64,000 nt of DNA, from assembly GCF_006539685.1 (NCBI RefSeq), contig NZ_BJNM01000002.1, positions 1 through 64,000 on the forward strand. Direction: 5' to 3'. Every line of letters begins with the position of its first letter. Position 1 is the first letter of the stretch. This stretch comes from Gluconobacter oxydans. Its GTDB lineage: Bacteria; Pseudomonadota; Alphaproteobacteria; Acetobacterales; Acetobacteraceae. The notes beneath the pieces were generated by a model, which ran no database searches, was not told the origin of the DNA, and was given only the letters and a program-made list of their open reading frames with translations. The position numbers and the translations under genes were made by a program. This document shows positions 1-64,000 of this stretch, piece by piece.

Positions 1-257
1 CCTCCAGGTGCAATGTTTCTTTCGGGCTTCCCTGAGTTTCTGTTGTCGATCCGGTTCCGAGAAATGCAGACATTTCTGATGCTACTCTGTTTTGAAGCTC
101 GGACAGGGGCGTGTTGGGGAGCGTTCTCAGGTCTGGTATTCGATTTTCGGTCCTACCGTTGGCTCTGAAAAATAATGCTCCCTCACGCCGTTCATCTGCT
201 AAGGAGTTCGGCAATAGGGAAAATGATCTCTGCTGATTTCAGGCTGATGCGATTTTT
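1..257. other. Upstream region without a recognisable gene
   Basis: No convincing gene is seen here. One forward frame is open from the window edge to about position 168, but its roughly 55-residue translation resembles no family I know and has no continuation. The stretch probably carries the promoter and leader of the NAD kinase gene that starts at 258; no clear -35/-10 pair stands out. Confidence 0.4.
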
Positions 258-1016
258 ATGAAAATTCATTTTGTTGCCTCTTCCACTGACAGCGCTCAAG
301 CTGCACTGGCCCGACTTTCACAGAAATATGGAAATGTGCGGCTTCACGAGGCGGATGCCGTTGTCTGTCTGGGGGGGGACGGTTTTATGCTCGAGGCCCT
401 GCACAAGGTTCTGGATAAAAGCATTGCCATTTACGGCATGAATTATGGAACGGTTGGGTTCTTGATGAATGCTGCTGATGAAGGAGATCTTTTACAGCGT
501 CTCGAAAATGCCCAGCCTTCGGTTTTGCATCCGTTGCACATGACTGCTACGACAGTGGTAGGGAAAGTCAAAAGTGCACTGGCATTCAATGACGTCTTTC
601 TTTTCCGTCAGACGCGGCAGACGTCCCGTATCCGGATAGAAATAGATGGCCGGTTGCGTCTTGAGGAACTGATCTGCGACGGAATAATCGTTTCCACGCC
701 GGCCGGCTCAACAGCTTATAACCTGTCCGCTCATGGACCTATTGTGCCTTTGAGCGCTAATATTCTTCCTCTTACACCGATTTCCGCTTTTCGGCCTCGG
801 CGTTGGCGGGGGGCTCTTCTGCCGTCGAGCGCAGTCGTGAAACTGACATTGCTTGATACCGAGAAAAGGGCGACAGCAGCGGTAGCGGATTTTACGGAAA
901 TCCGTGATGTGGCGGAGGTTGTCGTCCGGGAAGACCGCTCCCGGAAAGCCACGATCCTGTTCGATCCCGATCACGGTCTTTCAGAGCGGATCATTGCCGA
1001 ACAGTTCGTGGCATAG
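258..1016 (+). CDS. nadK: NAD kinase
   Basis: ATP-dependent (or polyphosphate-dependent) phosphorylation of NAD to NADP in the cytosol. The 252-residue product has the family signatures: GGDG at residues 39-42 in the phosphate-binding loop, the glycine-rich [11 protein letters not shown] stretch at 59-69, the conserved Asn-Asp pair at 111-112, and the [20 protein letters not shown] block at 141-160 that builds the NAD site. Length is normal for the short alphaproteobacterial form. The ATG at 258 begins directly with the first beta strand (MKIHFVAS). The gene converges on the 2-hydroxyacid dehydrogenase gene with only 3 nt between the stop codons. Function is confident from the motifs; substrate preference for ATP or polyphosphate cannot be read. 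Confidence 0.95.
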
Positions 1017-1019
1017 GTC

Positions 1020-1952
1020 TTAGATGACGGGTGTCAGCAGGGTTTTATCGGTGAAATAGGCAATCAGGTTGTCTACGACCAGATTAGCCATGGTCGTTCT
1101 GGTTTCGACTGTGGCCGACGCCTGATGGGCCTGCAGAACTGTGTTTGGCAGGCTTAGAAAAGCCGGATTGATATTGGGCTCGTTCTGGAAAACGTCCAGT
1201 CCGGCGCCAGCGATGCGTTTTTCCTGCAAGGCGCTCAGAAGTGCGGCCTCGTCCACCACTGTTCCTCGGGCGATATTGACCAGGAAACCGTCTTTGCCCA
1301 GAGCATCCAGGGTGTCTCTGTCGATCATGTTGGCGGATCGTGGACCGCCTGAGACCGCCAGGATCAGGACGTCGCACCAGGTTGCCAGCGCCTTCAGATC
1401 GGGCTCGAAATGGCAGGTGCTTTCAGGTCGGGCATGTGAGTTGAAGTAGGCCACCTCCATACCGAACGCCGAGACGCGTTTGGCAATCGCCTGGCCAATA
1501 TGTCCAAATCCTGCGATGCCCACTTTTTTCCGGGTCAGGCTTCGTCCGAGGGGAGCCGTGGCGGACGGCCATTTTCCAGCACGGACGAAGGCATCATTCG
1601 TTACGATGCTCCGCATCACTGCCATCATCAGCGCGACGGCCATGTCGGCCACGTCGTCCGTCAGGGTGTTCTGGGTGATTGCGACCCCGATGTTGCGGCG
1701 TCTTGCTTCATCCAGATTGATGCGGTCCGTCCCCACACCGTTGACGGAAATGACTTCAAGATTGGGCAGGGCGTCCATGATTTCAGAAGGAACCCCGGAC
1801 CCGCCACCTGTTGTGATCCCGCGGATGGCAGGAGCAATGTTCTTCAGGTTTTCCAGTGAGGTGTAGGGGTGGAGTGTAAACGATTTCTCTAGCCTTTCCT
1901 TCATGACCGGCACGAGGGGGTCAATCGTCAGAATGTCAGGTTTGGATGACAT
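1020..1952 (-). CDS. D-2-hydroxyacid dehydrogenase family protein (2-ketoaldonate/glyoxylate reductase type)
   Basis: NAD(P)H-dependent reduction of a 2-oxo acid to the D-2-hydroxy acid. With the start at 1952 the protein has 310 residues: a flavodoxin-like substrate domain, then a Rossmann domain with GFGHIG at 148-153, catalytic Arg 229 in NIARG, Glu 258 in NEP and the acid-base His 276. After the second Rossmann strand there is Asn-Ser-His-Ala-Arg rather than an acidic residue, which usually goes with NADPH preference (inference). The start is chosen because GGAGAG lies just upstream of ATG 1952; longer in-frame starts run into the phosphatase gene. It is third in a leftward operon after the carrier and the phosphatase. 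Gluconobacter has 2-ketogluconate reductases of this family; the exact substrate here is unknown. Confidence 0.85.
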   Translation of the reverse strand: MSSKPDILTIDPLVPVMKERLEKSFTLHPYTSLENLKNIAPAIRGITTGGGSGVPSEIMDALPNLEVISVNGVGTDRINLDEARRRNIGVAITQNTLTDDVADMAVALMMAVMRSIVTNDAFVRAGKWPSATAPLGRSLTRKKVGIAGFGHIGQAIAKRVSAFGMEVAYFNSHARPESTCHFEPDLKALATWCDVLILAVSGGPRSANMIDRDTLDALGKDGFLVNIARGTVVDEAALLSALQEKRIAGAGLDVFQNEPNINPAFLSLPNTVLQAHQASATVETRTTMANLVVDNLIAYFTDKTLLTPVI

Positions 1953-1989
1953 GAAACTCTCCATTTCTGTTCCGCTCAAGCTAGAAGCT

Positions 1990-2457
1990 TCAGGGGCGGG
2001 GACCAAGAACTGTTCTGGCAAGGGCGGCACAAGCGGCCTCGACGTCCTCCCATGTCGTGACGAACCCTTCATCCGGCCCGTAATAGGGGTCGATGACGTC
2101 CTGTCCGGTACGGGCGGGAATATGGTCCAGCATCAGGGAAAGGCGCGCTTTTGAGTGGTGAGGGCGCATCTGTCTGAGGATGGCGAGATGGGAACGGTCC
2201 ATCGCAATGATGTGGTCAAAGCGATCGAAGTCTTTTTCGGTGACCAGGCGTGCCCGAAGCGGTGACGCATCCAGACCCTGTCTGGAAGCGACGACGCGGG
2301 CACGGGGGTCAGGAGCCTCGCCGAGATTCCAGCGTCCGGTTGCCGCAGAGTCGATATCGAGGGTCAGGCCGCGAAGGCTGGCTTCGCGGCGCATGGCCAG
2401 TTCGGCCAGAGGTGAGCGGCAGATATTGCCCGTACACACAAAAAGAAAACTGGTCAT
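1990..2457 (-). CDS. Low-molecular-weight protein tyrosine phosphatase
   Basis: Cytosolic cysteine-dependent phosphatase of 155 residues, the normal size of the family. The P-loop CTGNICRS occupies residues 8-15 (nucleophile Cys 8, phosphate-binding Arg 14), and the general-acid DPY motif is at 123-125. The ATG at 2457 overlaps the stop of the upstream carrier gene in an ATGA arrangement, so translational coupling is likely, and it sits about 37 nt before the dehydrogenase gene. No cognate tyrosine kinase or exopolysaccharide genes are in the window, so the substrate cannot be inferred; family members act on phosphotyrosine of BY-kinases or have housekeeping roles. Confidence 0.92.
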   Translation of the reverse strand: MTSFLFVCTGNICRSPLAELAMRREASLRGLTLDIDSAATGRWNLGEAPDPRARVVASRQGLDASPLRARLVTEKDFDRFDHIIAMDRSHLAILRQMRPHHSKARLSLMLDHIPARTGQDVIDPYYGPDEGFVTTWEDVEAACAALARTVLGPRP

Positions 2458-3434
2458 GCACCTGTCAGCCAAATGAAAAATGCCATCGTGAAGATTGAAC
2501 TTAACGTTCCAAAGAACAGAACGGATGCAATTTCACGTTCCAGCACATGATAGCGCATGGCAAGGATGACGTTGATCGACGCACTGGGGATCGCCATCGT
2601 CAGGATGCTCTCCTGAAGTGCGGGCAGGGGAAGATGCCACAGACGGGCCAGCGCATAGATGATTCCGGGAATAATGACATTCCGAACGCTGACGATCACG
2701 CCGACCAGAGGGCTGAATTTCACCTGGCGCGTGAAGAGCACCACGCCTGATGCGAACAACGCCGCGCCACCTGTTGTGCGGCCGAGCAGCTGAAGTGAGC
2801 CCTTCAGAAACTGTGGCAGGAAGGCGCCGGCACTGACCAGGACAAGCGCCATCATCGGAACCCAGACGACCGGCTCCCGGCAGGAATGCATCAGATGCCC
2901 GAAAAGTTCGCGGAGTTCGTTCCGGGTTTCCCCTTCAGTCTCGACCCGATGGCGGGTGCCGCGGTCATGTCCCATCAGGATCAGGGTGATGGGAAGTTGA
3001 ACCAGATTCATGGCCAGGGACGCGATTGAAATCGGCACCGAACTGGCTGGCCCAAAGATCTGTCCCAGGACAGGAATACCGATGAAGGGAACGGAGGGGC
3101 CCGTGATGGTCATCGCGATCAGGGCCGCTTCGCCCAGACGGCGTTTAAGCAGTGCGCGAAGAATGGCGAAGATCAGGCCATAGCCGCCGATCATGGCCAG
3201 CAGGATCAGAGCCGCCACTGGCCCCGCTGCCAGAACCTGGTTGCGGGGCGTACTGAGAATGGATGCCAGCAGTTCCAGCGGAAGCGCGTAGAGCATGACC
3301 AGACGTGTCAGAACACCAGCCTGCTGGGCATCGAAATCCTTTCGGTATGCCGCGAAATATCCAAATCCCAGCGTTACGAGAATCGGGAGAATGGACTGAA
3401 CGATCGTCAGCAGCAGGGCAGGCGAATTCGTCAT
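2454..3434 (-). CDS. AEC family (auxin efflux carrier-like) transporter
   Basis: Inner-membrane carrier of 326 residues with about ten hydrophobic segments. It starts with a helix around residues 9-28 and continues through the GPSVPFIGIPVLGQIFGP segment and a C-terminal helix rich in small residues (IPSASINVILAMRYH), a layout typical of bacterial AEC or malonate-type carriers. It heads the leftward operon with the phosphatase (4-nt overlap) and the 2-hydroxyacid dehydrogenase, which suggests a carboxylate or keto-acid substrate, but that is only inference from context. Transport direction and substrate cannot be decided from sequence. Confidence 0.85.
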   Translation of the reverse strand: MTNSPALLLTIVQSILPILVTLGFGYFAAYRKDFDAQQAGVLTRLVMLYALPLELLASILSTPRNQVLAAGPVAALILLAMIGGYGLIFAILRALLKRRLGEAALIAMTITGPSVPFIGIPVLGQIFGPASSVPISIASLAMNLVQLPITLILMGHDRGTRHRVETEGETRNELRELFGHLMHSCREPVVWVPMMALVLVSAGAFLPQFLKGSLQLLGRTTGGAALFASGVVLFTRQVKFSPLVGVIVSVRNVIIPGIIYALARLWHLPLPALQESILTMAIPSASINVILAMRYHVLEREIASVLFFGTLSSIFTMAFFIWLTGA

Positions 3435-3594
3435 CGATGATCCATGTCAGAAAATCCGGTCAGGAAAGGATCACCTTTCGTAACGGTCGCTCCAACATTC
3501 GTCTATCCCCATGGCAGATGACAGTTGACCGGAGCCGCGGAGAATGGCTTTGTGGAGTGATCTTGTCCTCTTTTAATCGGTGCCAGATCACGTG

Positions 3595-3906
3595 ATGCAA
3601 TCCATACTCGATACGTTGTGGGGTCTGATCCTCGGACTGCTGGGCGTGGTTGTGGCCGGTGTGGCGATCATCGAGGTCATGGCCCGCACCGTCCTGGCCA
3701 GTTTCGGGATACAGGGAAACTCACAGACGGTGCTGCTGTTCCTGCTTCTGGGAGCACTGATCGTGGCGTCGTTCAGGATTTTCGGACGGCTGTTTGCCGT
3801 GCTGCTGGTCGCGGCTTTTTCCGTCTATTTCATGCATGTCGTCTTCGGGTTCCTGAGCGACGCGCTCATCCCGGTTCAGACATCGGGCGGCACGACCGAT
3901 GTCTGA
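3595..3906 (+). CDS. Small hydrophobic membrane protein of unknown function
   Basis: A 103-residue protein with three likely transmembrane helices, around residues 5-28, 42-60 and 62-86 (counted from ATG 3595), and a short polar tail ending in TSGGTTDV. A GTG at 3580 would add five residues (MPDHV). I do not recognise a characterised family. It lies alone between the divergent carrier operon and the convergent acetyl-CoA synthetase gene. Codon use and hydrophobic periodicity make it a real gene rather than a shadow frame, but function is unknown. Confidence 0.6.
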   Translation: MQSILDTLWGLILGLLGVVVAGVAIIEVMARTVLASFGIQGNSQTVLLFLLLGALIVASFRIFGRLFAVLLVAAFSVYFMHVVFGFLSDALIPVQTSGGTTDV

Positions 3907-3909
3907 ACC

Positions 3910-3925
3910 CTGTCAGGGCTGACAG
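3910..3925. terminator. Short inverted repeat between convergent genes
   Basis: CTGTCAG at 3910-3916 and CTGACAG at 3919-3925 form a near-perfect palindrome between the ends of the small membrane protein gene and acs. There is no T-run, so action as a terminator is uncertain. Confidence 0.3.
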
Positions 3926-3926
3926 A

Positions 3927-5834
3927 TCAGCTTTTCGGCACCTGGATCAGCGCGATCAGCGTTGCGACGATCTCAGGATCGGCGAGGGTGGAGAGATCAC
4001 CAAATCCTTCGGTCTCTCCGCACGCAATCTTGCGAAGCAGGCGGCGAACGCTTTTCCCCGAACGGGTCTTGGGAAGGTCCGGCACGACATGGATGCGCTC
4101 CGGCGCCGCATAGCGGCCCACTTTTGACGTGATGGCCTTGGCCGCCCGGATGTGAAGATCTTCGGGCGCGTTATCGCGCGGGACGAGATAGACGACGATT
4201 CCCTGTCCCTTGAGGTCGTGGGGAACGCCGATCGCCGCACTTTCCGCGATAGCCAGTTCAGTCGCCAGAGCGTCTTCGATCTCGGCAGATCCGATCCGGT
4301 GTCCGGAGACGTTGATCACGTCGTCAACGCGTCCGGTGATCCAGTAATACCCGTCCTCGTCACGCCGCGCGCCGTCACCGGTGAAATAGTAGCCGGGATA
4401 GGACTGAAGATAGGTGCGCTCGAAAAGGGCCGCATCATTCCAGATCGTGAGCGCTCGGCCGGGCCAGGAACCTCTGAGGCAGAGCACACCTTCCGTTGCG
4501 CCTTCTTTCGGAGCGCCGCGTTCGTCCAGAAGAACCGGATGGACACCGGGCAGGGGGAGCGTGGCGGAAGCCGGTTTCTCCCGGACGGCGCCCGGAACGG
4601 GCGAAATCATGATCCCACCGCTTTCCGTCTGCCACCAGGTATCGACGAAAGCGCAGCGGCCGCCCCCGACATGATCATTGAACCAGGACCAGGCTTCCTG
4701 GCTGATAGGCTCGCCGACAGTCCCCAGAACGCGCAGCGAGGAGAGGTCATGACGCTGCACAACCTCATCGCCTTCGCGCATGAGAGCGCGGATTGCGGTA
4801 GGAGACGTATAGAACGTCGTGACCTTGTGGTCCTGAATGACGCTCCACCAGCGGCCTGGTCCCGGATAGGACGGCATGCCTTCGAACAGCAGAATCGTCC
4901 CGCCATTCAGCAGGGGGCCGTAAACGCCATAGGTATGGCCGGTGATCCAGCCGATATCGGCCGTGCACCAGAAGATGTCGCCTTCCTGATGATCGAAAAC
5001 CAGTTCATGGGTGTAGGATGCCCAGACCAGATAGCCGCCCGTGCCATGTACGATCCCCTTGGGCTTTCCGGTACTGCCCGATGTGTACAGCAGGAACAGC
5101 GGGGCGGAGGCCGGCATGTCCTGCGCAGCGCAGTCGGCCGATGCCGCGTCCAGAAGGGGGGTCAGCCACAGGTCCCGTCCCGCCGTCAGATCAACGTCGT
5201 CCTGCGTCACGCTCACGACCAGAACATGCCTGACGGCGAGAGCTTCCGGACGGAGGTCCAGAGCGGCGTCCAGCGTCGTCTTGAAGGGGATCCGCTTGGG
5301 ACCGCGGCGTCCCATATTGGCGGTAATGACCAGCACTGCGCCACTGTCAGACAGCCGGTCGGCGATCGCTTCCGGAGAAAACCCGCCGAAAAGAACCACG
5401 TGGATGGCTCCGATCCGCGCGCAGGCAAGCATGGCGATCAGGCCTTCAGGCACGGACGGCAGGTGAATGGCAACCCGGTCCCCGGTCTGCACGCCCTGCT
5501 CACGCAGCACGTTCGCCATGCGGCAGACGCGCTCGTGGAGTGTCCGGTAGGTGAAGGTCACAACCCGGTCGGTCTCTTCGGCCTGCCAGACAAGGGCGTT
5601 CTGATCGCCGCGCGTCTCAAGATGCCGGTCCAGGCAGTTGACGCTCGCATTGAGCACCCCACCCGGAAACCAGCCGCGTTCGGTGCAATGAGCCTGACCG
5701 GGCGTGGTGCTCCAGTTCAGCCGTCTGCTCTCACGCTCCCAGTAATGTTCAGGCGCGACAGTGGCCTGCTCCACCAGATGGCCATAGTCCGCCGGAGTCA
5801 GGCGGAATGTATGAGGTTGGGAGGAAAGAGACAT
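3927..5834 (-). CDS. acs: Acetyl-CoA synthetase (AMP-forming)
   Basis: Converts acetate, ATP and CoA to acetyl-CoA, AMP and PPi. The 635-residue adenylate-forming enzyme shows the P-loop YTSGSTGKPKG at 250-260, the WWQTESGG block at 400-407, FTGDGAR at 484-490, the hinge region VDDVINVSGHRIGSAEIE at 503-520 and the A10 motif PKTRSGK ending in Lys 594, the residue acylated by Pat-type acetyltransferases in other Acs proteins. The Trp of WWQTE that narrows the acyl pocket argues for acetate over longer acids, but propionate use cannot be excluded. The leader side is a 116-bp gap after holA, so it probably has its own promoter. In an acetic acid bacterium the enzyme would scavenge acetate after sugar or ethanol is exhausted (inference). 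Confidence 0.9.
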   Translation of the reverse strand: MSLSSQPHTFRLTPADYGHLVEQATVAPEHYWERESRRLNWSTTPGQAHCTERGWFPGGVLNASVNCLDRHLETRGDQNALVWQAEETDRVVTFTYRTLHERVCRMANVLREQGVQTGDRVAIHLPSVPEGLIAMLACARIGAIHVVLFGGFSPEAIADRLSDSGAVLVITANMGRRGPKRIPFKTTLDAALDLRPEALAVRHVLVVSVTQDDVDLTAGRDLWLTPLLDAASADCAAQDMPASAPLFLLYTSGSTGKPKGIVHGTGGYLVWASYTHELVFDHQEGDIFWCTADIGWITGHTYGVYGPLLNGGTILLFEGMPSYPGPGRWWSVIQDHKVTTFYTSPTAIRALMREGDEVVQRHDLSSLRVLGTVGEPISQEAWSWFNDHVGGGRCAFVDTWWQTESGGIMISPVPGAVREKPASATLPLPGVHPVLLDERGAPKEGATEGVLCLRGSWPGRALTIWNDAALFERTYLQSYPGYYFTGDGARRDEDGYYWITGRVDDVINVSGHRIGSAEIEDALATELAIAESAAIGVPHDLKGQGIVVYLVPRDNAPEDLHIRAAKAITSKVGRYAAPERIHVVPDLPKTRSGKSVRRLLRKIACGETEGFGDLSTLADPEIVATLIALIQVPKS

Positions 5835-5950
5835 GGACCTGAAACCTTACGCACGAAAGACGAACGCCATATAGCGGGCGCATCGTTATATTTGGCTTGC
5901 AGGATCGGAAATAGAGGAAAATTACTCATCCCCATTCTTGCCCGACTGGT

Positions 5951-6955
5951 TCAGCCCTTCCTGACGGTGCACAGAGAGGCGATGTGCCGCCTGCACAACG
6001 CCATGTCGGGGGATGCGCTCTGCTTGCAGGCCAGTTCGAACGCCTGCGTTTCCCTAGCCGCTGTGCTCAGGGCCGCAAGAGGCCACCGGTCAAGCGCCTG
6101 ATTGAAAGCCGCCGTTCGTTTGAAGAACACGGGCGGTTTGAGAGCCTTCATGGACTCGGCCCGTCCCTGACCATCCTGCACGCCCTGCGCAACCTTCTGA
6201 AGCCGCACCAGAACGCCCAGAACGGTGCGTGCGACTGCCACGGGGTTGGCACCATCGGCCAGCGCCCGTTCAAGAGCCTGATCGGCCATCATGCGGTTTC
6301 CGCACAGTGCGGAAAAAGCGGCATCTTCCAGGGAATTGCCGCCTGCATCGCCGACACAGTCCTGAACGGCCTGCAGATCGAGACGGCCATTTTCGCCCGC
6401 ATACAGAACAAGTTTCTCGATTTCGCCGCGTACGCCACTGCGGTCGGAGCCAAGCACGCCCGTCAGCCAGATCAGGGCATCGCGGTCGATTGTCACACCG
6501 GCCTGACCGAGAGCATCCGTCACGGTCTGGGAGAGGGCGCGTCCTTCTTCGGGATAACAGGCGATGGACGCGACCTGCTTGTGGGCTTCGGCGAGCGCAC
6601 GCAGTTTCGAGCGCGCCGTAATCCCAGGCGCCTCGATAACGATCAGGGTTTCCGTGTCGGTTTCAAGTACCCGCTTGAACAGGGGGGCCAGGCTGTCCTG
6701 CCCCTCACGCACCCAGACCACCCGTCGGCCGCCGATCAGGGAAAGCGCCGTGGCCTCTTCTTCAAGCCGGTCCTGTGTCTCCCGATCCAGTTGCGCCACC
6801 TGGAAGGGATCATCCGTCGTCCCGGCCACCAGCCTGACCGCCTGCGCGGCACGCTCACGAATAAGACCCGTATCTTCGCCATGAAGCACGATGGCCCGCC
6901 AGGACCCGGCATCGGCCAGTGTCCGACTGATGCTTCGTGCGTCGATCTTCACCAC
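5951..6955 (-). CDS. holA: DNA polymerase III subunit delta
   Basis: Clamp-loader delta subunit that opens the beta sliding clamp. The 334-residue protein fits the HolA family: an N-terminal AAA+-like domain beginning MVKIDARSISRTL and containing the typical VLHGEDTGLIRERA strand-loop, a degenerate P-loop region, and the GSDRSGVRGEIEKLVLYAG segment of domain II near residues 170-190. It is the last gene of the leftward leuS-lptE-holA operon: its ATG directly abuts the lptE stop. The lptE-holA pairing after leuS is widely conserved in proteobacteria, which supports the call despite the weak conservation of this family. Confidence 0.88.
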   Translation of the reverse strand: MVKIDARSISRTLADAGSWRAIVLHGEDTGLIRERAAQAVRLVAGTTDDPFQVAQLDRETQDRLEEEATALSLIGGRRVVWVREGQDSLAPLFKRVLETDTETLIVIEAPGITARSKLRALAEAHKQVASIACYPEEGRALSQTVTDALGQAGVTIDRDALIWLTGVLGSDRSGVRGEIEKLVLYAGENGRLDLQAVQDCVGDAGGNSLEDAAFSALCGNRMMADQALERALADGANPVAVARTVLGVLVRLQKVAQGVQDGQGRAESMKALKPPVFFKRTAAFNQALDRWPLAALSTAARETQAFELACKQSASPDMALCRRHIASLCTVRKG

Positions 6956-7627
6956 TTACTGCGCAGACGTGCTGGTCGTGCTTCTGGACAGACGCCCCGT
7001 TGCGGAAGCCGGGAAGCCATCGACACCCGTCCGGTCGGTGGCGGCATTGCCGTTGTCATCCGGCATGCGGTCCGTGTTCAGATAGCGCGGCAGTTCATCC
7101 GGCGCGGCTTTCTCGGGCATGTTGTGATTGCGGAACCAGATCGCGATCTGCTGCGTCATGGTCTGCGCCAGCGTGTCCGAGACGCGCGCCTGAAGCGTTT
7201 CATCATTCAGCGTCTGGGCGAAATACTGCTCGAACGTGGTGTTGAAACCGTCCAGCGTCGTCGCATCCCCCTGCGCCAGCAGGCGCGGATTCTGCTCGAC
7301 CGTGATGAGCATCCAGTGTGCCGACCCCGTGCTCCGGGTGCGGCCGGACGTATTGTCCTGATGGATGTCGACCGCTTCCTCATTCATGCCGGAAGAGACT
7401 TTCAGCATGTATTTATGAGGATCTTCCGGCCCGGCGCCAGCCAGGTTTTTCTGCAGGGCCAGACGGAGTTCCTGGCCATAACGCCCCGGAATGTTGTCCA
7501 CATAAATCTGTGCCAACTCTTCCGACATGTCGGTTTTCGGGGTCAGCTTTCCATAGAGGGGGGAAAAACCACACCCCCCCAGCATAAGGAAAGCCGTGAG
7601 CAGAAAGGCGCCGCGCCGGTCAGACAT
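6956..7627 (-). CDS. lptE: LPS-assembly lipoprotein LptE
   Basis: Outer-membrane lipoprotein that plugs the LptD barrel in lipopolysaccharide export. The 223-residue precursor has a short basic start, a hydrophobic stretch and a lipobox L-G-G-C with the lipidated Cys at 19, followed by GFSPLYG, a motif shared by alphaproteobacterial LptE proteins. The C-terminal 50 residues (Thr/Ser/Ala-rich after the helix QIAIWFRNHN) look unstructured. It starts at the leuS stop and ends at the holA start, so the three are co-translated. LptD is not in the window. Confidence 0.85.
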   Translation of the reverse strand: MSDRRGAFLLTAFLMLGGCGFSPLYGKLTPKTDMSEELAQIYVDNIPGRYGQELRLALQKNLAGAGPEDPHKYMLKVSSGMNEEAVDIHQDNTSGRTRSTGSAHWMLITVEQNPRLLAQGDATTLDGFNTTFEQYFAQTLNDETLQARVSDTLAQTMTQQIAIWFRNHNMPEKAAPDELPRYLNTDRMPDDNGNAATDRTGVDGFPASATGRLSRSTTSTSAQ

Positions 7628-10224
7628 CAGCCCGCCACCACGAAATTGACGATCCGGTTCGGAACATGGATTTCCTTCACCAGCCGTTTCCCTTCAAGCA
7701 GACGGGCCACGTTCGGCTCGCTCTTCGCTGCGGCCAGCACCTCTTCCTTCGGCGCATTGGGCGGAACCTCGATGGTTCCGCGCAGCTTGCCAAGGATCTG
7801 CACACCGATCGTCACACTCTGCACGGCCAGCCATTTTTCTTCGGCTTCCGGCCAGGGACGCTCCACAACCAGCGCACTGCCCGGTTCCAGAACCGCCATC
7901 ATGTCTTCCGCAAGATGGGGCATCATCGGAGCCGTCAGCAGACACAGCACGCGGGCCGCCTCACGGCGCGCAGCGGCAATGCCGGCGCCTTCGATGCGTT
8001 CGGCATCCGCCAGAGCCGAGGTCAGCTCATGCAGACGGGCCACGGCAACATTCGGCGTGAAAGCTTCAAGAGCTTCACCGACGGCGGCAATGGTCCGGTG
8101 CGTGACACGACGCAGGTCATCCCCCGTCGCACCATGCGCACTGTCGGCGGCATCCCGTGCGGCTACGGAAGCTACGAGACGATGCAGTCTCTGGCCAAAG
8201 CGGGCAGCAGCGGCAACGCCTGCGGCCGTCCATTCCATGTCCCGCTCCGGCGGGCTGTCGGACAGCACGAACCAGCGGGCCGTATCCGCGCCATAACGCT
8301 CGATGATGTCGACCGGAGACACCGTGTTGCGCTTGGACTTGGACATCTTTTCCGAGCGGCCGACCTGAACCGGCGTTCCCGTCTCACGGCGCACGACCTG
8401 ATCGCCCTGCCGCTCGACCTCTTCGGGATACAGCCAGCCGCTATCGTCGCGGTAGCTCTCATGCGTCACCATGCCCTGGGTGAAGAGGCCGGCAAACGGC
8501 TCGTCCACATCCAGATGCCCGGTTTCATGCATCGCGCGGGTGAAGAAACGCGCATAGAGCAGATGCAGGATCGCATGCTCGATGCCGCCGATATACTGGT
8601 CCACCGGCAGCCAGCCATTCGCTGCCGCCGGAACCGTCGGGGTTTCGGCATGCGGGCTGGTGAAGCGGGCGAAATACCAGGAACTGTCAACGAACGTGTC
8701 GAATGTATCGGTCTCACGAACCGCAGGCTTGCCGCAATGCGGGCAGTTGACGTGCTTCCAGGTCGGATGGTGATCGAGCGGATTACCGGGACGATCAAAT
8801 GTCACGTCTTCCGGCAGGATAACGGGCAACTGCTCATCCGGCACCGGAACCGGGCCGCAGGTGTCGCAATGGATGATGGGAATGGGGCAGCCCCAGTAGC
8901 GCTGGCGCGAAATGCCCCAGTCGCGCAGGCGCCAGTTCACGACGCCCTTGCCAGCCCCCAGCCCTTCAAGGCGCTCAATGACTTTCGTCCGCGCCGCAGC
9001 AGGATCCAGCCCATCCAGGAAACCCGAATTGAACAGGGTCGCATCCCCCGAAACGGCCTTCTTGCCCAGGACAAAGGTCTCGGCATCCTGCCCCGGAGGC
9101 AGCAGCACCTGCGGAACCGGCAGGTCGTACTTACGGGCAAAGTCGAGATCGCGCTGATCGCCGCACGGGCAGCCGAAAACAGCGCCGGTGCCATAGTCCA
9201 TCAGAACGAAATTGGCGATCCACACAGGCGCCGTCTTTTCGGGATCAAGCGGATTGGCCACCCGCAGACCCGTGTCGAACCCGCGCTTTTCGGCAGCTTC
9301 GATCACTTCCTCGGACGTCCCGAGACGGCGACATTCCTCAATGAAGGCAGCGGCCTGCGGGTTGCTTTCCGCAACCTTGCGGGCCAGCGGATGCTCCGCC
9401 GAAATCCCGATGAAGCTCAGGCCGAACAGGGTATCGGGACGCGTCGTGAAGACTTCGACGCTGTCGAGATCCTCGTCATAGCCTGCGGGCGGCTGATGCA
9501 GCGCAAAGCGGACCCGGGCCCCTTCCGAACGGCCGATCCAGCGCTCCTGCATCGTCCGGACGCGTTCGGGCCAGCGATCAAGCGTCTTCAGATCATCGAG
9601 CAGAGGCTGAGCAAATTTCGTGATTTTCAGGAACCACTGGGAGAGTTTCTTCTTCTCGATCAGGGCTCCCGAGCGCCAGCCGCGCCCGTCCACGACCTGC
9701 TCGTTTGCAAGAACCGTCTCGTCGACCGGATCCCAGTTGACCAGAGAATCACGCCGCTCAACCAGACCGGCGCCCAGCATATCGGTGAACAGCTTCTGCT
9801 GCTTGCCGTAATATTCCGGCAGACAGGTTGCGATCTCACGGTCCCAGTCCAGCGAGAAGCCCAGACGCTGCAGCGTGCCCCGCATGGTGGCAATGTTGTC
9901 CATCGTCCACTTGCCAGGATGGACATTGCGCTCACGCGCGGCATTTTCCGCCGGCAGACCGAACGCGTCCCACCCCATGGGGTGCATGACCGCGAAACCC
10001 CGGGCCCGCTTGTAGCGCGCGACCACATCCCCGAGCGTGTAATTTCGTACATGCCCGACATGAAGCTGCCCCGACGGGTACGGGAACATCTCCAGCACAT
10101 AGTATTTCGGACGATCGGCCGGGGGAACATCCGGCACCGCAAAGGTATTCCTCCGCTTCCATTCGTTCTGCCAGAATGGTTCGCGGTCCTGGAAATCGAA
10201 TGCGGGGGCTGTGGTATCGCTCAT
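7627..10224 (-). CDS. leuS: Leucyl-tRNA synthetase
   Basis: Class I aminoacyl-tRNA synthetase charging tRNA-Leu in the cytosol. With the start at 10224 ([11 protein letters not shown]) it has 865 residues, normal for bacterial LeuRS. Visible landmarks: the HIGH-type motif HVGH at 55-58 within [15 protein letters not shown], the CP1 editing domain in the middle third, cysteine pairs CDTC and CPHC of the zinc module region, and KMSKS at about residue 626. An upstream in-frame ATG at 10260 would add 12 residues but lies inside the DUF3576 gene; the start at 10224 falls just after that gene's stop at 10232. It is second in the leftward operon ending in lptE and holA. Confidence 0.96.
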
Positions 10225-10231
10225 GTCTGAC

Positions 10232-10750
10232 TCAGTTGTCCCGCTCGCCGTTTTCGGCACGCAGCTGACGTGCGCGCGTCAGGATACGGGTGGTGATATC
10301 GGAAGTGGTGGTGGCGGAAACAGGGGTATCTTCCCACTGGCCGTCCTGCAGAACCTGCCGGAATACGGAGACCCGAAGGGCGTCAGAACGCAGGCGACGA
10401 TCCAGCACATAAGCCGCAATCTTGAACCGCTCGTTCTGGCTGGCAGACGGCTGATACCAGTCGGTCAGGATAACACCGCCCACGGCATCGGCAGACGCCA
10501 GCGGCATGAAGGACAGGGTGTCGATCGCTCCACGCCACAGATAAGCGTTCACACCGCCGCGAAGCTCGTCCGCGCCACCCTCGGCACCGCGATCAACACC
10601 AAGAAGATGATTGCGGGGTGCGGTCAGGGTGCTGGGGTCACGTCCACCACCACAGGCGGCAAGAGCGCCGAGCGCCAGAAACCCCAGGGCAAGACGGGTT
10701 GTCGGTCGGTGAAAAGGGCGAAGAACGGTCGACTGGATGCGAGACATCAT
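10232..10750 (-). CDS. DUF3576 family lipoprotein
   Basis: A 172-residue envelope protein with an N-terminal signal segment and lipobox L-A-A-C (Cys 33) followed by GGG. The mature part matches the layout of the alphaproteobacterial DUF3576 family: [27 protein letters not shown], then ILTDWYQP and a helix carrying ARQLR. Function is unknown. The gene lies immediately upstream of leuS in the same direction, an association common in alphaproteobacteria, and the operon also contains the outer-membrane lipoprotein LptE, so a role in the outer envelope is plausible but unproven. A second ATG at 10747 is an equally possible start. Confidence 0.8.
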
Positions 10751-10885
10751 GTGTGGTCCTGCGGGCCGCGCCAGGGCCGGTCACAAGCAAGGATGCAGAC
10801 TGGCGAGGCCTGCAGCCGGCAACTTCTGTTTGAGTGTTCATATCGTGCCGGCGGCAAGAGGCCAAGCACCTGAAGGAAGATGTTC

Positions 10886-13009
10886 TTATCCTTCAGGCAC
10901 GCCGGCCTTGCCCAGCGCTTCAGCCAGCCTCGTCAGTCGTGTCTTTCCCGTACAAGGAAACCGGCTGACAGCTCTGGAAATGGTCAGATCCGGGACCAGA
11001 CGAAGGAGGTGGCGACAGACCTGATTCATCTCTTCGGCGCAGTCACCCACTTCAACCAGGGCAATGAGATAATAAACCAGCGAACTCGGGCAGGACGGAT
11101 AAAGGCCGGACATCAACCGACCCATCGAGATTACTTCCTGATAGTCTTCCCCCAGGAGCAGGACCATCATGAAAACCGGGCGCAGCAGTTCAAGCAACTG
11201 TGAGCGATACCCGTTTTTCAGCAGCAGCTTCACCTTTCCTGCTGCTACCTTCATCTTCCCGCCCAGCAGGGCTAGGACAATCTCTGCCATCAGAAGATCA
11301 GGAGAATCCTTGTGATGTCCTTCGATCCGCAAGATTCCCTCAGCCGCGGACTGGACAACCGAAAGAGCCGTACTGTGCATGGCAGGCTCGTGCATCAGAT
11401 ACGCGGCGAGAAGAACTTCGACTGCATGCAGATCCGGCATCAGCGAAATGGCGGTTCGAACGCTGCGAAGACCTCGGGCGAAAACAGCCTCGGTTTCAGG
11501 GCTCCATTCATTCAGGAAGCGGATATAGCAGTGCAGGGCATCAATGAGCGCAATTGCACCGTCGTCCCCGTCCTGTTCGCTGGCGCGTTCCAGCAGAGAT
11601 CCAATTCGGCCGAAAAGCGAAGAATCATGTCGCAGGAGCAGCATGAAAGCCCGCAGCGCCATTCCGAGTGCTGAAAGTTCTGAATCCGGTCGGGCTGCAA
11701 TGCGCCGGGCTTCGGTGACGAAGATGCTCCACTTCATCGCCTGGGCAGGCGCCAGAAGGCTGTTTTTTGCCGTATCCGGACCGGAGCGTGGGAAATCGTA
11801 ATGCGTCCCCCAAATGATGACTCCCCCGCGCCGGGCGTCCAGCACCCGGAGGATCAGCCGGTTTTCAGCCCCCTCAGGGCCTGCCCGCAGATTGCCGGAA
11901 ATGATGTAATCCATGCCCCAGGCCCGGTAGGCCGCAGCCGCACCTACAGGGTCGGGCAGGGAGGCTTCGGGGAGTGCAAGAATGTCGAAAGTTCCCATGT
12001 TGACGAACATGAGTTCCAGTTGATCCCGCAGGCGCTGGCCCTGTTCGGCAAGCGTTTTATCCGTGGACGACGGGATCAGAAAAACCAGTGAGATCTTCCG
12101 CGGTTCTGCCGCAGCCGGATGTTGCGACGCGTAATGAAGCGGCAGGGCAAGCATCGGATCCGGGCGCGGTACTGGCGCTGTGAAAGACGCTTCAGGAGTT
12201 CCCGCAGCCAGTGCAGTCTGGGACAAGTCCTGAACCAGATCCTTGCCGCTGCTTTCAGTCGGAATACTCCTGATCAGTGCCTGTGTGGCCGGAGTAAGGA
12301 TATGTCCTTCGGCGTCTCCGAAAAGATGTGTCATCTGGTCAGCAAGTGCGGCTGCCCGACCCTTGTCACCACGATGCAGGGCCATCTGAACCCTGGCCCG
12401 CCAGGCAACCTCGTTCAGGCTGTCAAACTTCAACAGACGCTCGGCCACGTCTTCGACCTGGTCCGGGTCGGTCAATTCCCGGACGGCACTTTCATAAACC
12501 TGCTGGAGATGTGTTGAGAGGCGCTCCCTCTGCTGGCCAAGCCATTCGTCCAGCGCCGGATCCACACCTGCCAGCTCGCCGAGCAGCGGTTCGTCAGGTA
12601 GGGTCACACTGTCGATCGTCCGCACACTGACTGTAAGCAGCCTCTCGGCGTCCACCGAAGTAAGGGCTGGCTTCAGGGCCAGCGAGTGCCGCTGAACATC
12701 GATGACGTCCACGCCCAGCGGACTGAGCGCATCCAGAAGGCGGTGGATTTCCTGCCGCAGGGATGCGCGTGCCATTTCTTCAGGCCGCTGGCTCCACAGC
12801 AGTTCCGCAAGCCGCGATCGCAGGACAGGTTTCCGGTCAGAAAGAGCCAGAATAGCCAGAAGGGCCCGTGTCTTGCCCCCCACAGGAAGCACGCTTTCGC
12901 CCGTGAGGGTTCTTGCTTCCATCTGCCCGATCAGTCGCACGCGCAAAAGGGTGGGATCGGTCTCGCGGATAGGACGGGATGAACTGTCCATCATCTTCGC
13001 CGCCTCCAC
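10886..13009 (-). CDS. SARP/BTAD-type transcriptional regulator with TolB-like and repeat domains
   Basis: A 707-residue cytosolic regulator candidate. Residues about 20-115 form an OmpR-like winged helix (RVRLIGQMEARTL, then KTRALLAILALSDRKPVLRSRLAELLW); about 120-250 is a bacterial transcriptional activation domain of helical repeats; about 300-410 resembles the TolB-like domain of adenylate-cyclase and CadC-type regulators (SLVFLIPSS, IISGNLR, IIWGTHYD). The C-terminal 300 residues are helical, possibly TPR-like. There is no receiver domain. Genes of this build are found beside envelope or secretion functions in alphaproteobacteria, but no target is evident: upstream lies a 448-bp gene-free stretch and the intron-split tRNA. 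Start codon choice (13009 or a Met six residues later) is open. Confidence 0.75.
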   Translation of the reverse strand: MEAAKMMDSSSRPIRETDPTLLRVRLIGQMEARTLTGESVLPVGGKTRALLAILALSDRKPVLRSRLAELLWSQRPEEMARASLRQEIHRLLDALSPLGVDVIDVQRHSLALKPALTSVDAERLLTVSVRTIDSVTLPDEPLLGELAGVDPALDEWLGQQRERLSTHLQQVYESAVRELTDPDQVEDVAERLLKFDSLNEVAWRARVQMALHRGDKGRAAALADQMTHLFGDAEGHILTPATQALIRSIPTESSGKDLVQDLSQTALAAGTPEASFTAPVPRPDPMLALPLHYASQHPAAAEPRKISLVFLIPSSTDKTLAEQGQRLRDQLELMFVNMGTFDILALPEASLPDPVGAAAAYRAWGMDYIISGNLRAGPEGAENRLILRVLDARRGGVIIWGTHYDFPRSGPDTAKNSLLAPAQAMKWSIFVTEARRIAARPDSELSALGMALRAFMLLLRHDSSLFGRIGSLLERASEQDGDDGAIALIDALHCYIRFLNEWSPETEAVFARGLRSVRTAISLMPDLHAVEVLLAAYLMHEPAMHSTALSVVQSAAEGILRIEGHHKDSPDLLMAEIVLALLGGKMKVAAGKVKLLLKNGYRSQLLELLRPVFMMVLLLGEDYQEVISMGRLMSGLYPSCPSSLVYYLIALVEVGDCAEEMNQVCRHLLRLVPDLTISRAVSRFPCTGKTRLTRLAEALGKAGVPEG

Positions 13010-13457
13010 GATCAGGATCCCTTGCCGAAAGGCACGGAAATTCCAGACTGTTTCAGTAAATCGTTGTCAGCAACGCAGATCATGGCAATTCTCAACCCAG
13101 TCAAACCTGCAAAACCCCCACAAAGAGGTATTGTGTAGGATGCCAGCTGCGAACGCGCTCTATCCTACTCAGGATTTGGTACTACCAGAAAAACAGATCA
13201 CCTTTTTGATGGAAAAGAGGTGTCATGCAAGGCCGTAGCAGAAGCCTCACTTAAAAGACTAACCAGAAAAAGTTGAGATAGCATAAACAGGACAGGTAAT
13301 CTTCATCCCCGATGATATGCCCGTCGAGGGTTCCCGTTTCCCTGGTTTTTCCCGGGTGGTGCTGGCTTGGATGGGGAATTCCCGATGTCTTCCGCTGCTT
13401 GATGTGGTGAGAGTACGGTTGCAGCGGCACCGTAACTGAGATACGGTCAGTTTGTTT
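13010..13457. other. Gene-free stretch before the split tRNA
   Basis: About 450 bp without a supported gene. It should contain the promoter of the leftward regulator and that of the rightward tRNA. A 7-bp inverted repeat (GTAGGAT at 13135-13141, ATCCTAC at 13172-13178) is visible. A leftward open frame covering much of it (13251-13784) is a reading of the antisense tRNA and intron and is not accepted as a gene. Confidence 0.5.
13419..13447 (+). promoter_or_regulatory. Candidate promoter of tRNA-Arg(CCU)
   Basis: TTGCAG at 13419-13424, a 17-bp spacer and TACGGT at 13442-13447. The expected transcript start would leave only a few leader nucleotides before the mature tRNA 5' end at 13458. The -10 is a poor match, so this is a modest candidate. 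Confidence 0.35.
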
Positions 13458-13763
13458 GTCCGCGTAGCTCAGCAGGATAGAGCACAGGATTCCTAAGGTT
13501 TTGAATTGGGCGCCATGATGGGAAACCGCATGGTGGATTCGCTCAAATTCGGGGAACGCTCTGATCATCTCGATCGTGCCAATCCCGAGCCAAGCTTTCC
13601 GGCGTGCCGGCAAGAAGGTGTAGAGACTGTACGGGCGACACCTTGGCTTTCTGGCCATGGTGAAGAGACAGTCCAGACCACGAACGTGCCTCCGGGCATG
13701 GCGGTGAAAACCGAAGTGGTATGAATCCTGGGGCCGGAGGTTCGAATCCTCTCGCGGACACCA
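13458..13763 (+). tRNA. tRNA-Arg(CCU), split by a group I intron
   Basis: The 5' exon (13458-13494) and 3' exon (13724-13763) join into a 77-nt cloverleaf: acceptor GTCCGCG paired with CGCGGAC, D stem GCTC/GAGC, anticodon stem CAGGA/TCCTG around loop TTCCTAA, variable loop GGGCC, T stem GGAGG/CCTCT with TTCGAAT, discriminator A and encoded CCA at 13761-13763. The anticodon is CCT at 13492-13494, read as CCU for the rare AGG arginine codon. The gene is interrupted exactly after anticodon position 36. This is the same tRNA and loop in which the Agrobacterium tumefaciens intron was described. No functional AGG decoder can be made from this copy without splicing. Confidence 0.95.
13495..13723 (+). 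other. Group I self-splicing intron (Azoarcus/Agrobacterium tRNA-intron type)
   Basis: A 229-nt intervening sequence without an ORF. P1: exon CCT (13492-13494) pairs with GGG at 13508-13510, placing U-G at the 5' splice site, and intron AA (13495-13496) extends the helix with TT (13506-13507). Core blocks shared with the Azoarcus tRNA-Ile intron: GGGAAACC at 13520-13527, CAAATTCGG at 13544-13552, GAGCCAAGC at 13587-13595, GAAGGTGTAGAGACT from 13614, and GACAGTCCAG from 13667. P7 can form between ACTGT (13626-13630) and ACAGT (13668-13672). The last intron base is G (13723), the omega-G expected of group I introns. This fits subgroup IC3 (inference). No homing endonuclease is encoded. Confidence 0.93.
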
Positions 13764-14017
13764 ACAAACACGACATTCACCCAAAGAATCATATTGTTCT
13801 CTGATCGATGAGGGTTAGGGCTGGCTACCTGTATAGATGTCGCATGAGCAGAGAGCAGTACTGTCAGGCTGTTTTATAAATCTTCTGTTTATTCCTAAGC
13901 GTATTGCTCTTTATAGGGCGGCCAAAAAGTCAGCGTTTGAGATCTTGGCGAGAGCTTGGCGTTTTTGGATATTTCAGATTTCCAGGCGCTAGGCGCAGCA
14001 TGATGGGAGTGAGAAGT

Positions 14018-15814
14018 ATGCAGAGTTTACTGAGTGTCCTTTTCATTGGATCGCTCACTGCTGCCTCGGCCATGGCTCGGCCAATGCCACCATGGAAGTC
14101 TGATGCAGGGGGGGAGATCTCAGCCGGCACTGATGCAAATGAGTCCTTGGCCGGCTACGGCAGTCCGGTCCGGTTTACCGTATTTTTAGGAGCCGCTACC
14201 GGTTTTCCGCAGTTGGCAAACGATGTTCAGGAAAGTCTGAGTAGGGGAAACATTACCCTCTATGAACATGGTGTCTCGGTTAATCCCGCATATATCACTT
14301 CGGCCCAGCGTGAAGCTCTTCAAAATGTATGGGGTTCAACGGGGATAAGACTTACCACCGGTGGTGGCACGGGAATGGCAGAAATAGGTTGCTGCAGTCT
14401 TTTGTCTTTTTCTGATCTGAAAAATTTCGGTGGTTCTTTGCCCCTGCTTGCAAACGCCAATCTCCCCGATGATGAAGGTGGAGATGGAACGGTGATGACA
14501 GAGGCAAGCGAAGCTGATCTTGAACTTAAACTTGCAGCCATAGTGGCTCAGAAAGGCGCGCCCAAGAATATCGCGCCCATCATGCGTCCCGATCCAGCGC
14601 AGCCGACAAAACTCTGGGAGGCTAGCGCTCTATATGCTCCGAACCGGAAGTTGGCTCTGTATACAGGCGCAGTTGCCATCGACATACCTCCCACGCTGGC
14701 CATGAGTTTTCCAGGCGCAGCATTGGATAATTATGTCAATGAGATCAAATGGGCACTCAGAAACAGAATTCGTGTAACCCTGATCGTATCGCCTTACGTA
14801 ATGGGGAAGGGGGGATGCGTATTTGATTCCAGGTTTCTAGAAAATACTAAGGCTTTCACAACATATCTGATCTCCAAAGGGGCGGATCCAACGGAATATG
14901 TAGTTGAGTCTTACTGTGGGGAGGTTAGGAATACAGTTAACTCTCCGTCGGGAGATCATGAGTCTGAAAGCATCAACCAAGTTGCCCTGTTCCTGTCTAC
15001 GATGCCTGTTTCTGCGCCGGGAACCACTGTTCCGGCAATGCCAGGAGGATTATCAGAAGTAGATGCGATTGCATCGCAAATGTCAGATTCGAAGTTGCAT
15101 GTTGCAAAAGTTGCGGATCAGACGTTTTTTTCTTCTGATAAAAACGTAAATTCTATTATCCGCAGAATGAATTCATTAGATGGTATGGCATATCAGTCAG
15201 ATGTAAAGGTTTCTATTCATGGAGGTGCACTCGATGGCACGGTAAATCCACTGGATATTACGATTTGTCCGAACTGTTCCATGCTGATGCAAAACGCTCT
15301 TGTATTCCAGGCCACACATGGAAATGGGGTCCTGCAGGGGTCAAAGACGGACGCGATGATCCATGTGTTTAACCCTACAACGCCCGCTCCCTCGGGATTC
15401 ACCTTTGGAAATATGAGTGATGTCCGTGCTCCTCAGGTGTTTCGGGAAACAGGACAGGGCATGAGCAATGTGGAAGGTCTCATGATCAGGGGAGCTGATG
15501 AAATGGTTCTGGGTCTGTGGGGTAAGAATGGCTTCGCAAATCTGGGAATATCTGATGATGGGCTTCTGGAAATTCGTAACCCCGGAAGTAGCGCAGATTA
15601 CCATACAGGCGTTGAATTTGCCCCACCTGGTGCAGATTTGGCCAATCGACCGAAAATTACTGCCTCCAACGAGGGGAATACGCTCGAAATCACTTCCAAG
15701 AACACGATTTTTAAAGGAAATACCACTTACAGCTCATTGAGCGGAAATGGTAATGCTTATGCCTGCCTGGATGCTTCAGGAAATCTTTATCGCAGTATGA
15801 CGGCTTGCCGATAA
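14018..15814 (+). CDS. Secreted protein of unknown function, AT-richer than its neighbours
   Basis: A 598-residue protein with a clear Sec signal (MQSLLSVLFIGSLTAASAMA, likely cleavage after about residue 20). The start at 14018 is chosen because GGGAG lies 7 nt upstream; earlier in-frame ATGs at 14000 and 13904 add residues without signal character. I do not recognise a family. The first 350 residues have alternating strand and helix character with several Cys, and the C-terminal part (GLMIRGADEMVLGLWGKNG, then ITSKNTIFKG and YACLDASGNLYRSMTACR) reads like a beta-rich phage-fibre or surface-protein tail with a terminal Cys pair. Codon use is visibly more AT-rich than in flanking genes, and it sits directly after a tRNA, which suggests horizontal acquisition (inference). 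Confidence 0.7.
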   Translation: MQSLLSVLFIGSLTAASAMARPMPPWKSDAGGEISAGTDANESLAGYGSPVRFTVFLGAATGFPQLANDVQESLSRGNITLYEHGVSVNPAYITSAQREALQNVWGSTGIRLTTGGGTGMAEIGCCSLLSFSDLKNFGGSLPLLANANLPDDEGGDGTVMTEASEADLELKLAAIVAQKGAPKNIAPIMRPDPAQPTKLWEASALYAPNRKLALYTGAVAIDIPPTLAMSFPGAALDNYVNEIKWALRNRIRVTLIVSPYVMGKGGCVFDSRFLENTKAFTTYLISKGADPTEYVVESYCGEVRNTVNSPSGDHESESINQVALFLSTMPVSAPGTTVPAMPGGLSEVDAIASQMSDSKLHVAKVADQTFFSSDKNVNSIIRRMNSLDGMAYQSDVKVSIHGGALDGTVNPLDITICPNCSMLMQNALVFQATHGNGVLQGSKTDAMIHVFNPTTPAPSGFTFGNMSDVRAPQVFRETGQGMSNVEGLMIRGADEMVLGLWGKNGFANLGISDDGLLEIRNPGSSADYHTGVEFAPPGADLANRPKITASNEGNTLEITSKNTIFKGNTTYSSLSGNGNAYACLDASGNLYRSMTACR

Positions 15815-15835
15815 AACGAATTGTGAGATAAATAT

Positions 15836-15865
15836 CCAGAGGTTTTCTGGGAAGAAAACCTCTGG
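15836..15865 (+). terminator. Perfect 12-bp hairpin after the secreted-protein gene
   Basis: CCAGAGGTTTTC at 15836-15847 pairs with GAAAACCTCTGG at 15854-15865 around a 6-nt loop. It lies 21 nt after the stop of the secreted-protein gene and is followed by an A-rich stretch rather than a T-run. It may act as a terminator or as an mRNA 3'-end stabiliser. Confidence 0.6.
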
Positions 15866-15902
15866 AATGAAAAATGGGTAAGACGGGCCTGCATTATTTG
15901 AC

Positions 15903-15951
15903 GTTGAGTGTGGCGTCCGACGCTTTCCTTCGCCTGGACTCCACACTCAAC
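15903..15951 (-). terminator. Long stem-loop after the TonB receptor gene
   Basis: The 16-nt arm at 15903-15918 pairs with 15936-15951 with a single mismatch. It lies about 36 nt beyond the stop of the leftward receptor gene and is probably its transcription terminator. The sequence of the arm (GTTGAGTGTGG) could also be read as a repeat element; no second copy was seen in the window. Confidence 0.5.
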
Positions 15952-15986
15952 TGCTATGCAATCCTACCTCGCCGTACGCAGCTCGC

Positions 15987-18491
15987 TCAGAAGCGGGCTG
16001 AAACATCCAGATAGTAATACCCGCCATTCATGCCGAGCTGGGACGTGCTCATGTAATATTTGGGCACGCCCAGATAGCGGTTTCCTTCAGGCACGACTGA
16101 CGGGAACTTGGCGAAGATGTTGTTCCCGCCGATTGTAGCACTCCACTTGGGCGTGATGTTGTAGGTAACGGAGGCGTTCGTCGTCCATTTCGGCACATTC
16201 TGGAACTCCAGGAAGTGGCTCGTGGAGTAGGTATAAGGTCCCGTGTAGTAGGTGAGCTGGGACGTTGTTTCGCCATAACGGATCTCATGGACGGAGACGG
16301 CCCACTTGTTGCGGGCAGAGCGCCAGGTCCCACCGAAGATGATCTTGCTGCGCGGATATGCCGTAGTGAGGTAGGCGACATACTGGGCGTTCAGAAGCGC
16401 CGCGCCGGTCGTGCTGGTTGCCTGATGGCGCAGACGCGTGCGGTTCAGGTTGATCGCAACATCCCAGTCCGCATGACCATAGCGCCCGAAATCGGTCGGA
16501 TAGGTCGCCGTCAGATCGAGGCCTTGCGTGCGGGTGTTGGCGACATTGGCAAACCAGTGCGTGGCGAGCTGGCTTCCAGTCCAGTTTTCAGATCCTGCGG
16601 GCAGGTTGAAACCATCAGTCTGAAGCGCACTGTAGGCCTGCGATCCGTAGATCGTACCTCCTGGCATGATCCGGTCGCGCAGGTCGATCTGATATACGTC
16701 GACGGTGACGTGCAGCTTCTTGATCGGCTCGACGATGATGCCACCTTCGGCACTCGTGGACGATTCCGGCTTCAGGGCCGAGGCGCCGTTGGCAAGTGCG
16801 CCGGCGGAGTTCGCCGCAATGATGCCGCTGGCCGCCGTCGGAGAGACGGAGAGTGCGGAATAATGCTCCTGCGCCAGCGTCGGCGCATGGAAGCCATTGC
16901 TGAACGTGCCGCGGATGGCAAAGCGCGGGCTGAAATCGTAACGGGTCGAGATCTTGCCAGTCTTGGTGTTGCCGACATCCGTGTAATGCTCGACGCGGCC
17001 TGCCAGATCGATCTGCCAGTGCTTCATCAGGTTCGTGGAGATGTCGAGATAGCCCGCCGCAACGTCACGGGACCATTTGCCCGCATTGGCCGGGTTGGTG
17101 CCCGGAAAGCCGTCCGAGCTGGAATAGGTGTAGCTCGCCGGAGAGCCGGTGCCGATGGCATAGGCCTCGTAACGATAGGACGCACCACCAGCGACGTTGA
17201 TGGCATAGGGCCAGAAGGACGTGCGGAACTTGCGGCTCAGGTCAACGCTGTTCGTCCACTGCGTGTCGTTATAGGACTGGGCGGCGAAGGATGTCGGGGT
17301 CTGCCCCGTGGCCGTGTACAGGCCCACATTCGTTGAGCTCTCGGTATCGAAGGCATCGTAATCCCGCCCGAAAACCGACGATACATCCCAGTGCCAGCCC
17401 GCTAGCGTTCCCTTGAAACCGGCAGTCAGTTCGTAGTCGTCCTCATTCAGGGCCTCGATGGGGGCGTAGCCGTAAGGATAGATCGCGGCATAGCCGGGAT
17501 ACTTGGCGAGCGTGGAGGCCAGTCGGTAGTTCTGATACGATTCCGCATGCCGGTGCGCATAGGTCGCGCTGGCATAGGCCTGCACATTGTCGGTGATGTC
17601 GTAGCCAGCATTGATGGCGACGCTCTCACGGGTCTGCTCGGGCTGGCCAAGAAGCTGATTGACATAGGTGTTGGTCCGGTTGTCCGCCCCGGACCGGACC
17701 GTATGGTCCTGATGCACGAAATCGCCGCCGATATGAACGAAACCGCGATTGTTCAGGTTCAGGCCGCCGTCGATGAACACGCCCTGCTGGAAACCGTCGC
17801 CTTCGCTCGTGATTCCTGTGTTCGAGCGCATGGTCAGACCATGGTTCTGCTTCTTCAGGATGATGTTGACGACGCCTGCAATGGCGTCCGAACCGTACTG
17901 GGCGGACGCACCGTCACGCAGGACTTCGATATGGTCGATCATGGACATGGGGATCATGTCGATATCGACAGGCGTGGAGCCCTGAGCCGGGCCGCCATCC
18001 GCATAGATATTCGCCGTGGTATGGCGCCGCTTGCCGTCCACCAGAACGAGCGTTTCGTTGGGGTTGAGCCCGCGGAGCGAAATGGTGTCGGTCAGGGCGC
18101 CCGCATCAAAACCGCCGGTGGGAACGGTGAGGGACGGCAGCAGCAGCGCCAGGGAGTCACGGAGCGTGGGCTGCCCCGTGCCTGTCAGCTGGCGATTCGT
18201 CACGATGTCGACAGGAGCAATCGAATCCCGCGCCTTCTTTCCGAACTCACGCGTCCCCGTCACAACGACCGCTTCACTGCCTCCCGAAACTTCCACAGGT
18301 GCCTTCGGAGCTGGACGGGAAGTGGCCTTCCGGGACGTCGGGGTTGCATGGGCCTGTTTGTGCTGAACCGGAACGGATTGCGTTGTCGCAGCCCGGCCCT
18401 CGTCCATCATCAGGACAAATGCAGAGCCAAGAAGGGAAGTCCCCAGAAGGGTCACATGACGAAGGGAAAGCTGGGTCAGCACTTTTACCAC
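15987..18491 (-). CDS. TonB-dependent outer-membrane receptor
   Basis: Energised outer-membrane importer of 834 residues. A signal segment of about 34 residues precedes a Thr/Pro/Ala-rich linker, a plug domain from about residue 75 (VVVTGTREFGKKARDSIAPVDIV, then DTISLRGLNPNETLVLVDGKRRH and EVLRDGASAQYGSDAIAGVVNIILK), then a 22-strand-type barrel ending in YYLDVSARF with the terminal Phe required for BAM insertion. The plug and barrel style resemble Acetobacteraceae and sphingomonad receptors, where substrates are often not siderophores. It is divergent from the Yellow-family gene with two palindromes between them. Substrate is unknown. Confidence 0.92.
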   Translation of the reverse strand: MVKVLTQLSLRHVTLLGTSLLGSAFVLMMDEGRAATTQSVPVQHKQAHATPTSRKATSRPAPKAPVEVSGGSEAVVVTGTREFGKKARDSIAPVDIVTNRQLTGTGQPTLRDSLALLLPSLTVPTGGFDAGALTDTISLRGLNPNETLVLVDGKRRHTTANIYADGGPAQGSTPVDIDMIPMSMIDHIEVLRDGASAQYGSDAIAGVVNIILKKQNHGLTMRSNTGITSEGDGFQQGVFIDGGLNLNNRGFVHIGGDFVHQDHTVRSGADNRTNTYVNQLLGQPEQTRESVAINAGYDITDNVQAYASATYAHRHAESYQNYRLASTLAKYPGYAAIYPYGYAPIEALNEDDYELTAGFKGTLAGWHWDVSSVFGRDYDAFDTESSTNVGLYTATGQTPTSFAAQSYNDTQWTNSVDLSRKFRTSFWPYAINVAGGASYRYEAYAIGTGSPASYTYSSSDGFPGTNPANAGKWSRDVAAGYLDISTNLMKHWQIDLAGRVEHYTDVGNTKTGKISTRYDFSPRFAIRGTFSNGFHAPTLAQEHYSALSVSPTAASGIIAANSAGALANGASALKPESSTSAEGGIIVEPIKKLHVTVDVYQIDLRDRIMPGGTIYGSQAYSALQTDGFNLPAGSENWTGSQLATHWFANVANTRTQGLDLTATYPTDFGRYGHADWDVAINLNRTRLRHQATSTTGAALLNAQYVAYLTTAYPRSKIIFGGTWRSARNKWAVSVHEIRYGETTSQLTYYTGPYTYSTSHFLEFQNVPKWTTNASVTYNITPKWSATIGGNNIFAKFPSVVPEGNRYLGVPKYYMSTSQLGMNGGYYYLDVSARF

Positions 18492-18668
18492 GCGATAAGT
18501 TAGTAATTTATACGAAATACAAAGTCGTTTCGTATTTGCGGAACGTCAACATAATTTTCCGGTTCCGGAAAAATTCCGATCACATTTTGGAGGGGCTGTG
18601 GCGTTCCTTACACGGTTGGGGCGTTATGGAAACGGTGTGTCTTGCAAATGGATCTCGGGAGTTTGTGC
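18492..18668. promoter_or_regulatory. Divergent promoter region with two palindromes
   Basis: The 177-bp region between the receptor gene and the Yellow-family gene is AT-rich and holds two inverted repeats: ATACGAAA (18510-18517) with TTTCGTAT (18528-18535), and TTTTCCGG (18555-18562) with CCGGAAAA (18565-18572). Both are suitable dimeric regulator sites, the first close to the receptor start, the second central. No regulator gene is adjacent. Confidence 0.5.
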
Positions 18669-19865
18669 ATGAAGCGACGTCATTTCCTGCGGGCGGCCTC
18701 GGCGGCCCCAGCCTCTTTCGCGGTTTCTGCAGCGCTGCCGGTTGCCCAGGCGCGTGCAGCCGGAAACGAGGATAACGGCACGGGTCCTTACGGGGAGCTC
18801 GATATTGTTGCCGAATTCGACGGCCCTGGCCCCTCGGGGATCGTGGTTCTTCCAAATGGCAGAACTTTTGTCGGTTTTCCACGTCATGCCGTGGATCATA
18901 AGGGAGCAACTCTCGGCGAACTGGTAGGCGGGAAGGTCGTACCTTATCCCAGTGCCGAAATGAGTCTACCCGGGAATGTTCCGGCACAGTGTCTTGTTTC
19001 CGTTCACGGCATGACTATGGACCGGAGCGGCAGGCTCTGGGTCATCGATGATGGCAAGCGCGCCGGGCATCCCCTGCAGCCGGGGGCAGCGAAGATCGTC
19101 TGCATTGATCCGGCAACGAACCGGGTCGCGCACAAGATCATCCTCAAGGCGCCGGTGCTTCTGCCGGACAGCCACATGAACGATCTGCGGGTGTCGCTGT
19201 CCCATGGGGCGCAGGGGACGGTCTTCGTGACCGACTCATCGTTCGGAACAAGCCCCGGACTGGTGATTGTTGATGTCGCGACCCAGCAGGCCCGTCGCGT
19301 GCTGACGACCCATCCCGCAATCCTTCCGGAAACAGGATTTCTGGCCATCGTGGAAGGCGTGCCCCGCCGCTATATCCCCGGTCATCCGCAACTGGTCTCA
19401 GGCGGCGTGGATGGGATCGCGCTGACGAAGGACGAAAAACGTCTCTATTTCGCGCCCCTGACCAGCCGTCGGCTTTACAGCCTGTCGGTGGATCTTCTCG
19501 CAGATCCGGCGTCGGATGATGCTGTTCTCGGCCCTGCAATCCGCGATGAAGGCGAAAAGGGAGTGGCGGATGGTCTGGCCCTGGATGACCAGAACCGGCT
19601 CTATACGACGAATTACGAGCATGACTGCATTCTGCGGCGCGACCCGGATGGATCGTTCAAAATGATGCTCCGCGATCCGCGTGCTCTCTCACCGGACGGA
19701 ATTTTCGCAACTGCGGATCATGTCTATTGCACGTTCGGGCAGTGGAACCGACTGGCGTCATTTAATGAGGGAACCGATCGCAGGGTCACGCCCTATCTTC
19801 TGATCCGCTTTCCGATCGAACAGCCGCGGCCTTACAACGCCCTGCCGCAGGGGCAGAAAACCTGA
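18669..19865 (+). CDS. Tat-exported Yellow/major royal jelly protein family protein
   Basis: A 398-residue exported beta-propeller protein. It begins MKRRHFLRAASAAPASF, a twin-arginine signal (RRHFL) with cleavage likely after the AQARAA segment. The mature part carries family features: LWVIDDG, MNDLRVS, VFVTDSSFG, the GIALTKDEKRLYFAPLTSRRLYSL block near residue 260, and a final YCTFGQWNRL strand. Bacterial members have no single established activity; some relate to dopachrome conversion or ligand binding in insects. The start at 18669 has GGGAG upstream, while the longer reading adds non-signal residues. It is divergent from a TonB receptor, so a joint role in uptake or periplasmic processing is possible (inference). 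Confidence 0.88.
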   Translation: MKRRHFLRAASAAPASFAVSAALPVAQARAAGNEDNGTGPYGELDIVAEFDGPGPSGIVVLPNGRTFVGFPRHAVDHKGATLGELVGGKVVPYPSAEMSLPGNVPAQCLVSVHGMTMDRSGRLWVIDDGKRAGHPLQPGAAKIVCIDPATNRVAHKIILKAPVLLPDSHMNDLRVSLSHGAQGTVFVTDSSFGTSPGLVIVDVATQQARRVLTTHPAILPETGFLAIVEGVPRRYIPGHPQLVSGGVDGIALTKDEKRLYFAPLTSRRLYSLSVDLLADPASDDAVLGPAIRDEGEKGVADGLALDDQNRLYTTNYEHDCILRRDPDGSFKMMLRDPRALSPDGIFATADHVYCTFGQWNRLASFNEGTDRRVTPYLLIRFPIEQPRPYNALPQGQKT

Positions 19866-19878
19866 CCCCGAATACGAA

Positions 19879-19910
19879 AAAGCCCCGATGGAGCAATCCA
19901 TCGGGGCTTT
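19879..19910. terminator. Bidirectional intrinsic terminator
   Basis: A 14-bp perfect stem, AAAGCCCCGATGGA at 19879-19892 with its complement at 19897-19910, closes on a GCAA tetraloop. It has A residues on the left and T residues on the right, so it can serve both the rightward Yellow-family gene and the leftward yidB-like gene. Confidence 0.9.
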
Positions 19911-19937
19911 CTGTAGCTTCTTTGTAGAAGTTTTGCT

Positions 19938-20297
19938 TCAGGCCGTCGTAGAGGGCGCCTGACCGTCCGGCGTGTGCTTGTCCACGGCGGCGGGAAGAAG
20001 CTGTGCCAGTGCCGGCAGGATCGTATTGGCGGGCAGACCCGTCTTGCTGACGATCATCTGGATCTGCTGATCCGTCAGGAGACTACGCAGTTCATCCGCC
20101 GTGATGGGCAGGTTCTCGCCATTACCGATCCAGGAATGGATCTTGTCCGTCAGGCCAGCGCTCTGGGCCTGGCTGATGAGCATGTTCAGGCCATCTCCCT
20201 TGAGGAAATCGCCAATGCTGCCGCCAAACTTTTCGCCCAGCTGTCCGCCGATGGCGCCGACAGCCTGATTCATGAGGTTTCCGAGAAAGCCGCTCAT
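19938..20297 (-). CDS. YidB-like protein (DUF937)
   Basis: A 119-residue soluble protein with the family features: GFLGNLMNQAVGAIGGQLGEKFGGS at the start, LISQAQSAGLTDKIHSWIGNGEN, then a helical IQMIVSKTGLPANTILPALAQLLPAAVDKHTPDG segment. Function is not established. It follows minE in the same direction with an 84-nt gap and precedes a strong terminator, so it is likely the end of the minCDE transcript. Confidence 0.85.
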   Translation of the reverse strand: MSGFLGNLMNQAVGAIGGQLGEKFGGSIGDFLKGDGLNMLISQAQSAGLTDKIHSWIGNGENLPITADELRSLLTDQQIQMIVSKTGLPANTILPALAQLLPAAVDKHTPDGQAPSTTA

Positions 20298-20381
20298 CCG
20301 TATTGTTCCGTCTCTTGCGGATGCGGCATCAGGGCCGCAGCCGGTATCTCTAAAACTGGGTTGTGTCCGGAAGGCTCCGGA

Positions 20382-20660
20382 TCACGAACCCCGCTTGCCG
20401 CTGAGTTCCTGCGGAACCTCGACGTCGATTTCGAGCATGGAGCAGCCGCTGCCACGGTCGACCTTGATCTGGACCTTGTCCTGATCAACGGCGACATGGC
20501 GCGCGATCACTTCCATGATTTCCTTGTGAAGCTGGCGGATCAGATCGGACTCACCGGCCTCACCCGCACCGCGTTCATGCGCGAGCAGGATCTGCAGACG
20601 GTCCTTGGCGACGCTGCTGGACTGCTGGCGCCGGGCGAAGATGTTTGAGAGAAAACTCAT
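20382..20660 (-). CDS. minE: Cell division topological specificity factor MinE
   Basis: Drives MinD ATP hydrolysis and the pole-to-pole oscillation that places the division site. The 92-residue protein has the amphipathic N-terminal membrane segment [11 protein letters not shown], the anti-MinCD region [13 protein letters not shown] and the C-terminal dimerisation strands ([16 protein letters not shown]). The start at 20660 gives the conserved N terminus; a longer frame from 20693 reads back into minD and is not supported. It follows minD with 4 nt between the genes. Confidence 0.95.
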
Positions 20661-20664
20661 GAAC

Positions 20665-21477
20665 TCATGCGTCCCTCTTGAAGAGCCAGTCAAAGAAACC
20701 GCGCTTCTCGACTGGAACCGAGACCTCGAGCTTCTCGCCGCTCAGGCGACGGGCTGCTTCGAAATAGGCGCGGGCAGGAAGGCTCGTAGGCGCAGCCAGC
20801 GTGACGGGCGCACCGACATTGGAGGACTTCAGCACATCCTCGCTTTCGGGCACGATGCCGAGCAGCGGGATGGACAGGATTTCGAGAACGTCCTCGACGC
20901 TCAGCATTTCCTTGCGCGCGGCGCGGGCAGGGTCATAGCGCGTCAGAAGCAGATGCTTTTCGACCTTCTCGCCCTGTTCGGCCTTCTGGGTCTTGCTGTC
21001 GAGCAGGCCAATGATCCGGTCGGAGTCACGGACCGAGCTGACTTCCGGATTGGTGACGATCACGGCCATGTCGGCGTGATACATGGCGAGCTGTGCGCCA
21101 CGCTCGATGCCGGCCGGGCTGTCGCAGATGACCCAGTCGAACTTCTCGCGAAGCTCGTCCATCACGCGGGCGACGCCCTCGGAGGTCAGCGCGTCCTTGT
21201 CACGGGTCTGGGATGCCGGGAGGATGGACAGCGTTTCGCAGCGCTTGTCCCGGATCAGGGCCTGCGACAGGCGGGCATCGCCCTGCACGACGTTGATGAG
21301 ATCGAAAACAACCCGGCGTTCGGCACCCATGACCAGGTCGAGGTTCCGCAGCCCGACATCGAAATCAACCACCACCACATTCTGCCCACTCTGGGCGAGA
21401 GCGGCGCCGAGTGCGGCGGTCGATGTCGTCTTGCCGACGCCACCCTTGCCGGAAGTGACAACCAGAACCTTGGCCAT
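20665..21477 (-). CDS. minD: Septum site-determining ATPase MinD
   Basis: Membrane-binding P-loop ATPase of the ParA/MinD class, 270 residues. The deviant Walker A motif GKGGVGKTT is at residues 10-18 with the signature Lys, the switch region [17 protein letters not shown] follows, and the C terminus carries the amphipathic membrane-targeting helix ([13 protein letters not shown]). It recruits MinC to the membrane and is stimulated by MinE. It lies in a leftward minC-minD-minE operon with a 148-bp gap after minC. Confidence 0.97.
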
Positions 21478-21625
21478 GAATACTCCAAAAAAACGTCTCT
21501 GCGGTCGGCGTCTGCGTGTGACGGGTTACCGCAACCGGTTTCCCATTCTATGAAAGTTTTATACCCCGCCGCAACCTGCGAATAGGGGCGCTTTCGTGGC
21601 AGGCCCCATCAATTCGCAGTTCGGT

Positions 21626-22354
21626 TCACGGCGTCAGAGGCAGGACCCGGACGCGGTCCTCGTCCAGGGTGGCCTGCGCGGCCTGCCCGAGGATCGTCGG
21701 ATCGATGTCTTCCGTCACGGCATAATACCCGTCGAGGGCGAGCAGTTCAGCCAGCATCCGGCTTGCGAAAATCCGGCTCTGGGACTGTCCGCCCACTCCG
21801 GCGATCGCCCGGCCCCGCAACGTTCCGTATACGTGAATGGACCCCGCGGCCACGATCTCAGCGCCGGATGAGACTGATCCGAGGATGATCACGTCGCCCT
21901 GCATGTGCTGGATGCTCTGCCCCGAACGGACGGTCTGTTCGATGATGAGTGTCCCGCCACCGGACACCGGCCCCGCCGCACTGGCAGCAGGGTCTTCCGG
22001 GATCTCGACTTCCCCGGCCGGGCGGCCACCGTCGAGCGTTTCGGGCCAGTCCCAGTGCGCAACGGCCGGCCAGTGACGGCTGCCGCCCTCAATGCCGATG
22101 ATCCGGACACCTCTTCTGCGGATATCGTCCAGCAGCGTCGCCAGGCCCGGCGTGGTTTCGCTGAGGAGACCGAGGTCCAGAATGACCGGTTTTCCGGTGA
22201 AAAGGCCGCCTGAACGGGCGATCTGATAGTCGAGACCTTCCAGCCAGAGGGGGAGGGGCGCCTCGGGGGACAGGACGAGCGCCAGGAAGGAGCGGCCGCG
22301 CGCACGGATGCGCATGGGGGTGTTCGAAGAGGTAGCGGAAACGGGATCGGGCAT
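21626..22354 (-). CDS. minC: Septum site-determining protein MinC
   Basis: FtsZ-polymer antagonist recruited by MinD. The 242-residue product (from ATG 22354, MPDPVSATSS) has the N-terminal FtsZ-binding domain (MRIRARGRSFLALVLSPE onward), a Pro/Ala-rich linker around 120-140, and the C-terminal right-handed beta-helix with QTVRSGQSIQHMQGDVIILGSVSSGAEIVAAGSIHVYGTLRGRA motifs typical of MinC. A longer in-frame reading to 22456 would overlap the divergent fzlA-like start, so the inner ATG is preferred, though its ribosome site is weak. Confidence 0.92.
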   Translation of the reverse strand: MPDPVSATSSNTPMRIRARGRSFLALVLSPEAPLPLWLEGLDYQIARSGGLFTGKPVILDLGLLSETTPGLATLLDDIRRRGVRIIGIEGGSRHWPAVAHWDWPETLDGGRPAGEVEIPEDPAASAAGPVSGGGTLIIEQTVRSGQSIQHMQGDVIILGSVSSGAEIVAAGSIHVYGTLRGRAIAGVGGQSQSRIFASRMLAELLALDGYYAVTEDIDPTILGQAAQATLDEDRVRVLPLTP

Positions 22355-22431
22355 CGTGAAAATCGTCGGACCTGTGTCGGGCAGTCGGTGAGGCTCTTGT
22401 GAGCGGGTATCGGCTGACTTAGAAAGTGGCA

Positions 22432-23100
22432 ATGCGTATCCTGCATCACCTTCCACTTTCTCCGCAATGCCGTCTCGTGAGGCTTGCCCTCAGCGAGAAG
22501 CGACTCCCGTTCGAACCCGTCATCGAGCGGGTCTGGGAACAGCGTGAGGAATTTCTGCATCTCAATCCCGCGGGCGAGGTTCCCGTGCTGGTTGAGGAAA
22601 ATGGTCTGGCCGTGCCAGGCGGGCGTGTCATCTGCGAATATCTGGAAGACGCCTATCCCGATACACCGCTTCTGGGGCGTACTTTCGCCGACCGCGTCGA
22701 GACGCGACGGCTCGTGGACTGGTTCGACACCCGTTTCGCGCAGGAGGTCACCCGGAACCTGCTTGGCGAAAAGGTCGACAAGCGCCAGTTCGGACGCGGT
22801 CACCCGGACGGCAATGCGCTGCGGGCCGGCTATGCGAACATGCGCTTTCACCTTGATTATATCGGCTGGCTGGCGGAGACGCGGTCCTGGCTTGCGGGAC
22901 CTGCGCTGTCGCTCGCGGATTTCGCGGCTGCGGCCCATCTGTCGGCGCTGGATTTCATCGGGGACGTAAACTGGTCCAAGGCGCCTGCCGCGAAGGACTG
23001 GTATGCGCGGGTGAAGTCGCGGCCCTGTTTCCGGGGGCTGCTGTCTGACAAGGTCAGTGGCATCACGCCGCCGGCGCATTACGCCAATCTGGATTTCTGA
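22432..23100 (+). CDS. fzlA: GST-fold protein, probably FtsZ-binding FzlA
   Basis: A 222-residue glutathione S-transferase-like protein: thioredoxin-fold N-terminal domain (MRILHHLPLSPQCRLVRLALSEKRLPF, then LNPAGEVPVLVE) and helical C-terminal domain (SWLAGPALSLADFAAAAHLSALDFIGDV). It ends in HYANLDF, like the conserved FtsZ-binding tail of alphaproteobacterial FzlA, which is needed for constriction in Caulobacter. The position next to minC, divergent, fits a division role. Assignment is from remembered family features and context; a plain GST is the alternative. ATG at 22432 gives the family start, with a GTG two codons earlier also possible. Confidence 0.68.
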   Translation: MRILHHLPLSPQCRLVRLALSEKRLPFEPVIERVWEQREEFLHLNPAGEVPVLVEENGLAVPGGRVICEYLEDAYPDTPLLGRTFADRVETRRLVDWFDTRFAQEVTRNLLGEKVDKRQFGRGHPDGNALRAGYANMRFHLDYIGWLAETRSWLAGPALSLADFAAAAHLSALDFIGDVNWSKAPAAKDWYARVKSRPCFRGLLSDKVSGITPPAHYANLDF

Positions 23101-23108
23101 GAGCCGCC

Positions 23109-24287
23109 ATGATGAACCCCGATGTGATTGTGCTCGGAGCCGGTGCAGCGGGGCTGATGGCTGCGGCGACGGGCGGTCAGAACGGGGCGCGGGTCCTGGT
23201 TCTGGATCACGGGCCGGAGCCGGGACGCAAGATCCTGATTTCTGGCGGCGGCCGGTGCAATTTCACGCATCTTGAGACCGGGCCCAACTGCTTCATCTCG
23301 CAGAACCGCCATTTCGCGCGTTCCGCACTGGCGCGATACACGCCGCAGGATTTTCTCAAGCTGGTGAACCGCTACGGGATTGCCTGGCATGAGAAGGCGC
23401 GGGGGCAGCTGTTCTGCGATGGCTCGGCCGGGCAGATCGTGGACATGCTGGTGTCGGAGTGCCGGACCGCCGGGTGTGAGTTGCGGATGCAGACCCGTAT
23501 TCTCGATGTGCGGCAGGCGGAGCACGGCTTTATCGTCGTCACGGATGGGGGCGAGATCCGGACCGGGGCGGTGATCCTCGCAACGGGCGGCCTGTCCATT
23601 CCCAAGCTCGGAGCGTCCGACCTGTCGTTGCGGCTGGCGAGGAAATTCGGTCTGCGGATTGTGTCGCCAGCACCCGCGCTCGTGCCGCTGGTTCTGGCAG
23701 ATGCCGATCCGGAGCTTGCGGGTGTGTCGCTGCCGATCGTGGCGCGGGTGGGCAAGAAGGGGCCACGGTTTGAAGACGGAATGGTGTTCACCCATCGGGG
23801 TGTGTCCGGCCCGGCGATCCTGCAGATTTCATCTTATCTTGAAGCCGGGGATGCGGCGCAGATCGATCTTCTGCCCGGGCAGAATGCATTGAACGTGCTG
23901 CTGAAGGTCAAGAAAGACCGTCCGAAGGCCCTGCCGCCGAGTCTGCTGGAAGCGCTGCCCCAGCGGCTGGCCCGCGTTCTGGCTGCGGGGCTGGGGGACA
24001 CGATGCTGGCGAACCAGCCGGACCGCGCGATCAAGGCCCTGGCCGAGCGTGTGTCAAACTGGCAGCTTCGCCCGGCTGGTACGGAAGGTTACGCCAAGGC
24101 GGAAGTCATGCGGGGGGGGATCGATACGCGGGACCTGTCATCCCAGACACTCGAATCCCGAGATGTTCCGGGGCTTTATGCGATCGGCGAGGCCGTGGAC
24201 GTGACGGGTTGGCTGGGCGGTCACAACTTCCAGTGGGCCTGGGCGAGTGGTGTTGCGGCAGGGCAGGCGGCGGCCGGACATCGCTAG
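23109..24287 (+). CDS. HI0933-type NAD(P)/FAD-dependent flavoprotein
   Basis: A 392-residue flavoprotein of the BaiN/HI0933 family. The dinucleotide-binding motif GAGAAGLMAA is near residues 10-20, with SGGGRCNFTH around 50, the GDGSAGQIVDML region around 115, a second flavin-contact block (GAVILATGGLSIPKLG) near 160, and a C-terminal YAIGEAVDVTGWLGGHNFQWAWASG that closes the FAD site. Members have been called oxidoreductases of unknown substrate or bile-acid reductase-like; none is certain here. It follows the fzlA-like gene by 8 nt and is likely co-transcribed. Confidence 0.85.
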   Translation: MMNPDVIVLGAGAAGLMAAATGGQNGARVLVLDHGPEPGRKILISGGGRCNFTHLETGPNCFISQNRHFARSALARYTPQDFLKLVNRYGIAWHEKARGQLFCDGSAGQIVDMLVSECRTAGCELRMQTRILDVRQAEHGFIVVTDGGEIRTGAVILATGGLSIPKLGASDLSLRLARKFGLRIVSPAPALVPLVLADADPELAGVSLPIVARVGKKGPRFEDGMVFTHRGVSGPAILQISSYLEAGDAAQIDLLPGQNALNVLLKVKKDRPKALPPSLLEALPQRLARVLAAGLGDTMLANQPDRAIKALAERVSNWQLRPAGTEGYAKAEVMRGGIDTRDLSSQTLESRDVPGLYAIGEAVDVTGWLGGHNFQWAWASGVAAGQAAAGHR

Positions 24288-24433
24288 TCGTTCACCAGTC
24301 CGGGCTGTCAGCGTGTCTTTGCCACAGGATTGCCATCCTGACGTCCGATCACGCGGCAACCGATGAGGTGGCGATCCGTTTCCGCTTTTCCAATTCCGGT
24401 TTTCTGAAACTGGCCGATCAAGGACACATCGAA

Positions 24434-24679
24434 ATGTCTCGTTCCGTTTTCCGTCATGTTCTGCGTGCTGCTGCCGGTCTGTCCTTTCTGGGGCTTGGCG
24501 CCTGTGTCGGCACGGCGGCGTCCGGTCCCGTCGCGCCGGGCACGCCGATCGCGGGGTATGGCTATACCTGCAAGGCCGGGATCTACACCTGTAAGATGCC
24601 GACGCAGGTTCCGCTTGGCGCGCCGTGCTCGTGCCCGGGTCTTGGTGCTGCGTCTTACGGGAATATCCATCAGCCCTAA
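24434..24679 (+). CDS. Small Cys-containing lipoprotein of unknown function
   Basis: An 81-residue precursor with a short signal and lipobox L-G-A-C (Cys 24). The mature peptide of about 57 residues is rich in Gly, Pro and Cys, with CKAGIYTCKMP and APCSCPG. No family is recognised. It is preceded by a 146-bp gap and followed by rmuC in the same direction after about 46 bp, so it may be a single-gene unit or share the rmuC transcript. Confidence 0.6.
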   Translation: MSRSVFRHVLRAAAGLSFLGLGACVGTAASGPVAPGTPIAGYGYTCKAGIYTCKMPTQVPLGAPCSCPGLGAASYGNIHQP

Positions 24680-24725
24680 GACGCCGGCCATTGGCCCCGT
24701 TGTGCTGAGCGGGTAGGACTGCGCC

Positions 24726-25958
24726 ATGCAGGAGAATATTTCCGGAATGGCGCAGTTTCTTCCCTGGATCGTGGCGGCTGTAGCGCTGCTGGTCGCATTT
24801 CTGGCTGTTCTGCGGGGCGGCAATGGCGGTGGCCGGTTCGAGCGCCTGCTGGAGCGTGAGGCGCAGGAGCGCTCACAGGACGTCGAATATCACCGGGCGC
24901 ATCTGTCGGAAGTCGAGCGGGTGCTGTCCGGGCGGCTGGACCAGTTCCGGCTGGAGACCAGCGAGCGTCTGAGTACGCTGGCGCGTAATCTGGGGCAGGA
25001 TCAGGCCGAGGGACGGTTCCTGCTCTCCGATGCGCTGCGGGAGATGGCGCAGAGCCAGAACGAGCAGATCGAACGGATCCGCGCGACCGTGAACGAACAG
25101 CTTCATGGCGCGGTCGAAAAGCAGATGCAGACCAGCTTCCAGCGTGTGGTGGAGCAGTTCAGCGCTATGCAGAAAGCGCTGGGCGAGGTTACGAGTGTCA
25201 CGGCGCAGATCGGTGATCTGAAGCGGCTGTTTTCGAATGTGAAAACACGTGGAGGGTGGGGTGAGGCACAGTGCCGCGCCATTCTGGACGATATTCTTCC
25301 CGAAGGCAGTTACGACACGAATTTCCGCCTCGGCACAGCAGGCGAGAATGTGGAGTTCGCAGTCAAAATGCCCGTGCGCGGGACGGAGACGCCGCCACGG
25401 CTGGCGATTGACAGCAAATTCCCAACTGAAGCCTATGAAAGGCTTCTGAATGCCTCGGAGGCTGGTGATGCGCTGGCGGAACGTCAGGCGCGACGTGAAC
25501 TGGAAAATGTCATCCGGTCCGAGGCAAAGAAAATTGCCTCCAAATATATTCTCCCGCCCGTGACGGTGGAATTTGCCGTGCTCTATCTGCCGACGGACGG
25601 GCTTTATGCCGAAATTGCCCGGATGCCCGGCGTGATTGACGAGATCGGCCGGCTGTATCGGGTCATGGTGATGGGGCCGTCACTGCTGCCCGCAATGCTG
25701 CGGACCGTGCATCTGGGATATGTCACGCTGACTCTTGAAGAGCGGACGGAGGCGATCGCCGGGCTTCTGGGGGCGACGCGGCAGGAGATGTTGCGGATGG
25801 ATCAGGTTCTGGAAAAGCTGCATCGCAATGCCGGGACCATGGGCAACACGATCGAGGAGGCCCGCCGCCGGACACGTGTGCTCGGGAGGCGGCTGAGGGC
25901 GCTGGACGGTACGGCCGATGAAATGGAAGAAGCCTTGGACGAAGCGGCCGCTCCCTGA
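24726..25958 (+). CDS. rmuC: RmuC family protein (DNA recombination-associated)
   Basis: A 410-residue protein with an N-terminal membrane helix (about residues 10-30), a long coiled coil (about 40-170) and the RmuC nuclease-like domain: RGGWGEAQCRAILDDILPEGSYDTNF near 175-200, DSKFPTEAYERLL and a C-terminal coiled coil with the TRVLGRRLRALDG tail. RmuC limits inversion and recombination at short repeats in E. coli; its biochemical activity is debated. Start may also be the Met eight codons later (MAQFLPW). A sensor-regulator pair follows 70 bp downstream. Confidence 0.9.
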   Translation: MQENISGMAQFLPWIVAAVALLVAFLAVLRGGNGGGRFERLLEREAQERSQDVEYHRAHLSEVERVLSGRLDQFRLETSERLSTLARNLGQDQAEGRFLLSDALREMAQSQNEQIERIRATVNEQLHGAVEKQMQTSFQRVVEQFSAMQKALGEVTSVTAQIGDLKRLFSNVKTRGGWGEAQCRAILDDILPEGSYDTNFRLGTAGENVEFAVKMPVRGTETPPRLAIDSKFPTEAYERLLNASEAGDALAERQARRELENVIRSEAKKIASKYILPPVTVEFAVLYLPTDGLYAEIARMPGVIDEIGRLYRVMVMGPSLLPAMLRTVHLGYVTLTLEERTEAIAGLLGATRQEMLRMDQVLEKLHRNAGTMGNTIEEARRRTRVLGRRLRALDGTADEMEEALDEAAAP

Positions 25959-26028
25959 ACATTTTACCCCTTTAAGACCGATTTTAATTGGATGACATGG
26001 GGGAGTGCCTCATGTGAGGATCATGACC

Positions 26029-26754
26029 ATGACGTCCGTACAAGAACATGGGGCGCCCGAGCGCACTGTCGGATCCTCTCCCCGGCTCCTGCTGATCGAG
26101 GATGACGACAGCATTGCGGCCGAGGTCGCCGAGGAACTCACGACCCGTGGCTATGAGGTCACGCGCGCCGCGACAGGTGTCGAAGGGCTGGATCATGCCT
26201 GCACGGGCCAGTTCGATCTGATGATCGTGGACCGCATGCTGCCGGAGCTGGACGGGCTGACCGTCATTGAAAGCGTCCGGGCCCAGCGGATCAACATTCC
26301 CGTTCTGGTGCTCTCCGCGCTTTCGGCGGTGGATGACCGGGTGAGCGGTCTCAAGGCGGGCGGAGACGACTATCTGACCAAGCCCTTTGCCATGGAAGAA
26401 CTGGCGGCCCGTCTGGAAGCGCTGCTGCGCCGTCCGACGGACAGTCGGGTGACGATGCTCCGGGTTGGCCCGCTTGAAATGGATCTGATCGAGCGCCGGG
26501 TGTTCCGTAACGGGCAGGAGATCGATCTGCTTCCGCGCGAGTTTCGTCTGCTGGAATACATGATGCGCCGTCCCGACACCGTGCTGACGCGCACCATGCT
26601 GCTTGAGGATGTGTGGAATTACCGGTTCGTTCCGCAGACGAACCTGGTGGATGTCCATATCGGGAAACTGCGTCGCAAGATCGACGTGCCCGGCGAGCCG
26701 CCGCTCATTCACAGCATTCGCGGTGCCGGGTTCAGTCTGCGTGTCCCGGGCTGA
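26029..26754 (+). CDS. OmpR/PhoB-type response regulator
   Basis: A 241-residue transcription factor. The receiver has acidic residues at 24-26 (IEDDDS), phospho-acceptor Asp 68 in LMIVDRMLPELDG, the switch Ser at 96 and Lys 118 in TKPF; the C-terminal winged-helix domain starts near 150 and ends with VHIGKLRRKID and SIRGAGFSL. The ATG at 26029 has GAGGA 8 nt upstream; GTG 26005 and ATG 26023 are alternatives. Its stop overlaps the histidine kinase start, so the two are coupled. The RND operon 170 bp downstream is a plausible target (inference). Confidence 0.93.
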   Translation: MTSVQEHGAPERTVGSSPRLLLIEDDDSIAAEVAEELTTRGYEVTRAATGVEGLDHACTGQFDLMIVDRMLPELDGLTVIESVRAQRINIPVLVLSALSAVDDRVSGLKAGGDDYLTKPFAMEELAARLEALLRRPTDSRVTMLRVGPLEMDLIERRVFRNGQEIDLLPREFRLLEYMMRRPDTVLTRTMLLEDVWNYRFVPQTNLVDVHIGKLRRKIDVPGEPPLIHSIRGAGFSLRVPG

Positions 26755-28186
26755 CCTGCGCCTTTCCGAACTCTTCCGGGCTGATCTTTTTCGAACGGCC
26801 ACGTTCCGGCTGACCCTGGCCTTTGTTGTGGCGATCATCGCGGGGATGGCGCTGCAGTTTGGGCTCGTTTACGGGCAGATGAGCGGATACGAGCAGCAGC
26901 GCTCGACCGATCTGCTCCAGCGTGAGGCGGCGCTGCTGGTCCATGAGACGCCGGCCCAGCTTGAATATGAAGTCCGCGAGCGCAGCAAGACCGATCTGCG
27001 CGTGATCCTCAACGGGGCGGCCCTGTTCGACATGAGCCGCAACCGGATTGCGGGTGACATCAAGAAATGGCCGGTCGGGCTTGAGGTCTCTCCCAAGACG
27101 CAGCGTCTGTGGGATGCGCCGCCGGGGGATACGCCGCCGGGGGATACGCCCTACGAAATGCGGTATCTGGCCGTCGAGGTCGAGGGGACGAACGGCAACC
27201 GCGACCGTATTCTCGTTCTGGCCCGCTCGCTGCACATGGCCAATGAACTGCGTTACATCACCAAGCGTGCGGCGCTGATGTCCGTAGTGCCGGTTGTGGC
27301 GTTTGCCCTGATGGCGGGGATTTTCCTGAGCCATCGCGCACTGGGGCGGATCAAGGACATGCATGAGGCGATCGACCGCATCATGGATGGTGATCTGCAC
27401 GAACGTCTGCCGACCGGTCGCGAGCGTGACGACATCGAGCGTCTTGCGGTCTCGGTCAACCGCATGCTGGACCGGCTGGAACATCTGCTCGACGAGATCC
27501 GGGATGTCGGAAATGACATCGCCCATGATCTGCGGACCCCTCTGGCGCGGGTGAAGGCCCGGCTGGAGCGTGTTTCGGCCATCACGAATGACCCGGCCGC
27601 GCTTCAGGGGGCGATCGAGCGGGCGGCTTTGGATCTGGAACAGTGTTTTTCCGTCATCACGGCCCTGCTGCGGATCGGCGAAATCGAGAACGGTCGCCGC
27701 CGGGCGGGATTTGCCATGCTGGATCTGCGCGAACTCATGGCCGGGGTAGTGGATCTGTATGAGCCCATCGCCGAGACCGAAGGCGTCATGCTGGAAGTCG
27801 TGGATTCGGATGACCCGGTGCCGCTTTTCGGAGACAAGGACCTGCTGAACGAGGTTCTGGCCAATCTCGTGGACAATGCGATCAAGTTCACGCCTGAGCC
27901 GGGAACGGTCCGGCTGAGTGCGGGGCAGGGGCCTGACGGGGCGACCTGGCTTCAGGTTGCCGATACGGGGATCGGCATTGCCGAGGACGAGCGCAAGGCC
28001 GTCATGGGCCGGTTCTATCGTTCGGATAAAAGCCGGCATGTCCCGGGAAGCGGGCTGGGGCTGAGTCTGGTCTCGGCGATCCTGCGGCTGCACGGAGCTT
28101 CAGTGGATATCGTGTCCGCCCATCCCGGTCAGGCGCTGCCCGGAGCGGTTTTCACCATTCATTTCGCGCCGCCGGCCTCTGTCTGA
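26741..28186 (+). CDS. Sensor histidine kinase
   Basis: A 481-residue inner-membrane kinase, starting at GTG 26741 inside the end of the regulator gene. TM1 is at about 24-45, a periplasmic loop follows, TM2 is at about 179-197, HAMP at 199-251, and the H-box has the phospho-acceptor His 262 in AHDLRTPLARVK. The catalytic domain has NLVDNAIKFT, DTGIGI and GSGLGLSLVSAI. The periplasmic loop carries an exact 15-bp tandem duplication encoding PPGDT twice. The loop is short, so the signal may be membrane-derived or small. It pairs with the upstream regulator. Confidence 0.92.
   Translation: MSRADLRLSELFRADLFRTATFRLTLAFVVAIIAGMALQFGLVYGQMSGYEQQRSTDLLQREAALLVHETPAQLEYEVRERSKTDLRVILNGAALFDMSRNRIAGDIKKWPVGLEVSPKTQRLWDAPPGDTPPGDTPYEMRYLAVEVEGTNGNRDRILVLARSLHMANELRYITKRAALMSVVPVVAFALMAGIFLSHRALGRIKDMHEAIDRIMDGDLHERLPTGRERDDIERLAVSVNRMLDRLEHLLDEIRDVGNDIAHDLRTPLARVKARLERVSAITNDPAALQGAIERAALDLEQCFSVITALLRIGEIENGRRRAGFAMLDLRELMAGVVDLYEPIAETEGVMLEVVDSDDPVPLFGDKDLLNEVLANLVDNAIKFTPEPGTVRLSAGQGPDGATWLQVADTGIGIAEDERKAVMGRFYRSDKSRHVPGSGLGLSLVSAILRLHGASVDIVSAHPGQALPGAVFTIHFAPPASV
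27119..27148 (+). repeat. 15-bp direct tandem repeat inside the kinase gene
   Basis: Two identical 15-bp units at 27119-27133 and 27134-27148 encode Pro-Pro-Gly-Asp-Thr twice in the periplasmic loop. The repeat is in frame and may vary in number by slippage. Confidence 0.75.
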
Positions 28187-28356
28187 AAAGCGCCTGAATG
28201 TGTCGTACTATGTCAATGTTTGCCGTGTGTCTTGATATTTAAACAGAATTTTCCTTGTCGTCTGAGTCTCGATGGATATGACTCGGATCAATTTGCAAGG
28301 GGACACCCGTTGAGAATGACCGGACCAGGAAGAGCCCCAAGGGGTAGTCTGACCGC

Positions 28357-31300
28357 ATGAATGCCATTGTCGTTACCGCGCTGAAGCGGCCTTATACCTT
28401 CGTTGTTCTGTCGATCATGATCCTGATCTTCGGGGTCAGGGCCATCGTTTCCACGCCGACGGATGTCTTTCCTTCGATCAAGATCCCGATCGTGGCCGTC
28501 ATCTGGTCCTATACGGGTCTGATGCCCGACGACATGTCCGGACGTATCGTTTATTATTACGAGCGCGCCCTGACAGCGACCGTCAGCAACATCGAACATA
28601 TCGAAAGCTCGTCCTATTACGGACGTGGTATCGTGAAGGTGTTCTTCCAACCGGGCACGAATACGGCGGTGGCGCAGACGCAGATCACGTCGGTCTCCCA
28701 GACGGTCATCAAGCAGCTGCCGAACGGCTCCACGCCCCCGCTGATTCTGGCGATGGATGCGTCTTCCGTTCCGGTCCTGACCCTGCAGGTGAACAATCCG
28801 ACCATGTCCGGGTCGGAAATCTACAACATGGCGTCCAACCTGATCCGGCCGGAGCTGATTTCCGTGCCCGGGGCGGCCATTCCCAATCCCTATGGTGGTC
28901 TGGCCCCGGACATCATGGTGGATATCGATCCGATCAAGCTGCTGGCCCACAGGCTCTCGCCTGAGGACGTGGCTGCGGCGCTGAACCTGCAGAACATCGT
29001 TCTTCCGGCCGGTGACCAGCGGATCGGCCAGCTCGACTGGATGGTGAAGACGAACTCGACGCCTCTTGATCTGGCGGTGTTCAACAAGATGCCGGTCAAG
29101 CAGGTCGGCAATTCCGTGATCTATCTGCGCGATGTCGCGTGGGTCCATCGAGGGGGGCCACCGCAGATCAATGCGGTCCTTGTGAAGGGCCAGCAGGCAG
29201 TCCTGATCGTCATCCTCAAGAGCGGTGATGCATCCACGCTGTCTGTCGTGAGCGGAATCAAGAAACTTCTGCCGCAGGTCCAGGCAACGCTTCCGGCCGG
29301 GACGACGGTGAACATCCTGACCGATGCGTCGAGCTTCGTGAAGGAATCGGTCGTGGACGTGGTGCGTGAAATGATCACCGCCGCGATCCTGACCAGTCTG
29401 ACGGTCATGCTGTTCCTGGGCTCGTGGCGCTCGACCGTGATCGTGGCGACGTCCATTCCACTGGCGATGCTGTGCTCGATCATCGGGTTGAGTATTGCCG
29501 GGCAGTCCATCAACGTGATGACGCTGGGCGGTCTGGCGCTGGCGGTCGGTATTCTCGTGGATGACGCGACCGTCATGATCGAGAACATCGATGCGCATCT
29601 CGAGACCGGCAAGGAACTCGAGGACGCCATTATCGATGCGGCGAACCAGATCGTCATTCCGACCTTCGTATCCACGACCTGTATCTGCATCGTGTGGCTG
29701 CCGCTGTTCGAACTGACGGGTATTTCCGGCTGGCTGTTCATGCCGATGGCCGAGGCCATCATCTTCGCGATGATCGCGTCCTTCATCCTGTCGCGAACAC
29801 TGGTTCCGACCATGGCGAACTGGATGCTGGCAGCACAGGTCCGGATGCATCGCGACCCGGAATGGCATAACCGCAAGCTGAGCATTTTCGGGCGTTTCCA
29901 GCGGGGCTTCGAGGCGCGGTTCACCAGCTTCCGCGAGCATTACAAGACGATCCTCGAGACCCTGATCTCGATCCGTGGCCGTTTCGTGACGCTGTTCCTG
30001 TTGGCCGCAGTCTCGTCCATGGCGCTGCTGCTATTCATCGGGCAGGACTTCTTCCCGGAAATCAAATCCGGCACGCTGCAGATGCACATGCGTGCACCGA
30101 TCGGCAGCCGGCTTGAAGAAACCGGCAAGATCGCCGGACTGGCCGAGCGCCGGATCCGCAGCCTGCTGCCGGGCCAGGTGGTCAATGTCGTGAACAACTG
30201 CGGCCTGCCGTTCAGTCAGCTGAACCAGGCCATGATCCCGTCCCCGACCGTGGGGTCGCAGGACTGCGACATCACGATCCAGCTTCGTAATTCCGAAAGT
30301 CCGATCGCCGAATACCGCAGGACGCTCCGCAAGGGGCTGACCAATGATTTCCCGGGAACCATCTTCACGTTCCAGCCGGGTGATCTCACGGCCAAGATCC
30401 TGAACTTCGGTCTGCCGTCACCGATTGACGTGCAGGTGGTGGGGCGTGATCTGAGCGACAACTTCCGCTTTGCTACACAGCTCGCCAAGAAACTGCGCCA
30501 TATTCCGGGTATTACGGATGTCTCCATCCAGGAGCCGATGACGCAGCCGACCATCATGGTGAACAACCGCCGAAGCTTTGCGCTGGGAACGGGCATCACC
30601 GAGCGGGACGTGGCGCTGAACGCGCTGGTCACGCTGTCGGGGAGTGGTCAGGTCGGTCAGACCTATTACCTGAATGCGCAGGGCACATCGCAGCTGATCG
30701 ACGTTCAGGCGCCTGCGAACTATCTGCAGACCATGAACGATCTGGAAATCCTCCCGATCGACAAGGGAGACGGCAATCCGACCAACCAGACACCGCAGCT
30801 TCTGGGGGGGCTGAGTGAACTGGTGCAGACCGGGACACCGGCGGAAATCGCGCATTATAACATCATGCCGGTCTTCGATATCTATGCGGCGCCTGAAGAC
30901 ATGGATCTGGGAACTGTCTCGCGGTCGGTGAACCGGATCGTGGACAACGAGCGCAAGCTGCTGCCGCATGGGTCGAGCATGGTGGTCCGCGGTCAGGCCG
31001 TGACGATGAATGATGCCTATGTCCAGTTGATCGGCGGCCTCGCGCTCTCGATCGTGCTGGTCTATCTGATCATCGTCGTGAACTTCCAGTCCTGGCTCGA
31101 TCCGTTCGTCATCATCACCGCTCTGCCGGGTGCTCTGGGTGGTATTTCCTGGAGCCTGTTCCTGACCCATACCGCCATGTCGGTCCCGGCTCTGACGGGT
31201 GCGATCATGTGCATGGGAACGGCTACGGCCAACGCCATCCTCGTGGTGTCGTTTGCCCGTGAGCGGATGGATCATCACGGTGATGCCATCACGGCGGCGC

Positions 31301-31524
31301 TGGAAGCGGGTTATGAACGTATCCGCCCGGTTCTGATGACAGCGCTGGCAATGATGATCGGCATGATCCCGATGTCCATCAGCAATTCCGACAATGCGCC
31401 GCTGGGCAAGGCGGTGATCGGCGGGCTTCTCGTGGCAACCGTTGCCACCCTGCTTTTTGTTCCCTGCGTTTTTGCCCTTATTCATTACAAGCGGCCTGCT
31501 GGGCCTGAAGGAGACCGCGCGTGA
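28357..31524 (+). CDS. RND efflux pump inner-membrane permease
   Basis: Proton-driven exporter of 1055 residues, the standard HAE1/AcrB-type length. It has an N-terminal TM helix (residues about 12-32), a large periplasmic porter region containing QLPNGSTPP, TM bundle one beginning VREMITAAILTSLTVMLFLGSWRS near 335, the conserved GGLALAVGILVDDATVMIENID in TM4 near 392-413 with two adjacent Asp for the proton relay, a second porter loop and a C-terminal bundle ending ATVATLLFVPCVFALIHYK. The adaptor and outer-membrane genes follow with 4-nt and 3-nt overlaps. Substrates are unknown; the neighbouring two-component genes may control it. Confidence 0.93.
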   Translation: MNAIVVTALKRPYTFVVLSIMILIFGVRAIVSTPTDVFPSIKIPIVAVIWSYTGLMPDDMSGRIVYYYERALTATVSNIEHIESSSYYGRGIVKVFFQPGTNTAVAQTQITSVSQTVIKQLPNGSTPPLILAMDASSVPVLTLQVNNPTMSGSEIYNMASNLIRPELISVPGAAIPNPYGGLAPDIMVDIDPIKLLAHRLSPEDVAAALNLQNIVLPAGDQRIGQLDWMVKTNSTPLDLAVFNKMPVKQVGNSVIYLRDVAWVHRGGPPQINAVLVKGQQAVLIVILKSGDASTLSVVSGIKKLLPQVQATLPAGTTVNILTDASSFVKESVVDVVREMITAAILTSLTVMLFLGSWRSTVIVATSIPLAMLCSIIGLSIAGQSINVMTLGGLALAVGILVDDATVMIENIDAHLETGKELEDAIIDAANQIVIPTFVSTTCICIVWLPLFELTGISGWLFMPMAEAIIFAMIASFILSRTLVPTMANWMLAAQVRMHRDPEWHNRKLSIFGRFQRGFEARFTSFREHYKTILETLISIRGRFVTLFLLAAVSSMALLLFIGQDFFPEIKSGTLQMHMRAPIGSRLEETGKIAGLAERRIRSLLPGQVVNVVNNCGLPFSQLNQAMIPSPTVGSQDCDITIQLRNSESPIAEYRRTLRKGLTNDFPGTIFTFQPGDLTAKILNFGLPSPIDVQVVGRDLSDNFRFATQLAKKLRHIPGITDVSIQEPMTQPTIMVNNRRSFALGTGITERDVALNALVTLSGSGQVGQTYYLNAQGTSQLIDVQAPANYLQTMNDLEILPIDKGDGNPTNQTPQLLGGLSELVQTGTPAEIAHYNIMPVFDIYAAPEDMDLGTVSRSVNRIVDNERKLLPHGSSMVVRGQAVTMNDAYVQLIGGLALSIVLVYLIIVVNFQSWLDPFVIITALPGALGGISWSLFLTHTAMSVPALTGAIMCMGTATANAILVVSFARERMDHHGDAITAALEAGYERIRPVLMTALAMMIGMIPMSISNSDNAPLGKAVIGGLLVATVATLLFVPCVFALIHYKRPAGPEGDRA

Positions 31525-32813
31525 GCCATTCTGCGGATCAGGGGCAGGTGCCTCCGACAAACCATCCGGCACGCACGGGTTCTGGAACACGCGGCAAGCT
31601 CGTCCTGCTGGTGGTGATCCTGCTGGCGATCGCCCTGGCGGCCTGGGGGATCGTGCAGCGGGGAACGCATTATCATTCCCTGACCGGCGCGACAGAAGAC
31701 GCTGCCATTCCGCCCGTCACCCTGATTGCGCCGCAGCCGGGTCCAAAGACGCGGCAGGTCGATCTGCCTGCCAATCTCGCGGCCTGGTATGAGGCGCCCA
31801 TCTACGCGCAGGTCTCGGGCTATGTGAAAATGTGGTACAAGGATTACGGCGCGCATGTGAAACGCGGCGATGTTCTGGCTGAAATCAGCACCCCGAGCAT
31901 CGACGCCCAGTTCGAGGCGGCCAAGGCGCATTACAACGTCATTCTGGCGCGGTACAATCTGGCCCTGATCACGACCAAGCGCTGGACGGCCCTGAAGGGA
32001 ACACAGGCCGTGTCGCGTCAGGAAGTGGACGTGCAGGCCGCCAATGCCGCCGCACAGAAAGCCGAGCTTGAAGCCGCGCGTCATGATGTGGACCGCTTCC
32101 AGGCCCTTGAAGACTTCAAGAAGATCGTCGCGCCGTTCGACGGGATCGTGACGTCGCGTCTGGTGAACGTGGGTGACTACGTAAACGCAGGCGGTGGCAA
32201 TCTCAATTCACGGGGCACGGCGTCCGAGCTGTTCTCGGTGGCCGATGTACACCGCATGCGCGTGTTTGTGTCGGTCCCGCAGGATTTCGCCAGCGTCATT
32301 TCGCCGAAAATCGAAGCCGAGCTGACGGTGCCGCAGTATCCGGGAAGCCGCTTCCGGGCGACGTTCCTTGCAACCGCCAACGCCTTCAATGCCGCGACCC
32401 GTACGGTCACGACCGAGCTGACGCTGGATAACAGCGATAATCTGCTGTGGCCGAACTCCTATGCGACCGCACATATTTCGGCTCCCGGCAATCCGAACAT
32501 CCTGATCCTGCCGGAAGGCGCGATCATCTTCAGGGCCGAGGGGACACAGGTGGCCAAGGTCATCAATAACCACGCCCATCTGGTGAATGTGACCGTCGGC
32601 ATCAACTTTGGCACGACAGTCCAGGTCCTCAGCGGTATTACAAAAGACGACCGTGTGGTTGCCAACCCTACTGCTGATCTGCTGGAAGGGGATGAAGTCA
32701 AGATCGTCCCGACCACGCCGGGATACAACACGCCGAGCAACGCGCAGCAGGATGCGGACCAGCAGCCTGTCCGTCAGCATGATGCAAACCCTGAGGAGGC
32801 CGGATCTCGCTGA
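31521..32813 (+). CDS. RND efflux periplasmic adaptor (membrane fusion protein)
   Basis: A 430-residue adaptor that links the pump to the outer-membrane channel. It has a single N-terminal TM helix (about residues 27-47: GKLVLLVVILLAIALAAWG), a lipoyl/barrel-sandwich half-motif around 85-115 (VSGYVKMWYKDYGAHVKRGDVLAEI), an alpha-hairpin (about 120-190), a second lipoyl half (IVAPFDGIVTSRLVNVGDYV) and a beta-barrel domain. The 4-nt overlap with the permease stop and 3-nt contact with the next gene show tight coupling. Confidence 0.93.
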   Translation: MSHSADQGQVPPTNHPARTGSGTRGKLVLLVVILLAIALAAWGIVQRGTHYHSLTGATEDAAIPPVTLIAPQPGPKTRQVDLPANLAAWYEAPIYAQVSGYVKMWYKDYGAHVKRGDVLAEISTPSIDAQFEAAKAHYNVILARYNLALITTKRWTALKGTQAVSRQEVDVQAANAAAQKAELEAARHDVDRFQALEDFKKIVAPFDGIVTSRLVNVGDYVNAGGGNLNSRGTASELFSVADVHRMRVFVSVPQDFASVISPKIEAELTVPQYPGSRFRATFLATANAFNAATRTVTTELTLDNSDNLLWPNSYATAHISAPGNPNILILPEGAIIFRAEGTQVAKVINNHAHLVNVTVGINFGTTVQVLSGITKDDRVVANPTADLLEGDEVKIVPTTPGYNTPSNAQQDADQQPVRQHDANPEEAGSR

Positions 32814-34483
32814 TGAAACCGGAATGTTCCCAGTCATCCCCGCTCCAGTCATCTCCGTCCGCCACCGCTTCTTCCAGACGTAACCGCTCCAGATGGCGAA
32901 TCACGACGGCTCTGGCCGGCGTGTTCTCGATCGGACTGGCGTCATGTGATCTGTCGCCTGAATATCATCCCCAGAAATTCCTCTATCCCGAAGGATGGGA
33001 AGGAAAGGGGCTGATGGGCAATGCGCAGCCCGCGGATGGCGTTGTCCGCAGTGACTGGTGGACCATGTTCAACGATCCCATTCTCGATGGGCTCGAAAAG
33101 CGCATGCTGGCCGTCAATCCCGATCTGCAGGCCGCAGCGGAAGCCTTTACGCAGGCCCGCGATGTGGCCCGCGAGACGGAAAGCCGTCTGTATCCGCAGG
33201 TGACCGGCGCGGCTCACATGAGCGACAACAAGGGCTCCCTCGGCCGGCTGTATAACAACCCGGCCACGAGCAGCAGTCTCGTTTATGAATCCAATCAGGC
33301 TTATAGCGGTGCTGCGACCTGGGAGCCGGATTTCTGGAACTCGATCCGTAACACCACGCGGATGCAGAAAAACCTGGCACAGGCTTCGGCAGGCCAGTAC
33401 GCGCTGGCCAGGCTGAGTCTGGAAGCGGAACTGGCGTCCGACTATATCGCCCTGCGCGGGCTTGATGCCCAGAACGCGGTTTATGATGACTCCATCCGCT
33501 ACTTCCGTGCCGCGGTCGAGATCACGGAACTGCGTCAGGCGGGTTCGATCGGTGCCGGCCTGGATGTTTCCCGCGCAGAGACCCAGCTTTATTCCGCGCA
33601 GGCGGGCAAGAGCAATCTGATCGCCCGACGCAACGTCATGGAGCATGCGATTGCGGTCCTGCTCAACACGGCCCCCGCAGGTTTCCATATCGCGCCCGTC
33701 AAGGACGTGAAAATGCATTTCGGGGTCGTGAAGATCAATGCGGGACTGCCTGCGTCGCTTCTGGAACGCCGTCCTGATATTGCCATTGCCGAGCGGCAGA
33801 TGGCTGCCTCGGCCCGGGCCATCGGTGTGTCACGCGCTGCGTTCTACCCGCATATCACGTTCAGTGCCGAAGGCGGCTTCGAGGATGGTGGTTTCGATCT
33901 CGCCAGCATCTCCCGGGCATTCTGGAAGATCGCGGTTCAGGCGGTCGAGCCGGCCTTTACCGGCGGTCTGCGGCGTGCAGCGCTTCAGCGCTCCTGGTCG
34001 CAGTACCGGAGCATGGTGGACAACTACCGGTCCGTCGTCCTGTCCGCATTCCAGGATGTCGAAGATGGCCTGACGCAGACACGCCAGTTCAAGATCGCAC
34101 AGGATCAGCAGCAGAAGGCCGTGGATGCGGCTCTGCGCACGCAGAGCATGACCATGGCGCTCTATACGGGCGGCCTGTCGAACTATCTTGATGCCCTTGT
34201 GGCCCAGCAGGATGCCCTTCAGGCGCGTCTGGCCGAGGTCGAAGTCCAGACGGCTCAGGTCCAGTCCTCTGTGCGTCTGGTCCGTGCCCTGGGCGGTGGC
34301 TGGAGCGCCAGTGATCTTCCAGGCATCAAGCAGATCGATCCGTTTGGCCCGCTCCAGTACAAGGACCTGCGGACGCCAAAGCCCGTGAACGGTATCGACA
34401 GTCATGCCTCCCCGCTGGACAATGATCTGCGCGGTGATCAGGTGTCGGCAAATGTCCCGCAAGGCTTGACGGGACGGCCCTGA
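32813..34483 (+). CDS. RND efflux outer-membrane lipoprotein (NodT/OprM type)
   Basis: A 556-residue TolC-like outer-membrane factor. A signal with lipobox L-A-S-C (Cys 45) is followed by DLSPEYHPQKF, then two TolC-type repeats of paired strands and long helices; recognisable pieces are WWTMFNDPILDGLEKRMLAVNPDLQAAAEAF and VQAVEPAFTGGLRR. The ATG shares TGATG with the adaptor stop. The reading frame ends about 100 nt before the ribosomal operon and has a long polar C-terminal extension. Confidence 0.92.
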   Translation: MKPECSQSSPLQSSPSATASSRRNRSRWRITTALAGVFSIGLASCDLSPEYHPQKFLYPEGWEGKGLMGNAQPADGVVRSDWWTMFNDPILDGLEKRMLAVNPDLQAAAEAFTQARDVARETESRLYPQVTGAAHMSDNKGSLGRLYNNPATSSSLVYESNQAYSGAATWEPDFWNSIRNTTRMQKNLAQASAGQYALARLSLEAELASDYIALRGLDAQNAVYDDSIRYFRAAVEITELRQAGSIGAGLDVSRAETQLYSAQAGKSNLIARRNVMEHAIAVLLNTAPAGFHIAPVKDVKMHFGVVKINAGLPASLLERRPDIAIAERQMAASARAIGVSRAAFYPHITFSAEGGFEDGGFDLASISRAFWKIAVQAVEPAFTGGLRRAALQRSWSQYRSMVDNYRSVVLSAFQDVEDGLTQTRQFKIAQDQQQKAVDAALRTQSMTMALYTGGLSNYLDALVAQQDALQARLAEVEVQTAQVQSSVRLVRALGGGWSASDLPGIKQIDPFGPLQYKDLRTPKPVNGIDSHASPLDNDLRGDQVSANVPQGLTGRP

Positions 34484-34582
34484 CTGGTCTAGGGGTCCGC
34501 CTCACTTCGAACGCGGGAGGAGGAGGCGTGGCCGACTCCGTTGAACCGCGGTTCGGGAACGACAAACAGGGGAGTCCCGGAT

Positions 34583-35017
34583 ATGGCCAAAAAAGTTGTT
34601 GGCTACATCAAGCTTCAGATCCCGGCTGGTAAAGCCAATCCTTCTCCGCCGGTTGGTCCGGCTCTGGGTCAGCGCGGCCTGAACATCATGCAGTTCTGCA
34701 AGGAGTTCAACGCCAAGACGCAGCAGCTCGAGCCCGGCATGCCGATCCCGGTGGTCATCACCGCCTATGCGGATCGCACGTTCTCCTTCATCACGAAGAC
34801 GCCGCCGAACACGTACTTCCTGCTGAAGGCTGCCAAGATTTCCAAGGGCAGCCAGACGGTCGGCAAGTCCGCTGCGGTTGGTTCCGTGACGACGGCTCAG
34901 CTTCGCGAGATCGCTGAGACGAAGTTCAAGGACATGAACGCCAACGACATTGACGGTGCCGTGCGCATGCTCGCCGGTTCTGCCAAGTCGATGGGCCTGA
35001 ACGTGGTGGAGGGCTGA
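34583..35017 (+). CDS. rplK: 50S ribosomal protein L11
   Basis: 144-residue component of the GTPase-associated centre binding 23S rRNA and contacting elongation factors. It opens [32 protein letters not shown], the classical start, with the thiostrepton-region Pro residues present. GGGGAG lies upstream of ATG 34583; the longer reading from 34541 adds non-conserved residues. It is the first gene of the rplKAJL-rpoBC cluster and, unusually, follows an efflux gene instead of secE-nusG. A weak TTGACG-TCTAGG candidate promoter lies at 34466-34493. Confidence 0.97.
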
Positions 35018-35021
35018 TATC

Positions 35022-35714
35022 ATGGCCAAGAACAAGCGTCTGACCGCCGCACAGGCAACTGTTGAGCGTAACAAGTCGTATGGTCTGTCCGAGGCCGTCG
35101 CTCTGGTGAAGAGCAACGCCAAGGCAAAGTTCGACGAGACGATCGAAATCTCGCTGAACCTCGGCATTGACCCGCGTCATGCTGACCAGATGGTCCGTGG
35201 TCTGATCTCCCTGCCGAACGGTACGGGCAAGACCCTTCGCGTTGGCGTTTTCGCCCGTGGCCCGAAGGCTGAAGAAGCCCTGGCTGCCGGTGCGGAAGTT
35301 GTTGGTGCGGAAGATCTGGCTGAAAAGATCCAGGCTGGCGAAATCGATTTCGACCGCTGCATCGCAACGCCGGACATGATGGCTCTCGTGGGTCGTCTTG
35401 GTAAGATCCTCGGCCCGCGTGGCCTGATGCCGAACCCGCGTCTCGGCACGGTGACCATGGACGTCAAGGGTGCCATCACGGCAGCCAAGTCCGGTCAGGT
35501 CGAATACCGCGCCGAGAAGGCTGGTATCATTCATGCCGGCGTCGGCAAGGCTTCCTTCGATGAAGCCAAGCTGGTCGAGAACATCAACGCTCTGGTCGAT
35601 GCCGTTCAGAAGGCTCGTCCGACGGGTGCCAAGGGTACGTATCTGAAGAAGGCAGCCCTGTCTTCCACGATGGGTCCGGGCGTTCGCGTTGACGTTGCGA
35701 GCTTCGAGGCCTGA
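35022..35714 (+). CDS. rplA: 50S ribosomal protein L1
   Basis: 230-residue L1-stalk protein; in many bacteria it also represses its own operon by binding the rplK leader. The sequence has the family segments ([22 protein letters not shown] near 35-55, [47 protein letters not shown]) and ends in [10 protein letters not shown]. It starts 4 nt after rplK and is followed by a hairpin and the rplJ leader. Confidence 0.97.
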
Positions 35715-35720
35715 TTGACA

Positions 35721-35749
35721 GGTGGTCTTCCTTCTGGGAAGACCACCAT
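35721..35749 (+). terminator. Hairpin after rplA
   Basis: GGTGGTCTTC pairs with GAAGACCACC around a short loop just after the rplA stop. It lacks a T-run, so it may be an mRNA processing or partial termination site ahead of the L10 leader. Confidence 0.5.
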
Positions 35750-36021
35750 GAAATGACGTCACGCCTTCGGGTGTGATGGCTAAGGGGTGGCCCGCTTCGG
35801 TGGGCTGCTTCCAAACCTGTCCAAGACCGCACGTGGACCTTCGGGGCCTTAAGGATCTTTCGGGATCGCGGGCGTCAGACGGGGCGACGGTATTTTTGTG
35901 GCTCTGCTGCGATGTGCTGGGTTCGCTCACTTCTGTGGACAGGCGAGCGGGACTGCTTCGAAAGAGGCGGTTCCATGGGTAACCTGGTCCGGTGAAAGCC
36001 GGACTGACGAGGAGACAGGTT
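35750..36021 (+). promoter_or_regulatory. rplJ leader, probable L10-autoregulatory RNA
   Basis: A 272-nt untranslated stretch before rplJ with many GC-rich complementary pieces. In other bacteria this position holds an mRNA structure bound by the L10(L12)4 complex to repress rplJL. I infer the same role; specific kink-turn bases could not be fixed by eye. Confidence 0.5.
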
Positions 36022-36546
36022 TTGGACCGTACGGAAAAACGGGCCTTTGTTGAGTTCCTCGCCGATGTGTTTGGCAGCACGTCCATGGTTGTCGTCACCC
36101 AGAACAAGGGTCTGACGGTTGCCGATGTGACGGAACTGCGTCGACGCATTCGTGCGGCAGGGGCGACATACAAGGTTGCGAAGAACCGGCTGGCCAGCCG
36201 TGCTCTGGATGGGACCCAATTCGACGGCATCGCGCCGCTGCTCAAGGGACCGACCGCGCTTGCGTGGTCTGAAGACCCGGCATCGGTGGCAAAGGTGATC
36301 GTCGAGTTCGCCAAGACGAACGACAAACTGGTGGTGCTTGGTGGCGCCCTCGGTTCCCAGGCGCTTGGCGTCGATGGAATCAAGGCCCTTGCCGAGCTGC
36401 CGTCGCTGGACGAGCTGCGCGCAAAGCTGGTGGGTATGATCAATACCCCGGCCACGCGTATCGCAGGTGTTGTCCAGGCGCCGGCTGGCCAGCTTGCTCG
36501 CGTCTTTGGCGCCTATGCCAAGGCCGGCGAAGCAGAAGCCGCCTGA
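36022..36546 (+). CDS. rplJ: 50S ribosomal protein L10
   Basis: 174-residue stalk base that carries L7/L12 dimers. It starts [17 protein letters not shown] and has the [34 protein letters not shown] block, then the long helix ending in the L12-binding tail ([15 protein letters not shown]). TTG at 36022 is chosen because GGAG lies 7 nt upstream; a GTG at 35992 would add ten residues ([10 protein letters not shown]) with no family support. It follows the leader and precedes rplL by 68 bp. Confidence 0.95.
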
Positions 36547-36614
36547 GAATAAAGGTCCGCGCTGCGGCGTAGGCCTTGAACCTGATCAACAGTACATCAA
36601 TTTAGGATAAGACC

Positions 36615-36992
<378 letters not shown>

Positions 36993-37007
36993 TTCACTGA
37001 CTTCAGG

Positions 37008-37027
37008 CTGCTCCGTTCGCGGAGCAG
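37008..37027 (+). terminator. rplL-rpoB intercistronic hairpin
   Basis: CTGCTCCG at 37008-37015 pairs with CGGAGCAG at 37020-37027 around TTCG. It lies 16 nt after rplL and has no strong T-run, so partial attenuation or RNase processing ahead of rpoB is likely, as known in other bacteria. Confidence 0.6.
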
Positions 37028-37079
37028 TCTCTGCCTGGCAGACAGATGGGGCGGGGATCGCATGCGGTTCCCGCCCGAT

Positions 37080-37108
37080 TTGCCGTTGGAGCAAAACGGG
37101 CGTATAGT
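37080..37108 (+). promoter_or_regulatory. Candidate internal promoter of rpoBC
   Basis: TTGCCG at 37080-37085, an exact 17-bp spacer and TATAGT at 37103-37108 (five of six to TATAAT). It lies 125 bp before the rpoB start. It may supply polymerase mRNA independently of the ribosomal genes. Confidence 0.5.
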
Positions 37109-37232
37109 GCGCGGCTCGCCACGTACTGAAAATTTCATAATGGCCGGTCGTTCCGGTCGTCCGCAATGCTGGGGCCAGTTTCCCAGCGCCGTTTACGGGC
37201 GACTCGAAGGTCTGGTGCAGAGGGCAGAAGAG

Positions 37233-40200
37233 ATGAACGCGATCACCAAATCGTTCACGGGACGCAAAAGGATCCGCAAAAGTTTCGGGCGTATTCCCGA
37301 AATTGCGCCGATGCCCAATTTGATCGACGTGCAGCGCGCCTCCTACGAGGCATTCCTGCAGATGAACGTGAGCCCTGACAGCCGGCAGGATGCCGGGCTT
37401 CAGGAAGTCTTCCGTTCGGTTTTTCCGATCAACGATTTTGCGGGTCGCGGTCGTCTGGACTTCATGTCCTACGAATTCGAAGATCCGAAATATGACGTCG
37501 AAGAGTGCATTCAGCGCGGTCTGACCTATGCAGCGCCGCTGAAGGTCATTCTTCGTCTGACGACGTGGGATATTGACGAGGATACGGGCTCGCGCTCGAT
37601 CCACGACATGAAGGAACAGCCGGTTTACATGGGCGACATGCCGCTCATGACCGATAACGGCACCTTCATCATCAATGGCACAGAGCGTGTCATCGTCTCG
37701 CAGATGCATCGTAGCCCGGGCGTGTTCTTTGATCACGACAAGGGCAAGACGCATTCTTCCGGCAAATACCTCTTTGCTGCCCGCGTCATTCCGTATCGTG
37801 GTTCCTGGCTCGATTTCGAATTCGACGCCAAGGACCTGATCTATGTGCGCATCGACCGCAAGCGCAAGCTGCCGGTCACCACGCTTCTGTATGCGCTTGA
37901 GGGTGCAAACTACCTCGCGCAGCGTGAGCAGAAGATTGCGGAAGGTGGCGATGTCGAGGGTCTCGATATCCGCGGTATGGATCAGGACGAAATCCTGTCC
38001 TACTTCTATGAGGCTGTGCCGTTCACCCGTCTGGGGGGCGAATGGGCGCGTCCGTTCGATCCGGATGCCTTCCGTGGTCTGAAGCTTCTCAGCCCGCTGG
38101 TGGATGCCGACACGGGTGAAGTCGTCGCCGAGGCCGATGCCAAGCTGACCGCGCGTATGGTCCGCAAGATCGCGGAAAAGACCCGCGTCGTGCAGGTCGG
38201 TCGCCTCGATATTCTTGGACGCTTCCTGGCCTATGATCTCGTGAACGAGAACACGGGCGAGATCTACGGCGAAGCCGGCGAAGAGCTGACGGAAGACCGT
38301 CTGGCCGCGCTTGAAGAGATGGGGATTACGGAGCTTCCACTGCTGTCCGTGGACGGTTCGCACGGTCCCTGGATCCGCAACACGCTGGCTGCCGACAAGA
38401 ACAGTTGTCGTGACGAAGCCCTGATCGATATCTACCGCATCATGCGTCCGGGTGAGCCGCCGACCAAGGAAACGGCGGAAGCCATGTTCCATGGTCTGTT
38501 CTTCGACCAGGGCCGCTACGATCTCTCCGCGGTCGGTCGTGTGAAGATGAACATGCGTCTTGATGTCGATGCGCCGGATACCCTGCGCGTCCTGCGTAAG
38601 GAAGACATCCTGCGCACGATCAAGATCATGTGCGAACTCAAGGACGGTCGCGGCCAGATCGACGATATCGACAATCTTGGTAACCGTCGTGTCCGCTCTG
38701 TCGGCGAACTGATGGAAAACCAGTATCGCGTCGGTCTGCTCCGCATGGAGCGCGCCATCCGCGAGCGTATGGGTTCCGTCGACATCGACACGGTCATGCC
38801 GCATGACCTGATCAACGCAAAGCCGGCTGCCGCTGCCGTGCGTGAGTTCTTCGGATCCTCGCAGCTCAGCCAGTTCATGGATCAGACCAACCCACTCTCC
38901 GAAGTGACGCACAAGCGTCGTCTTTCGGCGCTTGGTCCGGGCGGTCTGACCCGTGAGCGTGCAGGCTTCGAAGTTCGTGACGTTCATCCGACGCATTACG
39001 GCCGTATCTGCCCGATCGAGACGCCGGAAGGCCCGAACATCGGTCTGATCAACTCGCTGTCGACCTATGCCAAGGTGAACAAGTACGGCTTCATCGAGAC
39101 GCCGTATCGTCTGGTGGAAGAGGGCGTTCTTCAGGATGGCTGGAAATATCTTTCCGCCATGGAAGAAGAGAAGCTCGTCGTTGCCCAGGCTGATGCCAAG
39201 CAGGACGATCAGGGCCGTCTGACAGATGAACTCGTTTCTGTCCGTCGTTCCGGTGACTTCCGCGTCGTTCCGCCGGATCAGGTCACGGCCTGTGACGTTT
39301 CGCCGAAGCAGCTTGTGTCTGTCGCTGCCGCGCTCATTCCGTTCCTTGAGAACGATGACGCCAACCGCGCCCTGATGGGTGCGAACATGCAGCGTCAGGC
39401 TGTGCCGCTGGTGAAGGCTGATGCCCCGCTGGTTGGTACCGGCATGGAAGCTGCTGTTGCGCATGACTCCGGTGCGACCATCGTTGCCAAGCGTCGTGGT
39501 GTCATCGACCAGATCGATGGTGCCCGTATCGTGGTGCGTGCGACGGACGAGGCTGGCGCCACGCAGGGTGTGGATATCTACCGTCTGCGCAAGTACATGC
39601 GTTCCAACCAGTCCACCTGCATCAACCAGCGTCCGCTGGTGAAGGTCGGTGACACGGTTCATGCCGGTGACATCATTGCTGACGGTCCGTCCACCGAGCT
39701 GGGTGAACTGGCTCTGGGTCGCAACGTGCTTGTCGCGTTCATGCCCTGGAACGGTTACAACTTCGAAGATTCCATCCTGATCTCCGAGCGTATTGCCCGT
39801 GATGACGTGTTCACTTCGATCCATATCGAAGAGTTCGAAGTCATGGCTCGCGATACGAAGTTGGGTCAGGAAGAAATTACGCGCGACATTCCGAATGTCG
39901 GTGAGGAAGCCCTGCGCAACCTCGACGAAGCCGGTATCGTCTATGTCGGCGCCGAGGTGAACCCGGGTGACATTCTCGTTGGCAAGGTGACGCCGAAGGG
40001 TGAAAGCCCGATGACGCCTGAAGAGAAGCTTCTGCGCGCCATCTTCGGTGAAAAGGCTTCCGATGTCCGTGACACGTCCCTGAAGCTGCCGCCTGGCACG
40101 ACGGGTACGATTGTCGACGTTCGCGTCTTCTCCCGCCGTGGCGTGGACAAGGACGAGCGTGCAATGGCCATCGAGCGCGCCGAAATCGAGCGTCTCACCA

Positions 40201-41405
40201 AGGACCGTGACGACGAGCGTGGCATTCAGGAACGCAGCTTCTACAACCGTCTGCGTGAGCGTCTGATTGGCCAGACGGCCGGTGCCGGCTTCAAGGGCAT
40301 CCGTTCCGGTACGCCGATCACGGAAGAGGTTCTGGACGAGCATCATCGCGCGACCTGGGCCAGCATCACGGTCACGTCCGATGAAGTCATGGCAGAGCTC
40401 GAAAAGCTGCGCGGTGAGTTCAAGGAAGCGACCCGTCGCATCGATGCGCGTTTCGACAGCAAGGTCGAGAAGCTGCAGCGCGGTGACGAGCTGCCGCCTG
40501 GCGTGATGAAGATGGTCAAGGTCTTCGTTGCCGTGAAGCGCAAGCTTCAGCCGGGTGACAAGATGGCCGGTCGTCACGGTAACAAGGGTGTCGTCTCCCG
40601 CGTTGTTCCGGTCGAGGACATGCCGTTCCTTGAGAACGGTCAGGCTGTCGACATCGTGCTGAATCCGCTGGGTGTGCCGTCGCGCATGAACATCGGTCAG
40701 ATCCTCGAGACCCATCTGGGCTGGGCCTGTGCCAATATCGGCGCAAGCATCGGTGATATGGTGGACGAGTATCAGCGGACCGGTGAGCGCAAGCAGGAAC
40801 TGCTGGATCGCCTGCACGAAGTCTATGGCGATGTCATCTTCAACGAAGATGTGGCGACCTTGCCGAACGAACAGCTGATCGAGCTTGCGAACAACCTTCG
40901 CAAGGGTCTGCCGATCGCAACGCCGGTGTTCGACGGCGCCTCCATCCCGGACATCGAAGAGATGCTCGAGAAGGCCGGTGTCAACAAGTCGGGCCAGTCG
41001 CAGCTGATCGATGGTCGTACGGGTGAGCCGTTCGAGCGTCAGACGACGGTTGGCTACATCTACATGCTGAAGCTGCATCACCTTGTCGATGACAAGATCC
41101 ATGCCCGTTCGATCGGTCCTTACTCGCTCGTCACGCAGCAGCCGCTGGGTGGTAAGGCGCAGTTCGGTGGTCAGCGCTTTGGTGAAATGGAAGTGTGGGC
41201 CCTTGAGGCATACGGTGCAGCCTACACGCTGCAGGAAATGCTGACGGTGAAGTCGGATGACGTGTCCGGCCGTACCAAGGTCTACGAGGCAATCGTTCGC
41301 GAGCAGGACGATTTCGAAGCCGGCATTCCGGAGAGCTTCAACGTTCTGATCAAGGAACTGAAGTCGCTCGGCCTGAACGTCGAACTCGAGCAGAGCGGGC
41401 TTTAA
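37233..41405 (+). CDS. rpoB: RNA polymerase beta subunit
   Basis: 1390-residue catalytic subunit of RNA polymerase. The start at 37233 gives [21 protein letters not shown], the alphaproteobacterial N terminus; the longer frame from 37062 crosses the intercistronic promoter region and is rejected. The rifampicin region begins [14 protein letters not shown] (FMD at 548-550) and continues through [23 protein letters not shown] with the residues of sensitive enzymes. The C terminus has the conserved [25 protein letters not shown] block. Neighbour rpoC follows after 80 bp. Confidence 0.99.
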
Positions 41406-41485
41406 TTGCCCGCTCCCTCCTTCTCGCCACGGTTCATTTTTAAGGTGTCCGCGGGACGCCGCGGTACACATTGGGGTTTCGGCGG

Positions 41486-44400
41486 ATGAACGAACTCATG
41501 AAGATCCTGGGTCAGACCGGCCAGTCGGTGACCTTCGACCAGATCAAGATCCAGCTCGCCTCCAGCGAGCAGGTGCGGTCGTGGTCTTACGGCGAAATCA
41601 AGAAGCCGGAGACCATCAACTACCGGACGTTCAAGCCTGAGCGTGACGGTCTGTTCTGTGCTCGTATCTTTGGCCCGATCAAGGATTACGAGTGCCTCTG
41701 CGGCAAGTACAAGCGGATGAAGTTCCGCGGTATTGTCTGCGAAAAGTGCGGTGTGGAAGTCACGCTGGCCAAGGTGCGCCGTGAGCGCATGGGCCATATC
41801 GAGCTGGCGTCCCCGGTTGCACATATCTGGTTCCTGAAGTCCCTGCCGAGCCGCATCGCCACGATGCTGGATCTGCCGCTCAAGGACGTCGAGCCGGTTC
41901 TGTATTTCGAGAAGTTCCTGGTGCTCGACAAGGGCGTCTGTGAATCCGATCAGATCGACTCGTACAAGAATGGCAAGAAGCGCGACCAGTACCTGCTGGA
42001 CGAAATCCGCTGCGAAGACCTGCTGGATGAATATCCGGATGCAGGCATCGATGTCGGAATCGGTGCGGAAGCCATCAAGCGCGCGCTGTCCAGCTATGAC
42101 TGGGGTATTCCGAACGACCAGGAACGTGAGCTGAGCCTTGCGGCAAAGGAAAAGGGCCTGCCGGATCCGTTCGACTATGACGCTGACGTCATGGAAGGCG
42201 ATTCCGAGAAGACCATGATGCGCAAGAAGCTGCGCAAGGCGACCTCGGAAGCCGCGCGCAAGAAGCTCGTGAAGCGTCTGAAGCTGGTTGAAGCCTTCGT
42301 GGAAAGCGGCTCGCGTCCGGACTGGATGATCATGGACATCGTTCCGGTCATTCCGCCAGAACTGCGTCCGCTGGTGCCGCTGGACGGCGGTCGTTTCGCG
42401 ACGTCTGATCTGAACGACCTGTATCGCCGCGTTATCAACCGTAACAACCGTTTGAAGCGGCTGATCGAGCTGCGTGCGCCGGACATCATTGTCCGCAACG
42501 AAAAGCGCATGCTGCAGGAAGCTGTTGACGCCCTGTTCGACAACGGCCGTCGTGGCCGCGCCATCACGGGTGCCAACAAGCGTCCGCTGAAGTCGCTGTC
42601 CGACATGTTGAAGGGCAAGCAGGGCCGCTTCCGTCAGAACCTGCTCGGAAAGCGCGTCGACTATTCCGGCCGTTCGGTCATCGTGGTCGGTCCGGAACTG
42701 AAGCTGCATCAGTGTGGTCTTCCGAAGAAGATGGCGCTCGAGCTGTTCAAGCCGTTCATCTACTCGAAGCTCGAGAAGTACGGTCACGCCACCACCATCA
42801 AGGCTGCAAAGCGCATGGTGGAGAAGGAGCGTCCGGAAGTCTGGGATATCCTTGAAGAGGTGATCCGCGAGCATCCGGTCATGCTGAACCGTGCGCCGAC
42901 GCTTCACCGTCTGGGTATCCAGGCGTTCGAGCCGACGCTGATCGAAGGTAAGGCCATCCAGCTTCACCCGCTGGTCTGCACCGCGTTCAACGCTGACTTC
43001 GACGGTGACCAGATGGCCGTTCACGTGCCGCTGTCGCTTGAAGCCCAGCTTGAAGCCCGCGTGCTGATGATGTCCACGAACAACATCCTCAGCCCCGCGA
43101 ACGGCAAGCCGATCATCGTGCCGTCCCAGGATATCGTTCTGGGTTTGTATTACCTGAGCCTTGAGGTTCCGGAATACCGCGAGACGCCTGACGAAGCCGT
43201 CATCAAGGATGGCAAGATCGTCACGGCAGCTCCGCCGGCCTATTCGGATGTCGCCGAAATCGAGAGCGCCATGCTTTCGGGCTCGCTGAAGCTGCATGAC
43301 AAGATCCGTCTGCGTCTGCCGACGATCGATGCAGAGGGCAAGTCGGTCCGTCAGACGATCCTGACGACGCCGGGTCGTGCGCTGATTGCGCAGATCCTGC
43401 CGAAGCACCAGGCCATTCCTTTCAGCCTGGTCAACAAGCAGCTGACGAAGAAGAACGTGTCCGACGTGATCGACACGGTCTATCGTCACTGTGGTCAGAA
43501 GGAAGCCGTGATTTTCTGTGACCGCCTGATGGGGCTTGGTTTCCGTCATGCAGCCCGCGCCGGCATTTCCTTCGGCAAGGATGACATGATCATTCCGGAA
43601 GCCAAGGCAACGCTGGTTGGCAAGACGTCGGAAGAGGTCAAGGAATTCGAGCAGCAGTATCAGGACGGTCTGATCACGGCTGGCGAGCGTTACAACAAGG
43701 TGGTTGATGCCTGGTCACGCTGCACGGACGAAGTCCAGGCGGCGATGCTCAAGGAAATCTCCAAACAGGTCATCGGCAAGCCGACGAACTCGGTCTGGAT
43801 GATGAGCCACTCGGGTGCCCGTGGGTCGCCGGCCCAGATGAAGCAGCTCGCCGGTATGCGCGGTCTGATGGTGAAGCCTTCGGGCGAGATCATCGAACAG
43901 CCGATTATCGCGAACTTCAAGGAAGGCCTGTCGGTTCTCGATTACTTCACCTCCAGCCACGGTGCCCGTAAGGGCCTCGCGGATACGGCGCTGAAGACCG
44001 CAAACTCGGGTTATCTGACGCGTCGTCTCGTCGACGTGGCGCAGGACTGCATCATTGTCGAGCCGGATTGCGGTACGGAGCGTGGCCTGACAGTCCGTGC
44101 GGTCATGGATAGCGGCGAAGTCGTTGCTTCCCTGTCCGAGCGTATCCTGGGTCGTACCCTGTCCAAGGATGTGATCCATCCGGTGACGCAGGATGTCATC
44201 CTGCCGCGCAACACGCTGATCGAAGAAGCCGAGGCCGAGCTCATCGAGAAGGCTGGCGTGGAAAGCGTCGATATCCGCTCTGTCCTGACCTGTGACAGCC
44301 GCGTCGGTATCTGTGCTCACTGCTACGGCCGTGATCTGGCCCGCGGTACGCCGGTCAATATCGGTGAGGCTGTCGGTGTCATCGCTGCCCAGTCCATCGG

Positions 44401-45805
44401 TGAGCCGGGCACCCAGCTGACGATGCGTACCTTCCATATTGGTGGTGCGGCAACGCGTGGCGCCGAGCAGTCCATGGTTGAAGCGTCCCGCGACGGTATC
44501 GTGACGATCAAGAACCGCAACGTCGTCGAGAACTCGCAGAAGGTTCTGGTCGTGATGTCGCGTAACTGCGAGATCCTGCTGACTGACGAAAACGGTGTGG
44601 AACGTGCCCGCTACCGTGTGCCTTACGGCGCACGTCTGATGGTCTCGGAAGGCGAAGCGGTGACGCGGACCCAGAAGATGGCCGAGTGGGACCCGTACAC
44701 CCTGCCGATCATTACCGAGCAGGCTGGTACCGTCGAGTATCTCGACCTGATCGACAGCATCACGCTTGTTGAGCGCATGGATGAAGTCACGGGTCTGAGC
44801 TCGAAGGTCGTCGTTGACTACAAGCAGGCAGCCAAGGGTGTGGATCTTCGTCCGCGTCTGCAGCTCAAGGATGCTTCCGGCAACGTCGTCAAGCTCGCCA
44901 ATGGCAATGACGCCCGCTACTTCCTCTCTCCGGACAGTATTCTGTCTGTGGAGAACGGAGCAGAGGTCAATGCCGGTGACGTGCTGGCCCGTATTCCTCG
45001 CGAAGGGTCCAAGACGCGTGACATTACGGGTGGTCTGCCGCGTGTGGCAGAACTATTCGAGGCACGTCGTCCGAAGGATCATGCGATCATCGCCGAAGGC
45101 GAGGGCCGCATTGAGTTCGGGAAGGACTACAAGTCCAAGCGCTGCGTCATCGTCAAGAACGACGATACGGGTGAAGAGACCCAGTACCTCATCCCGAAGG
45201 GCAAGCACGTTTCCGTTCAGGAAGGCGACTTTGTCCAGAAGGGCGATCCGCTGGTCGACGGTCCGCGCGTGCCGCATGACATTCTCAAGGTCATGGGTGT
45301 CGAGGCCCTGTCCGACTATCTCGTCAACGAGATCCAGGACGTCTATCGACTGCAGGGCGTGAAGATCAATGACAAGCACATCGAAGTCATTGTCCGTCAG
45401 ATGCTGCAGAAGGTGGAAATCCTTGAGCCGGGTGACTCGACCTACCTGATCGGCGAGACGGTAGACCGTATCGAGTACGAGGGTGAAAACCAGCGTCTCA
45501 TGGAGAACGGGGATACGCCTGCAAAGGCCATGCCGGTTCTGCAGGGTATCACCAAGGCGTCTCTGCAGACGCAGTCCTTCATCTCGGCGGCCTCCTTCCA
45601 GGAGACCACACGTGTCCTCACGGATGCGGCGACGTCGGGTAAGGTGGATACCCTCAATGGTCTGAAGGAGAACGTGATTGTCGGGCGTCTGATCCCGGCA
45701 GGAACGGGCAGTGTGATGAACCGCCTGCGGGGTATCGCTGCCAGCCAGGACCGTCAGCGCGTCGGTGGAGCATCTCCGAAAGCCGTCGAAGACGCAGCGG
45801 AATGA
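41486..45805 (+). CDS. rpoC: RNA polymerase beta' subunit
   Basis: 1439-residue subunit with the active-site Mg loop NADFDGD at 502-508 and the first zinc module with Cys 70, 72, 85 and 88. The lid, rudder and trigger-loop regions and the second zinc cysteines (around [13 protein letters not shown]) are present. ATG at 41486 gives [10 protein letters not shown]; a TTG 15 nt earlier is less likely. Length and motifs are those of a complete alphaproteobacterial protein. A stem-loop follows the stop. Confidence 0.99.
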
Positions 45806-45810
45806 GAGAG

Positions 45811-45841
45811 GGATCCCCGCTTTTGAATGAGGTGGGGATCC
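45811..45841 (+). terminator. Stem-loop after rpoC
   Basis: GGATCCCC at 45811-45818 pairs with GGGGATCC at 45834-45841, 5 nt after the rpoC stop. There is no long T-run; partial termination or mRNA end formation is likely. Confidence 0.55.
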
Positions 45842-45898
45842 GGCTCGCCCGATTCCGGAAACTTTCTTTGCAGAATCGGGCCATTTCGGCTGAACCAC

Positions 45899-45927
45899 TT
45901 GACTTGGCGTCGAACCCTTCGTAGGTT
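45899..45927 (+). promoter_or_regulatory. Candidate promoter of rpsL-rpsG-tuf
   Basis: TTGACT at 45899-45904, 17-bp spacer, TAGGTT at 45922-45927. It lies about 250 bp before rpsL, leaving a long leader (to 46180) that holds no supported gene and could carry S7- or S12-type regulatory structure. Confidence 0.5.
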
Positions 45928-46180
45928 CCGCGCCCTCGGCTACTGCCTTCCCGGAAGGCTGAAGAAGCCGACGAAGTTTAAAGAATCGCATGCGGTGCCG
46001 CTATTCTCTCAGGAGGAAATGCCAAGGCCGCACGCTAAAGAGAGAAGGGAACAGCTCAGGCTGTTTCCTTTTCACGATGTGGAAATGGCAGGCGGTCCTA
46101 CCGCATGTCGGTTGGAACAAATGTCACGACAGAAACAGCAATGTTGCTGTCTGAAATAGGACAAGGATTGGGAAGGGCGC

Positions 46181-46552
46181 ATGCCGACCATCAACCAGTT
46201 GATCGCGAACGGCCGTGAGCCGGCCGCAAAGCGGAACAAGGTCCCCGCACTGCAGGGCTGCCCGCAGAAGCGCGGCGTTTGCACGCGTGTGTATACCGTA
46301 ACGCCGAAGAAGCCGAACTCCGCTCTGCGTAAGGTCGCCAAGGTGCGTCTGACCAACGGGTATGAGGTCGTGAGCTACATTCCGGGTGAAGGCCACAACC
46401 TTCAGGAACACAGTGTTGTTCTGATCCGTGGTGGCCGCGTGAAGGATCTTCCTGGCGTCCGTTATCACATCCTGCGTGGTGTGCTTGATACACAGGGTCT
46501 CGCCAAGCGTCGTCAGCGTCGTTCGCTGTATGGCGCGAAGCGTCCGAAGTAA
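46181..46552 (+). CDS. rpsL: 30S ribosomal protein S12
   Basis: 123-residue decoding-centre protein. It has the conserved [11 protein letters not shown] start, [17 protein letters not shown] with the two lysines of the streptomycin-sensitive type, and [14 protein letters not shown] with Lys and Pro at the second resistance site unchanged. It is first of rpsL-rpsG-tuf, 12 bp before rpsG. AAGGA-like sequence lies upstream. Confidence 0.98.
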
Positions 46553-46564
46553 GAGGTATTTGGA

Positions 46565-47041
46565 ATGAGTCGCCGTCACCGCGCTGTAAAGCGCGAGATC
46601 CTTCCCGATCCGAAGTTCGGAGACGTCGTCATTACGCGCTTCATGAATGCGCTGATGTACGATGGTAAGAAATCCACTGCCGAAGGCATCGTTTACGGTG
46701 CTCTCGAAGTCATGCGCCGTCGCGGCGGCACGACTGCAGATCCGGTGGCCATGTTCCACTCGGCTCTGGATAACGTGAAGCCTGCGGTTGAAGTCCGCTC
46801 GCGTCGCGTCGGTGGCGCAACCTATCAGGTTCCGGTTGAAGTCCGCGCCGAGCGCCGTCAGGCTCTCGCGATCCGCTGGCTGATCGATGCCTCCCGCAAG
46901 CGTGGCGAGAACACGATGCAGGAGCGTCTGTCCAACGAACTGATGGATGCGGTCAACAACCGTGGCTCCGCTGTCAAGAAGCGCGAAGACACGCACCGCA
47001 TGGCTGAAGCCAACAAGGCATTCAGCCACTATCGCTGGTAA
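46565..47041 (+). CDS. rpsG: 30S ribosomal protein S7
   Basis: 158-residue head protein that nucleates 30S assembly and autoregulates the str operon in E. coli. It has the classical [20 protein letters not shown] start and the [27 protein letters not shown] block. Its 3' neighbour is tuf, 115 bp away, with no fusA between them. Confidence 0.98.
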
Positions 47042-47156
47042 TCAGAACCGGTTAAAGGGCTTCCGGCAGTGTGTCGATCTCAGGATCGTGCACTGACTGG
47101 TTTGAACTTTCAGTCTTACTCCCGTTCCAGGTGGAGCGGGGTTTTGGAGAAAGACG

Positions 47157-48347
47157 ATGGCAAAGGCTAAATTCGAGCGGACGAAGCCGCACTGCAACAT
47201 CGGCACCATCGGTCACGTCGATCACGGCAAGACCTCGCTGACTGCTGCAATCACCAAGGTGCTGGCTAAGACCGGCGGCGCCACCTACAGCGCGTACGAC
47301 CAGATCGACAAGGCTCCGGAAGAGCGCGCCCGTGGTATCACCATTTCCACAGCTCACGTTGAGTACGAGACGGCTGACCGTCACTACGCTCACGTCGACT
47401 GCCCGGGCCATGCTGACTATGTGAAGAACATGATCACGGGTGCAGCTCAGATGGACGGCGCGATCCTCGTCGTGTCCGCTGCTGATGGTCCGATGCCGCA
47501 GACCCGCGAGCACATCCTGCTTGCCCGTCAGGTTGGTGTGCCGGCACTGGTCGTGTTCCTGAACAAGGTTGACCAGGTTGACGATCCGGAGCTGCTTGAG
47601 CTCGTGGAAATGGAAGTTCGTGAGCTTCTGTCTTCCTACCAGTTCCCGGGCGACGATATCCCCATCGTCAAGGGCTCCGCTCTTGTGACGCTGGAAGATG
47701 GCGATCCGTCCATCGGTGAAGACCGCGTTCTCGAACTGATGACGCAGGTTGACGCCTACATCCCGCAGCCGGAGCGTCCGGTTGACCGTCCGTTCCTGAT
47801 GCCGATCGAAGACGTGTTCTCGATCTCGGGTCGTGGTACGGTTGTCACGGGTCGTGTCGAGCGCGGCGTTGTCAACGTGGGTGACGAAGTCGAAATCGTC
47901 GGCCTGAAGGACACCGTCAAGACGACCGTTACGGGCGTCGAGATGTTCCGCAAGCTGCTCGATCGCGGTGAAGCCGGTGACAACATCGGTGCGCTGGTTC
48001 GTGGCACGAAGCGTGAAGACGTCGAGCGTGGCCAGGTTCTGGCAAAGCCCGGCTCCATCACGCCGCACAAGAAGTTCAAGGCTGAGGCTTACATCCTCAC
48101 GAAGGAAGAGGGTGGCCGTCACACGCCGTTCTTCACGAACTACCGCCCGCAGTTCTATTTCCGTACGACCGACGTCACGGGCGTCGTGACGCTGCCGGAA
48201 GGCACGGAAATGGTCATGCCGGGTGACAACGTTGCCATGGACGTGGAGCTGATCGCTCCGATCGCCATGGACGAAGGCCTGCGCTTCGCTATCCGCGAAG
48301 GTGGCCGTACCGTGGGTGCCGGTGTGGTTTCTTCCATCACCGCCTAA
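47157..48347 (+). CDS. tuf: Elongation factor Tu
   Basis: 396-residue GTPase delivering aminoacyl-tRNA. G1 GHVDHGKTS at 18-26, effector loop ARGITI, G3 [10 protein letters not shown]4 NKVD and G5 SAL are all present. The C-terminal barrels end in [14 protein letters not shown] lies 7 nt before the ATG. Only one tuf copy is visible here. The gap before it (47042-47156) has no recognisable remnant of fusA, and a strong terminator follows. Confidence 0.99.
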
Positions 48348-48376
48348 GTCCTGCGTTTAGCCGTTGGCTTTGACAG

Positions 48377-48403
48377 CCCCGGTCAGATTTTTTCTGACCG
48401 GGG
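48377..48403 (+). terminator. Terminator after tuf
   Basis: CCCCGGTCAGA at 48377-48387 pairs perfectly with TCTGACCGGGG at 48393-48403 around a T5 loop, followed by a T/C-rich stretch. It separates the str operon from S10. Confidence 0.8.
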
Positions 48404-48466
48404 TTCCCTTTCAGGGGCAATGGCAGTAGGACGACACCCGAATTTTTGAGTTGGACGAACAAGAAC

Positions 48467-48775
48467 ATGGACAACCAGAACATCCGCATTCGCCTTAAGG
48501 CGTACGATCATCGCGTGCTGGACAACAGCACCAAGGAGATCGTAAACACGGCGAAGCGTACGGGTGCGCGGGTTCGGGGTCCGATCCCGCTGCCGACGCA
48601 TATCGAACGGTTCACGGTGAACCGCTCGCCACACGTGGATAAGAAAAGCCGCGAACAGTTCGAAATTCGGACTCACCGCCGGCTGCTCGACATTGTCGAG
48701 CCGACCCCGCAGACCGTGGACGCCCTCATGAAGCTCGACCTCGCCGCTGGCGTGGACGTCGAGATCAAACTCTAA
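48467..48775 (+). CDS. rpsJ: 30S ribosomal protein S10
   Basis: 102-residue protein of the 30S head, also the NusE partner in antitermination. [26 protein letters not shown] is the family start, so ATG 48467 is chosen over 48446. Followed by rplC after 10 bp. The 60-nt leader after the tuf terminator contains no strong promoter; S10 leader control is not recognisable. Confidence 0.98.
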
Positions 48776-48785
48776 GGTCCAGACG

Positions 48786-49469
48786 ATGCGAACCGGATTG
48801 ATTGCAAAGAAGCTGGGAATGACCCGGCTGTTTAAGGAAGATGGCACGCATGTGCCTGTGACGGTCCTTCACCTTGACAATGTCGAGGTTGTGGATGCCC
48901 GCACGAACGAGCGCGATGGCTATACCGCCATTCAGCTCGGACTTGGTAATGCCAAGGTGAAGAATGTCACCAAGGCGAACCGTGGCCATTTCGCCCGGAC
49001 CAAGGTCGAGCCAAAGAGGCATCTGGCAGAGTTCCGCGTCTCTGAAGACGCCCTGCTGGAAGCTGGAACCAAGCTGTCCGCTGCTCACTTCGTTGTGGGA
49101 CAGAAAGTTGACGTCACGGGCCAGAGCAAGGGCAAGGGTTTTGCGGGTGTTATGAAGCGTCATAACTTCGCAGGTCTCGAAGCGTCCCACGGCGTCTCCA
49201 TCAGCCACCGTTCCCATGGTTCTACGGGCCAGCGCCAGGATCCTGGCAAGGTCTTCAAGGGAAAGAAGATGGCAGGTCACATGGGTGACGAGCGTGTTAC
49301 CACGCTGAACCTCGAGATCGCTGCCGTGGATGAAGAGCGCAACCTGATCATGGTCAGGGGTGCAATTCCTGGTGCGAAGAACGGCCTTGTGCTGATTCGC
49401 GATGCAATCAAGAAGGCTCGCCATGCTGATGCGCCGTATCCGGCAGCAACAGTGGCGGCCGCCGGTTGA
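48786..49469 (+). CDS. rplC: 50S ribosomal protein L3
   Basis: 227-residue large-subunit protein reaching toward the peptidyl-transferase centre. [16 protein letters not shown] start, and the [43 protein letters not shown] loop containing the methylated-Gln region is present. Second gene of the S10 operon. Confidence 0.98.
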
Positions 49470-49480
49470 GGACGAGGGGC

Positions 49481-50095
49481 ATGGAATACGATATCAAGAC
49501 CCTCGATAACGGTAGCGCAGGCTCTGTCGCGCTTCCTGAAGAGATTTTCGCGGTCACTCCGCGCTCTGACATCATGGCACGTGTTGTGCACTGGCAGCTC
49601 GCAAAGCGCCGTGCCGGTACGCACCGTACGAAGGGCATGGGTGAAATTTCTGGCACGACCAAGAAGCCTTACCGCCAGAAGGGCACGGGTTCTGCCCGTC
49701 AGGGTTCCCTGCGTGCACCACAGTTCCGTACGGGTGGCGTTGTCCATGGTCCGGTCGTTCGCGACCACGGCTATGACCTTCCCAAGAAGGTCCGTCGTCT
49801 CGGCCTGATCTGCGCCCTGTCGCAGAAGGCAGCCGAGGGCAAGCTGATCGTTCTCGATGCCGCCAACGGTGTCACCAAGACCCGTGAAGCCGCAGCGAAG
49901 ATCAAGGCCCTGGGCTGGACGTCCGCGCTGATCGTTGATGGCGCTGTTGACGAGCAGTTTGCTCGCGCAATCGCCAATCTGCCGAAGATCGACGTTCTGC
50001 CGACCATTGGTGCAAACGTCTATGACATCCTCAACCACGATGTGCTGGTCATCACCCGCGCCGGTCTTGAGGGTCTTAAGGAGCGTCTGGCATGA
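49481..50095 (+). CDS. rplD: 50S ribosomal protein L4
   Basis: 204-residue protein lining the nascent-chain tunnel; in enterobacteria it also represses the S10 operon. ATG 49481 gives [14 protein letters not shown]; an upstream TTG overlaps the rplC stop and is not chosen. The extended loop [26 protein letters not shown] is present. rplW starts in an ATGA overlap. Confidence 0.97.
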
Positions 50096-50433
50096 CCACC
50101 AATACCGTCATGAACGCACACAAGACGGCACAGAACATGTCGCAGGAAGCCCTGTACGACGTGGTCCGTGCACCGCTGATCACCGAAAAGGCTACGCTTC
50201 TTTCCGAGCGTAACCAGGTGGTGTTCAAGGTCGCTCCCAGTGCGACGAAGCCTCAGATCAAGGCTGCGGTTGAGAAGCTCTTCAACGTGAAGGTTACCGG
50301 CGTGAACACGCTGGTCCAGAAGGGTAAGGTCAAGCGCGTCAAGGGTCGTCCCGGCCGTCGCTCGGACATCAAGAAGGCGTATGTACAGCTTGCTGAAGGT
50401 CAGTCCATTGACCTTACAGCCAAGCTGGGCTGA
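50092..50433 (+). CDS. rplW: 50S ribosomal protein L23
   Basis: 113-residue protein at the tunnel exit that docks trigger factor and SRP. The core [26 protein letters not shown] is preceded by an unusual N-terminal stretch of about 20 residues ([20 protein letters not shown]). Inner ATGs at 50110 and 50137 would remove it, but the ATGA overlap with rplD favours 50092. Confidence 0.95.
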
Positions 50434-50449
50434 CGCGGGGTAGGATACC

Positions 50450-51280
50450 ATGGCACTCAAGCACTTTAATCCCACGACGCCGAGCACACGCGGCACCGTG
50501 CTGATTGACCGCAGCGAGCTCTTCAAGGGCAAGCCGGTCAAGCAGCTGACGGAAGGCAAGAACAAGTCGGGCGGCCGTAACAATCACGGCCGTACCACGG
50601 TTCGCTTCCGTGGCGGCGGGCACAAGCAGTCCTATCGTTATGTCGACTTCAAGCGTCGCAAGTTCGATGTGGCCGCAACGGTCGAGCGTCTCGAATACGA
50701 TCCGAACCGCACGGCATTCATTGCGCTGATCAAGTATGAAGATGGCGAACTCGCCTACATCCTTGCTCCGCAGCGCGTGAAGGTTGGCGATCGCGTCATC
50801 TCCGGCGCCCATACGGACGTCAAGCCTGGCAACGCCATGCCGCTGGGTGCAATGCCGGTTGGAACGATCGTGCATAACATCGAGCTGAAGCAGGGCGCTG
50901 GTGGCAAGCTGGCCCGCTCCGCTGGCACGTATGCCCAGCTGGTCGGCAAGGATGCCGGCTACGCGCAGGTTAAGCTGCAGTCCGGTGAGCTGCGTCTCGT
51001 TCGCGGTGAATGCATGGCAACCGTTGGTGCCGTGTCCAACCCGGACAACATGAACCAGCACATGGGCAAGGCCGGGCGTTCCCGCTGGCTCGGACGTCGC
51101 CCGCATAACCGTGGCGTTGTCATGAACCCGGTTGACCATCCGCATGGTGGTGGTGAAGGCCGGACCTCTGGTGGCCGTCATCCGGTTACGCCGTGGGGTG
51201 TTCCGACCAAGGGTTACAAGACGCGTGTTAACAAGAAGACGGATAGCCTGATCATCCGTCGCCGTAAGTCCGGCAAGTAA
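50450..51280 (+). CDS. rplB: 50S ribosomal protein L2
   Basis: 276-residue protein essential for subunit association and peptidyl transfer. [18 protein letters not shown] start, conserved [15 protein letters not shown] and the [12 protein letters not shown] loop with the catalytic-site His at the C-terminal third. Fifth gene of the S10 operon. Confidence 0.98.
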
Positions 51281-51296
51281 GAGGGGGCAAACAGAG

Positions 51297-51575
51297 ATGG
51301 CACGTTCCGTCTGGAAGGGCCCGTTCGTTGACGGGTATCTGTTCGGTAAGGCTGAAGCGTCACGCGCTTCGGGTCGTAATGAAGTGATCAAGATCTGGTC
51401 GCGTCGTTCGACGATCCTTCCGCAGTTCGTCGGGCTTACGTTCGGCGTCTACAATGGTCACAAGTTCCTGCCTGTGCAGGTCACGGAGAACATGGTCGGT
51501 CACAAGTTCGGCGAGTTCTCGCCGACGCGGACCTACACCGGTCATGGCTCTGACAAGAAGTCGAAGCGGGGCTGA
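51297..51575 (+). CDS. rpsS: 30S ribosomal protein S19
   Basis: 92-residue head protein, partner of S13. [20 protein letters not shown] start and the [28 protein letters not shown] motif. It lies 2 nt before rplV. Confidence 0.97.
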
Positions 51576-51577
51576 AA

Positions 51578-52006
51578 ATGAGCAAGCCGAAGCACATCCG
51601 CACGCTCGCTGACACGGAAGCGCAGGCAGTTGCCCGCAACATCCGCGTCAGCCCGCGCAAGCTGAACCTGGTCGCGGCAATGATCCGCAACCAGCCGGCT
51701 GACAAGGCTATCGCCGCTCTGACCTTCTCGCGTCGTCGTATCGCGCAGCAGGTCAAGAAGACTCTTGAGAGCGCCGTGGCCAACGCTGAGAACAATCACC
51801 AGCTCGATGTCGATCAGCTGGTGGTCAAGACGGCAGAAGTGGGCAAGTCCATCGTCATGAAGCGTTTCCACGCTCGTGGCCGTGGCCGTTCCGCTCGCGT
51901 CGAGAAGTTCTTCAGCCACCTGAAGATTGTTGTTGCCGAGCGTGCAGAAGCACCGGAAGAGACGAAGCCGTCTCGCGGAACCAACAAAGAGCAGAAGGCA
52001 GCCTGA
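51578..52006 (+). CDS. rplV: 50S ribosomal protein L22
   Basis: 142-residue tunnel protein. [16 protein letters not shown] and [18 protein letters not shown] blocks, with the hairpin carrying [11 protein letters not shown]. The C-terminal extension of about 25 residues is Glu/Lys rich ([19 protein letters not shown]). Confidence 0.97.
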
Positions 52007-52009
52007 TCC

Positions 52010-52687
52010 ATGGGACACAAGGTCAATCCGATCGGGCTTCGGCTCGGCGTCAACCGTACCTGGGACAGCCGCTGGTACGCCGGTCAAGACTACGCACGTC
52101 TGCTGCATGAAGACCTGAAGCTTCGTGCATTCCTGCGTCGCAAGCTGTCCGGCGCAGGCGTGTCCCGCGTTGTTATCGAGCGTCCGGCCAAGAAGCCCCG
52201 CGTGACGATCTACGCCGCCCGTCCGGGCGTCGTGATCGGCAAGAAGGGCCAGGACATCGACGCGCTCCGCAAGGAACTGAGCCGTATGGCGAAGACCGAC
52301 GTGGCGCTGAACATCGTCGAGATCCGCAAGCCGGAAATCGATGCGACCCTCGTTGCCGAGAACATTGCTCAGCAGCTGGAACGTCGTGTTGCTTTCCGTC
52401 GTGCCATGAAGCGCGCAATTCAGTCCGCAATGCGTCTTGGTGCCCAGGGCATCCGGATCACCTGCGGTGGTCGTCTGGGTGGTGCTGAAATCGCTCGTGC
52501 CGAAAAGTATCGTGAGGGACGTGTTCCCCTGCATACGCTTCGCGCCGACATCGATTACGGTACGGCAACCGCCAAGACAACGTATGGCACCTGCGGTGTG
52601 AAGGTATGGATCTTCAAGGGTGAGATCCTGGCTCATGACCCGCTGGCACAGGATCGTCGTGCTGCGGAGCAGGCTCCCCAGCGCTAA
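52010..52687 (+). CDS. rpsC: 30S ribosomal protein S3
   Basis: 225-residue head protein with a KH domain ([24 protein letters not shown]) at the mRNA entry. Start [24 protein letters not shown] is conserved. It is followed by a hairpin and a 57-bp gap before rplP. Confidence 0.98.
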
Positions 52688-52688
52688 G

Positions 52689-52710
52689 ACTGTGAGCGAA
52701 AGCTCACAGT
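52689..52710 (+). promoter_or_regulatory. GNRA-loop hairpin between rpsC and rplP
   Basis: ACTGTGAGC at 52689-52697 pairs perfectly with GCTCACAGT at 52702-52710 around a GAAA tetraloop, right after the rpsC stop. There is no T-run, so processing or stability rather than termination is likely. Confidence 0.65.
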
Positions 52711-52744
52711 TCCATTGCTGGTGCTGATTTGAGGATTTAACAAC

Positions 52745-53161
52745 ATGCTTTCCCCGAAGCGGACAAAGTTTCGTAAGGCCCACAAGGGCCGCATTCACGG
52801 TCTGGCGAAAAGCGGAACCCAGCTCAACTTCGGTGCCTTCGGCCTGAAGGCGCTGGAGCCGGAGCGGATTACCGCTCGCCAGATCGAAGCCTCCCGTCGT
52901 GCGATCACGCGTGCCATGAAGCGTGCCGGTCGTGTGTGGATTCGTATCTTTCCGGATACTCCGGTCTCGACAAAGCCTGCAGAAGTGCGTATGGGCTCCG
53001 GTAAGGGTAATCCCGAGTACTGGGCAGCACGTGTCAAGCCGGGTCGTATCCTGTTCGAGATCGAAGGCGTTCCGCCTGAGGTTGCCAAGCTGGCCCTGAG
53101 CCTGGGTGCTGCAAAGCTTCCGATCAAGACCAAGTTCGTTCAGCGTATCGGAGACGCGTAA
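52745..53161 (+). CDS. rplP: 50S ribosomal protein L16
   Basis: 138-residue protein near the A-site tRNA elbow. [19 protein letters not shown] start and the [24 protein letters not shown]-like block ([19 protein letters not shown]). Its stop shares a nucleotide with the rpmC start. Confidence 0.98.
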
Positions 53162-53394
53162 TGGCCGACACGTACAAGCCTGCCGATCTGCGCGCGAAGA
53201 GCGAGGACGAGCTGAACGCTCTTCTGCTCGATCTCAAGCGCGAACAGATCAACCACCGTTTTTCGGCTGCCACCGGGCAGTCGGAGAACACAAGCCGCGT
53301 CAAGGTCGTGCGCCGTGCAGTAGCACGTATCAAGACACTGGCTCATCAATCGAAGAACCGTGCGGGCGCCAAAACGTCCGCCGCTAAGTCCTGA
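53161..53394 (+). CDS. rpmC: 50S ribosomal protein L29
   Basis: 77-residue helical-hairpin protein next to L23 at the tunnel exit. [21 protein letters not shown] and [15 protein letters not shown] mark the family; a basic Ala/Lys tail of about 15 residues follows. Confidence 0.95.
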
Positions 53395-53407
53395 GAGGAG
53401 ACGGACG

Positions 53408-53680
53408 ATGCCAAGGCGCGTCCTGACGGGTAGGGTCACGAGCGACAAGATGGACAAGACGGTTACCGTTCTTGTCGATCGTCGCATCATGCATCCGCTC
53501 TACAAGAAGTTTATTCGCCGCTCCAAGAAGTATGCGGCTCATGACGAAGAGAACGTCTGCCAGACGGGCGATCTGGTGCGCATTGAAGAATGCGCACCGA
53601 TCTCCAAGCGCAAGACGTGGTCTGTCGTGTCGCGCAACGGAGAGGATCTGGCTTCTGCCTCCTCTTCCGTCAGCGCTTAA
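53408..53680 (+). CDS. rpsQ: 30S ribosomal protein S17
   Basis: 90-residue OB-fold protein. [26 protein letters not shown] start (ATG 53408; the longer frame from 53360 reads rpmC out of frame) and [28 protein letters not shown]. Last gene of the S10 unit. Confidence 0.96.
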
Positions 53681-53692
53681 GGGGGTAGGCAC

Positions 53693-54061
53693 ATGATTCA
53701 TCCCGAGACCAACCTGGACGTCGCCGACAACTCCGGCGCACGTCGGGTGCAGTGCATCAAGGTGCTGGGCGGTTCCAAGCGGAAGACCGCCTCGGTCGGC
53801 GACGTCATTGTCGTGTCCGTCAAGGAAGCAATTCCCCGCGGCAAGGTGAAGAAGGGTGACGTCCATCAGGCCGTTATCGTTCGCACCTCCTACCCGGTCC
53901 GTCGTGCAGATGGTTCCGCCATCCGCTTCGACAAGAATGCTGCCGTTCTGCTGAACAAGCAGCAGGAGCCGATTGGTACGCGTATCTTTGGCCCGGTGGT
54001 TCGTGAGCTGCGTGCGCGCAAGTTCATGAAGATCATCTCGCTGGCTCCGGAGGTGCTGTAA
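53693..54061 (+). CDS. rplN: 50S ribosomal protein L14
   Basis: 122-residue interface protein. [27 protein letters not shown] and [28 protein letters not shown] are conserved. First gene of the spc unit, 12 bp after rpsQ, and overlapping the rplX start by one base. Confidence 0.98.
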
Positions 54062-54381
54062 TGGCTGCTCGTATCAAGAAGGGTGACCAGGTTCTGGTCC
54101 TCTCCGGCAAGTCCCGTGGCGTTCGCGGCGAAGTCCTCGCCGTGATGCCGAAGGCCGAGAAGGCTGTTGTGCGTGGCGTGGCAGTTGCCAAGCGTCACAC
54201 GAAGCCCAACCGCATGGGCGGAGAAGGTGGGATCATCGAGCGCGAAATGCCGATCCACCTGTCCAACCTGAAGCTGGTTGATCCGAAGAGCGGCAAGCCG
54301 ACGCGCGTTGGTTTCCGTATTCTGGAAGACGGTCGCAAGGTTCGCGTTGCCAAGGCAACCGGCGAAGTGATCGAAGGCTGA
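54061..54381 (+). CDS. rplX: 50S ribosomal protein L24
   Basis: 106-residue assembly-initiating protein with the KOW motif ([26 protein letters not shown]). Its ATG overlaps the rplN stop by one base; rplE follows after 11 bp. Confidence 0.97.
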
Positions 54382-54392
54382 GGAGCGCAACA

Positions 54393-54956
54393 ATGAGCGA
54401 ATATAAAAACGCTTTGCCGCGTCTGCACCAGCGCTACGAAGACGTTCTGAAGAAGCAGCTGCGTGAGCAGTTCGGTTACGCCAACGAACTCCAGGTTCCC
54501 AAGCTCGAGAAGATCGTGCTGAACATGGGTGTTGGTGAAGCCGCCGGCGACCAGAAGAAGCTTGATGCCGCTGTTGCGGAAATGACCGTCATTTCCGGTC
54601 AGAAGCCCGTCAAGACCCTTGCTCGCAAGGCTATTGCCGGCTTCAAGATCCGTGAGGGTCTGCCCATCGGCTGCAAGGTCACGCTCCGTCGTGCCCGCAT
54701 GTACGAGTTTCTTGATCGTCTGGTGACGATCGCCATGCCGCGTATCCGCGATTTCCGCGGTCTGCCGGCAAACAAGGGCTTTGATGGACATGGCAACTTC
54801 GCCATGGGCATCAAGGAACAGATCGTGTTTCCTGAGATCGAATATGACAAGATCGATGCCGTCCGCGGCATGGACATCATTTTCGTGACCAGCGCCAAGT
54901 CTGATGCTGAAGCAAAGGCCCTGCTGAAGGCCTTTGATCTGCCGTTCAACGGCTGA
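54393..54956 (+). CDS. rplE: 50S ribosomal protein L5
   Basis: 187-residue 5S rRNA-binding protein of the central protuberance. [47 protein letters not shown] and the RDFRGL segment are present. Followed by a terminator-like hairpin and a 132-bp gap unusual for this operon. Confidence 0.98.
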
Positions 54957-54996
54957 TCCATAATTTTTCAGACCGATCACGGTTAAAATCAGGATT

Positions 54997-55017
54997 CGGC
55001 CTTCCATTGGAAGGCCG
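54997..55017 (+). terminator. Terminator-like hairpin between rplE and rpsN
   Basis: CGGCCTTCC at 54997-55005 pairs perfectly with GGAAGGCCG at 55009-55017 and is followed by CTTTCCTTT. It may attenuate transcription into the second half of the spc unit. Confidence 0.6.
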
Positions 55018-55088
55018 CTTTCCTTTATAGACACGCTGATTGGAAAACCGTCGGGATAGGCCTGACAGGTTCCGGGAGAAAATTCGAG

Positions 55089-55394
55089 ATGGCGAAGGTC
55101 TCAGCGGTAAACCGTAATAACCATCGCGCTGCCCTGGTGAAGCGCGACAAGGAAAAGCGGACCGCTCTCAAGAACATCATCAAGGATCGCACTCTGTCGG
55201 TTGAAGACCGCTTTGATGCGACCCTCAAGCTGGCCCAGATGCCGCGTAATGGATCCGCCACGCGCGTCCGTCTGCGTTGCAAGCTTTCTGGTCGCCCCCG
55301 TGCCAACTATCGCAAGTTCGAGCTGAGCCGTATTGCTCTGCGTGACCTTGCCTCCGCCGGCCAGATTCCTGGCATGGTCAAGTCGAGCTGGTAA
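55089..55394 (+). CDS. rpsN: 30S ribosomal protein S14 (zinc-independent form)
   Basis: 101-residue head protein of the C-minus type: there is no CxxC pair, and the C-terminal half reads [22 protein letters not shown]. The N-terminal [23 protein letters not shown] is typical of alphaproteobacteria. CGGGAG lies upstream. Confidence 0.97.
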
Positions 55395-55406
55395 AGGGTA
55401 GATCGA

Positions 55407-55805
55407 ATGTCTTTGTCTGATCCACTGGGCGATATGCTGACCCGGATCCGCAATGCGCAGCGTGCCCGTCATGCTGTCTGCGTTGCGCCTGCATCCAAGC
55501 TGCGCGCAAGCGTTCTGGAAGCTCTGAAGCGTGAGGGCTACATCCGTGGCTTCGCAGCTGAGGAACTCCGCAAGGGTGTTGCACAGCTCCGCATCGAGCT
55601 GAAGTATGTAGAAGGCCAGCCGGTCATCAAGGAAATCCATCGCGTTTCCAAGCCCGGCCGTCGCGTCTACTCGAAGATCAAGGAACTTCCGCGCGTTTAT
55701 GCCGGCCTTGGTGTGTCGATCCTGTCCACCCCGCGTGGCGTCCTGTCGGACGTCGAGGCTCGCGCTGCCAACGTTGGCGGCGAAGTCCTCTGCCGCGTCT
55801 TCTAA
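55407..55805 (+). CDS. rpsH: 30S ribosomal protein S8
   Basis: 132-residue rRNA-binding protein, the spc-operon repressor in E. coli. [22 protein letters not shown] and [33 protein letters not shown] are conserved. Confidence 0.97.
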
Positions 55806-55815
55806 GGAGGATCGC

Positions 55816-56352
55816 ATGTCTCGCGTAGGTAAATATCCCGTCGAAGTTCCGGCTGGCGTGCAGGTTTCCGTTGCTGACGGCTTCTTCAAGGCCAAGGGCA
55901 AACTCGGTGAACTGACCGTTCCGGTGTCCCGTCACGTGGAAGTCAAGATTGAGGGCAGCAACGTTTCCGTCGCTCCTGTCGGTCGTCGCTCCCGTGAAAA
56001 CTGGACCATGTGGGGAACGACCCGCGCTCTGATCGCCAATACGGTCAAGGGCGTGTCCGACGGCTTCTCCAAGGGGCTTGAAATTCAGGGTACGGGTTTC
56101 CGTGCTGCTGTTCAGGGCTCCAACCTGGTGATGAACCTCGGTTTCTCGCACGATGTTGTCTATCCGATTCCGGAAGGCATCAAGATCACCACTCCGCGTC
56201 CGACCGCGATTGTCGTTGAAGGTAACGACAAACAGCGTGTTGGTCAGGTTGCGCTCGATATTCGCAGCTTCCGCAAGCCTGAGCCTTACAAGGGCAAGGG
56301 TGTTCGGTACGAGACCGAGGTTCTGCGTCGTAAGGAAGGTAAGAAGAAGTAA
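55816..56352 (+). CDS. rplF: 50S ribosomal protein L6
   Basis: 178-residue protein near the factor-binding site. [17 protein letters not shown] start (AAGGAGG upstream of ATG 55816 excludes the longer frame) and [26 protein letters not shown] end. It overlaps rplR by one base. Confidence 0.98.
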
Positions 56353-56714
56353 TGGCATCGCAGCAAGGATTGCAGGAACGTCGCCGTCAGCGGCTGCGCT
56401 TCCAGCTTCGTCGCAAGAGCGGCGGCCGGCCGCGTTTGTCGGTCTTCCGTTCCAGCAAGCACATTCACGCCCAGATCATCGACGATGCACAGGGCCGCAC
56501 ACTTGCCAGCGCTTCCACGCTGGAAAAGACGCTCCGCGACGCTGGCAAGACCGGCGCCGACGTGTCTGCGGCTACGGTTATCGGCAAGCTGATTGCCGAG
56601 CGCGGTGTTGCAGCTGGCGTCAAGACCGTCGTGTTCGACCGCGGCTCTTATCTGTATCATGGCCGGGTCAAAGCCCTGGCAGAGGCTGCCCGTGAGGGCG
56701 GACTCTCGTTCTAA
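56352..56714 (+). CDS. rplR: 50S ribosomal protein L18
   Basis: 120-residue 5S rRNA-binding protein. [32 protein letters not shown] and [26 protein letters not shown] are family blocks. AAGGAGG follows for rpsE. Confidence 0.97.
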
Positions 56715-56726
56715 GGAGGATCACAC

Positions 56727-57302
56727 ATGGCACGTGAGCCAAGAGAAGGCGGCCGTGGTGGTCGTGAGCGCGAGCAGGGCGATGATCTGGTCGACAAGCT
56801 CGTAACCATCAACCGTGTCGCCAAGGTCGTGAAGGGTGGTCGCCGTTTTGCGTTCGCTGCCCTCGTGGTTGTTGGTGACCAGAAGGGACGCGTTGGTTAC
56901 GGTGCGGGCAAGGCCCGTGAAGTTCCCGAGGCGATCCGCAAGGCAACCGAGCGCGCGAAGCGCACGATGATCCGCGTACCGATGAAGGAGGGTCGTACCC
57001 TTCATCACGATACGTTCGGTCACTACGGTGCCGGCAAGGTTGTTGTCCGTGCGGCTGAAGCCGGTACGGGTATCATCGCCGGTGGTCCGATGCGTGCAGT
57101 GTTCGAAAGCCTCGGCGTCAATGACGTTGTGGCCAAGAGCCTCGGTACGCGGAACCCGCACAACATGATCAAGGCAACCTTTGCTGCGCTTGAGAAGGCC
57201 AGCAGCCCGCGTCATGTTGCTTCCCGTCGCGGCAAGAAGGCTGCAGAACTGTTTGGCAAGCGCGAGCAGGGCCAGACGGAAGCGGAGGTGACAAATGGCT
57301 GA
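56727..57302 (+). CDS. rpsE: 30S ribosomal protein S5
   Basis: 191-residue decoding-fidelity protein with a Gly/Arg-rich N terminus ([17 protein letters not shown]) before the conserved [27 protein letters not shown]. rpmD begins 8 nt before its stop. Confidence 0.98.
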
Positions 57303-57483
57303 GAACGGCAAGACCGTCCAGGTTACGCAGATCGCATCGGTCATCGGTCGTAAACCGGGCCAGGCTGAGACCATCACCGGTCTTGGGCTGCGTGGAATTG
57401 GTTCCACGCGTACGCTGGAGGATACTCCGGCCGTGCGTGGAATGATCCGCAAGGTTGCCCACCTCATCAAGGTGGAGGGTTGA
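57295..57483 (+). CDS. rpmD: 50S ribosomal protein L30
   Basis: 62-residue protein. [28 protein letters not shown] followed by [24 protein letters not shown] is the family pattern. It overlaps the end of rpsE by 8 nt and sits 1 nt before rplO. Confidence 0.95.
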
Positions 57484-57484
57484 A

Positions 57485-57973
57485 ATGAACCTCAACGAAC
57501 TGCGCGATAACGAGGGCTCTCGTTATCGCAAGAAGCGTCTCGGACGCGGCATCGGGTCCGGCAAGGGCAAGACGTCGGGTCGTGGCGTCAAGGGTCAGAA
57601 GGCTCGTGAGGGCGTGTCCCTCAACGGCTTCGAGGGTGGCCAGCTTCCGCTGTACCGTCGTATGCCGAAGCGTGGCTTCGTGAACATTTTCCGCAAGGAA
57701 TATGCTCCGGTGAACCTCGGTGCGATCTCCAAGGCCATCGAAAGCGGAAAGCTGGACAAGGCTGCAACCGTCAATGAGGAGGCCCTGCGCAAGGCTGGTC
57801 TCGTCAACGGTAGCAAGCTGGCCGGTGTCCGTCTTCTTGCCCATGGTGAGCTTTCGCATGGTGTGACCATCGAAGTGGCTGGCGCTTCCGCTGCGGCTCT
57901 GGCTGCGGTTGAGAAGGCTGGCGGCACCGTCAAGGTGCTCGAAACCAAGAAGGAAGCTCAGGCTGACGCCTGA
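57485..57973 (+). CDS. rplO: 50S ribosomal protein L15
   Basis: 162-residue late-assembly protein. [41 protein letters not shown] is the typical start, and [17 protein letters not shown] follows. About 97 bp of spacer separates it from secY. Confidence 0.97.
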
Positions 57974-58070
57974 TATTTCTTCTCCGGGCTTGGGCCCGGA
58001 ATAGGGTTGGATAGTGAACAGCGTCCCGTGCTCTCGTGCGGCGACGCTGTTTTCATGAAAGGACAGGTGG

Positions 58071-59444
58071 ATGGCTTCCGCAGCAGAGCAGCTCGCCGCC
58101 AATCTCAATATGAGTTCGTTTTCCAAGGCGACCGAACTCAAGAAGCGCATCTGGTTCACCCTGGGTGCGCTGATCGTCTATCGGCTTGGCACGTATATTC
58201 CGGTTCCCGGCGTGGATGCGACCGTGATGGGGCAGCTTCTTGCCCAGCATCAGGGTGGTATCCTGGGGATGTTCGACATGTTCACGGGTGGTGCGCTTGG
58301 GCGTATGACCGTGTTCGCGCTGAACATCATGCCGTATATCAGTGCCTCGATCATCATCCAGCTTCTTTCCACGGCGCTTCCGTCCATGGAAGCAATGAAG
58401 AAGGAAGGTGAGGCGGGTCGTAAGAAGCTCAATCAGTACACGCGCTATCTTACGGTTTTCATCGCCCTTTTTCAGGCCTATGGCATTGCTGTCGGGCTTG
58501 AGAACATGACGGCGCATGGTGCGAATGCTGTGGTGGCCCCTGGGATGTTCTTCATTGCATCCTGCGTCGTGACGCTTGTGGGCGGCACGATGTTCCTGAT
58601 GTGGCTTGGAGAGCAGATCACGTCCCGAGGTGTTGGGAACGGGATTTCCCTCATCATTTTCGCGGGTATCGTGGCGAACCTGCCGCATGCTCTGGCCAGT
58701 CTTTTCGAACTGGGACGGACAGGGGCTCTTTCGCCCATTTTCGTTGTGATCTTCCTTGTTCTGGCGATTGCCGTCATTGGCTTCATCGTCTTCATGGAAC
58801 AGGCACAGCGCCGCGTCGTGATCCAGTACCCGAAGCGTCAGGTTGGAAACCGCATTTTTGGCGGTGACTCCACCCACATGCCGCTGAAGGTCAATACGGC
58901 CGGTGTCATTCCGCCGATCTTTGCATCCTCTGTTCTTCTGATTCCGGTGACCATCTCCGGCTTCATGAACGGGCATTCGATGCCGGGATGGCTCTCGGTT
59001 CTGGGTCAGCAGCTGGGGCAGGGACAGCCGCTGTACATGCTGTTCTATGCCGCGATGATCCTGTTCTTCTCCTATTTCTATGCGGCGATCACATTCAATC
59101 CCGAGGAAACGGCAGAGAACCTGCGCAAGCAGGGGGGCTTCATCCCCGGCATTCGTCCAGGTGCAAGCACTGCAACGTATTTCGACAAGATCCTGTCCCG
59201 TCTGACGGCGATCGGTGCGATGTACCTCGTGGTGGTCTGCCTGTTGCCGCAGATCCTGATCAGCAAATATAACGTGCCGTTCTATTTCGGCGGCACCAGT
59301 CTGATCATTATCGTGTCGGTCACGATTGATACGGTGACACAGGTTCAGTCCCATCTGGTGGCGCATCAGTATTCGGGCCTGATCCGCAAACAGCGTAGCC
59401 GCGGTTCCCGTGGTGGTATTCCGGGAGGCTCGAAGCGTCGATGA
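58071..59444 (+). CDS. secY: Preprotein translocase subunit SecY
   Basis: 457-residue ten-helix channel of the Sec translocon. Family marks: [22 protein letters not shown] at TM1, [28 protein letters not shown], the plug and QQLGQG loop, and a basic C terminus ([19 protein letters not shown]). It overlaps adk by 4 nt. Its partner secE is not in its usual place before rplK. Confidence 0.98.
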
Positions 59445-60022
59445 ACATCATTCTTCTTGGCCCGCCGGGGGCAGGCAAGGGAACTCAAGCCAAACGTCTT
59501 GAAGCTCTCTATGGCCTCAAGCAGATTTCCACTGGCGACATGCTGCGGGCGGAAGTCGCTGCGGGTTCGGCGATTGGCAACGAAGCCAAGGCGATCATGG
59601 AGAAGGGGCAGTTTGTTCCCGATCCGATTATCGTCGCCATGATCCAGAACCGGATTGCACAGCCGGACTGCGAGCGGGGCTTTATTCTTGATGGCTTCCC
59701 GCGGACCGAAAGTCAGGCTGAGGCGTTGGACACCATGCTATCCGCTCGTGGCCTGACGATCGATGCCGTTATCCTTCTGGACGTCAACGAAGAAAAACTC
59801 GTTGAGCGGATCGCCAGTCGCTGCGGCGAAGATGGTACGCGGCGTCCGGATGACAATCCCGATGTGGTCCGTGCCCGTCTGGATGTCTATCGCAAGCAGA
59901 CCGCGCCCATCCTTCCTTATTATGAGAGGGCCGGGCGTCTGCTGCATGTTGATGGTATGAAAGACGTTGAGAGCGTTGGCAAAGAGATCGATGCCATCGT
60001 TGCGGCAGCGAAGAAACACTGA
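59441..60022 (+). CDS. adk: Adenylate kinase (short form)
   Basis: 193-residue enzyme equilibrating ATP, AMP and ADP. P-loop GPPGAGKGT at 7-15, AMP site TGDMLRA, DGFPRT and a short lid without the zinc Cys (the segment [21 protein letters not shown]), typical of this class. The ATGA overlap with secY couples them. Confidence 0.97.
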
Positions 60023-60060
60023 GCATTCTGATGGAATCACGAAAAAGTGATCTCTATCAT

Positions 60061-60088
60061 TTGACTCAGGTAGGGTGGGCAGTATATT
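60061..60088 (+). promoter_or_regulatory. Candidate promoter of the alpha unit
   Basis: TTGACT at 60061-60066, 16-bp spacer, TATATT at 60083-60088. It lies 150 bp before rpsM; the intervening leader (to 60238) holds complementary segments and could carry S4-type control, though its fold cannot be fixed by eye. Confidence 0.6.
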
Positions 60089-60238
60089 GCGCGCCCTCGA
60101 CACAGGTGCAGTCAGACCGTGTATGCGCATGCCGGAATCGGCAGGTGACAGGTCCGGCTGCGAGATAATCGACCTGGCCACGGCTAGGCACGTAACAGTC
60201 TGGTACGGCCCTGAGCCGTTCCAATGGGAGTAACAGGC

Positions 60239-60616
60239 GTGGCACGTATTGCCGGCGTAAACATTCCGACCAACAAGCGGGTCGTCATTGCCCTGCGTTA
60301 TGTCTACGGCATCGGCCCGTCGACGGCGCAGTCCATCTGCAACAAGCTCGAAATCCCCGATGCCAAGCGCGTCAACGAGCTGTCTGACGATGAAATCGTG
60401 AAGATCCGCGAGCTGATCGATTCCGAACTGCGCGTTGAAGGCGACCTCCGTCGCGAGACCGCAATGAACATCAAGCGTCTGATGGACCTCGGTTGCTACC
60501 GTGGCCTTCGTCACCGTCGTGGCCTGCCGGTCCGCGGTCAGCGCACGCACACGAACGCCCGTACCCGCAAGGGCAAGGCCGTGGCGATTGCCGGCAAGAA
60601 GAAGGTCACGCGCTAA
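60239..60616 (+). CDS. rpsM: 30S ribosomal protein S13
   Basis: 125-residue head protein, S19 partner. GTG 60239 is chosen because GGGAG lies 8 nt upstream and gives [26 protein letters not shown]; an ATG 15 nt earlier adds MGVTG. The C-terminal [24 protein letters not shown] is conserved. Confidence 0.97.
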
Positions 60617-60673
60617 TCCGCGCCTGACATCTTCATCGACGTTTTTCGTTAAACTTTTAGGACGACCTCTCTC

Positions 60674-61072
60674 ATGGCCAAGGCCGCTGCTCCGCGTATC
60701 CGTAAAAAGGAACGCAAGAATATCATTTCCGGTGTTGCTCACGTGCTTTCCACGTTCAACAACACCATGATCACCATTTCTGACGCACAGGGCAACGCGA
60801 TTGCCTGGTCGTCGTCGGGTGCGCAGGGCTTCAAAGGCTCCCGTAAGTCCACGCCGTATGCTGCTCAGGTCGCTGCAGAAGATGCCGGCCGCAAGGCACG
60901 CGAGCATGGCATGGAAACGCTTGAGATCGAGGTCTCCGGTCCGGGTTCGGGTTCGGGGCGTGAAAGCGCTCTCCGTGCCCTTCAGGCCGTAGGGTTCAAC
61001 ATTACGTCCATCCGCGACATGACGCCCGTGCCGCACAATGGTTGCCGTCCCCGGAAGCGTCGTCGCGTCTGA
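60674..61072 (+). CDS. rpsK: 30S ribosomal protein S11
   Basis: 132-residue platform protein. [32 protein letters not shown] and the basic C terminus [18 protein letters not shown] are conserved. Two hairpins separate it from rpoA. Confidence 0.98.
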
Positions 61073-61081
61073 GTGATGCTT

Positions 61082-61109
61082 TGCTGCGTATCGTGCGCGA
61101 TACGCAGCA
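61082..61109 (+). terminator. Hairpin 1 between rpsK and rpoA
   Basis: TGCTGCGTATCG (61082-61093) pairs perfectly with CGATACGCAGCA (61098-61109) around TGCG. No T-run follows. It is probably an attenuating or processing structure. Confidence 0.65.
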
Positions 61110-61132
61110 TCTGTAAGTGATTGCATCTTTTG

Positions 61133-61149
61133 CCGCACCTTCGGTGCGG
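61133..61149 (+). promoter_or_regulatory. Hairpin 2 (UUCG loop) between rpsK and rpoA
   Basis: CCGCACC and GGTGCGG form a stem closing on C-TTCG-G, an exceptionally stable tetraloop, 55 nt before rpoA. It probably shapes mRNA stability between the ribosomal and polymerase genes. Confidence 0.6.
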
Positions 61150-61204
61150 GCCCAGGTGCCGCCAATTTCCCTTGGCGTGCTTCGTTGTTTGAAAGGCCAC
61201 GACC

Positions 61205-62224
61205 TTGGTTCTCCAGAAAAACTGGCAGTCCCTCATCAAGCCGGAGAAGCTTGAAGTCGAGCCCGGACCGGTTGCCTCGCGCATCGCCACTGTCGTGGCC
61301 GAGCCTCTGGAACGCGGCTTCGGCATGACGCTCGGTAACGCACTGCGTCGTATTCTCCTGTCGTCGCTGCAGGGCGCCGCCGTGACTGCCATCCAGATCG
61401 ATGGCGTGCTGCACGAGTTCTCCGCCGTGCCGGGTGTTCGCGAAGACGTCACGGACATCGTCCTGAACGTCAAGCAGCTCGCCCTGCGTATGCATGGTGA
61501 AGGCCCCAAGCGCATGATCCTGACGGCCACGGGCCCGGGTGAAGTGACGGCTGGCCAGATCCAGGCGGGTCATGACATTGAGATCATGAACCCCGATCTC
61601 GTGATCTGCACGCTCGATGACGGCGTGAAGCTCGGCATGGAATTCACCGTCAATATGGGCAAGGGCTATGTTGCAGCAGCGGCAAACCGTCCGGAAGATG
61701 CCCCGATTGGCCTGATTCCCATCGACGCGATCTATTCGCCGGTGCGTCGGGTTTCCTACAAGATCGAGCAGACGCGTGTCGGTCAGGTCACTGACTATGA
61801 CAAGCTGCTGCTGACGGTCGAGACCAACGGTGCGGTGACGCCGGAAGACAGCCTGGCTCTTGCAGCCCGGATTCTTCAGGATCAGCTGCAGCTGTTCATC
61901 AACTTCGATGAGCCGCGTCCGGTCCAGCATGAAGAGCCGCAGGATGACCTGCCGTTCAACCGCAATCTTCTCCGCAAGGTTGACGAACTCGAGCTGTCGG
62001 TGCGTAGCGCCAACTGCCTCAAGAACGACAACATTGTCTATATTGGCGATCTGGTGCAGAAGTCCGAACAGGAAATGCTCCGTACGCCCAATTTCGGGCG
62101 CAAGTCGCTCAACGAGATCAAGGAAGTTCTCACCGGTATGGGGCTGTCGCTCGGCATGAGCGTCCCGGCCTGGCCGCCCGAGAACATCGAGGATCTGGCC
62201 AAGCGTCTCGACGAGACGTTCTGA
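61205..62224 (+). CDS. rpoA: RNA polymerase alpha subunit
   Basis: 339-residue subunit: N-terminal dimerisation domain (about 1-230; [30 protein letters not shown]) and C-terminal DNA-binding domain (about 250-339) with [22 protein letters not shown] and [17 protein letters not shown]. The start is TTG 61205, giving [19 protein letters not shown], with GAAAGG upstream; no ATG fits. Confidence 0.98.
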
Positions 62225-62251
62225 GAACTTTCAAGGTAAGGAAAACTAGCA

Positions 62252-62674
62252 ATGCGTCATGGTGTGAGCGGGCGTAAGCTCAACGTCACCTCTTCTCACC
62301 GCGCTGCCATGTTCCGCAACATGGCCGTGGCTCTCATCAAGCACGAGCAGATCACGACGACGCTGCCGAAGGCGAAGGAACTTCGCCCGGTGGTCGAGAA
62401 GCTGATCACGCTCGGCAAGCGTGGCGATCTGCACGCCCGTCGTCAGGCTTTCGCACAGCTGCGTGACGACGCCGTCGTGACGAAACTGTTCTCGGCTGTT
62501 GCCGAGCGCTACAAGGGACGTGCCGGTGGCTACTCCCGCGTCCTGAAGGCTGGCGTCCGTTATGGCGACAATGCCGATATGGCCGTGATCGAACTGGTCG
62601 ATCGTGATGTCGCTGCAAAGGGCCAGGACAGCGGACCGAAGCAGAACGTTGCAGAGGAGCAGGAAGCCGCCTGA
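62252..62674 (+). CDS. rplQ: 50S ribosomal protein L17
   Basis: 140-residue protein. [34 protein letters not shown] is the family start. The C-terminal 20 residues ([16 protein letters not shown]) are acidic. It closes the cluster, 22 nt before a strong terminator. Confidence 0.98.
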
Positions 62675-62696
62675 GGCTCCTTGTTTTCGAAGCTTT

Positions 62697-62732
62697 AAAA
62701 AAGGCCGGGGCAGGAATGCTCCGGCCTTTTTT
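62697..62732 (+). terminator. Strong intrinsic terminator of the ribosomal cluster
   Basis: A 12-bp stem (62697-62708 with 62721-62732) extended by a G-U and a G-C pair around an 8-nt loop, flanked by six A and six T. It is a classical rho-independent terminator and could work in both directions. Confidence 0.92.
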
Positions 62733-63013
62733 GATTCGTGGTTTCTTTGCCACGATGTTGTGTGATATGCAGTCCCCACTCTTTGCAGACCCATTCCTGT
62801 CCTGTGTCGGGACAGCGTGAGATTCCGTTTCCTCACGGGAGCGGTTCCCGCCCTTTTTGGAGAACGTTCCGCCGTTCTTCGCGGTGGGTCTGCACAATTC
62901 TGAGAAACAGGTCCGAGCACTCTCGTAGGGCCTGCCACGACGCATCGAATATGTATCCTGGCAATGAGGCCCGGATGGGTTCGTGATGCGTCTAGCGTTT
63001 GGAGAGCGTTATA
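62733..63013. other. Intergenic region before the MFS gene
   Basis: About 280 bp without a supported gene; it should hold the promoter of the MFS gene. A 6-bp inverted repeat (CGTGAG at 62816-62821, CTCACG at 62832-62837) is the only visible element. Confidence 0.4.
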
Positions 63014-64000
63014 ATGTCCGAATCTTCCCCCCCCAAGCACGGGCTTGCGGAAGCCCTTGGGATACCCAGAGCCCTGTTCTGGGCATTTGTGGGACAGCTC
63101 CTGTTCATGGTCGGTGATGGCGTGGAGGCGGGGTATCTCGATACCTACATGCTTCATCACGGCCATACGCAGGGTTTCGTGAACGAAATGTTCACTTTCT
63201 ACGGAATCACCGTGATGATCGCCGCCTGGTTCTCCGGGCCGTTGTCGGATCTCATGGGGCCGAAGAAAGTCATGTGGCTTGGTCTCGTCCTGTGGGCCAT
63301 TCTTGAAGTGGGCTTCCTGTCCCTGGGTCTTGGACCCAACAGCGGACCGATGATCCTGCTTTTCTATACGCTTCGCGGCTTTGCCTATCCGCTTTTTGCG
63401 TATGGCTTCCTTGTCTGGATTGCCGCTGCCACGCCGACCGCCATGCTGGGTTCGGCTGCTGGCTGGTTCTGGTTTTCCTTTTCGGCCGGCCTGCCGACGC
63501 TTGGCTCGCAGTTCGCGCGTTTTGCCATTCCGCAGATCGGTGAGCTTCGGACCTTCTGGTGCTCCCTCGGACTGGTGATCATTGGTGGTCTTGTCGCTCT
63601 GCTGTTTACGCATGAGCCGACCGGCAAGAAGCGCCTTCTGCCGGACCATGTTCCGACCAAGGACATTTTCTTTGGTTCCATGAGCATCATGTGGCGTGAG
63701 CCCAAGACGCTGATCGCCGGTATCGTCCGTGTGATCGACACGTCTTCGGAATATGCATTCCTGGCGATCATGCCGGCGTTCTTCGTCGACCATCTCGGCT
63801 TTTCCCTCGGCCAGTGGCTGAACCTGCTGTCGCTCATCTTCCTGAGCAACATCCTGTTCAACCTTGTCTCGGGTATGGTTGCCGATAGCCTTGGGCACCG
63901 GTTCGTTGTCGCCGTGTTCGGTGGCATTGGCGGCTTCATCGCCATTCCGCTGTTCTATTATGTGCCGCTGTGGTTCCCCGGAAACTTCTGGGCCGTGGCC
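63014..64000 (+). CDS. MFS transporter, probably polyol-permease type (3' end outside window)
   Basis: The first 329 residues of a 12-helix carrier run open to the window edge. The N terminus (MSESSPPKHGLAEALGIPRALFWAFVGQLLFMVGDGVEAGYLDTYML) and the A-loop motif SGPLSDLMGPKKVMW between TM2 and TM3 mark the major facilitator fold; the early FMVGDGVEAGYL segment recalls polyol permeases such as RbtT, DalT and CsbX, but substrate is not proven. It has its own leader after the terminator. Polyol uptake would fit a Gluconobacter-like metabolism (inference). Confidence 0.75.
   Translation, partial: MSESSPPKHGLAEALGIPRALFWAFVGQLLFMVGDGVEAGYLDTYMLHHGHTQGFVNEMFTFYGITVMIAAWFSGPLSDLMGPKKVMWLGLVLWAILEVGFLSLGLGPNSGPMILLFYTLRGFAYPLFAYGFLVWIAAATPTAMLGSAAGWFWFSFSAGLPTLGSQFARFAIPQIGELRTFWCSLGLVIIGGLVALLFTHEPTGKKRLLPDHVPTKDIFFGSMSIMWREPKTLIAGIVRVIDTSSEYAFLAIMPAFFVDHLGFSLGQWLNLLSLIFLSNILFNLVSGMVADSLGHRFVVAVFGGIGGFIAIPLFYYVPLWFPGNFWAVA

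Follow-up and report, generated by a model that had tools for sequence, protein, structure and literature searches.

The window, a 64,000-nt stretch of Gluconobacter DNA, contains on its forward strand (13458-13763) a tRNA-Arg(CCU) gene that direct reading of the sequence resolves into two exons around a 229-nt intron. The intron (13495-13723) is placed directly after U36, and its excision leaves a 77-nt cloverleaf with the joined anticodon loop UUCCUAA. The parts of the gene, the exons supported by sequence reading and by ARAGORN run with its intron option, are as follows:

13458-13494, forward strand: 5' exon of tRNA-Arg(CCU), 37 nt, with anticodon CCU at its end
13495-13723, forward strand: group I intron, 229 nt (sequence, Rfam, ARAGORN, covariation)
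13724-13763, forward strand: 3' exon of tRNA-Arg(CCU), 40 nt, with CCA at its end

The 5' exon terminates in TTCCT, and alignment shows the longer GATTCCT to be invariant across 64 relatives. Run without its intron option, ARAGORN reports zero tRNAs in the whole 64-kb window; with the option, on the stretch holding the gene (L001), it recovers tRNA-Arg(cct) and places an intron of that length, 229 nt, behind gene base 37, so that the removal of exactly 229 nt behind the anticodon, as given in the initial annotation, is correct to the base. At this length the intron is too short to leave room for a homing endonuclease gene. The Rfam group I model RF00028 matches 13493-13696 (model positions 1-253) at 52.5 bits and E 1.8e-10, a score above background but barely over the curated cut-off of 50 bits; this is the sole Rfam match in the window at gathering thresholds, and RF00028 finds the same one match only, at E 10 or better, in the 2.7-Mb genome.

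Upstream, the LeuS protein (7627-10260) is 97-99% identical to the LeuS of Gluconobacter vitians, G. roseus and G. potus. The long open reading frames flanking the tRNA (10886-13009, reverse strand, 707 aa; 13904-15814, forward strand, 636 aa) have no Pfam match at E 0.001, and a scan of 13150-13950 for promoter-like sites, which has little power here, returned none. A 177-aa reading frame (13251-13784, reverse strand) runs antiparallel to the split tRNA, where automatic annotation could call a protein; a Pfam search with it gave zero matches, and we rejected a protein gene on that strand in favour of what is probably a chance reading frame.

Copy number of the CCU tRNA and use of AGG

RF00005 finds 41 tRNA genes over its cut-off in the genome, and ARAGORN reads 39 anticodon kinds from these loci, the arginine anticodons ACG, CCG and UCU among them and a second CCU not. 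A search of the genome with the joined exons likewise returned, besides the gene's own halves, only other tRNAs (72-80% identity) and matches 14-17 nt long. The second intact copy that would have marked this one as a relic was looked for in these searches and not found, and the sole tRNA-Arg(CCU) found requires splicing. Because the assembly consists of 107 contigs, and its tRNA list is without some expected genes such as Ile(GAU) and Ala(UGC), a little room is left for a second CCU gene inside an assembly gap.

In 133 mechanically chosen open reading frames from 244 kb, AGG accounts for 240 of 65296 codons (3.7 per thousand, 4.5% of arginine codons), and 88 of the 133 hold at least one. An intact tRNA-Arg(UCU) is present in the genome. 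Since this tRNA may read AGG by wobble, AGG reading need not hinge wholly on splicing; the initial claim that AGG decoding depends on it agrees with the single CCU gene but is overstated.

Intron fold and predicted splicing

Sixty-four distinct tRNA-Arg(CCU) introns were aligned by sequence alone and an RNAalifold consensus was taken, its outer false pairs being swapped for P1, P7 and P10 before counting. The helices counted (P1, P2, P3, P4, P5, P6, P6a, P7 as a pseudoknot, P8, P9, P9a, P9b and P10) comprise 67 pairs, in which 96.7% of 4266 cells are paired across the 64 introns. The principal elements, in window coordinates, are:

13505-13507, forward strand: guide-segment AUU, pairing in P10 with AAU of the 3' exon (13724-13726); 97.4% of cells paired
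13508-13510, forward strand: internal guide GGG, P1 partner of CCU, with U.G at the 5' splice site; 64 of 64 sequences
13511-13535, forward strand: P2 hairpin, closed by a GAAA loop; both sides changed in 5 of 6 outer pairs
13539-13544, forward strand: P3 5' strand, partner 13633-13638; 100% paired, 3 pairs with double changes
13549-13554, forward strand: P4 5' strand, partner 13583-13588; invariant
13625-13629, forward strand: P7 5' strand GACUG, partner 13669-13673; 100% paired, one double change
13639-13642, forward strand: P8 5' strand, partner 13659-13662; 3 of 4 pairs with double changes
13677-13720, forward strand: P9 (13677-13681 with 13716-13720) around P9a and P9b, with GAAA loop at 13706-13709; structure count
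13723, forward strand: final G of the intron, at the 3' splice site; invariant across the alignment (G237 in its aligned row)

Both partners have changed in 38 of the 67 pairs, and 609 cells are compensatory against a shuffle mean of 182, with 0 of 500 shuffles reaching the observed value on any of five measures. Sliding the partners by 1-3 columns gives 29-42% pairing, a control that favours a structure mostly derived, as here, from the consensus of the same alignment. P1, P3, P4, P6, P7 and P8 are paired in 100% of sequences, with double changes in P3, P7 and P8; P1, P4 and P6 are invariant, and covariation speaks neither for nor against these three helices. The single double change of P7 within the CCU introns (GC to UA) occurs in locus L210. 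Between host tRNAs the last pairs of P7 covary by eye: ACTG/CAGT in Arg(CCU), ACTA/TAGT in Leu(UAA) and Thr(GGU), ACTT/AAGT in two Lys(UUU) introns and Leu(CAA), and ACCA/TGGT in Arg(UCU). The unspliced precursor is predicted to fold at -121.5 kcal/mol (z -2.32; 1 of 100 shuffles at least as low), with the acceptor, D and T arms preserved.

All 64 aligned sequences have a P1 with U.G at the 5' splice site (here C34 C35 U36 with G13508-G13510) and guanosine as the last intron base, and the P3-P8 and P4-P6 domains are present with the P7 guanosine site as a pseudoknot. The compact group I intron proposed in the initial annotation, including its pairing of the anticodon with an internal GGG, its terminal G and its P7 strands, is thus borne out by Rfam, ARAGORN and covariation. 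P3, P4, P7 and P8 are all present, but one of its listed core blocks, GGGAAACC, belongs instead to the closing part of the P2 hairpin, which carries the GAAA loop. The same Rfam match and full fold, with its P7 pseudoknot, argue against a protein-spliced or unrelated insertion, and protein-spliced introns are not known from bacterial tRNAs; such an insertion is practically inconceivable here.

The GAAA loops of P2 and P9 presumably recall those of the Azoarcus intron, and the present intron may belong to subgroup IC3, RF00028 being one general group I model. Both are small group I introns in a pre-tRNA; the host tRNAs differ and the two are likened by description. The Azoarcus pre-tRNA-Ile intron is named as group IC3 in a general review (PMC3984707). 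A closer counterpart is BbgpI, the tRNA-Arg(CCU) intron of Bartonella bacilliformis, which splices in vitro and in vivo (PMC7717549) and shares the host tRNA, an unannotated tRNA gene and flanking CCT repeats (here TTCCT before and AATCCT after). Splicing is demonstrated for Bartonella, whereas the Gluconobacter intron is known from its sequence and is likened to the account in PMC7717549 by description.

By analogy with the group I family and with this splicing counterpart, the pre-tRNA would fold so as to pair anticodon CCU with guide GGG in P1; an exogenous guanosine held in P7 would attack after U36; the freed U36 would then attack after G13723, with P10 (AAU/AUU) positioning the 3' exon for exon joining; and ligation would release the 77-nt tRNA. 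The presence, position and fold of the intron and its single-copy state are established here, and on each point tested it behaves as a standard member of the published family. Almost certainly the sole tRNA-Arg(CCU) gene found in the genome is interrupted after U36 by a compact group I intron that would be spliced as proposed.

A decayed relic, in which the intron no longer splices and tRNA-Arg(UCU) reads AGG, would suit the intact tRNA-Arg(UCU) and the rarity of AGG. Against this, 88 of the 133 reading frames hold AGG; the complete split gene turns up by BLAST in every one of the 25 genomes searched in the genus, the window's own included; and P1, P3, P4 and P7 pair in every one of the 64 sequences with compensatory changes elsewhere, where a relic would decay. 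With fold and exons both conserved we rejected decay, which is extremely unlikely.

Distribution and descent in Acetobacteraceae

A 1999 paper by Paquin, Heinfling and Shub, cited in PMC7717549, concerns by its title tRNA-Arg(CCU) introns of alpha-purple bacteria and their sporadic distribution; the host tRNA and class are the same as here, and acetic acid bacteria may be among those it covers. PMC4033280 names cyanobacteria and a few alpha- and beta-proteobacteria. The initial framing of an acetic acid bacterial case as novel does not stand, since five such bacteria (Gluconobacter oxydans 621H, Asaia bogorensis, Acetobacter pasteurianus, Komagataeibacter and Gluconacetobacter diazotrophicus) are marked in footnote c of Table 1 of a 2015 paper (PMC4596401) as having one tRNA (Arg) split by a group I-homologous sequence; Granulibacter is not so marked in that table. 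The window, from another Gluconobacter, matches that case in having an arginine tRNA split by group I-like sequence in the same genus, while the published record is one footnote giving no anticodon, structure or survey. The finding is already known and adds one more species to the published case.

The split gene lies within the fetched stretch of 17 of 80 leuS loci, the remainder of which may carry it elsewhere in the genome. The linked carriers are Gluconobacter, Komagataeibacter, Novacetimonas, Gluconacetobacter, Acetobacter, Swaminathania, Saccharibacter, Bombella and one uncultured family member. Of the footnoted taxa, Komagataeibacter and Gluconacetobacter diazotrophicus are found here with the CCU intron beside leuS. 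Distances in the intron and leuS trees have a rank correlation of 0.846 (0 of 2000 permutations as high) among the 18 acetic acid bacteria with both on one stretch, 9 of 15 inner branches being weak; this agreement fits vertical descent in acetic acid bacteria.

Across 249 genomes of the family, RF00028 has matches in 68 at E 0.001, 15 of them above the cut-off. A custom model built from 36 cores, some taken from the same surveyed genomes, matches in 116 of the 249; in a draw of 385 genomes from the class it matches in 50, of which 5 belong to the same family. A weak second match of G169 was left out of the family survey, and six of 61 rows (G397, G439 twice, G504 twice and the second row of G479) out of the class survey. 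With matches fetched and read, the CCU intron is present in 97 of 249 family genomes, plus 5 genomes of other families at the same insertion site. An intact gene, scored where the joined tRNA matches over its full length at E 1e-16, occurs in 121 of the 249; all 30 loci fetched from these genomes read tRNA-Arg(cct), the anticodon having been read for those 30, and an exact pattern that requires CCT between paired arms is present in 112 of the 249. No genome was seen to hold split and intact forms together, and both states occur inside 7 of the 44 genera with split genes. In 31 family genomes neither form was found, possible causes being incomplete assemblies, diverged genes or further introns.

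From these data we infer mostly vertical descent in acetic acid bacteria and repeated gain or loss over the wider family. Vertical-looking retention and the single-copy state would also allow the intron to be kept as a control point, its splicing adjusting how much tRNA-Arg(CCU) is available in response, for instance, to GTP or growth state. A neutral guest fits better with the 7 of 44 genera that hold intact-gene genomes beside split ones, and we regard a regulatory role as very unlikely.

Related introns in other tRNA genes

From 184 loci of the class we retained 172 distinct ones for host labelling, after removing 6 duplicates and 6 without a split tRNA (L136, L307, L320, L322, L323, L325); 18 labels, 17 of them within the 172, were assigned by eye, and 4 loci were left without a firm label. 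Labels within the family are Arg(CCU) 97, Leu(UAA) 16, Thr(GGU) 6, Leu-like without assigned anticodon 3, Lys(UUU) 2, Arg(UCU) 2, Asn(GUU) 1 and Leu(CAA) 1; those in other families are Leu(UAA) 18, Lys(UUU) 7, Arg(CCU) 5, Thr(GGU) 5, Lys(CUU) 3, Leu(CAA) 3, Thr(CGU) 2 and one without an assigned host. The Asn label is one locus, and Arg(UCU) and Thr(CGU) are two loci each. Examples in Asn, Leu(CAA), Leu(UAA), Lys, Thr and Arg(UCU) genes include L120, L132, L133, L150, L151, L160, L164, L183, L188, L241, L317, L318 and others. Each of 16 genomes has two such split genes, one of them in G024 and G112 being Leu-like without an assigned anticodon. In the split Leu-like genes L179, L294 (genus g25) and L182 the joined anticodon loop looks irregular by eye (U33 missing, or a length other than 7 nt), and these appear to be decayed or unusual tRNAs.

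One such gene lies in the window's own genus: L209:2549-2836 in genome G256 is a tRNA-Lys(UUU) with a 212-nt group I intron, whose joined exons by eye equal the intact tRNA-Lys(UUU) of the window's genome. We found no intact tRNA-Lys(UUU) in G256. Its locus is broken, the old left flank and an uninterrupted 5' half lying on another contig (L357:1014-1052), which places a rearrangement point within the tRNA-Lys(UUU) anticodon arm. An integrative element was considered and rejected in favour of rearrangement; each side holds genes that appear, on reading by eye, to be ordinary chromosomal ones.

On a quick tree of 171 introns (L120 left out), in which long branches meet and 75 of 166 inner branches are open, the ten labels need 16 changes, against a minimum possible of 9 and a shuffled mean of 64.9; the 102 CCU introns of the class account for 4 label changes on the quick tree. 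The sequences beside P2 read as guides that suggest a fit to each host. This fit is suggestive only, because a guide-swap control (an unanchored three-pair test; 3 loci dropped as their tail was not found) discriminates poorly, wrong hosts passing for 99% of the 102 CCU introns with Lys tails and for 79% of 34 Leu(UAA) introns with CCU, and because the class script that labelled the loci itself rewarded a fitting guide.

We think it likely that the Gluconobacter intron represents a single lineage within a large family of small introns, mostly unannotated, that occupy anticodon loops in this class and have eight further hosts, Leu(UAA), Leu(CAA), Thr(GGU), Thr(CGU), Lys(UUU), Lys(CUU), Arg(UCU) and Asn(GUU), and with seemingly host-fitting guides. 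Jumps between tRNAs would be rare and countable, because host sites largely keep their own lineage (16 changes among 171 introns) while gain and loss at a site are frequent. Among the papers listed by a literature search, judged by title and abstract opening, none dealt with group I introns splitting Lys, Thr, Asn, Arg(UCU) or Leu(CAA) tRNAs in the class; the coverage leaves out most subscription journals and is no proof of absence. The related introns in genes of eight other isoacceptors are perhaps the newer part of these results.

For annotation, ARAGORN at its default settings overlooks the sole tRNA-Arg(CCU) found here, and the Rfam group I cut-off is passed in 15 of 249 family genomes versus 116 with the custom model, partly built from the same genomes. 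For evolution, the family offers a clean system for counting intron gain and loss, because split (97) and intact (121) genes were not seen together in the 249 genomes and both states are found within 7 genera. Of more interest than the known case itself is how far such introns, mostly unannotated, extend to other tRNA genes.
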